Positions 1 to 35,364 of a stretch of 35,364 nt of DNA are shown one piece after another; position 1 is the stretch's first letter, and each line of letters starts with the position of its first letter. The stretch is from Erysipelotrichaceae bacterium (GTDB taxonomy: Bacteria > Bacillota_I > Bacilli_A > Erysipelotrichales > Erysipelotrichaceae), in contig JAUNIH010000013.1 in assembly GCA_030523555.1 (NCBI GenBank), positions 1 to 35,364 on the forward strand. Direction: 5' to 3'. The notes beneath the pieces are model-generated. The model was not told the DNA's origin. It saw nothing but the letters and a program-made list of their open reading frames with translations, and made no database searches. A program made the translations under genes and the position numbers.

Positions 1-84
1 TCGCAGAAATCTTCCCGGTTCATAATTTGTCTTAATTAAGTTGGTAGATAATCTATTTTTAGAAATATAAACAATATTTTAGAG

Positions 85-112
85 AATAAAAAAATCTGGC
101 ATAAACCAGATT
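85..112 (-). terminator. Terminator of the DUF402 gene
   Basis: Read on the minus strand, AATCTGG and CCAGATT form a 7 bp stem around a 6 nt loop, followed by a T-rich run. The TAA stop of the DUF402 gene lies inside the stem. Nothing else was recognised in bases 1-84. Confidence 0.8.
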
Positions 113-674
113 AGTTTTTATCTACCAGATCCATCGTCTTTTCATCAAAGACCATACGGAAATATTTCATAATATAGTCATTGATATAAGAGAAATCAAA
201 TGGATATTTATTATCTTCTACCATATCAATCAGTTCATTCTTGGCAGCTACACATATCTCTCTGATATCATCGGGATAGTTCATCTTCTGACAGTGATAG
301 GCAAACTCATTTTCATCGAGTACCATATACGCATTGTCAGGAAATACTTTGACATCCAGATCATAATCGATATTCTTGATGGCTTCTCCATCATAGATAC
401 TTGGTGAAGCGATATTGCAGTAATAATAGATACCGGTTTTTCTGACCATGGAGATAACGTTATACCATTTCTTTGTATAGTAGAAACAGATTGCCGGTTC
501 TTTAGTCAGCCATTTTCTTCCATCATCTTCTACAACCCAGGAGTGATCAGTCACCACTACGTAACAGTCATCACTCACATCTATAACCAGCGCTTTAGAC
601 CAGGTACGATGAAGTTTTCCATCATGTTTGTATGACTGGACATAGACACTGTCACCAACTTTAATTTCTTCCAT
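111..674 (-). CDS. DUF402 family protein, probable nucleoside tri/diphosphatase
   Basis: This 187-residue protein matches the DUF402 family of low-GC Gram-positives in length and in its pattern of aromatic and acidic residues (for example DHSWVVEDDGRKW and YYYCNIASPS). Characterised relatives (staphylococcal Ntdp) hydrolyse nucleoside tri- and diphosphates with divalent metal; the activity here is inferred from family resemblance only. No signal peptide or membrane segment is seen, so it should be cytosolic. It is a single-gene unit: it has its own terminator and a TATAAT box at 682-687, 7 nt before the ATG. No Shine-Dalgarno precedes the ATG, which suggests a leaderless mRNA. Confidence 0.75.
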   Translation of the reverse strand: MEEIKVGDSVYVQSYKHDGKLHRTWSKALVIDVSDDCYVVVTDHSWVVEDDGRKWLTKEPAICFYYTKKWYNVISMVRKTGIYYYCNIASPSIYDGEAIKNIDYDLDVKVFPDNAYMVLDENEFAYHCQKMNYPDDIREICVAAKNELIDMVEDNKYPFDFSYINDYIMKYFRMVFDEKTMDLVDKN

Positions 675-681
675 GCTTAAT

Positions 682-687
682 ATTATA
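682..687 (-). promoter_or_regulatory. -10 box of the DUF402 gene, leaderless arrangement
   Basis: TATAAT ends 7 nt before the ATG, so transcription should begin at or next to the start codon. A weak -35-like TAGAAA lies 17 nt upstream. The same TAGAAA-17 nt-TATAAT combination precedes coaX at the other end of the window. Confidence 0.55.
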
Positions 688-721
688 TCTATTTGTCATA
701 TATATTTCTATATGGATATGA

Positions 722-1336
722 TCAGTCAATTCTGCTGCAGATAATTATCATTACCCCTTCTTCCTTATAGATCCTTATAGTATCATCTTTCCATTCATTA
801 CTCTGTCCTATAGGATAATAATTGTATATATTAAAATCTTTAATATTATATCTGGCACCTTCTATCGTAACCTTTGAAAGTTTATCTGCCGCAAATAAAG
901 ACAAAGAATACCCTTCTATTCTGTCTAATACAATTTCATTTTTATCAGTAATGATAAACATATTATTATCATCTGACATATATGTACTTATACCGTTATG
1001 TGCTCCATAGATGGCTGCCTGTATAGTGGCGATAAAATGATCCATCCTGCTTCCAAAGCAGCAGTATAGATATATTTCATCATAATTATGATTGACACAG
1101 TATCTGTAGGCGTGCATTGTATCTGTATCATCTTTTTCTTCAGGAAGAATTTCTGTTTCAATATCTTCAGGAAGTTTACCTGTGTATGAATCAAAATCCC
1201 CTATAAGAAGATCAGGAATGATACTGTCCTTAAGACAGTATTCATATCCCTTATCACAGGCGATAATAAAATCACATTTTCCAATGTCTTTTATTTCCTG
1301 ATATTTTCCTCCTGTAATGATTGCACACCTTTTCAT
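722..1336 (-). CDS. thiN: Thiamine pyrophosphokinase
   Basis: This 204-residue protein transfers pyrophosphate from ATP to thiamine, giving the cofactor TPP. The N-terminal half carries the family hallmarks: an ACDKGYEYCL segment, LLIGDFDSYTG, and DDTDTMHAYRYC, which match the ATP/Mg-binding aspartates of thiamine pyrophosphokinases. The C-terminal half has the smaller thiamine-binding sandwich. It follows thiT with 2 nt between stop and start and has no clear Shine-Dalgarno of its own, so translation is probably coupled to thiT. With ThiT it forms a complete salvage route: import of thiamine and conversion to TPP, which then feeds back on the upstream riboswitch. Confidence 0.92.
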   Translation of the reverse strand: MKRCAIITGGKYQEIKDIGKCDFIIACDKGYEYCLKDSIIPDLLIGDFDSYTGKLPEDIETEILPEEKDDTDTMHAYRYCVNHNYDEIYLYCCFGSRMDHFIATIQAAIYGAHNGISTYMSDDNNMFIITDKNEIVLDRIEGYSLSLFAADKLSKVTIEGARYNIKDFNIYNYYPIGQSNEWKDDTIRIYKEEGVMIIICSRID

Positions 1337-1338
1337 TT

Positions 1339-1923
1339 CTATAATGGTTTATCTACTTTCTTTTCAAACGCCTTGTATAGGATCGGCATCACAATTACCA
1401 GCATTACCAGTGTTGGAATACCATAGCTTAAATTGTATTGTACAGAGAATGCCCAGGCAGCAGCTGTACCAATATCACTGGCATCAACCCAGCAGTATAC
1501 ACCTGATATAACCTGACATAATATTCTTACTGCCATACAGATGACGATACCTATTTCAAGCTGAATGATATCTGTCTTATCATCCGTCTTCTTCATAAAG
1601 AATGATGCGGCACCCATAATAACTACCGGAATAAGATAGTCACACACAAATCCCAGGATTGGTGAATATGGCGCAAAGTATAATCTGGTAGCCCCAATCG
1701 CAACTGAAGCCACAAACTGGATAAGCCCCGTAACTATACCCCACTTTACTCCCAGATGAATAGACGCAAAGACCATCGGTATCAAAGAAATATCAATTGA
1801 TCCCCCGTTCGCCCAGATCGATGTAAAAGGAATAAAATCCTTTACAAAATCAAGCACAATAGCCAGCGCTGCATAAAGCGCAACAAACACCATAATTCTG
1901 GTAGTTCTTGACATGTTACTCAT
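1339..1923 (-). CDS. thiT: ECF transporter thiamine-binding S-component ThiT
   Basis: This 194-residue, very hydrophobic protein has about six membrane segments and matches the ThiT family in length. It begins with RTTRIMVFVALYAALAIVLD, the AxxxA-type helix by which S-components dock on the shared EcfT subunit. The segment WANGGSIDISLIPMVFAS corresponds to the thiamine transporter signature. It captures thiamine and needs the EcfAA'T module, which is not encoded in this window. It is first in a two-gene unit with thiN and lies directly behind a TPP riboswitch. The start ATG has a GGAGGTG Shine-Dalgarno at 1931-1937. Confidence 0.93.
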   Translation of the reverse strand: MSNMSRTTRIMVFVALYAALAIVLDFVKDFIPFTSIWANGGSIDISLIPMVFASIHLGVKWGIVTGLIQFVASVAIGATRLYFAPYSPILGFVCDYLIPVVIMGAASFFMKKTDDKTDIIQLEIGIVICMAVRILCQVISGVYCWVDASDIGTAAAWAFSVQYNLSYGIPTLVMLVIVMPILYKAFEKKVDKPL

Positions 1924-1945
1924 AAAAAAACACCTCCATAAACAA

Positions 1946-2019
1946 AAGGTGCCTATCCCTACGCTAGCATTACCTAGATCAGGTTACGGGTATGATCTCA
2001 GCCAATATAGTGGCACCCC
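1946..2019 (-). ncRNA. TPP riboswitch (THI element)
   Basis: The minus strand carries the conserved thi-box in order: GGGGTGCC (P1, 5' side), GGCTGAGATCATACCC, ACCTGATCTAGGTAATGC, AGCGTAGGGA, and GGCACC (P1, 3' side). This is the canonical TPP aptamer. The 3' strand of P1 ends about 8 nt before the thiT Shine-Dalgarno. A second pairing, CACCTT with GAGGTG, would hide the Shine-Dalgarno and is followed by seven Ts. It competes with P1, so the simple reading would be an ON switch, opposite to most TPP switches; the regulatory sign cannot be settled from sequence. Confidence 0.95.
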
Positions 2020-2024
2020 ACAAA

Positions 2025-2903
2025 TCAATTATAATACAGATTATCAAAGATGGTGAAACAATCTTCGTAATGGAAATACTCACGGTTTATCGGTGAACCA
2101 CCCATAGCGTTAGTCAGTATCAGAAGATAGGAATGATAATTGTGCTTGTATAAGAGAACTATACTCTGTCCGGATTCAGGAGTATATCCGGTCTTGCCAC
2201 CTATTACCCACATACCTGTAGTTCCGGCATAGTTTGTGGTTGAATAGACCGTCAGTTTACTGTCTATATAATGATAACGGCTTCCAATAATTTCTCTTCC
2301 CTTTTCAAAAGTCAGAATATCCATCACTACCGTATAGATATCATCAATACAGGTATATAAATCCGGATCGTGCAGACCGGTAGTATTGGTAAAATGTGAA
2401 GACTTCAAACCAAGTTCTGCACATCTTTCATTCACAAGATCAACAAGACTGACATTAAAATTTCTTGTATAGTAATCTTCTATGGCTAAAGCCGCATCCC
2501 CACCCGATGGCAGTATCAGAGCATATAAAAGATCTTCCATCGTATATTCCTGATCAACATATAATCCGGCCAAAGAAGAATCTTCTTCAATGAGCCACAT
2601 GAATTCATCATGATCAATATATGATGTACCAGACAGATCATCAAGAGTATTGAGAACAGTATCAAGCACAAACAGTTTGGCCAAAGATGCAGGATATATG
2701 ACATCACTTGTATTATGTCTGTATAAAACCTCAAAATCAGACATATCCGCCAATAGATAATGATCACTGTGCGTCACAAAATCAAAAGACTTTTCTTCAA
2801 TATCCTTCATGACATTGATATTTTCTGCATTATAAGAAACAGACGTTTTTGAACACGCCGTCAGTAATATACATAATAATAACAATACTATCTTCTTTTT
2901 CAT
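2025..2903 (-). CDS. D-alanyl-D-alanine carboxypeptidase-like lipoprotein
   Basis: This is a serine peptidase of the PBP5/DacF type, expected to trim D-Ala from peptidoglycan stem peptides outside the cell. The 292-residue product begins with a lipoprotein signal ending in the lipobox LTAC (Cys17), so it should be lipid-anchored. Active-site motifs are present in order: SLAK (Ser73, Lys76), SGG (133-135) in place of the usual SxN, and KTG (237-239). It is shorter than classical DacA/DacF proteins and ends soon after KTG, lacking their C-terminal beta domain and amphipathic anchor. Its ATG overlaps the recO stop (TAATG), so it is the last gene of the ybeY-era-recO operon. Confidence 0.88.
   Translation of the reverse strand: MKKKIVLLLLCILLTACSKTSVSYNAENINVMKDIEEKSFDFVTHSDHYLLADMSDFEVLYRHNTSDVIYPASLAKLFVLDTVLNTLDDLSGTSYIDHDEFMWLIEEDSSLAGLYVDQEYTMEDLLYALILPSGGDAALAIEDYYTRNFNVSLVDLVNERCAELGLKSSHFTNTTGLHDPDLYTCIDDIYTVVMDILTFEKGREIIGSRYHYIDSKLTVYSTTNYAGTTGMWVIGGKTGYTPESGQSIVLLYKHNYHSYLLILTNAMGGSPINREYFHYEDCFTIFDNLYYN
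2028..2033 (-). promoter_or_regulatory. Probable -10 box for the TPP riboswitch and thiTN
   Basis: The last two sense codons of the carboxypeptidase gene (TAT AAT, then TGA) form a perfect TATAAT. Initiation 6-8 nt downstream would place +1 right at the 5' edge of the TPP aptamer. No good -35 is seen 16-18 nt upstream, so the promoter is plausible rather than proven. Confidence 0.5.
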
Positions 2904-3598
2904 TACAGTGTTTTATAGAAATTATAGGACTTCAGATTTACCCCTGTATTATCGATCATAAAATCACACAGCATTCCAAAATCCTTTAAGTCATAATCAA
3001 AGTCTTTAAGAATATCGTAATGTTCAAAACTTCCCTTGATGACAAGTCTGAACTTTTTAAGGTGATCTACTTGTAGAGGTTCAAGACCACTCAGATGATC
3101 ATTACAAACAAATCCTCCGTTTTTATTGGATAAAGATACCACCTGTTTCCTGTTACAGATAACGCATCCATCAACATAAGGTGTAATACCAAAATTCTTT
3201 ATCAGATATGAAAGATACATGGAACCCAATAGATATCTGTTTTCTTTATTCATCTTTTCAAAGACAAACATCAGACTTTCATAATCCACGAATTCCTTAT
3301 ATTTTAAAGTCAGTTCAACGATGATATTTTTAAATGACATATACATCAGATCATCATTTTCATAATATGAATTCAGAAGTTTTGATCCGTGAACCGTATA
3401 TATGTTTTTATTATCCTTATAATCAATAATGAATTCATATGAACATAAAGGCATAAAATGATTCTTTGAACTTATCTTCTTAGATGATTTGCCGATAAGC
3501 GTCAGCATTCCATACTCTTTACTTATAACCTGCATCATGCAGTCAGCTTCTTTATAGTCACTGATGGACAAGATAAATCCATGCAGCTTATCATTCAT
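2903..3598 (-). CDS. recO: DNA repair protein RecO
   Basis: RecO works with RecF and RecR in loading RecA at single-strand gaps and anneals SSB-coated strands. The 231-residue product has the N-terminal OB-fold start (LHGFILSISDYKEADCMMQV, then GMLTLIGKSSKK), a helical centre, and a treble-clef zinc motif: CVICNRK at about residues 140-146 and GGFVCNDH shortly after. A GGGAGATCAGG Shine-Dalgarno precedes the ATG. It overlaps era by 8 nt; era-recO adjacency is a conserved arrangement in Bacillota and supports the call. Confidence 0.95.
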   Translation of the reverse strand: MNDKLHGFILSISDYKEADCMMQVISKEYGMLTLIGKSSKKISSKNHFMPLCSYEFIIDYKDNKNIYTVHGSKLLNSYYENDDLMYMSFKNIIVELTLKYKEFVDYESLMFVFEKMNKENRYLLGSMYLSYLIKNFGITPYVDGCVICNRKQVVSLSNKNGGFVCNDHLSGLEPLQVDHLKKFRLVIKGSFEHYDILKDFDYDLKDFGMLCDFMIDNTGVNLKSYNFYKTL

Positions 3599-4487
3599 CC
3601 TGATCTCCCTTGAAATATCCCAGATTGAAGAGCTGTTTCTGGGAATTCAGCCAGTCTTCCTGAACCTTCACAAACAACGACAGCATAATCCTCTTACCAT
3701 CAAAGAGTCTTGAAATATCACTTGATGCCTGCTGATTTATCTTTTTTAACATCGCTCCACTCTTACCGATGATAATACCTTTATGGCTTTGTTTATTACA
3801 GATGATTGTGGCATCAATATAGACCTTGGAAGTCTTTTCTTTGATACTGTCTATCTGACAGGCTACAAGATGAGGAACCTCTTCTTCCATATTCAGAATA
3901 ATCTTTTCTCTGATCATTTCCGCAATCTGGAAATCAAGATTCATATTGGTTCTTACATCTTCAGGATAGTACATGATATCATCCTTAAGATATTTTTTAG
4001 ACACATCAAGAAGTTCTTCAAGATTATCCTTATTCTTCGCGCTGATAGGAATAATCTCCGCGAAGTCATAATTTTTAGATGCATATTCAAGACGTTCAAT
4101 AAGCGTCTTATTATCAAGTTCATCTATCTTGTTTAACAGTAAAAAGATCGGTGAATCATAGGCCTTGAGTTTCTCAATGATTTCATTGTCTTCTTTCTGT
4201 AATCCCTTATAGCCATCAACGATATAGTAGATGACATCTACCCCTGCCGCCTGAGACATCGCTTCCTTGTTCATATAGGAACCCAGAGCGGTTTTGGCTT
4301 CATGAATGCCTGGCGTATCGATAAAGACAATCTGACAGTCTTCTTCATTTAAAATTCCCAGAATGGCATTTCTTGTCGTCTGAGCCTTATGGGTCGCAAT
4401 CGCAATCTTCTGTCCAATCAGGGCATTTATTAAAGTTGATTTACCGGCATTTGGTTTACCGATTATCGCTATAAAACCTGATTTCAT
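3591..4487 (-). CDS. era: GTPase Era, 30S ribosome assembly factor
   Basis: Era binds the 3' end of 16S rRNA and assists 30S maturation. The 298-residue protein has the full G domain: G1 GKPNAGKST near the N-terminus, switch region with KAQTTRNAI, G3 DTPGIHE, and G4 NKIDE. The C-terminal KH domain includes HKGIIIGKSGAMLKKI, the GxxG-type RNA-binding loop. The length is typical. A GGAGG site sits 10 nt before the ATG, inside the end of cdd, whose stop overlaps the era start by 4 nt. Confidence 0.98.
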   Translation of the reverse strand: MKSGFIAIIGKPNAGKSTLINALIGQKIAIATHKAQTTRNAILGILNEEDCQIVFIDTPGIHEAKTALGSYMNKEAMSQAAGVDVIYYIVDGYKGLQKEDNEIIEKLKAYDSPIFLLLNKIDELDNKTLIERLEYASKNYDFAEIIPISAKNKDNLEELLDVSKKYLKDDIMYYPEDVRTNMNLDFQIAEMIREKIILNMEEEVPHLVACQIDSIKEKTSKVYIDATIICNKQSHKGIIIGKSGAMLKKINQQASSDISRLFDGKRIMLSLFVKVQEDWLNSQKQLFNLGYFKGDQDE

Positions 4488-4885
4488 AGATCAAGATCCT
4501 CCACACTGAAATCATATGGCAGCATCTCCATAACATTTGTTTCTCTACTTTCAATACCATTGGAAAGAATGATAGGTGTATCAGCGTTTAACAGTTCAGA
4601 TAAAACCTGTCGGCATATACCACAGCACGAACCAAGTCTTTTGCCATCAGATACTATCGCAACCATTTCAATATCATCCTTGCGGTATCCGTATGAATAA
4701 GCCGCGTAGACGGCACTTCTTTCGCCGCAGTTGGTTGCCCCGTATGAGGCATTTTCAATATTGGCACCATAGAAGGTTCTTCCATCCTTACACAATACAC
4801 ATGCGCCTACATGATATCTTGAATATGGTGCATAGGCATTCTTCATCGCTTTGAAGGCTTCATTTACCAGTTCTTCTTTACTCAT
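4484..4885 (-). CDS. cdd: Cytidine deaminase
   Basis: This homotetrameric zinc enzyme converts (deoxy)cytidine to (deoxy)uridine in pyrimidine salvage. The 133-residue product has TNCGERSAV (zinc ligand Cys53 and catalytic Glu55) and SCCGICRQ (zinc ligands Cys88 and Cys91), with the nucleoside-binding stretch GANIENASYG upstream. The start at 4885 is chosen because AGGAG lies 6-7 nt before it and the ATG overlaps the dgkA stop as ATGA; an upstream in-frame Met (4915) would add ten non-family residues. Cdd between dgkA and era is a classic Bacillota order. Confidence 0.96.
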   Translation of the reverse strand: MSKEELVNEAFKAMKNAYAPYSRYHVGACVLCKDGRTFYGANIENASYGATNCGERSAVYAAYSYGYRKDDIEMVAIVSDGKRLGSCCGICRQVLSELLNADTPIILSNGIESRETNVMEMLPYDFSVEDLDL

Positions 4886-5214
4886 AATATTCTCCTGAAT
4901 ACACAGAACAGACATACAGCAAGAGCCATAAGGGAACTTGCCAGTACTGCTCCACTGGACAGATCTTTTATCAGTTTGATATCCGTATCATATTCCTTAT
5001 TAAGATAATCACCAATCTTTTCAACAGCCGTATTCATAATCTCCGTTGTGATTACCATTCCAATACACACTATAAAAGCCAGCCATTCATAATAATCAAG
5101 TTTAATTATTATTCCTCCAATAACCGCCATAACACCAAGAATAAGCTGTATTCTTACAGCCTTATGATTTATGGCATCTATCAGCCCTTCAAAAGATACT
5201 TTGAATTTATTCAT
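4882..5214 (-). CDS. dgkA: Diacylglycerol/undecaprenol kinase
   Basis: This 110-residue integral membrane kinase belongs to the DgkA family; Gram-positive members mainly phosphorylate undecaprenol and so recycle the lipid carrier for wall polymers. Three membrane helices are visible. The catalytic signature is TEIMNTAVEKIGD, matching the E-x(2)-NTA-x-E core. It overlaps ybeY upstream and cdd downstream by 4 nt each (ATGA), pointing to coupled translation within one operon. Confidence 0.94.
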   Translation of the reverse strand: MNKFKVSFEGLIDAINHKAVRIQLILGVMAVIGGIIIKLDYYEWLAFIVCIGMVITTEIMNTAVEKIGDYLNKEYDTDIKLIKDLSSGAVLASSLMALAVCLFCVFRRIL

Positions 5215-5654
5215 TTCAGATTCCCTACTATTTTCTTCTGCAGTTCAAACATCACTTTTTCATCTTTTTCATTCATATGATCATAACCGAAAAGATGAAG
5301 TAATCCATGCACAAAAAGAAACACAAATTCTCTTTCCACAGAATGCCCATATTCATCAGCCTGAGACAGCACTCTTCTTCTGTTGATAAAGATATCTCCC
5401 AGTTCTATTTCATCTTCATATTCAACAACACTTTCATTATCCAGCAGGGCAAAAGATATGACATCTGTTACCTTATCGATATTACGGTAATCACGATTGA
5501 TGCGATGTATACTTACAGGTCCGACAATAATTAAAGAAAGTACATATTCATCTTTCTTTCCCAGTACCCTGAGTGTCTTCTTATAATACTTATCAAGTAA
5601 TGGATAGTATTCTTCTAAGTCTTTATATTTTGTCTGATTGATAATATTAATCAT
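5211..5654 (-). CDS. ybeY: Endoribonuclease YbeY (rRNA maturation)
   Basis: YbeY is a zinc-dependent single-strand endoribonuclease needed for 16S rRNA 3' maturation and ribosome quality control. The 147-residue product contains the diagnostic zinc motif HGLLHLFGYDH (H-x3-H-x5-H) near its C-terminus, and the family segment DKVTDVISFAL, ELGDIFI in the middle. An AAGGTG Shine-Dalgarno lies a few nt before the ATG. The gene overlaps the SIS gene stop by 4 nt (ATGA). Confidence 0.97.
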   Translation of the reverse strand: MINIINQTKYKDLEEYYPLLDKYYKKTLRVLGKKDEYVLSLIIVGPVSIHRINRDYRNIDKVTDVISFALLDNESVVEYEDEIELGDIFINRRRVLSQADEYGHSVEREFVFLFVHGLLHLFGYDHMNEKDEKVMFELQKKIVGNLK

Positions 5655-6772
5655 TGATTCACCTTCTGCAGATCCATAAAAAGATTATTTCGTGATTTGG
5701 AAGCGACCGCATTTTCCTTCTTGAATTTCTTGATGTTTTCATGAGGCTCAAAGTTATTGGTATTAACGGTCATGAGATACGCCAGAGTTTCAACACAAGC
5801 CAGTTTATACAGAACACTCGTATGACAACTTGTTTCTTCAGTGCTTCTGAAACTTTTATCATCTTCATAGTCCTTAGAGTTACTTATCACAAAAGTTTTA
5901 TCTGTAACAGTTCTGTTGGCATTAGCGATATCAATACTTCTTTTTGTAGAAGGATTGGTATTATTGTCTATGACTATTACCAGTGTATCGGGATTGGTGG
6001 CATACATCGGTCCATGCAGGAATTCTTCTGTTTCAACCGGATATGCCGTAATACAGTTAGTCTCCGCTATCTTTAATGCCCCTTCTAATGCCACACCAAA
6101 GCTTGGGCCTGTACCTAAAACATAGATATTGTTTTTCTTTATAAAGATATCCTTATTGAGTTCAAACTTTCTGATTGTTTCATCCACCATCTTCGGATGA
6201 ATATCCATCGTCTTCTTTAATTCTTCCGTCTGAATATTATATATATCTTCACTGATGATATTTTTCTTTAAAGATGTCTCCAGCCCAAACAACATCATAA
6301 ACAGCGCCAGGGTCACAACACCCTTGGTGACAAAACCGATCTTTTCTTCCCCAACACCCCAGTTGATTAAAAGATCTGTATATTCTTTAAGATCACAGTC
6401 ATCTCTTCCGACTATGCCGACTGTCTTATAACCCTTTTCTTTTATCATCTTCGCTGCAGCAATCGTGTTGGTTGAACATCCTGACTGTGACACGAACATA
6501 AACAGTGAATTATCAAGATACTGAAATTCATATGATGTAAAAGTAAACGGTGTAACGATCTTTACTTCGCACTGAAGATATTTGCGCATATATGTTCTCG
6601 CACACATGCATCCGTTATATGAAGAACCGCTCGCAACAATAACGATATTTTCATATCCGCCTTCAATATAAAAATCTCTCAGTCTTCCGACAAGATTCTT
6701 GGAATTTTCTATATTATGCAATACTGTAACAGGCGTTTCCCTGATATAGTCCATCATAGTAATATCGCTCAT
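5651..6772 (-). CDS. Double-SIS sugar phosphate isomerase/deglycase family protein
   Basis: The 373-residue protein has two SIS (sugar isomerase) domains. The first contains VASGSSYNG and SQSGCSTNT, the second LGTGPSFGVALEGALKIAE and EEFLHGP, like the isomerase half of GlmS, without a glutaminase domain. Relatives include FrlB-type deglycases and AgaS-type deaminases acting on amino-sugar or glycated-amino-acid phosphates. The substrate cannot be read from sequence. It is the first gene of the ybeY-era-recO operon, an unusual place for a catabolic enzyme. A good Shine-Dalgarno (GGAGATGGAG) precedes the ATG. Confidence 0.85.
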   Translation of the reverse strand: MSDITMMDYIRETPVTVLHNIENSKNLVGRLRDFYIEGGYENIVIVASGSSYNGCMCARTYMRKYLQCEVKIVTPFTFTSYEFQYLDNSLFMFVSQSGCSTNTIAAAKMIKEKGYKTVGIVGRDDCDLKEYTDLLINWGVGEEKIGFVTKGVVTLALFMMLFGLETSLKKNIISEDIYNIQTEELKKTMDIHPKMVDETIRKFELNKDIFIKKNNIYVLGTGPSFGVALEGALKIAETNCITAYPVETEEFLHGPMYATNPDTLVIVIDNNTNPSTKRSIDIANANRTVTDKTFVISNSKDYEDDKSFRSTEETSCHTSVLYKLACVETLAYLMTVNTNNFEPHENIKKFKKENAVASKSRNNLFMDLQKVNQ

Positions 6773-6794
6773 ATTTTCTCCATCTCCAATATAA

Positions 6795-6824
6795 ATTATA
6801 AATAAAAAAGATATCTTATCTCAA
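6795..6824 (-). promoter_or_regulatory. Promoter of the SIS-ybeY-dgkA-cdd-era-recO operon
   Basis: On the minus strand TTGAGA (6819-6824) and TATAAT (6795-6800) are separated by 18 nt. The -35 box lies just downstream of the NUDIX gene stop codon. The leader to the SIS start codon is about 17 nt and carries a Shine-Dalgarno. Confidence 0.75.
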
Positions 6825-7211
6825 ATGCTCCCTTACTCGGTCCACTACCTTAAGATCATCCTTAAGCCAGTCTACACTGTAGAGTTCTTCATATGATAAC
6901 CATCTGTAGTCTTCGTGTTCTACAAGTTCCATTTCCCCTTTCTTTAAGGAACAGATATAACATTTCATATATAGATGAAACTCAGGATAATCTTCTTCAA
7001 CATCCATCAGAAATTCATCAACTTCAATATCCATTTTCAGTTCTTCTCTGATTTCTCTTTTTAAAGCTTCTTCAGGTGCTTCGCCTTCCTCTATTTTTCC
7101 GCCCGGAAATTCCCAGCCGCCCTTATATGCCCCATAGCCTCTTTGACAGCTTAAAACCCTGTCTTTATTAATGATAATAGCTGCCACTACATTTACTGTT
7201 TTATAGTTCAT
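6816..7211 (-). CDS. NUDIX hydrolase, MutT-like
   Basis: This protein of about 131 residues carries a perfect NUDIX box (GGKIEEGEAPEE, then REIREEL). The context VVAAIIINKDRVLSCQRG resembles MutT-type 8-oxo-dGTP diphosphatases that cleanse the nucleotide pool; the exact substrate is inferred. The start at 7211 (MNYKTVNVV) is preferred to the upstream Met at 7250 because family alignment begins there and because TATAAT at 7219-7224 lies only 7 nt before it. The longer version would need transcription from further upstream. There is no Shine-Dalgarno, so the mRNA is probably leaderless. It is divergent from htpG. Confidence 0.85.
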   Translation of the reverse strand: MNYKTVNVVAAIIINKDRVLSCQRGYGAYKGGWEFPGGKIEEGEAPEEALKREIREELKMDIEVDEFLMDVEEDYPEFHLYMKCYICSLKKGEMELVEHEDYRWLSYEELYSVDWLKDDLKVVDRVREHLR

Positions 7212-7218
7212 CAATGTT

Positions 7219-7224
7219 ATTATA
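7219..7224 (-). promoter_or_regulatory. -10 box of the NUDIX gene, leaderless arrangement
   Basis: TATAAT followed by AACATTG and then ATG. No Shine-Dalgarno is possible in 7 nt without purines next to the start. No convincing -35 is seen. Confidence 0.5.
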
Positions 7225-7254
7225 CATCGGCAGAATATATGATATTTCATACTC

Positions 7255-7283
7255 TTGCGAAGATAATTATTTAGTGTTATTAT
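7255..7283 (+). promoter_or_regulatory. htpG promoter
   Basis: TTGCGA (7255-7260) and TATTAT (7278-7283) have a 17 nt spacer, an ordinary vegetative sigma-A-type promoter. The predicted start site is near 7290, inside the CIRCE operator. Confidence 0.7.
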
Positions 7284-7286
7284 AAT

Positions 7287-7313
7287 TTAGCAATCTCCAG
7301 TAGAGAGTGCTAA
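7287..7313 (+). promoter_or_regulatory. CIRCE operator (HrcA binding site) of htpG
   Basis: TTAGCAATC and GAGTGCTAA flank a 9 nt spacer (TCCAGTAGA). This is the CIRCE inverted repeat with a single mismatch in the left arm. It covers the predicted transcription start, so HrcA bound here would block htpG initiation and release it on heat shock. hrcA itself is not in the window. Confidence 0.93.
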
Positions 7314-7335
7314 ATGCGTGCTAAAAGGAGGACTT

Positions 7336-9204
7336 ATGAAACAGTTTAAAACTGAATCCAAACGATTACTGGATATGATGGCCAATTCCATCTATACCAA
7401 TACCGATATCTTTTTAAGAGAACTTATATCCAATGCCTCTGATGCCCTGGATAAAAGACATATCATGTCACTTACCGATACTTCAATCATTGAAAGTGAT
7501 CCAGCCATCAGAATCGATGTCGATAAGAAAAACCGTATCATCACTATCAGTGATAACGGTGTAGGTATGAATAAACAGGAGCTCGAAGATAACCTCGGCA
7601 CTATTGCCAAATCAGGTTCATTTGATTTCAAGAAGGATCTCGATAAGAAGGAAGAAGCTGACATCATCGGTCAGTTTGGTGTAGGTTTCTATTCGGCCTT
7701 CATGGTTGCGGGCAGCGTAGAAGTTTTATCAAAGAAAGTAAATGAAGATAAGGCTTACTTATGGTCCAGCAATATGGAAGGATATGATATCAAAGCTTCA
7801 AACAAGGATGACTATGGAACGGTTATCACCCTTCATGTAAAGAAGAATACCAAAGAAAAGAAATACGACCAGTATCTTGATGGAAGTGAACTCAGAAGTC
7901 TCGTCAAGAAATATTCTGACTTCATCCGCTATCCGATTCAGATGATGGCTGAAACATATAAGCCAGCCGATAATGAAGGAAAGACTGAAAAGGTTGAAGA
8001 ACTGCAGACCATCAACTCGATGACACCAATCTGGAAGAAAAACAAGAAAGACATTACCGAAGAAGACTACAATAACTTCTACATGCAGGAATACTTCGAT
8101 TATCAGAAACCTTTAAAGAAGATCCACTACAAGGTTGAAGGAAACACATCATATACTGCCCTTCTATATATTCCATCTCAAAGACCGTTCAACTATTATA
8201 CAAGTGACTATAAACTGGGTCTTAAACTGTATTCCAGAGGTGTCTTCATCAAGGATGAAGCTGAAGAAATCGTATCCGATTATTTCCGTTTCGTGCGTGG
8301 TGTCGTTGACTCAGATGATATCAGTCTCAACATCTCAAGAGAAATCCTTCAGCAGGATTATCAGATGAAGAATCTGAAGAAGTCTGTTGATAAGAAAATC
8401 AAATCAGCACTTGAAAATATGTTAGAGAAACAAAGAGATGATTATGAAAAATTCTTTGACAGTTTCGGTCAGCAGCTCAAGTACGGCTGTTATGATCAGT
8501 TCGGAGCCAATAAGGATGTCCTGATTGACCTCATTATGTTTAAATCTTCCAAAGAAGATAAATACGTAACCTTAAAAGAATATGTATCCAACATGAAGGA
8601 AGATCAGAAAGATATCTATTACGCATCAGGTGAAAGTGTCGAAGTAATCAAACAGCTTCCACAGATGGAAAAAGTTATGGATAAGGGTTATGAAGTCTTA
8701 TACTTCACCGATAATGTCGATGAATTCCTGACTTCAATCATCAGAGAATATAATGAAAAACCATTCAAGTCTATCCTTTCAGGAGATCTTGATTTAGACA
8801 CCAAAGAAGAAAAGGAAGAACTGGAAAAGAAACAGGAAGCTTCCAAAGATTTCATTGAAAAGATAAAAGAAGTCTTAAAAGACAAGGTAAATGATGTCAA
8901 ACTTTCTACAAGACTGAAATCTCATCCAGTATGTCTGGCATCAGATGACAGTTTCTCCATCGAAATGGAAAAGGTATTGAAACAGTTAAATCAGGATAAT
9001 GTCAAGGCAAACAGAATTCTCGAAATAAATCCTGATCATGAACTGTACACTGCGATGAAGAAAGAGTTTGATGAAGGAAATGATATCTCTGAATATGCCG
9101 ATCTATTATATGATCAGGCATTGCTGATAGCGGGACTTCCAATAGAAGATCCGGTAAGCTACGCCAAACGTATCTCTGATCTGATGATAAAGGCCATGCA
9201 CTAA
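7336..9204 (+). CDS. htpG: Molecular chaperone HtpG (Hsp90)
   Basis: HtpG is the bacterial Hsp90, an ATP-dependent dimeric chaperone of the cytosol. The 622-residue protein starts with the ATPase domain: LRELISNASDALDK, DNGVGMN and GQFGVGFYSAFMV are the Bergerat-fold N, G1 and G2 boxes. The middle domain has the FIRYPI segment and RGVVDSDDISLNISRE with the catalytic-loop arginine, and the C-terminal dimerisation domain is complete. The start at 7336 is chosen because AAGGAGG lies 4 nt upstream; an in-frame Met at 7318 lies before this site. Monocistronic, with promoter, CIRCE operator and terminator all visible. Confidence 0.98.
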   Translation: MKQFKTESKRLLDMMANSIYTNTDIFLRELISNASDALDKRHIMSLTDTSIIESDPAIRIDVDKKNRIITISDNGVGMNKQELEDNLGTIAKSGSFDFKKDLDKKEEADIIGQFGVGFYSAFMVAGSVEVLSKKVNEDKAYLWSSNMEGYDIKASNKDDYGTVITLHVKKNTKEKKYDQYLDGSELRSLVKKYSDFIRYPIQMMAETYKPADNEGKTEKVEELQTINSMTPIWKKNKKDITEEDYNNFYMQEYFDYQKPLKKIHYKVEGNTSYTALLYIPSQRPFNYYTSDYKLGLKLYSRGVFIKDEAEEIVSDYFRFVRGVVDSDDISLNISREILQQDYQMKNLKKSVDKKIKSALENMLEKQRDDYEKFFDSFGQQLKYGCYDQFGANKDVLIDLIMFKSSKEDKYVTLKEYVSNMKEDQKDIYYASGESVEVIKQLPQMEKVMDKGYEVLYFTDNVDEFLTSIIREYNEKPFKSILSGDLDLDTKEEKEELEKKQEASKDFIEKIKEVLKDKVNDVKLSTRLKSHPVCLASDDSFSIEMEKVLKQLNQDNVKANRILEINPDHELYTAMKKEFDEGNDISEYADLLYDQALLIAGLPIEDPVSYAKRISDLMIKAMH

Positions 9205-9227
9205 AAAAGCACAATCGTGCTTTTTTT
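9204..9227. terminator. Bidirectional terminator between htpG and the HAD gene
   Basis: AAAAAAGCAC and GTGCTTTTTT pair around a short AATC loop, with T runs on both strands. It ends htpG on the plus strand and the HAD-macro-VWA unit on the minus strand. Confidence 0.85.
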
Positions 9228-9834
9228 AAATGTTAATACCTTTATATCTCAGCTTCTTTATTAAATCTTCAACATCATTATGGAAGACAATACCCTCCAT
9301 GCCGTTATGAATGGCTCCTTCAACATTGGCACAGGAATCATCTATAAACAGACATTCATCAAGTTTAAGGTCATATACACTTTCAAACAGATGATATATC
9401 TCATTCTGAGGTTTTACCAAGAGATAATCACATGAGGCGATCATTCCGTCAAAGTACCTGGCATATGGGAGTGAATCCCAGTATTTATGAATGGCGAAAT
9501 TGGCATTGGATAAAAGATAGATACCATAGCCGTTTTCTTTTAAAGTCTTTACAACTTCAGTCATTCCTTCAACATTGCCTGTCATCTTGTACCAGCTCTT
9601 CACAAGGCTTTCTGCCTTTTTATGAAGATGTTCAGGAATGAATCTTATCATGGCTTCATAGGCTTCATCTTCATCAATGCTTCCCCTATCCATCATTGCC
9701 CATTCAGGAGATCTGAAGACTTCATTCATAAGTATCTTGCGGTCTCGCCCATGGACATCCACATAATCAAGAAATTCTTCAGCACTGAACCTCAGTAAGA
9801 CATTGCCTAAATCAAAGATGATGTTTTTAATCAT
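9226..9834 (-). CDS. HAD hydrolase, YihX-like sugar phosphatase
   Basis: This 202-residue haloacid dehalogenase-type phosphatase opens with IIFDLGNVLLRF, the motif I variant DLGNV found in YihX-like alpha-glucose-1-phosphate phosphatases. Motif II is LLSNAN, motif III includes the Lys of LVKPQNEIY, and motif IV is CLFIDDSCANVEGA. The cap resembles the helical YihX cap (EWAMMDRGSIDEDEAYEAM). Substrate is inferred. A GGAGG Shine-Dalgarno lies before the start, and the gene overlaps the macro-domain gene by 8 nt, so it is translated as part of that cluster. Confidence 0.85.
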   Translation of the reverse strand: MIKNIIFDLGNVLLRFSAEEFLDYVDVHGRDRKILMNEVFRSPEWAMMDRGSIDEDEAYEAMIRFIPEHLHKKAESLVKSWYKMTGNVEGMTEVVKTLKENGYGIYLLSNANFAIHKYWDSLPYARYFDGMIASCDYLLVKPQNEIYHLFESVYDLKLDECLFIDDSCANVEGAIHNGMEGIVFHNDVEDLIKKLRYKGINI

Positions 9835-10360
9835 TAAGCCTCCAGGAAAGTTTAAGACTTTCTATAAGTTCTTTGCCCTTATTGTATTTGTATTCTTCAG
9901 GAATCGCAAAGACGACATCAATATCCGGTTCCTTATGTTCAATCGCCCAATCATTTAATGCAGATAAGGCAATCATAAAACATTCATCCAGTGGATATCC
10001 GTATATACCTCCAGATATCAGAGGAAAACATATCGACTCGCATCTGTTTTCATACGCGAGATTCATCGCCTTCCTGTAACATGATTCCAGTTTTTCTTTT
10101 TCATGATGTTTTCCATCATTATATATAGGACCGACCGCATGAATGATATACTTGCACAGCTTGAATCCTGGAGTAATTACCGCATCACCGGTACTGCAAC
10201 CGCCGTATCTGCTGCAGGCATCTCTTAAACGGTTTCTTCCGGCATGTTCAAAGATTGCCCCGCATACCCCACTTCCTTCCGCAAGATTAGCGTTGGCAGC
10301 GTTGACGACACATTCGCATCCTGAATCAGTAATATAAATCTGTCTGATTGCCAGTTTCAT
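9827..10360 (-). CDS. Macro-domain protein (ADP-ribose processing)
   Basis: This single-domain macro protein has 177 residues. VVNAANANLAEGSGVCGAI is the ADP-ribose binding signature (NAAN and the glycine-rich diphosphate loop), and CFPLISGGIYGYPLDE is the second loop, with YIIHAVGPIYNDG between. Known members bind ADP-ribose and remove ADP-ribosyl or O-acetyl-ADP-ribose groups; which applies here is open. It sits between a VWA gene and a HAD phosphatase. TATAAT at 10367-10372 lies 6 nt before the ATG, directly after the VWA stop, so it may be transcribed both with VWA and from its own leaderless start. Confidence 0.9.
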   Translation of the reverse strand: MKLAIRQIYITDSGCECVVNAANANLAEGSGVCGAIFEHAGRNRLRDACSRYGGCSTGDAVITPGFKLCKYIIHAVGPIYNDGKHHEKEKLESCYRKAMNLAYENRCESICFPLISGGIYGYPLDECFMIALSALNDWAIEHKEPDIDVVFAIPEEYKYNKGKELIESLKLSWRLND

Positions 10361-10366
10361 AACCTA

Positions 10367-10372
10367 ATTATA
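10367..10372 (-). promoter_or_regulatory. -10 box of the macro-domain gene, leaderless arrangement
   Basis: TATAAT directly follows the TAA stop of the VWA gene and is separated from the macro ATG by TAGGTT (6 nt). No convincing -35 is visible. AGG lies too close to the ATG to act as a normal Shine-Dalgarno. Confidence 0.45.
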
Positions 10373-11026
10373 TTATCTTTTGGCTCTTTCTTTATAATCT
10401 TCTCTTACTTCATTAAAGCTTGCGTCGCACTCTGCTTCGCAAAGATTTCTTCTGTTGGCGGTAATCCATCTGCCGACACCATCATAGACTTTGCCGTTAC
10501 CCTTTGCATCGCAGACAAAATCAACAGTAGCTTCCCTTTTAAAGCCATAGGCTGCGCCGGTTTCTACCGCATCAATATTGGCTGCCAGATAGATAAACTG
10601 CCATCCTTCTTCGCTCTGCTGGCTTACCATCTTTTTAAGCTGATCTGAATCATATTTATGTGAGGCATTTTCCATGCCATCAGTCGTTATCACAAACAGG
10701 GTCTTTTCCGGTCTGTCTTCTTCTCTGATAATTCTATGTACCTTCTTAATGTATTTTATGCTGGAAGCCAGCGCATCAACTAAAGCTGTACATCCTGAAG
10801 GAACATAATCTTTTACTTCCATCGGTCTGATTTCTTCAATCGGAACTCTGTCATATACTACTTCACTTTTTGTATCAAAAAGGACCAGTGATACCAGGCA
10901 TTCACCATCCTCATCTTTCTGTTTCTTTAAAGTTGAATTGATACCGCCTACCACATCAGCCTCTAATCCTGACATCGAACCGCTCTTATCGATAATAAAT
11001 ACTACTTCTGTTAAATCTTTTTTCAT
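10373..11026 (-). CDS. VWA domain protein with intact MIDAS
   Basis: The 217-residue protein is essentially one von Willebrand factor A domain. It has the full metal-ion-dependent adhesion site: DKSGSMS near residue 13, the Thr of SGCTALVDA, and the Asp of TTDGMEN. No signal peptide or membrane segment is seen, so it should act in the cytosol, probably as a metal-dependent protein interaction module. Similar small VWA proteins occur with macro domains, kinases and phosphatases in bacterial gene clusters, but the function is not established. An AAAGGAGG Shine-Dalgarno precedes the ATG. It lies between two macro-domain genes. Confidence 0.88.
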   Translation of the reverse strand: MKKDLTEVVFIIDKSGSMSGLEADVVGGINSTLKKQKDEDGECLVSLVLFDTKSEVVYDRVPIEEIRPMEVKDYVPSGCTALVDALASSIKYIKKVHRIIREEDRPEKTLFVITTDGMENASHKYDSDQLKKMVSQQSEEGWQFIYLAANIDAVETGAAYGFKREATVDFVCDAKGNGKVYDGVGRWITANRRNLCEAECDASFNEVREDYKERAKR

Positions 11027-11083
11027 ATTGAGATCCTCCTTTTATTTAACATCTTCATCCTAAACAAAAAAGAATCCTGATAG

Positions 11084-11100
11084 GTCGTTTTGAAAACGAC
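11084..11100. promoter_or_regulatory. Perfect palindrome upstream of the VWA gene, candidate operator
   Basis: GTCGTTTT-G-AAAACGAC is a perfect 8 bp inverted repeat around one base. With a 1 nt loop it is better suited to a dimeric DNA-binding protein than to an RNA hairpin. It lies 58 nt before the VWA start codon and overlaps the zone where a promoter would be expected (TTGTCG just at its edge, no strong -10). Confidence 0.4.
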
Positions 11101-11125
11101 AAATTAAAAAGCGCTTAAAGCGCTA
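11101..11125 (-). terminator. Terminator of the macro-HTH gene
   Basis: AGCGC and GCGCT pair around a 5 nt loop, followed on the minus strand by TTTTTAATTT. The TAG stop of the macro-HTH gene lies at the stem base. Confidence 0.75.
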
Positions 11126-12184
11126 ATGCGATTTACTTCCAAGAGTTACACAGTCGTAATCATAGAGTACTTCATTTATATCAAAGATATTATAGTTTTC
11201 ACTTTCCAGAAAATGACGGACTATCTTATCAAAGGTCATATATCTGCTTAAGGTAAATCCACCTCTGTCTAACATTTCCAGCGATTCATCTATATCGAGT
11301 CTTAGGCCGAAACACAAGGCACAGATTGTTTCCTTCTTTGGTTTATGACGGTCATTCTTGATATCGTTAAAGACACTTTTGGAAAGATTGGCTTTCTTAT
11401 AGACATCAGAATCCTTAAGATTTCTTTCATCTATTATCTTTATAAGATATTCACCAAAGCTTGTATCTTCATCAAAAGGAGAAGGCGCCTGAGGCATCGC
11501 TGCACAGCTGAATTCAACTGTCTCATCTTCAGCGTACGCATCTTCCATTAAAGCAGATACATCAGAATCTTCCTTTTTCTTAGAGAAAAGACTCTCCATT
11601 TTATTGAATACAGAACCCGATTCATATGGTTTACCGATGCTGTATTTAGGGGTGTACTGTTTTTGAGGACGCAGCAGTTCTTCTACTTCTTTAAAGATCT
11701 TCTTATCCGTATTGATTTCGTTCTTGTCATATACCAGAAGATAGATATCCATTTCATTATCTTTAAGGAAATCGATAATGGTTTGACTGGCGATATCAAC
11801 CGCTTCACCCTTAGGGAAATGATATGTACCTGAACTGATTAAAGGAAAAGCGATGGATTCTATACTGTTTTCTTTAGCCAGATTAAGACAGTTTTCATAA
11901 CACATCCTGAGATCTTCCTTCTCATTCTGTTTTCCATCAATATAGACAGGACCGCAGGTATGAATGATATAGTCACAGTTTGTCAAATTAAAGGAAGATG
12001 TCATAACCGCATCAGACAGTTCTATCTTTCCTATCTTTTCACAGATTTCATCCAGTTTTTCTCCGGCTGCTTCATGAATCAGTCTGTCTACTCCGCCAAA
12101 AGCCAGCAGGTATTCATTGCTGGGATTGACGATAGCTTGAGCTTCTACTTCTCTTATATCTTCATTTATTATCTGAAATGGCAT
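11123..12184 (-). CDS. Macro domain fused to a C-terminal helical (HTH-like) domain
   Basis: This protein has 353 residues. Residues 1-175 are a macro domain: IVNPSNEYLLAFGGVDRLI, YIIHTCGPVYIDGKQ and FPLISSGTYHFPKGEA are the ADP-ribose loops. Residues 176-245 are a charged, probably disordered linker. Residues 247-353 resemble a C-terminal module seen in many gut Bacillota proteins attached to varied sensor or enzyme domains; KANLSKSVFNDIKNDRHKPK looks like an XRE-type helix-turn-helix, and ICALCFGLRLDIDESLEML and YNIFDINEVLYDYD follow. This suggests an ADP-ribose-responsive regulator or effector, by inference. TATAAT at 12193-12198 is 8 nt before the ATG and there is no Shine-Dalgarno. Confidence 0.82.
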   Translation of the reverse strand: MPFQIINEDIREVEAQAIVNPSNEYLLAFGGVDRLIHEAAGEKLDEICEKIGKIELSDAVMTSSFNLTNCDYIIHTCGPVYIDGKQNEKEDLRMCYENCLNLAKENSIESIAFPLISSGTYHFPKGEAVDIASQTIIDFLKDNEMDIYLLVYDKNEINTDKKIFKEVEELLRPQKQYTPKYSIGKPYESGSVFNKMESLFSKKKEDSDVSALMEDAYAEDETVEFSCAAMPQAPSPFDEDTSFGEYLIKIIDERNLKDSDVYKKANLSKSVFNDIKNDRHKPKKETICALCFGLRLDIDESLEMLDRGGFTLSRYMTFDKIVRHFLESENYNIFDINEVLYDYDCVTLGSKSH

Positions 12185-12192
12185 ATACCAAT

Positions 12193-12198
12193 ATTATA
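12193..12198 (-). promoter_or_regulatory. -10 box of the macro-HTH gene, leaderless arrangement
   Basis: TATAAT, 8 nt (ATTGGTAT), then ATG. The box lies directly against the T tail of the preceding terminator, so an independent promoter is expected here. Confidence 0.5.
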
Positions 12199-12225
12199 TA
12201 AAAAGTCGCGTATTATCGCGACTTT
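12199..12225 (-). terminator. Terminator of the surface-protein unit
   Basis: AAAGTCGCG and CGCGACTTT form a 9 bp stem around a 6 nt loop, with a T run on the minus strand. The TAA stop of the upstream gene lies at the stem base. Confidence 0.88.
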
Positions 12226-12883
12226 AATCTTCAACCCAGACTTTTTTATATACCGCATCATGATGAACGACATATGAAGGATGATTTATCGTCTTATATT
12301 CAGGTTCATGGTAGACATAATCATATACAGCCTCATGATACAGAGTATATGAATCCTGCAGAAGGCAATGTGCCTCACCATAGGTGATATTCTGTCCTGA
12401 ATAACTGCCACAGCCATCATTCCAGTCAGCCTCCACATGAGCGTTCATTTCATCGATACTCTCTGTCGTATACCCACACCCGGAACAGATATATCCGAAA
12501 TATGTATCATATCCATATTCCTTGCAGTATTCTATCTCTTCAGAATAGGCTTCACTGATCAGCACTTCCTCTATCCAGGCTTCTTTGACAAGCACCTGTT
12601 CATCATATGATGGTACTGTTTCATCATAGGCAGCTGATACCATTACCGTTTCATAATGTCCTGAAGAAGATGATACATCAGATGGCTTTTCTTCTGTTTC
12701 TGTTATGAGGGGATCAGATTCTTTATTATCTGGAATATCCGTATTTAAAGATGTCTCTTCAGAAGGTATTACTGTATCCTGTATATCTGAATCTGATGGT
12801 TCAGAAGATATATCAGAAGGAAGATAGTAATATGCACAGATACCACAGAGTATAAGAAGAATAAGGATCAGAATCTTCTTCAT
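12224..12883 (-). CDS. Membrane-anchored Cys/His-motif protein of unknown function
   Basis: This 219-residue protein has an N-terminal hydrophobic segment (about residues 4-21) without a clear cleavage site, so it is probably a signal anchor with the rest outside. Residues 23-75 are a Ser/Asp/Glu-rich linker. From 76 on come imperfect repeats of the type HYETVMVSAAYDETV, EQVLVKEAWIEEVL and HDAVYKKVWVED. They flank a small possible metal site: YICSGCGYTT, a His in MNAHVEAD, then DGCGSY (C-x2-C, H, C). Similar repeat-plus-cysteine modules are found in surface proteins of gut Bacillota; no function is known to me. The ATG overlaps the stop of the large surface protein (TAATG). Confidence 0.7.
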   Translation of the reverse strand: MKKILILILLILCGICAYYYLPSDISSEPSDSDIQDTVIPSEETSLNTDIPDNKESDPLITETEEKPSDVSSSSGHYETVMVSAAYDETVPSYDEQVLVKEAWIEEVLISEAYSEEIEYCKEYGYDTYFGYICSGCGYTTESIDEMNAHVEADWNDGCGSYSGQNITYGEAHCLLQDSYTLYHEAVYDYVYHEPEYKTINHPSYVVHHDAVYKKVWVED

Positions 12884-15615
12884 TAATCAACTCCGGTAAC
12901 CGGTGGTTTATATGGAATAATCATGGCGTTGATACGATAGTTTTCAACTCTTGTAAGACTGGTGTCATGTCCGACATCGACGACATAGTTACTCGAATCA
13001 AGATGATAACCCACTGGCGCAATAATCTCTTTGAATGTTATCTTTGTATCTTCAAGCTGTGAATCTAAATAGATAGCGCCTTTTTCTATAACCCATTTTC
13101 TTAAATCGGTTTCCGTATCCATCTTTGCGTAATATGTGCCATCCTGTAGATCGAGGACGATAACACACTGTTTACTGAAACGGGAATCATATGAAGAGGC
13201 ATATATTCCTGCCACCTCACTCATTTCTTCATCACTATATACATATAAAGTAAATGAATCATCAGCTTCGTAATAGATTCCTCCACTCACATATTTTCCA
13301 AGATAGTTTTCGACAAGCGTATTATCTCTTTTTACTCTTCTTGTAGATACATCAAAGAAAGCACCGGACAGTCTTATATCTTTGGATACATTTGATACTT
13401 TATACAGGACAAATTCCGCTTCATATAAAGGAAGAATACGGATACTCTGCCCCATATCAGTAAGATCTTCATGATAGGAAATCAGCTCGTCAGGATTATC
13501 AGCGGCATAAAGATATTCAAAGATCACAAATTCATGATTGGCATACTCATCAAGATTGATCTCATATGAACTAGTCACCATTCCTGTATCATCAGGGGTA
13601 AACAGCGTTTCATATTCAGCAATCACTGAACCTATTGAATAATCAGTCTGTCTTATCGTATCAACATCTTCTTCATTACATAAACCGTTATCAAAATCAT
13701 CTATCGTCCAGTAGGTAATATCGCTTAATCGGTCTATCAGTTTGGTCTTCAATAGATATTCTCTATCACTGTCAAGATTTTCATATACTACAAGATCATC
13801 TATGTGGGCAACACCATCTGCCGGATATTCTTTCTGTCCGTTTTCTTTGACAGTTGCGCTTGTCTTCAGGATGATTACCTTTTCATCCTGAGTCAGCTGT
13901 TCATTTTCAATGGTAAGATTTACGCCACCATTAATCTCCACCAGGACATTAGAATTATCATCCAGATATATTCTTCCCACATATACTTCAGGGTCTCTCA
14001 GATAAGTCTGTGGAGCCTTTGTCTCTTCAATCGTAAAGGTACCCATTGGAATCTTTAAGACACCGTTTGAATCAAAAAGATCAGTCGGTCCGGATACATA
14101 ATGTGCCCTGTCAAATTCCACTACAGCTTCACCGTTTTTGATAATCGGTTTAAAAACCCATGTCAGTTTTGGTGTCAGTGTATCAGTATATGTATAGGTA
14201 TCATAATATCTTAAAGTAAACTCGGCTGTATCCAGATACTTTGTATAACCATTGGGGTTTGAACTTTTCTTGATCAGCTGTACGACAGTCGGATCATCAT
14301 ATGGATCTTCACTGGATACAACTACCTGACTGTTACCTGCCGATAAGATTGCCGTATATATCTTGGGATCAAGCTTAAAACCTTTGGAAGGACTTATTTC
14401 TTTTACATAATATGTTCCGGCACTTAATTCAAGAGGATTACTGCTTCCTGAAGAAGTTGTCGTAAGTGTGGCTACCTGATTTGTACAGCTTAAATCACTG
14501 TATACGCCATATACCGCTCCGGCTAAAGAATACATTCCCGGACAGTTTGATGTGTAGTTAAAAGAGGAGCTTGATTTTTTCTGAACCGTTAATTTTGGAT
14601 TTAAAGGCCAGCAAACCGGATTTGTGCCCAGTCTTTGAATTTCGCCTTCATATCCTGTTGGCGTATAGACATCAATTCTGCAGGCATAAGAACCACCCGT
14701 TGAATAATTTGATGAGTTGGGGTTGGTATCCATACCATCAGAGCTGCTGGCAGAATGATTGGCATAGTTATCAATAGCCGCCTGTATGGCACCTGCCGAC
14801 ATATTGTTGCGTAAACCCATACCGATAATTTCCGCAACCTTATTAGTGTACTGACCGTAATAGTCATATCCTGTTCCGGCTAAAGGCCAGCCGCTCACTT
14901 CCGGTTCTACACACCATGCGGGTTCACCATTAATCGTGTACTGATAGCGCGAATATCCTCCTGTTCCATCATTCCTGACATAAGACCACGCTGAACCAAG
15001 GCCTGAAGTAACTGCTGCCGCCAGTAACATAATCCCATTGGCCGTTTTTTCAAGAGTATACATCCATACACCCTGTACAGTTATGACGCCTGTCGTTACT
15101 TCAAGTACCGGTGTATTCCATCCCAGAAAGACATAATCCTGAAGAGAATCATCAGCCAAAGATGGAGGGTTTGGATAATCATCAGTATTTATCATTTCAT
15201 CTTCAGGTAAAAGATCATATATTTCCTGAGGAAGATATCCTTTACCGTTTGCCCCTGCTTCAACAAATTCATAGTGAACTGTGTACTGAGATACAGTGGT
15301 ATTTTCTTTCGGTTTCCATATACCCTTTACTGTCGTGTCAGCGTCCACGACAAAATCATTGTGATCCCATCCTGTAAAAGTATAGATGAGATCATTTACT
15401 GTTACATCATCAAAAGATGATAAAGAGAGTGTTTCCCCTTTTGTGAAAGAATTAATGGGCTCCGGAAGAAGATCCATTATCTCTTCAGGAAGTTCATCTC
15501 CATTTTCACTTTCAAACACAAAATCAATACTCACATATTCTTCTGCCGTAATGGATTTTATGTTTGAAGACAAGACAACAAAAAAGATCAAAATTACAGA
15601 TAATAATTTTTTCAT
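12883..15615 (-). CDS. Thioester-domain, VaFE/SpaA-repeat surface adhesin
   Basis: The 910-residue protein is secreted (signal peptide about 1-24). Domains in order: two SHIRT-like repeats (about 28-100 and 110-186, each with LP-x(2)-I and a GW core); a thioester domain (about 205-330) with AWCVEP (Cys235) and IQAAI (Gln278) as the likely crosslinking pair; two SpaA/Cna-B-like repeats (about 338-575) with YYVKEISPSKGF and FTIEETKAPQTY; a VaFE repeat (about 580-725) with HIDDLVVYENL and FVIFEYLY...SYHEDLTDMGQ; and a last SpaA-like domain ending VKEII-type TFKEIIAPVGYHL. Such proteins bind host surfaces covalently and tip pili. It ends PYKPPVTGVD, with no membrane anchor. A strong hairpin precedes the ATG. 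Confidence 0.85.
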   Translation of the reverse strand: MKKLLSVILIFFVVLSSNIKSITAEEYVSIDFVFESENGDELPEEIMDLLPEPINSFTKGETLSLSSFDDVTVNDLIYTFTGWDHNDFVVDADTTVKGIWKPKENTTVSQYTVHYEFVEAGANGKGYLPQEIYDLLPEDEMINTDDYPNPPSLADDSLQDYVFLGWNTPVLEVTTGVITVQGVWMYTLEKTANGIMLLAAAVTSGLGSAWSYVRNDGTGGYSRYQYTINGEPAWCVEPEVSGWPLAGTGYDYYGQYTNKVAEIIGMGLRNNMSAGAIQAAIDNYANHSASSSDGMDTNPNSSNYSTGGSYACRIDVYTPTGYEGEIQRLGTNPVCWPLNPKLTVQKKSSSSFNYTSNCPGMYSLAGAVYGVYSDLSCTNQVATLTTTSSGSSNPLELSAGTYYVKEISPSKGFKLDPKIYTAILSAGNSQVVVSSEDPYDDPTVVQLIKKSSNPNGYTKYLDTAEFTLRYYDTYTYTDTLTPKLTWVFKPIIKNGEAVVEFDRAHYVSGPTDLFDSNGVLKIPMGTFTIEETKAPQTYLRDPEVYVGRIYLDDNSNVLVEINGGVNLTIENEQLTQDEKVIILKTSATVKENGQKEYPADGVAHIDDLVVYENLDSDREYLLKTKLIDRLSDITYWTIDDFDNGLCNEEDVDTIRQTDYSIGSVIAEYETLFTPDDTGMVTSSYEINLDEYANHEFVIFEYLYAADNPDELISYHEDLTDMGQSIRILPLYEAEFVLYKVSNVSKDIRLSGAFFDVSTRRVKRDNTLVENYLGKYVSGGIYYEADDSFTLYVYSDEEMSEVAGIYASSYDSRFSKQCVIVLDLQDGTYYAKMDTETDLRKWVIEKGAIYLDSQLEDTKITFKEIIAPVGYHLDSSNYVVDVGHDTSLTRVENYRINAMIIPYKPPVTGVD

Positions 15616-15619
15616 AATA

Positions 15620-15664
15620 AAAACCTGTTTCCTTTCAAAACATTATTCGGAAGAAACAGGTTTT
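15620..15664 (-). terminator. Hairpin between serA and the surface protein (terminator/attenuator)
   Basis: On the minus strand AAAACCTGTTTC and GAAACAGGTTTT form a 12 bp perfect stem around a 21 nt loop, followed by TATT and then the ATG of the surface protein (4 nt after the stem). It can terminate serA. The only Shine-Dalgarno for the next gene (AAAGGAAACAGG) runs from the loop into the 3' arm, so the folded hairpin would also mask translation. Confidence 0.75.
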
Positions 15665-15672
15665 TCCCTAAA

Positions 15673-16818
15673 TTATTTTTGTAAAATTCTAACTTTTATG
15701 ACATTTTCTATTTTTTCAAAGAGTTCAGGATCTATAGGATCGTTTGTATCAATGATTGTATAGGCATAATCTTTCCTGGCCTTATTGGACATATTTTCAA
15801 TATTTATATGATTATTGGCAATTAATGTCGCAAACTGTGCCAGCATATTCGGAACGTTCATATGAATGATGCAGACACGGATCTTTGTGTTCCAGGCTTC
15901 GGAAATATCAGGCATATTGACAGAATTGACGATATTACCGTTCTCAAGATAATCCATGATTTCGTGAACTGCCATAACTGCACAGTTTTCTTCAGATTCA
16001 GCAGTTGAAGCACCCAAATGAGGAAGACAGATGACATTATCCAGTTTACATAAAGCCTGAGAACCAAAGTCAGTAATATAGTTTTCTACCTTACCGTTAC
16101 TTAAAGCTTCTATAAGATCTTCTTCCTTGACAAGATCACCTCGCGCAAAATTTAAGATCTTTACGCCATCCTTCATCTTATCTATAGTTTCTTTATTGAT
16201 GAAACCTTTGGTTGTTTCTAAAGATGGAATATGAATAGTCAGATAATCGACTTCCTTCAACAGTTCATCAAGCTTATCGACATGTTTGACCTGATGATTG
16301 AGATTCCAGGCTGCCTGAATAGAGATATACGGATCATAACCATAGACGTCCATACCCAGATCCAGTGCTGCATTGGCGACATTGGCACCGATGGCACCTA
16401 AACCGATAACACCAAGTTTCTTACGGTATAATTCATGTCCCGCAAAAGCTGATTTACCTTTTTCGACGGTTTTGGAGAAGTTTTCTTCAACGGTCCTGGC
16501 CCATTCATAGCCCTGAATGATTTTTCTTGAAGTAAGTAGAAGTCCACATATCGTCAGTTCCTTTACGGCATTGGCGTTGGCACCAGGTGTATTGAAAACG
16601 ACAATACCCTTTTTGGCACATTCATCTACCGGAATATTGTTGACACCGGCGCCGGCTCTCGCGATGGCCTTGAGGTTAGCTGGAAATTCTGTTTCCAATA
16701 GATTGGCACTGCGGACGAGAATTCCATCTTCGTCAGTGACATCTTCACCGACAGTATATTTTTCATCAAACTGTTTAAGACCTATCTGGTCGATTTTATT
16801 GTAAAGTTTTATTTTCAT
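15673..16818 (-). CDS. serA: D-3-phosphoglycerate dehydrogenase
   Basis: This 381-residue NAD-dependent dehydrogenase oxidises 3-phosphoglycerate to 3-phosphohydroxypyruvate, the first step of serine synthesis. The Rossmann motif LGVIGLGAIGANVANAA lies near residue 140. NFARGDLV carries the substrate Arg, and CLPHLGASTAESEENCA the catalytic His and the family signature. The C-terminal 80 residues form a short ACT domain (NIENMSNKARKDYAYTIIDT), which may mediate serine feedback. Length fits the short ACT-type SerA. Its ATG overlaps the serC stop by 1 nt (TAATG), and it is the last gene of the serine operon. Confidence 0.97.
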   Translation of the reverse strand: MKIKLYNKIDQIGLKQFDEKYTVGEDVTDEDGILVRSANLLETEFPANLKAIARAGAGVNNIPVDECAKKGIVVFNTPGANANAVKELTICGLLLTSRKIIQGYEWARTVEENFSKTVEKGKSAFAGHELYRKKLGVIGLGAIGANVANAALDLGMDVYGYDPYISIQAAWNLNHQVKHVDKLDELLKEVDYLTIHIPSLETTKGFINKETIDKMKDGVKILNFARGDLVKEEDLIEALSNGKVENYITDFGSQALCKLDNVICLPHLGASTAESEENCAVMAVHEIMDYLENGNIVNSVNMPDISEAWNTKIRVCIIHMNVPNMLAQFATLIANNHINIENMSNKARKDYAYTIIDTNDPIDPELFEKIENVIKVRILQK

Positions 16819-17897
16819 TATCTGTTTTCCTCTTCAAATTTCTTCATGAAGGCTGCCAGTTTTTCAATACCTTCCAGTTCCATGGCATTATAGATAGAAG
16901 CTCTGATACCACCTACAGAACGATGGCCCTTGAGACTTTCCATACCTTCTTTCTTGGCTTCCGCAACAAACTTGGCTTCAAGTTCTTCAGTAGGCAGATT
17001 GAAGGTCACATTCATCATTGAACGGCTGTCCTTATCCGCATGTCCGATATAGAAATCAGAATTATCCAGAATATCATAGAGTATCTTGGCCTTTTCCTTA
17101 TTGCGTTTTTCCATAGCCTCTAAACCACCCAGTTTTTTGATCCACTTGGCAACTAGACCCAAAACATAAATCGCAAAAGTATTTGGGGTATTGTACATGG
17201 AATCACCGTTTACCTGGGTATCATATTCCATCAGTACCGGCATATTTTCTCTGTGTTTACCAATTAAGTCCTTACGTACAATGACAAATGACAGACCGGC
17301 AATACCCATATTCTTCTGACATCCGGCATAGATCAGACCAAACTTTGAGACATCAATCTTCTTTGAACAGATATCACTGGACATATCCGCAACAAGTGGA
17401 ATATCACCGGTATCAGGATAATCCTGATATTCAGTACCATAGATGGTATTGTTGGCACAGATATAGACATAGTCTGCATCTTTTCTTAAATTGAGTTCAT
17501 CCTGCTTAGGAATTCGTTTATAGTCAGGTCCGACATCACAGGCGATATTCACATCCACAAACTTCGCCGCTTCTTTGGCAGCCTTCTTCGCAAATGATCC
17601 GGTCACAATATAATCAGCTTTGGCATTTGGTGCCAGATTTAGTGGAATAGCTGAGAACTGTTCGGTAGCTCCACCCTGCATAAAGATGATTTCATAGTTG
17701 TCAGGAATATTCATTACTTCCTTGATTGTCGCCTTTGTTTCTTCGAAGATCTTGAGATAGGTCTTTGATCGATGAGACATCTCCATGACAGACATGCCTG
17801 TTCCCTGATAATTGAAGAGATCCTTACTTATTTCTTCAAGTACATCTAAACTTAACTGAGATGGCCCTGCGGCAAAATTGTAGACACGGTTATACAT
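16818..17897 (-). CDS. serC: Phosphoserine aminotransferase
   Basis: This 359-residue PLP enzyme converts phosphohydroxypyruvate and glutamate to O-phosphoserine. The family start NFAAGPSQLSLDVLEEI is intact, EIIFMQGGATEQFSAIP is the phosphate-binding loop, and YAGCQKNMGIAG contains the PLP lysine. The C-terminal GHRSVGGIRASIYNA is the substrate-phosphate Arg segment. It overlaps the PHP phosphatase gene by 8 nt and has a GGAG Shine-Dalgarno within that gene's end, so the three serine genes form one unit. Confidence 0.98.
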   Translation of the reverse strand: MYNRVYNFAAGPSQLSLDVLEEISKDLFNYQGTGMSVMEMSHRSKTYLKIFEETKATIKEVMNIPDNYEIIFMQGGATEQFSAIPLNLAPNAKADYIVTGSFAKKAAKEAAKFVDVNIACDVGPDYKRIPKQDELNLRKDADYVYICANNTIYGTEYQDYPDTGDIPLVADMSSDICSKKIDVSKFGLIYAGCQKNMGIAGLSFVIVRKDLIGKHRENMPVLMEYDTQVNGDSMYNTPNTFAIYVLGLVAKWIKKLGGLEAMEKRNKEKAKILYDILDNSDFYIGHADKDSRSMMNVTFNLPTEELEAKFVAEAKKEGMESLKGHRSVGGIRASIYNAMELEGIEKLAAFMKKFEEENR

Positions 17898-18714
17898 TTG
17901 TTTTCTCCTTCATTTTTATAATTCTTTCATTAGCTTCTTTTATATATGAACCAACATCTTCAGGCTTATGCGCATCCGATGCGGTAATTATTTCTATATC
18001 TTCTTCGATAAATATCTTTAAGAGTTCATCCGATAGTCCGATATCCTTATGATCATAACGGTAATGACATCCGGTATTGCATTCAGCTTTCATCTTCTTC
18101 TCTTTAAGTTTTTTTGATAAGAGATGGTATGTATCATTAAGATCATAATCAGGATAGATATCAAACATCTTGATGGTATCAGGATGCGCGAGCTGAGTGA
18201 AGATATTACTGTCTACCACTTTCATCAGAAGATCATAATATCTTTCATAGATGTGATTGGCGTCGTAGACATCCCATAAGAGTTCTTTAGAGAATGACAT
18301 ATCGTAGAGTATTCCATCTATCGAATGAATGGCTCCTACCAGGAAATCAAATTCATAATCCTTAACTACATTCCTGATAAACTCTTCACTCTCCGGTGTG
18401 TAACATATCTCCAGTCCATACTTTACTCTGATTCCAAGATCCATTTCCTGAATCTTCTTCATCAGTTCTATATAGTCTTTAAGATGATCCTTGAATTTCA
18501 TCTTCCTGTTTTCAAGCCAGACTTTCTGAACTTCATATTTCTTTAATGGTTCATACATTTCTTCAAACTCGATAAATCTGTGTGTATGATCAAGAATCTG
18601 TATTTCACTTAAACCTTTTTTCCTGGCAGCTTCGACAAATTCCAGAACATATTCTTTATTTAACGGCCCGTACTCAAGATGCATATGACCATCAATCAGA
18701 TAAGGACTACTCAT
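17890..18714 (-). CDS. PHP-family phosphatase (HisK-like), candidate phosphoserine phosphatase
   Basis: The product has 274 residues and resembles histidinol-phosphatases of the PHP superfamily. All metal-binding motifs are present: DGHMHLEYG, LDHTHRF, GLEICY, GAIHSID, LAHPD and ASDAHKPEDVG, so it should be an active trinuclear-metal phosphatase. No histidine gene is nearby. Instead it heads the serC-serA operon, exactly where the missing third enzyme of serine synthesis would be useful, so phosphoserine phosphatase is a good inference. The start at 18714 is chosen because AAAGGGGG lies 4 nt upstream; an in-frame Met at 18747 falls inside the leader terminator. Confidence 0.82.
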   Translation of the reverse strand: MSSPYLIDGHMHLEYGPLNKEYVLEFVEAARKKGLSEIQILDHTHRFIEFEEMYEPLKKYEVQKVWLENRKMKFKDHLKDYIELMKKIQEMDLGIRVKYGLEICYTPESEEFIRNVVKDYEFDFLVGAIHSIDGILYDMSFSKELLWDVYDANHIYERYYDLLMKVVDSNIFTQLAHPDTIKMFDIYPDYDLNDTYHLLSKKLKEKKMKAECNTGCHYRYDHKDIGLSDELLKIFIEEDIEIITASDAHKPEDVGSYIKEANERIIKMKEKTNV

Positions 18715-18726
18715 GTTTCCCCCTTT

Positions 18727-18757
18727 CAAAACAAAAGCCCTGAACATTCAGGGCCTT
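18727..18757 (-). terminator. Terminator hairpin in the leader of the serine operon
   Basis: On the minus strand GCCCTGA and TCAGGGC form a 7 bp GC-rich stem with a 4 nt loop, followed by TTTTGTTTT. Further A-U/G-U pairs (AAG with TTT) extend it. It lies only 13 nt before the PHP gene start codon and so can switch the whole operon off. Confidence 0.85.
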
Positions 18758-18921
18758 AATATCAGTTTAAATAAAAAACAAACAAATATCCTTTGCCCCT
18801 ATATAAACCTTTCTTTTCTGGAGGACGAACGTCTGTTCATGTTTTTCATATACCTTAATCCTATAGGTGATTTAGAGATGTTTCAACCGCATATCAGTAC
18901 TTTCTGAATATTTTTAAGGTA
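18754..18921 (-). ncRNA. Candidate structured leader RNA or riboswitch of the serine operon
   Basis: On the minus strand CCTTAAAAATATTCAG (18904-18919) can pair with CTGATATTAAGG (18754-18765), closing a domain of about 165 nt. Inside, CCTATA can pair with TATAGG, and a GACG-TT-CGTC hairpin is visible. The closing strand touches the 5' arm of the following terminator, the arrangement of a riboswitch with an expression platform. I found no T-box sequence and did not recognise a known riboswitch class. A separate sRNA (such as a 6S-like RNA, which also has pairing ends) is the alternative. Confidence 0.4.
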
Positions 18922-18951
18922 TTTTTACATAATTGCTGAAAAAGTTTTCAA
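18922..18951 (-). promoter_or_regulatory. Possible promoter of the serine leader
   Basis: On the minus strand TTGAAA (18946-18951) is followed after 18 nt by TAAAAA (18922-18927). The -10 is poor; TATGTA a few bases upstream is an alternative with a short spacer. The site lies just beyond the gapA terminator, where a new promoter is expected. Confidence 0.4.
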
Positions 18952-18977
18952 AATAAAAAGCCCACCGGAGTGAGCTT
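18951..18977 (-). terminator. gapA terminator
   Basis: On the minus strand AAGCTCAC and GTGGGCTT pair (8 bp, one G-T) around TCCG, followed by TTTATTTT. It lies 27 nt after the gapA stop. Confidence 0.85.
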
Positions 18978-19003
18978 AATATCTTAGTTTGATTAATTAT
19001 CTA

Positions 19004-20074
19004 TTAACCTAATTCAGCTAAGTGTTTGATAGTTCTTACCATCTGAGATGTGTAAGAGTTTTCGTTGTCATACCAAGAAACAACCTGTACATGATATAAG
19101 CCATTGCCCATATCAGTAACCATTGTCTGGTTAGCATCGAATAATGAACCGAACTTCATACCAACGATATCAGAAGATACCAGCTTTTCAGTAGTGTAAC
19201 CGAATGATTCGTTAGCCTGAGCCTTCATAGCAGCGTTGATACCATCAACTGTAACGTTTTCACCCTTAACAACAGCGTGAAGGATTGTAGTTGATCCGGT
19301 AGGAGTAGGAACACGCTGAGCAGCACCGATCAGTTTACCGTTTAATTCAGGGATAACAAGACCGATAGCCTTAGCAGCACCTGTAGAGTTAGGAACGATG
19401 TTTACTGCACCAGCTCTAGCTCTCTGTACATCACCTTTTCTGTGAGGTCCATCAAGGATCATCTGGTCACCAGTGTATGCATGAACTGTAGTCATGATAC
19501 CAGACTGGATTGGAGCATAATCGTTTAAGGCCTTAGTCATAGGTGCTAAACAGTTAGTAGTACAAGAAGCAGCAGAGATAATCTTATCTTCTGGAGTAAG
19601 AATGTTGTGGTTTACATTGTAAACGATAGTTGGAAGATCATTTCCTGCAGGAGCAGAGATAACAACCTTTTTAGCACCGGCATCGATATGAGCCTGTGAT
19701 TTAGCTTTAGAAGTATAGAAACCTGTACATTCTAATACTACGTCTACATCTAATGCAGCCCAAGGAAGATCCTTAGCGTTAGGCATAGCGTAGATAGTAA
19801 TTTCCTTACCATCAACTGTGATAGAACCAGGTACTTTTACTGTTTTACCATCTTCTTCGAATTCAGGTTCTTTAGAAGTAACTGTGTGTTTGTTTTCACC
19901 GAATGCACCACAGTAACCACCCTGAGCTGAGTCATACTTTAATAATGTAGCCAGCATTTTAGGGCTGGTTAAATCATTAATAGCTACAACTTCATAACCT
20001 TCAGCACCGAACATCTGACGGAAAGCTAATCTACCGATACGTCCGAAGCCATTAATTGCAACTTTTACTGCCAT
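19004..20074 (-). CDS. gapA: Glyceraldehyde-3-phosphate dehydrogenase
   Basis: This NAD-dependent glycolytic enzyme has 356 residues. The N-terminus [17 protein letters not shown] is the nucleotide-binding fold, [12 protein letters not shown] holds the catalytic Cys (residue 171), and the His of TVHAYTGDQ and the [19 protein letters not shown]-type segment follow. It is about 20 residues longer than typical bacterial GapA because of an insertion near residues 60-85 that includes [12 protein letters not shown] single-gene unit, with promoter elements at 20110-20137 and its own terminator. AGGAGG lies 12 nt before the ATG. Confidence 0.98.
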
Positions 20075-20109
20075 ATTAAAACTTTTCCTCCTATAATAAT
20101 GACAATATT

Positions 20110-20137
20110 ATTATATGTTAAAATCTTAATTTTTGAA
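20110..20137 (-). promoter_or_regulatory. gapA promoter
   Basis: On the minus strand TATAAT (20110-20115) has a TTCAAA 16 nt upstream (20132-20137). The region is extremely AT-rich. The resulting leader of about 30 nt contains AGGAGG. Confidence 0.55.
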
Positions 20138-20184
20138 TAATATTTATGCAAAAATATATATACTTTAAGTAATTTACAGATCAT

Positions 20185-20216
20185 AGAAAAAGACAGTTAT
20201 CATCAGAAACTGTCTT
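20185..20216 (-). terminator. Terminator of the dnaE-two-component-trmN6 unit
   Basis: On the minus strand AAGACAGTT and AACTGTCTT form a 9 bp stem around a 9 nt loop, followed by TTTC. It lies a few bases after the methyltransferase stop. Confidence 0.8.
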
Positions 20217-20219
20217 CTC

Positions 20220-20903
20220 TTATTTTTCTGTACCTATTCCCACATATTCACCGTTATCAATAATGAGCGGTTCAAGGATTTTAATCTTGGACATCTTGCC
20301 TATTTTCATCTTGATCATCACCCTTAAGGCATACTTTGAATGAATGTCGTGAATAAACTGCATCTTCATGATTTTAAGCTTATACTTTTTGCACATTTCA
20401 TAGACTTCCGGAAGACGGTCAGCCTGATAAATGAGATAGCCTTCCCCATTATCTTTCATAAACTTTCGATATGCCTTGAACAGATCTTCAAGAGGTAACG
20501 CTTCTTCAAATAAGGCATCCCTGAAGTTAGGATCCTTACAGACATTATTCATCTCAAAAAACGGTGGATTTGATATCACGACATCAACCGTTTCCATCTC
20601 AAGATCCTGAATTCTTGATGCGTATAATTCAAATGTCTCAGAGTATCTTTCAAGATTTCTTTTGGCGGTAATTAAAGCTTCTTCATGAATATCGACACCA
20701 TATAAATATTTCGCTCCCCTTTTATGAGCGTAGAGGAGCAAGGCTCCGGTATTTGTGCCGATATCAAGAACGGATTTGTTTATCATCGGATCAAGAAACA
20801 TACCCAGTAATGCCGTATCTGAATTGGCTTTGATGAACCGTTCATCCTGTTCAAATTCATAATCGATGAACTTCAGATAATCATTCTTCTTTTTCATTTT
20901 CAT
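20220..20903 (-). CDS. TrmN6-like tRNA(Val) adenine-N6 methyltransferase
   Basis: This 227-residue SAM-dependent methyltransferase has the SAM loop VLDIGTNTGALLLYA near residue 45 and the N6-adenine/glutamine methylating motif NPPF (in VVISNPPFFEMN). It resembles TrmN6/YfiC, which methylates A37 of tRNA1(Val), and the YabB-type proteins of Bacillota; the exact target is inferred. The start at 20903 is chosen because AAAGGA lies 5 nt upstream; longer in-frame versions run deep into the kinase gene without a ribosome site. It overlaps the end of the histidine kinase gene by 23 nt. Confidence 0.85.
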   Translation of the reverse strand: MKMKKKNDYLKFIDYEFEQDERFIKANSDTALLGMFLDPMINKSVLDIGTNTGALLLYAHKRGAKYLYGVDIHEEALITAKRNLERYSETFELYASRIQDLEMETVDVVISNPPFFEMNNVCKDPNFRDALFEEALPLEDLFKAYRKFMKDNGEGYLIYQADRLPEVYEMCKKYKLKIMKMQFIHDIHSKYALRVMIKMKIGKMSKIKILEPLIIDNGEYVGIGTEK

Positions 20904-22344
20904 CGTAGTCCTTTGACAGTTCAAAATAGAAAGTTGATCCTTCACCCACAACTGATTCAACACCATATCTTGCCTTATGAGCTTCCAGGATTGCCTTTGA
21001 TATGGCGAGCCCAAGACCTGTAGATTTAACTGTTCGATTGAAGTTCTTATCTACTTTATAGTATCGATCCCAGATATATGGCAGAGCTTCTTCAGAGATA
21101 CCATCACCCTGATCAGTTACTTTGAACATAACCTTTTCTTCATCAGAATCAAGTTCTACTCTGATTAATGAATTTTCTTTAGAATATTTTATGGCATTGT
21201 TTATAAAGTTATAGATAACCTGCGAAATCTTTATTTCATCTGCGTAGACAAAACATTCATCCAGATTTGTTTCAATTCTGATATTTTTTTCCTGAAGCAG
21301 TTTATCAACCAGTTCAATTACCGAGATAGTACATTCCTTCAGATCAAAGTTATCAAGATTGAGTTCAATAATACCCGACTGCAGTTTGGACAGTTCCGAC
21401 ATATCTGTAACAAGCTTATCGAGATAATCAGCTTCCTTTAATATGACATCGAGATGTTCATTTCTTTTTTCAGGATCATCACCCGAAAGATCCCTGATCA
21501 TTTCCGCGTAGGCTTTAATCATGGTAAGTGGTGTCTTGATATCATGAGAGACATTGGCTACAAGATCTTTTCTTAAATCATTGACCTGCGAAAGCTTTCT
21601 GGTCGCATCATCAAGAGTTGAAGCCAGATTGTTAATCTCGGAATATGAATCCGATTCAAAACTTACATCATAGTTTCCCTGAGCCAGCTTATCAGCTTCA
21701 TCCTTCATCTTTACTATCGGGAAAGTTATCCTGTTGGAAAGAAAGAATGATACCACAAGCGCAATTACGACAACTACCACCGCCAGATAGAAATACTGGT
21801 TGAGGATAAAATCGATATATGATTCTACCGGTTCTAACGGTGTATTCATAACGATATAGTAATTGGACATATTGGTGACAATCTTTTCGCCGTACAGCAG
21901 CATTTCGATCCCATTATATTCACTGTATAAAGTTGCGGAATATGGGCTTTCAGCCTGCAGAAGTTCAATGAATTTTAAAGGATCTTTAGATATCGCATAA
22001 GTACCATTACGCACATTTACACTTTTGTCTAACATACAAAGTCTTCCTAAAGAATCAGGCGGCATGTATACAGAGTTGCCGTTTTCGTTATAGACGATGG
22101 CACAGACGTTATTTCCCAGCATCGTAGAAGATATACTGTCAAGATCACTCTGACTAACCTTATCCTGCTGCAGCAGAGACTGTATGGTATTGGACAGGGC
22201 ATCAACCGACTGGATACGGTCATTTCGATAATACGGTTTGATGAAAACCACCAGTAAAAGACCCAGCAGGCTGAGTATCAGTATCGAAAAACCAAAAAAG
22301 TAAAGCCAGGTCGAAAAACGGATCCCCTTAAAATTAAACTTCAA
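20881..22344 (-). CDS. Sensor histidine kinase
   Basis: This 487-residue membrane kinase has a first membrane helix at about 13-36, an extracellular sensor of about 145 residues, a second helix at about 184-204, a HAMP linker (205-255), and HisKA with the phosphorylated His267 in ANVSHDIKTPL. The ATPase domain follows, with N box NFINNAIKYS, G1 DQGDGIS and G2 STGLGLAIS. The sensor has no motif that I can tie to a ligand. It overlaps the response regulator by 11 nt and is its obvious partner. Domain order resembles the PhoR/ResE/VicK group, but no PAS domain is visible. Confidence 0.94.
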   Translation of the reverse strand: MKFNFKGIRFSTWLYFFGFSILILSLLGLLLVVFIKPYYRNDRIQSVDALSNTIQSLLQQDKVSQSDLDSISSTMLGNNVCAIVYNENGNSVYMPPDSLGRLCMLDKSVNVRNGTYAISKDPLKFIELLQAESPYSATLYSEYNGIEMLLYGEKIVTNMSNYYIVMNTPLEPVESYIDFILNQYFYLAVVVVVIALVVSFFLSNRITFPIVKMKDEADKLAQGNYDVSFESDSYSEINNLASTLDDATRKLSQVNDLRKDLVANVSHDIKTPLTMIKAYAEMIRDLSGDDPEKRNEHLDVILKEADYLDKLVTDMSELSKLQSGIIELNLDNFDLKECTISVIELVDKLLQEKNIRIETNLDECFVYADEIKISQVIYNFINNAIKYSKENSLIRVELDSDEEKVMFKVTDQGDGISEEALPYIWDRYYKVDKNFNRTVKSTGLGLAISKAILEAHKARYGVESVVGEGSTFYFELSKDYDENEKEE

Positions 22345-22996
22345 ACTTGTATCCTGTTCCTCTTACAGTAGCTATATAATCACGGTATTTGCCCAGATCA
22401 TTTCTTAACATCTTGATATGGGTATCAACTGTTCGATCATCACCATAGAAATCATAGTTCCAGACAGAGCTCAGAATCTTTTCTCTGTCGAGAGCTATAT
22501 TCTTGTTTTCAATGAGATAAACCAGCAGTTCAAATTCTTTTGGTGTAAGATTGGCCTTTTCACCATCAATCGTTACACTTCTTCCATCAACATCAACCAC
22601 CAGTCCATCAAAGACATATTTCTGAGAGTTTTTGATATTATGTCTTTCACATACTGCCTTGATTCTCGCCATCAGTTCTTTGGGTGAAAAAGGTTTGGTT
22701 ACATAATCATCAACACCCAGATCAAAGAAGAAAAGTTTGTCTTCTTCCTGATTTCGTGCCGACAGCATTATCACCGCTACATCCTTGATATCCTTGATCT
22801 TTCTGCAGGCACTGAAACCGTCCAGTTCAGGCATCATGACATCGAGTATCACGCAGTCATAATCTTTTTCTTTAATCATCTTTAACGCTACAGAACCATC
22901 GCTTGCTTCATCACATTCATATCCTGAAGCCTTGGAATATTCTTTGACTACTTCTCTGATTTTGATTTCATCATCTACGATTAGGATCTTTATCAT
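22334..22996 (-). CDS. OmpR-family response regulator
   Basis: This 220-residue regulator has a receiver domain with DDE near the start, phospho-acceptor Asp52 (VILDVMMPELDG), MLSARN and the Lys of DDYVTKPF. A C-terminal winged helix includes LTPKEFELLVYL and RTVDTHIKMLRNDLGKY. The ATG at 22996 is preferred over the GTG at 23002, because GGGAGG sits about 6 nt before the ATG while the GTG directly abuts it. The Shine-Dalgarno lies within the last codons of dnaE, with which the gene overlaps, so the two-component system is transcribed with dnaE unless an internal promoter exists. Confidence 0.95.
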   Translation of the reverse strand: MIKILIVDDEIKIREVVKEYSKASGYECDEASDGSVALKMIKEKDYDCVILDVMMPELDGFSACRKIKDIKDVAVIMLSARNQEEDKLFFFDLGVDDYVTKPFSPKELMARIKAVCERHNIKNSQKYVFDGLVVDVDGRSVTIDGEKANLTPKEFELLVYLIENKNIALDREKILSSVWNYDFYGDDRTVDTHIKMLRNDLGKYRDYIATVRGTGYKFEV

Positions 22997-25900
22997 CTTC
23001 ACCCTCCCTGTATATCTTTACAGTTCTTACAAGACACGAACTTTCTCTTTCTATTTTACCTTCAAAATAAATATATGCACCACTCACAAGATCTCTTTCA
23101 CACTGCGAGTAGACATTAGGCATAATTGCCAGTGACATCGCTCCCTTATCATCCACAATATCCGCAAAAGCCATCGGATCACCCTTCTTTGTCTTGATTT
23201 TCTTTACTCTGTTTATCAGTCCAAAGCCCTTGCATGGTCCCATGACACTTTCAATACTGCTTAAATCAGGTGTATCGATATTGTGTTTCTTTTTGATTTC
23301 AATTAACGGATTAAAACTGAAATAGAAACCGAGAACCTCTTTTTCTTTTTCCGCTTTTACCATCACATTATCAGTCTTCTTTTCAATAATCGGTGCATCA
23401 TCATCGTCCAGTATGGATATCTCACCCTTAAGTGCCCCCGCATATAACATCACATTACCTAAAGAATCAGACATCGTATATCTTGAATATCCAAACTCAT
23501 CAAAAGCTCCCGCATTTATAAGCGAATTTATGGCACCGACATCTACCCCGACATTCACCAGTCTTCTGACACATTCAACATAATCCTTATATGCCCCATA
23601 TTTTCTTCTTTCATCAAGAATCTTATCAACCGTTACACTGCCCACGTTTTTGACAATACTTAAAGGCATAATAATACCCTTATCATCTATCTGATAGTAC
23701 TTATCGGAATTATTAATGGATACACCGGATATATGCTGACCGATAGACCGGCATTCACTGATATATTCATAGGCTTTGGATTCAGAACCTATTGTTCCGT
23801 TTAACAGTGCCTTGTAGAAATACAGAGGATAATTGGCCTTTAAATATGCCATCTGATAGGCCACCAGACCATAACCGATACTGTGTGATTTATTAAAACC
23901 GTAATTGGCGAATTTCAGTATCAGCTGATAGATATCTTCAGCTGTTTTTTCATCATAGCCGTTTTCTTTACAGCCCGTCACAAAATCAGGATGAAGCTTT
24001 TCCAGTTCTTCCTGTTTCTTCTTGGACATCGCCTTTCTCAAGATATCTGCTTTGGCATAAGAAAAACCTGCCATCTTTCTGGCAATATTCATTACCTGTT
24101 CCTGATAGACGATAATGCCGTATGTTTCTTCTAAGATAGGTTTCAGATCAGGATGAGCGTAAACAATAGACCTTGGATTCTGTCGGTTTTTTAGGAATAA
24201 AGGAATATTTTCCATAGGCCCCGGTCTGAATAAAGCGATAGTCATGGAAATCTCTTCAAAACTCTGCGGTTTCATCTTTTTGATGAGACTTCGCATACCG
24301 CTAGATTCAAGCTGGAAGACACCCAAGACATTGACGTTGTCTATTAGATTAAAAGTCTTCCTGTCATCAAGAGGAATCTTTTTTATATCAAAAGATGTAT
24401 CCCTGTTTATCTCGTCACATATTTCCGCAATGATGCCAAGGTTTCTAAGTCCAAGGAAGTCCATCTTGATAAGACCCATTTCTTCAAGATGTTCCATCGT
24501 ATACTGGGTTGAATCGACGTCTTTTTCAATCGATATTACCGGTACTACTTCATATAACGGTTTTGAAGATATGACAATACCTGCCGCGTGCGTTGATTCA
24601 TGTCTTGGGAAGAATTCCAGTTTTCTTGATATTCCATAAAGAGTACGGTATCTTCCGTCCGATTCAATCTTCTGTCTGAATAAAGGAATCGTATTATACG
24701 CAAGATCAAGAGTCATATTTGGCGTATTGGGAATCATCTTACAGATAGGATCAACCTCGCTGTTTTTATAATCAAGAGCCCTCGCGACATCTCTTAAAAC
24801 CTGTCTGGCCTTCAAGGTACCGAAAGTTATGATATGGGCCACATGTTCTTTTCCGTATTTGTCTCTAACATATTCAATTACCTCATCTCTTCTATCATCC
24901 GGAAAATCCGTATCGATATCAGGCATCGATATTCTTTCAGGATTAAGGAATCTTTCAAAGATGAGTCCATACTTCAAAGGATCAATTTCCGTTATTCCAA
25001 GACAATAGGCTACTAAAGATCCTCCTGCTGAGCCTCTCGCTGGTCCGACCAGTATTCCCTTTTTCTTGGCAAAAAGAATAAAGTCATAGACAATCAGGAA
25101 GTAATCTTCAAACTTCATCCTGGTAATGACATCGAGTTCATACTGCAGTCTTTGAGTATATGTTTTATTTAATTTATCTTTCAGCCTTCTCTTTAAACCT
25201 TCCTTACACAAGGCTACAAGATAATCTTTACTGCTTACATCAGCAGGTGTCGGATATAAAGGAAGTGTCGTTTTGAAATTCATTTCAACTCTGCACTTTG
25301 AACTTAAGATATCGGTATTGAGAAGATCATCGGTATCATACAAAACATCATATTCTTCTTTGGACATGAAATATCTTCCTGAATCAAGACTGCTGTTTTC
25401 ATCGTGAATGGTATTTTTATCACGTATGCATTTTAAGACCCGATAGGCTTCTTCATCTTTCTTATCAGGATAATAGGTCCTGCTTAAAGCGAAGGTCGTA
25501 ATACCTTTTTCCTTAAGAAGCTTTTTAAGTTTTGTATCACGGTTTCGATTGATGGAAATATCATGGTCACATAAGGCTACAAGATAATCTTTTCCAAAAA
25601 GACTGTTCTGATAATCAAATGTCTCTTCAACATTCTCATTCATATCTACCGCATAGCTTAAAGGCATATCATCAGACATCAGCACAACAAAGTTATCTTC
25701 TTTATATTTATTGAGTAATGATATACCAATTATCTTCTCATCCGATGTACAGATATGACTTGATAGTTTCATGAGATTTGAAAAACCCTTGTCATTCTTT
25801 GCGTATAAAACCACTTCAAAACTTCTGCCCTTATCCTTAAGGTCGACACTTAAACCGAATACGGGATGAATTCCCCTTTTCTTCGCCTGTTTATAAAAAG

Positions 25901-26042
25901 ACATCGAAGCTGATAAAACATTCTTATCAACTATCGCCACAGATGAATAATGATATTTTTCCGCGCACTTTAAAACCGCATCAATACTGTTCATTGAAGA
26001 CAATAGACTGTAGACTGTTTTAACGTACATCGGGCTTGCCAT
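22971..26042 (-). CDS. dnaE: DNA polymerase III alpha subunit DnaE
   Basis: This C-family replicative polymerase has 1023 residues, shorter than the roughly 1100-1160 of most DnaE. Order: PHP domain (about 1-230), palm with the catalytic aspartates in MPDIDTDFPDDRR and LVGPARGSAGGSLV, thumb and fingers with FNKSHSIGYGLVAY, tandem HhH region (VGVDVGAINSLINAGAFDEFG), and a C-terminal OB fold (KGDPMAFADIVDDKG). The PHP metal-binding histidines are replaced: MYVKTVYSLL where HxHTxYS is expected, and IVDKNVL where TDHgxl is expected. Exonuclease activity from PHP is therefore unlikely. TATAAT at 26049-26054 is 6 nt before the ATG and there is no Shine-Dalgarno. Confidence 0.97.
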   Translation of the reverse strand: MASPMYVKTVYSLLSSMNSIDAVLKCAEKYHYSSVAIVDKNVLSASMSFYKQAKKRGIHPVFGLSVDLKDKGRSFEVVLYAKNDKGFSNLMKLSSHICTSDEKIIGISLLNKYKEDNFVVLMSDDMPLSYAVDMNENVEETFDYQNSLFGKDYLVALCDHDISINRNRDTKLKKLLKEKGITTFALSRTYYPDKKDEEAYRVLKCIRDKNTIHDENSSLDSGRYFMSKEEYDVLYDTDDLLNTDILSSKCRVEMNFKTTLPLYPTPADVSSKDYLVALCKEGLKRRLKDKLNKTYTQRLQYELDVITRMKFEDYFLIVYDFILFAKKKGILVGPARGSAGGSLVAYCLGITEIDPLKYGLIFERFLNPERISMPDIDTDFPDDRRDEVIEYVRDKYGKEHVAHIITFGTLKARQVLRDVARALDYKNSEVDPICKMIPNTPNMTLDLAYNTIPLFRQKIESDGRYRTLYGISRKLEFFPRHESTHAAGIVISSKPLYEVVPVISIEKDVDSTQYTMEHLEEMGLIKMDFLGLRNLGIIAEICDEINRDTSFDIKKIPLDDRKTFNLIDNVNVLGVFQLESSGMRSLIKKMKPQSFEEISMTIALFRPGPMENIPLFLKNRQNPRSIVYAHPDLKPILEETYGIIVYQEQVMNIARKMAGFSYAKADILRKAMSKKKQEELEKLHPDFVTGCKENGYDEKTAEDIYQLILKFANYGFNKSHSIGYGLVAYQMAYLKANYPLYFYKALLNGTIGSESKAYEYISECRSIGQHISGVSINNSDKYYQIDDKGIIMPLSIVKNVGSVTVDKILDERRKYGAYKDYVECVRRLVNVGVDVGAINSLINAGAFDEFGYSRYTMSDSLGNVMLYAGALKGEISILDDDDAPIIEKKTDNVMVKAEKEKEVLGFYFSFNPLIEIKKKHNIDTPDLSSIESVMGPCKGFGLINRVKKIKTKKGDPMAFADIVDDKGAMSLAIMPNVYSQCERDLVSGAYIYFEGKIERESSCLVRTVKIYREGEDDKDPNRR

Positions 26043-26048
26043 ATAATC

Positions 26049-26054
26049 ATTATA
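26049..26054 (-). promoter_or_regulatory. -10 box of dnaE, leaderless arrangement
   Basis: TATAAT, then GATTAT, then ATG. Initiation 7 nt after the box would make the A of the start codon +1. It is only about 25-55 bp from the divergent copA promoter and CsoR site. Confidence 0.6.
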
Positions 26055-26055
26055 C

Positions 26056-26084
26056 TTTACTTTAAAGGGTGTGCATGGTATTAT
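26056..26084 (+). promoter_or_regulatory. copA promoter
   Basis: TTTACT (26056-26061) and TATTAT (26079-26084) are spaced by 17 nt. The predicted start site lies at the left edge of the CsoR operator. Confidence 0.65.
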
Positions 26085-26087
26085 GTG

Positions 26088-26106
26088 AATACCCTAGGGG
26101 GGTATA
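26088..26106 (+). promoter_or_regulatory. CsoR operator of copA
   Basis: ATACCC-TAGG-GGGGTAT is a G/C-tract inverted repeat very close to the known copZA operator of Bacillus subtilis (ATACCC...GGGGTAT). CsoR bound here would block initiation; Cu(I) would release it. The G tract ends 8 nt before the copA ATG and is the only purine stretch that could serve as its Shine-Dalgarno. Confidence 0.88.
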
Positions 26107-26110
26107 GTAA

Positions 26111-28435
26111 ATGGAGAAAAGCTACCAGGTAAACGGCATGAGCTGTATCATCTGTAAAAACACTGTTGAACAGGGATTAAAGGCTCTTAAAGGTGTAAAT
26201 GACTGCAAGGTAAACCTTCTGGAAAATGAAGCTTTTGTATCATTTGATGAAACAATAATCAAAGAAGAAGAGATGGCCAAAGCCGTTAAGGATCTTGGCT
26301 ATGAGATGGTTCTTGTAAGAAAGAATGAAATCGATACTGCCAAAGTAAGGATGATCATTTCAATAGTTCTGGTACTTATACTAATGTTTTTCTCTATGGG
26401 ACATATGTCTGGTATCCATATCCCTCATTACGGAAACTATGTTCAGCTTGTTTTATCAACGATAATTATCATATTGAATTTCAGATTCTATACATCAGGT
26501 TTTAGAGCTATTATCAATAGACATCCGAATATGGATTCACTCGTATTCCTGTCATCATTTGTATCATACTTTTATTCCCTCTATGTCCTGATCAGCAATA
26601 ATACACAGTATCATCTCTACTTTGAAACAGCAGCGATGGTTCTGGTCTTTGTCTCTATCGGCAAATACATTGAAGGTGTCAATAAGAATAAGACCACCAA
26701 AACAATCAGGGGTCTGGCGACACTGATACCGATGCAGGCTAATCTTATTAAAGATGATGAAGTAATTATTATTCCAATTGATAATCTTAAAAAAGGTGAC
26801 AGGGTCTTAGTCAGACCGGGAGAATCAATTCCTCAGGATGGTAAAGTCATTAAAGGCTATACCAGTATTGATGAATCAATGATTACCGGTGAATCCATGC
26901 CGGTAAACAAAAAGACAGATGATAAGGTTATCGGTGGTACAGTCAACATCAATGGCCAGATTGAAGTAGAGATTACATCAAACAGCGCCCAGACAACCAT
27001 CTCTAAAATAATAAGTCTAACCAAACAGGCGACAATGTCCAAGATTCCGGTTGAAAGATTTGCGGATACAGTGGCCAATTACTTCGTCTATGGAGTAATG
27101 TCTATATCTCTACTGACTTTTATCATCTGGATTGTTGTCAGTAAAGACCTTGAACTATCATTAAACTTTGCCTTAAGTGTACTGGTTATATCGTGCCCTT
27201 GTGCATTGGGTCTGGCGACTCCCGCAGCTATCATGGTGGCAGTTGGTAACGGGGCAAGAAACGGTGTGCTGATTAAAAATCCGGCGGTCTTAGAAATTGC
27301 CGGGAAACTGAAATATATGGTTCTTGATAAAACGGGAACTCTCACTAAGAATAAACTTGATATCGTTGAAGAGAAATCATATCACGAAGATTTCCATAAT
27401 GTGCTCTCATCTTTAGAAAAACTGTCTGATCATCCGATCGCCAAAACCATCAATGATAAAAAATATGAAGGAAATCTCAGTTTTGACAGTTTTGAACAGC
27501 TGTCGGGTCTAGGCATAGTAGGAAAAATAAATGATGATATCTATTATGCCGGAAACAGAAAACTGGCGGAAAATTACGCTGATATTCAAGAAGAGATAGA
27601 TTCTGTCTATTCATATATCATCGTCGGTAAAAATGAAAAGATATATGGAATTGTCTATATAGCGGATGTACTCAAAGATACTTCAATTTCTGCTGTACAG
27701 TCATTAATAAAAAGAGATATCACCCCTATAATGTGTACCGGTGATAATGAAAAGACAGCTGAAAGGATTGCGTCTAAACTAAAGATTGATAACTATCTTT
27801 CCGGAGCTACTCCTGAAGATAAAAACCGAATCATTCTGGAAAAGAAAAATGAAGGAAAAGTCGGAATGGTTGGCGATGGTATCAACGATGCGATAGGACT
27901 ATCAAGCGCTGATGTCTCCTTCTCGGTTTCTAACGGTACCGATATTGCCTACGCTACCAGTGATGTCATCCTGATGTCTAATTCCATCAATGATGTATCC
28001 TTTATGGTCGATCTTTCAAGAAAGACGATGTCGATTATCAGGCAGAATCTTTTCTGGGCATTCTTCTATAACGCGATATGCATACCTGTAGCTGCAGGTG
28101 TCTTCTATAAATCACTTCATCTGTCTCTCAATCCGATGATTGGCGCTGTCAGCATGTGTATCAGTTCCATCTTCGTATTGACCAACGCATTAAGAATCAA
28201 TAACGTTCAAAAGGAGGAAATCAAAACTATGAACAAAACTGTAACTATTGAAGGAATGATGTGCAAACACTGTGCTGCCCATGTAACCAAAGCTTTTGAA
28301 GAACTGGGTGCAGAAGTAAATGTCGTTCTGGAAGACAAGAAAGCCTATCTGAAAAACACTGCCTTAAGTGATGATCAGATCAAGGATGCGGTCACTAACG
28401 CCGGTTATGAAGTAGTATCAATCGAAAATGACTAA
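26111..28435 (+). CDS. copA: Copper-exporting P1B ATPase with N- and C-terminal HMA domains
   Basis: This 774-residue pump exports Cu(I). An N-terminal HMA domain has GMSCIICK (Cys12, Cys15). The membrane part follows, with the transport motif VISCPCALGLATP, phosphorylation site DKTGTLT, HP-type SDHPIAKT, and the nucleotide hinge GDGINDAIGL. The last 68 residues form a second HMA domain with GMMCKHCAAHV, homologous to the chaperone CopZ and joined in frame by a short linker after the last helix. Just before it AAAAGGAGG (28209-28217) lies 11 nt ahead of ATG 28229, so a free CopZ could be translated. The gene overlaps csoR by 8 nt. Confidence 0.96.
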   Translation: MEKSYQVNGMSCIICKNTVEQGLKALKGVNDCKVNLLENEAFVSFDETIIKEEEMAKAVKDLGYEMVLVRKNEIDTAKVRMIISIVLVLILMFFSMGHMSGIHIPHYGNYVQLVLSTIIIILNFRFYTSGFRAIINRHPNMDSLVFLSSFVSYFYSLYVLISNNTQYHLYFETAAMVLVFVSIGKYIEGVNKNKTTKTIRGLATLIPMQANLIKDDEVIIIPIDNLKKGDRVLVRPGESIPQDGKVIKGYTSIDESMITGESMPVNKKTDDKVIGGTVNINGQIEVEITSNSAQTTISKIISLTKQATMSKIPVERFADTVANYFVYGVMSISLLTFIIWIVVSKDLELSLNFALSVLVISCPCALGLATPAAIMVAVGNGARNGVLIKNPAVLEIAGKLKYMVLDKTGTLTKNKLDIVEEKSYHEDFHNVLSSLEKLSDHPIAKTINDKKYEGNLSFDSFEQLSGLGIVGKINDDIYYAGNRKLAENYADIQEEIDSVYSYIIVGKNEKIYGIVYIADVLKDTSISAVQSLIKRDITPIMCTGDNEKTAERIASKLKIDNYLSGATPEDKNRIILEKKNEGKVGMVGDGINDAIGLSSADVSFSVSNGTDIAYATSDVILMSNSINDVSFMVDLSRKTMSIIRQNLFWAFFYNAICIPVAAGVFYKSLHLSLNPMIGAVSMCISSIFVLTNALRINNVQKEEIKTMNKTVTIEGMMCKHCAAHVTKAFEELGAEVNVVLEDKKAYLKNTALSDDQIKDAVTNAGYEVVSIEND
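28229..28435 (+). CDS. Possible internal product: free CopZ-like chaperone (68 aa)
   Basis: In-frame ATG at codon 707 of copA, preceded by the strongest Shine-Dalgarno of the region (AAAAGGAGG, 11 nt spacer). The product MNKTVTIEGMMCKHCAAHV... would be a complete HMA chaperone with its CxxC copper site, starting exactly at the domain boundary. Copper chaperone made from the pump gene is known in Escherichia coli, there by frameshifting; here it would be internal initiation. The spacer is somewhat long, so this is an inference. Confidence 0.5.
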   Translation: MNKTVTIEGMMCKHCAAHVTKAFEELGAEVNVVLEDKKAYLKNTALSDDQIKDAVTNAGYEVVSIEND

Positions 28436-28685
28436 AGACCACGATCAGGTAAAAAAATATCTGAGTATCGCCAAGGGTCAGCTTGAAGGAATTATCCGCA
28501 TGGTCGAAGAAGACCGCTACTGTATCGATATTTCCGATCAGCTGATGGCTACCCGTGCCATACTTAAAAAGACCAATAATCTGATTCTTAAAAATCATAT
28601 CGATCACTGCGTAAGAAACGCCATTATCAATGGTGATGAAGAAAAGATAGATGAAGTAATCAAAGCCCTGGAGAAACAGATCTAG
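28428..28685 (+). CDS. csoR: Copper-sensing repressor CsoR
   Basis: This 85-residue all-helical regulator of the CsoR/RcnR family has the Cu(I) ligand set Cys32, His57 and Cys61 (YCIDISDQL, then NHIDHC), the C-H-C pattern that separates CsoR from its nickel and formaldehyde relatives. The first helix has VKKYLSIAKGQLEGIIRMVE, typical of the family. It begins 8 nt before the copA stop, has no clear Shine-Dalgarno, and is probably coupled to copA translation. It would therefore be induced with copA and close an autoregulatory loop through the operator at 26088-26106. Confidence 0.94.
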   Translation: MTKDHDQVKKYLSIAKGQLEGIIRMVEEDRYCIDISDQLMATRAILKKTNNLILKNHIDHCVRNAIINGDEEKIDEVIKALEKQI

Positions 28686-28694
28686 GGCTTTTTG
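28662..28694 (+). terminator. Terminator of the copA-csoR operon
   Basis: AAAGCCCT and AGGGCTTT pair (8 bp) around a 14 nt loop, followed by TTTTTG. The left arm lies in the last codons of csoR and the stop codon touches the right arm. Confidence 0.8.
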
Positions 28695-28696
28695 TA

Positions 28697-28702
28697 TATA
28701 AT
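28697..28702 (+). promoter_or_regulatory. -10 box of ispG, leaderless arrangement
   Basis: TATAAT, then GAAGAT, then the ATG of ispG. It begins a few bases after the T tail of the copA-csoR terminator, so a new promoter is needed here. No good -35 is seen because the terminator occupies that position. Confidence 0.6.
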
Positions 28703-28708
28703 GAAGAT

Positions 28709-29743
28709 ATGAAAAGAACGCAAACAAGAACCATCAATGTCGGTGGTGTACAGATTGGTGGACAGAATAAAGTCATTATCCAGTCTATGACCAATACGAA
28801 AACCAAAGATGTCGAAGCTACCGTAAATCAGATTTTAAGACTTGAAGAAGTGGGATGCGAAATAATCAGAGTTGCCATCCTTGATATGGAAGATGCCAAA
28901 GCGGTAAAAGAGATTAAAGAAAGAATTCATATTCCTCTGGTATGTGATATCCACTTCAATCCTGATTTCGCGATAGAAGCGATTAAAAACGGAACAGACA
29001 AGATACGTCTTAATCCCGGTAATATTGAAGATGAAAACAAAATCCGTGAAATAGTATCTTTGTGTAAGGAAAGACATATCCCTATCAGAATAGGTATCAA
29101 CGCCGGTTCCTTAAACAAGAAATATCAGCATTGTGAAGAAGCGATGATAGAATCAGCTAAAGATCATCTTAGAATCCTAGAAGATATGGATTTTCATGAT
29201 ATCTGTCTTTCATTCAAGTCATCTGATCCGCTTGAATGTATAAATGTCTATAAGCTGGCTTCCGAAACCTTTGACTACCCGATTCACCTGGGTGTTACAG
29301 AAGCTGGAGGATTAATAAACAGTTCCATCAAATCAAGTGTTGCCCTGGGTAATCTTTTACTTGACGGCATTGGCGATACAATACGTATTTCGATATCTGA
29401 TGATCCGGTGGAAGAAGTAAAGGTTGCCAAGAAACTTTTAAGAGTCTGCGGTATCAGAATGGATGTGCCTAATCTTGTATCATGTCCAACCTGTGGCAGA
29501 CTGCAGTATGATATGTTGCCAATCGTCAAACAGATGGAAGAGTATCTTGAAACCGTAAACAAAAATATTACAGTTGCGATTATGGGCTGTCCGGTTAACG
29601 GACCTACAGAAGCCAAAAGAGCTGATGTCGGTGTTGCCGGTGGCAAAGAATCTGCCCTTTTAATCAAGAAAGGTGAAATTATCAGATCTATTCCTCAGGA
29701 TAAGGTCTTTGAAACCCTGAAGGAAGAAATCGAAAAATTCTAA
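28709..29743 (+). CDS. ispG: 4-hydroxy-3-methylbut-2-enyl diphosphate synthase
   Basis: IspG (GcpE) is a [4Fe-4S] enzyme of the MEP isoprenoid pathway. The 344-residue product begins RTQTRTINVGGVQIGG and QSMTNTKTKDVEATV, has the TIM-barrel segment VCDIHFNPDFAIEAI and KIRLNPGNI, and ends with the cluster ligands: CPTCGR and IMGCPVNGPTEAKRADVGV. Length matches the short bacterial form. It shows that this organism uses the MEP rather than only the mevalonate route. Its start lies 6 nt after TATAAT and lacks a Shine-Dalgarno. The following HAD gene begins 9 nt after its stop. Confidence 0.97.
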   Translation: MKRTQTRTINVGGVQIGGQNKVIIQSMTNTKTKDVEATVNQILRLEEVGCEIIRVAILDMEDAKAVKEIKERIHIPLVCDIHFNPDFAIEAIKNGTDKIRLNPGNIEDENKIREIVSLCKERHIPIRIGINAGSLNKKYQHCEEAMIESAKDHLRILEDMDFHDICLSFKSSDPLECINVYKLASETFDYPIHLGVTEAGGLINSSIKSSVALGNLLLDGIGDTIRISISDDPVEEVKVAKKLLRVCGIRMDVPNLVSCPTCGRLQYDMLPIVKQMEEYLETVNKNITVAIMGCPVNGPTEAKRADVGVAGGKESALLIKKGEIIRSIPQDKVFETLKEEIEKF

Positions 29744-29752
29744 AGGAAATAT

Positions 29753-30403
29753 ATGAAATATAAATGTCTGGTCTTTGATCACGATGATACGACGGTAAAT
29801 TCTACCGCTACCATCCACTATCCGAGTTTTATTGAATATATGAGAATAAAGCATCCGGAAATAAGTTATACTCTGGAAGACTACTTCCGCTACAACTTTG
29901 ATCCGGGAGTTATTCCTTTTTTTAAGGACATGTGCGGGCTGAGTGAAGAAGAACTTAAGGAAGAACAGGAGTTCTGGTTTGAATATGCCAAAAACCATGT
30001 GGCTGATGCGTTTGACGGAATAAGAGATATCATGAACAACCATAAAGACAGAGGCGGTATTATCGCCGTTGTCTCTCATTCCTATTCGAGCAATATCTTA
30101 AAAGACTACAGATACAATGATCTTCCTGAACCCGATATTATCTTCGGCTGGGAACAGCCCAAGGAAGAAAGAAAACCTTCCCCTGTACCTCTATATAAGA
30201 TTATGGAAACATATAATCTTAAACCGGAAGATTTACTGATGATTGATGATCTTAAACCGGGTCTAGTTATGGCAAGAGCTGCAGGAGTCGACTTTGCGGC
30301 AGCAGGCTGGTGCAACTTCGTAGATGAAAATGAACTTTATATGAGACAGCACGCAGACTACTACTGCAAAGAAGTAGAAGATCTCAAAAAAATCGTATGG
30401 TAA
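29753..30403 (+). CDS. HAD family hydrolase
   Basis: The 216-residue phosphatase-type protein has motif I CLVFDHDDTTVNS (nucleophile Asp and acid Asp), motif II VVSHS, a Lys in KEERKPSP, and motif IV LLMIDDLKPGLVMARAAG. A helical cap lies between motifs I and II (about residues 20-95), placing it in the beta-phosphoglucomutase/phosphoglycolate phosphatase group. Substrate is not predictable. An AAAGGAAAT Shine-Dalgarno precedes the ATG, 9 nt after ispG, so the two are co-transcribed. Confidence 0.85.
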   Translation: MKYKCLVFDHDDTTVNSTATIHYPSFIEYMRIKHPEISYTLEDYFRYNFDPGVIPFFKDMCGLSEEELKEEQEFWFEYAKNHVADAFDGIRDIMNNHKDRGGIIAVVSHSYSSNILKDYRYNDLPEPDIIFGWEQPKEERKPSPVPLYKIMETYNLKPEDLLMIDDLKPGLVMARAAGVDFAAAGWCNFVDENELYMRQHADYYCKEVEDLKKIVW

Positions 30404-30406
30404 ATA

Positions 30407-30437
30407 AAAACTCTGATTATTCAGAGTTTTCTTTTTT
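30407..30437. terminator. Bidirectional terminator between the HAD gene and tRNA-Thr
   Basis: AAAACTCTGA and TCAGAGTTTT form a 10 bp stem around TTAT, with T runs on both strands. It serves ispG-HAD (plus) and the tRNA (minus). Confidence 0.88.
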
Positions 30438-30439
30438 AA

Positions 30440-30513
30440 TGGTGCCGACACGCAGAATTGAACTGCGATTACATCCTTACCATGGACGCGTAATGCCATT
30501 ATACTATGTCGGC
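30440..30513 (-). tRNA. tRNA-Thr (GGT anticodon)
   Basis: The minus strand folds as a cloverleaf: acceptor GCCGACA with TGTCGGC, a D arm around AATGGCA, anticodon stem CGTCC with GGATG and loop ATGGTAA (anticodon GGT), T stem CGCAG with CTGCG and loop TTCAATT, discriminator A, and encoded CCA. The GCCGAC acceptor start is typical for threonine tRNAs. Confidence 0.92.
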
Positions 30514-30523
30514 GTACTAACTA

Positions 30524-30552
30524 ATAATACAAAATTAAGACAAACTTAACAA
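30524..30552 (-). promoter_or_regulatory. tRNA-Thr promoter
   Basis: On the minus strand TTGTTA (30547-30552) and TATTAT (30524-30529) are spaced by 17 nt. The expected start is about 5 nt before the mature 5' end of the tRNA. Confidence 0.7.
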
Positions 30553-30609
30553 TATCTTCAGTTCATGTTCACATAATTTTACTAATATTTCTAACGAAAG
30601 GAGCTCCAT

Positions 30610-31299
30610 ATGCGTGAAACATTTGAAAGAACTGAAACAAAGTATCTCATCAGCAGAGAACAGCTGAAAGAGATTCTTAATCTGACTAACGATTACCTTC
30701 AAACAGACAGGTTTTTCAAAGGTAATCTAATGTCAATCTATTATGATACGGACTCTTATCAGATGATCAGATGTTCTATCGAAAAACCTGAATACAAGGA
30801 AAAAATAAGAATCAGAAGCTACGATGATGTGGAAGATAATGATTCTGTATATGTTGAATACAAGAAAAAATACAACGGTATTGTCTATAAGCGCAGGACG
30901 ACAGTCGGATATAAAGACGCCATGGAAAATCTCTACGATGCCTCATTTGAAGACAGACAGGTCGCAAAAGAAATAAAAAGAGGTCTTATTTTCTATAAAG
31001 ATGTCAAACCCAAAATATTTATCAGTACAAGAAGATATTCATACAGAGGCAAAGAAGACGAGAATCTGAGAATAACTTTTGATCTTGACATGAAATACCG
31101 TACTGACAATCTGTGTCTTAAAAGAAGTGACAAAGATAAAACGATAAGCGACGGTATCGTTATGGAAATCAAAACAGTAAATCCCTATCCTTTGTGGCTG
31201 GTAAAAGTACTTAATGAAACAAAAGCCTATCCGCAGAGTTTTTCTAAAGTCGGAGAAGCCTATATCAGGGAACTAAAAAACGGAGGAATCATATTATGA
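30610..31299 (+). CDS. VTC-domain protein, putative polyphosphate polymerase
   Basis: The 229-residue protein is a stand-alone VTC domain, the catalytic tunnel fold that in yeast Vtc4 makes polyphosphate from ATP. Basic and acidic tunnel strands are visible: FERTETKYLIS, EKIRIRSYDD, VYVEYKKKYNGIVYKRR, ISTRRYSYRG and VMEIKTVNPYP. No SPX or membrane segment is present, so it is probably cytosolic and membrane-associated through its partner. AAAGGAG lies before the ATG. Its stop overlaps the DUF4956 gene by 4 nt. In many Bacillota VTC genes sit beside DUF4956 and CotH or beta-helix protein genes. Actual product is not established. Confidence 0.88.
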   Translation: MRETFERTETKYLISREQLKEILNLTNDYLQTDRFFKGNLMSIYYDTDSYQMIRCSIEKPEYKEKIRIRSYDDVEDNDSVYVEYKKKYNGIVYKRRTTVGYKDAMENLYDASFEDRQVAKEIKRGLIFYKDVKPKIFISTRRYSYRGKEDENLRITFDLDMKYRTDNLCLKRSDKDKTISDGIVMEIKTVNPYPLWLVKVLNETKAYPQSFSKVGEAYIRELKNGGIIL

Positions 31300-31967
31300 G
31301 TATATTTCAAAGCATATTTTCAGATACATTTACACTGTCACAGTTTCTTTTGGCAGTGCTGTTTTCCCTGATACTGGGAATAGCTGTATCTTTCTATTAC
31401 ATGTTTAAAAATTCTTATTCAAAATCTCTGGCGACAGCTCTGATTCTGCTGCCTGCCATTGAAGCAGTCGTTATTATGATGATTAACGATAACTTCGGTG
31501 CCGGTATTGCGGTAGCCGGATCATTCTCGCTCATCAGATTCAGAAGCGCCAAAGGTTCTGCCAAAGATCTGATCTGTATCTTCTTAGCCATGACTATCGG
31601 TATCATCTGTGGTACTGGTTATGTGGGAATAGCCTGCGTCTTTACAGTACTTATCTGTCTTGCCGGTACTCTATTGAGTCTTTTAAATTTCGGCTCTTTT
31701 GACAACAGTATCAGATATCTTAAAGTCACTATTCCGGAAACACTTAATTATGATCATGCTCTGGAACCTGTTCTGGATAAATACTGCAGTTCCTATGATC
31801 TAGAAAAAATCAAGACTTTGAGTCTGGGATCACTTTTCAGGCTGGAATACTGCATCTGTCTTAAAGATACAGGCAGAATCAAACAGCTGATAGATGATCT
31901 CAGAGTTGTCAACGGCAATCTTGAAATCATGTGTGCCAAAGAAGGTGAAAGTAAAGAGGAACTGTAA
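31296..31967 (+). CDS. DUF4956 membrane protein
   Basis: The 223-residue protein has about four membrane helices in the first 130 residues and a cytosolic C-terminal domain of about 80 residues. The stretch AVAGSFSLIRFRSAKGSAKD followed by IGIICGTGYVG is the hallmark of the DUF4956 family. It is a constant neighbour of VTC-domain genes, so it is a likely membrane partner or channel for the VTC product (inference). It overlaps the VTC gene by 4 nt and the following lipoprotein gene by 1 nt (TAATG), which implies tight co-translation. Confidence 0.88.
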   Translation: MSIFQSIFSDTFTLSQFLLAVLFSLILGIAVSFYYMFKNSYSKSLATALILLPAIEAVVIMMINDNFGAGIAVAGSFSLIRFRSAKGSAKDLICIFLAMTIGIICGTGYVGIACVFTVLICLAGTLLSLLNFGSFDNSIRYLKVTIPETLNYDHALEPVLDKYCSSYDLEKIKTLSLGSLFRLEYCICLKDTGRIKQLIDDLRVVNGNLEIMCAKEGESKEEL

Positions 31968-33769
31968 TGAGAAAAATATTTATTTTAATACTGGCGGCTT
32001 TAATGTTGTGCCTTAGCGGATGTAACGCTGTTATTTCAGATAATTCAGCCAGTGCTGAAGAAGTATCCAGATCATCTGTAACATCCTCAACATCCACAGC
32101 TTACGGTTTTACATTTGACAGTGATGATTTTGACTATACATTGAGCGATCCCGTCTATGTTACTTTATCCAATGAAAACTACTATATAAACAGTGGTGGA
32201 ACATATGTCTTTACAGGTGAAAGCAGTTCTTCCATCATTGTTGATGCGGGTAAGGATTCAAAAGTCAGACTGGTTCTTGACAATGTAAATATAAGCACTG
32301 AAGATTTTGCGGCAATTTATGTTGTGAGTGCCAAAAAAACGACAGTTACACTTAATGAAGGAAGTGTCAATTATCTTAAGGATAACGGGTCATATACCCA
32401 GATAGATGAAAACAATGTCGACGCTATCATCTTCTCAAAAGATGATCTGGTATTAAACGGTACAGGAACACTCAATATCGAAACAGCCAATCATGGTATT
32501 GTTTCCAAAGATGATCTGACTTTTATAGATGGTAGCTACAATATTACTGCTTCCGGTCAGGGCATCAGAGGCAAAGACAGCGTACTGATTAATGACGGCA
32601 GCTACAGTATCATATCCGGAAAGGATTCCATCAAATCGGATAATGAAGAAGATGAATACCGCGGATATGTCTATATTGCAGGTGGAGATTTCCATATTGA
32701 ATCCATGGGTGATGGAATTTACGGATATAATCTTATAAGGATTGATGATGGAACATTCAGTATTGAAACATCTTCCAGCAGTGAAAACAGTTCATATAAG
32801 GGAATCAAGACTGATGGTGATATTCAGATTTACGGAGGAAACTTCAGTATCGATACATATGATGATTCGATTCATTCAAACGGCTCTATTGAAATAAACG
32901 GCGGTACATTCACTCTGTCTACAGAAGATGACGGAATACACGCTGATAACGAACTTACAGTAAATGATGGCAACATCATTATCAGCAAGTCATATGAAGG
33001 ACTTGAGGGAACAGTCATCACCATCAATGGTGGTGACATAAATATCACTTCGGAAGATGATGGAATTAATGCTGCCAGTGGCGGAGCAGGAAACAGCTGG
33101 GATATGGATCATGGTGGAAGAAAGGAAGATTTCACCGGCAATATGCCTCAGGTCAATACACCGGATACTCCTGTTAACAGCGATGGTGAAACATATACCC
33201 CATTAAGTTATACCAGTCCGGCTTTTAATGGAGCAAATACAGACAGCAGTATAAAACTGATCATCAACGGAGGAAATATATATGTCAATGCCACTGGTGA
33301 TGGTATTGATTCAAACGGTTCGATTGAAATAAACGGCGGAACAGTTTATGTTAATGGTCCTAACAGCAATGGCGACAGTTCCTTTGATTATGATGGTGAA
33401 GGTATCATTAATGGCGGTGAAGTGTTAATGCTGGGATCAAGTGGCATGGCTTCCGGATTCTCCTCCTCTTCGAGCCAGGTCAATCTTCTGTATTGTCTTA
33501 GTACATCCTATGGAGCAGGAAGCACGGTCAGAATAATCGATTCCAGTGGAAACACCATACTGGAGATGACCAGTATCAGATCGTTCAACTGCATTCACGC
33601 CTCCAGTTCCCTGTTTGAACAGGGTATGAATATTCTTATTCAGATTGATAATGATACCTACGAATATACTCTGGACAGTATCTGTAATACCAGTGGTGCA
33701 TCAGGCGGATTCTTTAACGACAAAGGAAACAAAGGTTCTTTCAATGGTAATAATCCTGGAAGATCGTAA
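31967..33769 (+). CDS. Repeat-rich beta-helix lipoprotein (carbohydrate-binding, DUF4353-like)
   Basis: This 600-residue exported lipoprotein has a lipobox LSGC (Cys19). After a Ser/Thr-rich spacer the body consists of many repeats of about 20-25 residues, of the type SIEINGGTFTLSTEDDGIHA, with the recurrent core GG-x-F/I-x-I and DDGI-H. This is the stacked pattern of a right-handed parallel beta-helix, resembling proteins annotated as carbohydrate-binding domain-containing (DUF4353). A low-complexity insert (about 375-425) interrupts it. The C-terminal part ends in a Gly/Asn-rich tail. It is the last gene of the VTC-DUF4956 operon; no CotH kinase gene is present. Confidence 0.82.
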   Translation: MRKIFILILAALMLCLSGCNAVISDNSASAEEVSRSSVTSSTSTAYGFTFDSDDFDYTLSDPVYVTLSNENYYINSGGTYVFTGESSSSIIVDAGKDSKVRLVLDNVNISTEDFAAIYVVSAKKTTVTLNEGSVNYLKDNGSYTQIDENNVDAIIFSKDDLVLNGTGTLNIETANHGIVSKDDLTFIDGSYNITASGQGIRGKDSVLINDGSYSIISGKDSIKSDNEEDEYRGYVYIAGGDFHIESMGDGIYGYNLIRIDDGTFSIETSSSSENSSYKGIKTDGDIQIYGGNFSIDTYDDSIHSNGSIEINGGTFTLSTEDDGIHADNELTVNDGNIIISKSYEGLEGTVITINGGDINITSEDDGINAASGGAGNSWDMDHGGRKEDFTGNMPQVNTPDTPVNSDGETYTPLSYTSPAFNGANTDSSIKLIINGGNIYVNATGDGIDSNGSIEINGGTVYVNGPNSNGDSSFDYDGEGIINGGEVLMLGSSGMASGFSSSSSQVNLLYCLSTSYGAGSTVRIIDSSGNTILEMTSIRSFNCIHASSSLFEQGMNILIQIDNDTYEYTLDSICNTSGASGGFFNDKGNKGSFNGNNPGRS

Positions 33770-33807
33770 ATCATTAACAGTTAAAGAACAATAAAATTTA
33801 TAATCAG

Positions 33808-33842
33808 TTAAAAGAGATGGCAATGCCATCTCTTTTGTTTTT
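33808..33842. terminator. Bidirectional terminator between the lipoprotein and maf
   Basis: AAAAGAGATGGC and GCCATCTCTTTT form a 12 bp perfect stem around AAT, with T-rich tails on both strands. The maf stop lies at its right end. Confidence 0.9.
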
Positions 33843-34398
33843 ACAGATATTTTTTAAGACGGTGATACAGTTCACCAACAGGTAATCCGACTATTGTATA
33901 GTAATCACCTTCAACAGACTTTATGTATTTTGAAGCGTTGCCCTGAATGGCGTAGGCTCCCGCCTTATCTAAAGGTTCTTTTGTCGCTACATATTCATCT
34001 ATTTCTTCTTCACTCATATCATAGAAACTGACTCTGGCGATATTGGAGAATGTTTCTCTTTCATCGTTATGAATAATGGTGACAGCGGTAACTACTTCAT
34101 GGGTATTGCCTGATAAAAGTCTTAACATTTCCTTCGCTTTTTCTTCGGTATGAGGTTTGCCCAGGGCGATATTGCCGATTTTGACGATAGTATCTGAACC
34201 TATCACAAGACCGTCTTCATGATCCTTATATACCGCTTCAGCTTTCTGTAAGGATAATTTCTCTATCTCTTTAACAAGATCATTATTTTCATCGATGTGT
34301 TCTTCAATCTCGGAAACAATGATATCAAAAGGAATATTAAGTAAAGAAAGAAGTTCTTTTCTTCTTGGAGATTTGGAAGCCAGGATAACCCTAGTCAT
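33841..34398 (-). CDS. maf: Maf family nucleotide pyrophosphatase
   Basis: This 185-residue protein hydrolyses non-canonical or pyrimidine nucleoside triphosphates (dTTP/UTP in YhdE/BsMaf-type members). It has the N-terminal signature ILASKSPRRKELLSLL, LVIGSDTIV with the catalytic Asp, and AGAYAIQGNASKYIKSVEGDYYTIVGLP, which fits the dTTPase/UTPase branch. It overlaps the coaX gene by 8 nt and follows it in one unit. In many Bacillota Maf is linked to cell division and shape genes; here the partner is CoA synthesis. Confidence 0.94.
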   Translation of the reverse strand: MTRVILASKSPRRKELLSLLNIPFDIIVSEIEEHIDENNDLVKEIEKLSLQKAEAVYKDHEDGLVIGSDTIVKIGNIALGKPHTEEKAKEMLRLLSGNTHEVVTAVTIIHNDERETFSNIARVSFYDMSEEEIDEYVATKEPLDKAGAYAIQGNASKYIKSVEGDYYTIVGLPVGELYHRLKKYL

Positions 34399-35152
34399 TA
34401 AAATACCTCTTATAGATATACTGAAGACCCTTGGTTACAAGATCAGGTTCATACTCATTTATTTCCGGGATATCATTTACGACCATCTTGCCTAAACCGC
34501 CACAGCCGATAATGTATACATCCTTGCCTATCTGTTTCTTCATACCGTTGATAAGATATCTTAACATACCGATATAGCCGTTATAGATACCGGTATTCAT
34601 GGCATCAACTGTATTGTTAGGCAGGAAGCTGTCACTCTTTTTTGTATCAAAAGTCGGAAGCAGTGCTGCATTTTTCCATAATGTTTCCGAAATCTTTGTG
34701 AAACCAGGAGCGATGATGCAGTGCTGATACTTACCATCTTCAGTAACATGATTAAGTACGGTACATGTACCCATAGAGATGACAATCATTTCACGATGAT
34801 AAAGACTGTAGGCATATGAACACATTACAAGAAGGTCATCACCTAATGATTCAGCTTCAGGAATATCCAGAGTAAGACCATAATCCATCTCCGGAACGAT
34901 ATCGATGATATTGCCTTCTCCAACGACACTTTCAAGGGCGTCATACATTTTTTCATAGGCACTAGGAACAACACATGAAAGAATAGCTCTGTCGATTACA
35001 TCTTCTCTGAGATTAGCCTTATAGATGAACTGTAAAAGCATACTTCTGCAGTTTTCTACAGGAGAATCTACAACCGCAAAATCAAGTTCCTTATCCCCGT
35101 CAAAGAGGGAGAGTTTGACGCTGGTATTCCCAATATCAATAGTCAGTAGCAT
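34391..35152 (-). CDS. coaX: Type III pantothenate kinase
   Basis: CoaX starts CoA synthesis by phosphorylating pantothenate. The 253-residue protein has the ASKHA fold start LLTIDIGNTSVKLSLF with the phosphate-binding Asp, SCVVPSAYEKMYDAL, ESLGDDLLV with the expected catalytic Asp, and IAPGFTKISETLWKNAALLP. The usual DxGTAxT loop reads ISMGTCTVLNHV, so its Asp is replaced, and the following GGxIxPG reads HCIIAPG. These are unusual substitutions; reduced or altered activity is possible. It lies upstream of maf. TATAAT at 35160-35165 is 7 nt before the ATG; AGAGG in that gap is too close to the ATG to be a normal Shine-Dalgarno. Confidence 0.88.
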   Translation of the reverse strand: MLLTIDIGNTSVKLSLFDGDKELDFAVVDSPVENCRSMLLQFIYKANLREDVIDRAILSCVVPSAYEKMYDALESVVGEGNIIDIVPEMDYGLTLDIPEAESLGDDLLVMCSYAYSLYHREMIVISMGTCTVLNHVTEDGKYQHCIIAPGFTKISETLWKNAALLPTFDTKKSDSFLPNNTVDAMNTGIYNGYIGMLRYLINGMKKQIGKDVYIIGCGGLGKMVVNDIPEINEYEPDLVTKGLQYIYKRYFND

Positions 35153-35159
35153 ACCTCTT

Positions 35160-35165
35160 ATTATA
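35160..35165 (-). promoter_or_regulatory. -10 box of coaX, leaderless arrangement
   Basis: TATAAT, then AAGAGGT, then ATG on the minus strand. A weak TAGAAA lies 17 nt upstream, the same spacing and sequence as at the DUF402 gene. It is divergent from the tRNA-Leu promoter. Confidence 0.55.
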
Positions 35166-35176
35166 GTCTCTTAGAA

Positions 35177-35205
35177 TTGCTTTTTCTAGTTTAATGGTAT
35201 ATGAT
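35177..35205 (+). promoter_or_regulatory. tRNA-Leu promoter
   Basis: TTGCTT (35177-35182) and TATGAT (35200-35205) are spaced by 17 nt; the expected start is about 5 nt before the mature tRNA. Confidence 0.65.
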
Positions 35206-35216
35206 TATAAAGCAAT

Positions 35217-35299
35217 CCGGGATTGGCGGAACTGGTAGACGCACCAGACTTAGAATCTGGCGGGAGACTGTGTGGGTTCGAGTCCCTCATCCCGGACCA
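35217..35299 (+). tRNA. tRNA-Leu (TAG anticodon)
   Basis: A class II cloverleaf: acceptor CCGGGAT with ATCCCGG, D loop AACTGGTAGACGC, anticodon stem CCAGA with TCTGG and loop CTTAGAA (anticodon TAG), a variable arm CGGGAGACTGT, T loop TTCGAGT, discriminator A and encoded CCA. The T stem GTGGG/CCCTC has one T-T mismatch. Confidence 0.92.
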
Positions 35300-35310
35300 T
35301 TAGACGAAAT

Positions 35311-35364
35311 AAAAAGGGGCTGTAACGAAACCTATTGACTAGGTTTGAGGTTACCAGCCTCTTT
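35311..35364 (+). terminator. Large stem-loop after tRNA-Leu, probable terminator (cut by window end)
   Basis: AAAGGGGCTG pairs with CAGCCTCTTT, and inside it TAAC with GTTA and AAACC with GGTTT. The stem closes with a TTT at the window edge. It fits a terminator for the tRNA; the tail cannot be checked because the sequence ends. Confidence 0.6.

Follow-up and report, generated by a model that had tools for sequence, protein, structure and literature searches.

The window analyzed here is the whole stretch of 35,364 nucleotides from an Erysipelotrichaceae genome (contig JAUNIH010000013.1), and its serine locus lies on the minus strand. Reading along that strand, gapA and its terminator are followed by about 240 nt, and then by a PHP-serC-serA operon. 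The boundary of the region and the genes of the operon are the following.

18977-18958, minus strand: terminator of gapA, found by the terminator scan; upstream boundary, outside the switch.
17890-18714, minus strand: PHP-domain (HisJ-like) protein, first gene of the operon, with its start codon at 18714.
16818-17897, minus strand: serC, phosphoserine transaminase (NCBIfam TIGR01364, 517 bits, above the cut-off).
15673-16818, minus strand: serA, phosphoglycerate dehydrogenase.

No match to the SerB model TIGR00338 above the cut-off was present in any genome of the genus, and thus the HisJ-like PHP phosphatase encoded beside serC and serA is a candidate phosphoserine phosphatase. An N-terminal extension of about 71-115 residues is present in the PHP protein of several other species of the family (loci L117-L122 and L124-L126). 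Directly downstream of serA, the minus strand encodes a large surface protein with SHIRT, SpaA and T-Q ester bond domains (12883-15615), a probable adhesin, and further on a protein combining a Macro domain with a Cro/C1-type HTH domain (11123-12184). The Rfam scan of the window returned one TPP riboswitch and two tRNAs, all outside the serine leader; the TPP riboswitch (1939-2030, minus strand, 62.6 bits, above the gathering score) is an ordinary member of its family.

A sequence-only reading of this DNA had taken the whole stretch between the gapA terminator and the operon for a structured leader and a candidate riboswitch. The two terminators on which it relied were both recovered, namely that of gapA upstream and a strong one ending about 13 nt before the first gene. 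The features that we assign to the leader are the following.

18886-18858, minus strand: likely promoter, TTGAAA (18886-18881), 17 nt, TAGGAT (18863-18858), assigned from the same placement in three species.
18849-18799, minus strand: leader peptide ORF of 16 codons, MKNMNRRSSSRKERFI with stop codon TAG, read from the sequence and from its counterparts in G008 and G020.
18828-18820, minus strand: putative sensor codons 8-10, TCG TCC TCC (Ser-Ser-Ser), with TC invariant and varying third bases.
18849-18771, minus strand: predicted 1:2 hairpin of the ribosome-free leader, from the fold of the window leader only.
18799-18779, minus strand: region 2, 5' strand of the predicted antiterminator, with core GGGC at 18798-18795, pairing with region 3 in the modelled stalled state (P 0.85-1.00 with the ribosome at the Ser codons).
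18768-18750, minus strand: region 3, 3' strand of the predicted antiterminator, with core GCCC, overlapping the 5' arm of the terminator (from folding).
18757-18734, minus strand, with a U-tract to about 18727: intrinsic terminator (regions 3 and 4), from the terminator scan and folding.

The 16-codon ORF with its three consecutive Ser codons had been overlooked in the sequence-only reading. Counterparts lie at the same place in two species of the same genus, G008 (MRFTHSCSSSCKKIIRAK, then a stop codon) and G020 (MFKINLSSSSRLIFNSRAM, then a stop codon), whose SerC proteins are the most similar (71% identical) and which share the three-gene operon. An ungapped alignment of the three leaders runs from the ATG to nt 39. 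At codons 8-10 the T and C are invariant in all three leaders, and at the third position of each codon the window differs from its relatives (TCG/TCC, TCC/TCA and TCC/TCA, respectively), the codons of G008 and G020 being identical to each other. The codons preceding the Ser run have mostly diverged, and the peptides are unlike outside it (KNMNRR, RFTHSC and FKINLS). Taken together, the invariant TC, the changing third bases and the diverged upstream codons point to selection acting on the encoded serine and not on an RNA helix. Of the dinucleotide shuffles for the window, G008 and G020, 0.25%, 1.1% and 0.26%, respectively, contained a short ORF with a run of three Ser codons; the product of these rates, about 7e-8, assumes independence of the species, an assumption that is not fully valid for relatives. 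What has been kept among species with 71% identical SerC is thus the short ORF with Ser-Ser-Ser, the GGGC segment and the terminator.

A promoter-like arrangement precedes the ORF at the same place in the three species (TTGAAA-17-TAGGAT in the window, TTGACA-17-TACTAT in G008 and TTGCAA-17-TATACT in G020, consensus TTGNNN-17-TANNNT), with 8, 6 and 6 nt, respectively, between the -10 box and the ATG of the leader. Promoter-like matches occur at chance level across the region, and the shared placement is a post hoc observation. If this promoter is right, the RNA would start at about 18851-18849. With such a start, 6-7 nt past the -10 box, the leader ORF would have little or no untranslated sequence ahead of it. 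Also, no clear Shine-Dalgarno sequence precedes the leader ATG in G008 and G020, and therefore a leaderless start must be assumed; the leader transcript is probably leaderless. With the same promoter, transcription of the leader would begin only after the DNA from 18951 to about 18851, so that about 100 nt of the structure proposed by the sequence-only reading would lie upstream of the likely promoter.

The segment 18713-18957 folded no better than its shuffles (z -1.2, with 24 of 200 shuffles as good), which speaks against the whole stretch as a structured leader; for 18730-18860 alone, z was -2.6 and 2 of 200 shuffles were as good. The U-tract of the terminator ends about 13 nt upstream of the PHP start codon, and a terminator of the same place and design is found in G008 and G020. 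The serine leader matched no Rfam family at the gathering score, and at E<=10 the matches were at chance level only; this agrees with the earlier statement that it holds no T-box and no known aptamer class. In particular, the T-box model (RF00230) was without match at the gathering score or at E<=10, and the covariance model of the serC element RF00517 was without match at E<=10. The proposed check against 6S RNA likewise returned no 6S model and no other known class. An inverted repeat formed by ATACCTTAA (from 18922) and TTAAGGTAT (from 18858) is the sole one of 9 bp in the stretch; we rejected it as an operator or switch, as 28% of shuffles would be expected to have one.

A competing pairing on the terminator arm had been proposed as well. 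The 5' arm of the terminator is indeed contested, but its partner differs from the 5' part named in the sequence-only reading: it is region 2, with the GGGC core. MAFFT alignments of the leaders were too poor for formal pair counts, and the pairings were therefore compared species by species. Counted from the ATG, the last base of the Ser run is nt 30 in all three leaders; GGGC begins at nt 52, 47 and 50 (window, G008 and G020, the order kept hereafter), 16-21 nt past the Ser run, and the terminator GCCC lies at nt 96, 96 and 90. The stop codon starts at nt 49, 55 and 58, at GGGC in each leader, so that a ribosome finishing the peptide would hide GGGC. With region 4 not yet made, the GGGC:GCCC antiterminator was predicted at -14.9, -12.9 and -10.0 kcal/mol, above which the sequence of the stem differs between species. 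It was better than shuffles in the window and G008 (p 0.021 and 0.003) and weakly so in G020 (p 0.098). The 1:2 hairpin predicted for the ribosome-free window leader was absent in the same form from the leaders of the relatives.

A ribosome was then modelled codon by codon along each leader, under the assumption of a 15-nt mask that begins at the first base of the codon in the A site. The modelled probability of 2:3 pairing was 0.84-1.00 up to codon 13, 11 and 12 and 0.00 thereafter, including with the ribosome at the stop codon. Judged by the loss of this pairing, each leader would switch 1-3 codons beyond the Ser run. In these models, the antiterminator excludes the terminator, and its 5' strand is free with the ribosome stalled at the Ser codons and hidden once the stop codon is reached. 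The terminator is favored at equilibrium in the window and in G008; the switch there must then be kinetic, and the decision in these two leaders would resemble that of classical attenuators in this respect.

The upstream regions of relatives were found by SerC searches of related genomes and by a PHP protein search of the genus. The Ser-run ORF and terminator occur in this layout at 3 of 147 serC loci of the family and order (the window, G008 and G020) and at none of 23 further serC loci in a class-wide sample. A pattern search for the Ser run plus GGGCAA through the genus returned the three known leaders, its other matches being judged by letters only. The scan of genome contigs added another leader, with the same sequence as that of G008, in an Erysipelotrichaceae metagenome-assembled genome (L110), and the plasmid collection was without match. 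A DNA search of 101 genomes with the leader found, besides itself, only chance matches of 24-35 nt, and no conserved aptamer core. The other members of the genus with serC showed no convincing Ser ORF plus terminator upstream. One of them, G025, has a T-box upstream of serC (L008, 1288-1467; 76.7 bits, E 5.6e-17, below the gathering score of 93), in whose alignment the specifier region shows GAA followed by the serine codon UCC, a candidate specifier. T-boxes are common in the genus, with 14 matches in the genome of the window. Ahead of the serine genes, this genus has the putative attenuator in three species, a T-box in one, and otherwise neither. A different stretch, GGTAGAGATACCTA...GTCTCC...GAGTGAGG, was observed at about 1150-1360 of L128 (G109, Breznakia-like), with similar letters in L136 (G110); it is placed between PHP and serC genes of divergent orientation, and a hairpin resembling a terminator closes it on the serC strand. 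It has no Rfam match up to E 0.5 and is possibly a small RNA.

As most serC loci of the family are without any leader, the arrangement might be an ordinary constitutive or partial terminator next to a chance short ORF, with the operon controlled elsewhere, by a repressor at the promoter or not at all. Three other loci (L054, L188 and L245) indeed pass a loose filter for a Ser ORF plus terminator by chance; however, these have GTG or TTG starts and an unrelated layout, and one layout in three species with varying third bases of the Ser codons is hard to obtain by chance. We consider this explanation improbable. It is slightly less probable still that the leader peptide is real and acts otherwise than through charged tRNA-Ser, by a nascent-peptide or antibiotic stall or by translational coupling. 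Such leaders are known in Bacillota, for example the uORFs before hflX (PMC8632094), and a stall of any kind near codons 8-12 would suit the layout, but the peptides are not conserved outside the Ser run and the operon makes serine. The least probable explanation is a metabolite-binding riboswitch for serine, phosphoserine, glycine or 3-phosphoglycerate, whose aptamer would control the terminator: a terminator with a competing pairing does stand ahead of a biosynthetic operon, and the lack of a known class in Rfam does not exclude a new one, but the relatives share Ser codons, GGGC and terminator without any conserved aptamer-like sequence, the upstream half is probably untranscribed, the fold of the full stretch is no better than that of its shuffles, and the conserved Ser-coding ORF would be left unexplained. 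Thus, from the serine-operon switch first proposed, a terminator switch without a T-box stands, whereas the ligand-binding riboswitch does not, the DNA search having found no conserved aptamer core in relatives.

Ribosome-mediated attenuation is a classical mechanism. We are confident, though short of certain, that the element is a transcription attenuator of this trp/his type specific for serine, which is most likely a new amino-acid specificity of a known mechanism. The promoter at 18886-18858 would start the transcript at or next to the ATG of the 16-codon leader ORF. When charged tRNA-Ser is scarce, the ribosome would stall at codons 8-10 (UCG UCC UCC), leaving region 2 (GGGC, 21 nt downstream) free to pair with region 3 (GCCC) as the antiterminator, and the polymerase would read on into PHP-serC-serA. 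With ample serine, the ribosome would reach the stop codon that abuts GGGC and cover region 2, so that region 3 would pair with region 4 and the terminator would halt transcription before the first gene. Without a ribosome on the leader, the predicted 1:2 hairpin would permit termination, as judged from the fold of the window leader. Counting against this attenuator, just three distinct sequences carry the arrangement, all of one genus; the weak advantage of the G020 antiterminator over shuffles, the kinetic switch required in the window and G008, the assumed 15-nt mask and the lack of a clear ribosome-binding site in G008 and G020 count against it as well.

Other elements sense amino acids or precede serine genes. 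Attenuators with His leaders, with 3-5 His codons in a row, have been predicted in Erysipelotrichales, Peptostreptococcaceae and the Bacillus cereus group (PMC9413887). They share with the present leader a short ORF with at least three cognate codons, followed by mutually exclusive antiterminator and terminator, and those of Erysipelotrichales belong to the same bacterial order; the present one differs by its serine codons, its operon and its apparently leaderless start, and the likeness considered here is one of design. Attenuators with uORFs were also predicted for Cys- and Phe-related genes in other groups (PMC8632094). In B. subtilis, ribosomes slow at TCN codons upon serine starvation, and the sinR sensor built on this slowing (PMC3862929) resembles the present case in its use of TCN serine codons, but it acts on elongation through a full-length gene, without leader peptide or attenuator. 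The T-box (RF00230), found before serC in G025, also senses an amino acid via tRNA and acts on a terminator; it binds tRNA directly, whereas the window leader has neither T-box sequence nor structure. The alpha-proteobacterial serC element RF00517 also lies upstream of serC-serA, as two short stems thought to hide the ribosome-binding site (PMC1273637), but no terminator or leader peptide is described for it, and the window leader has no match to it.

No serine leader-peptide attenuator was found in the open literature; since most subscription papers fall outside the literature searched, the novelty of the serine specificity is provisional. That this is the first serine-specific ribosome-mediated attenuator, with a leaderless peptide in Bacillota, tuned to TCN codons and replacing a T-box within one genus, is a proposition to which we give even chances. 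If true, serine would join the amino acids under leader-peptide attenuation, in a group where T-boxes dominate, and the genus would offer a natural case of one RNA control replacing another. The leader would also be a simple and directly testable sensor of charged tRNA-Ser, in which the two serine codon boxes permit a comparison of TCN with AGY. Finally, it would illustrate that a leader peptide may be mistaken for a riboswitch when RNA folding alone is considered.
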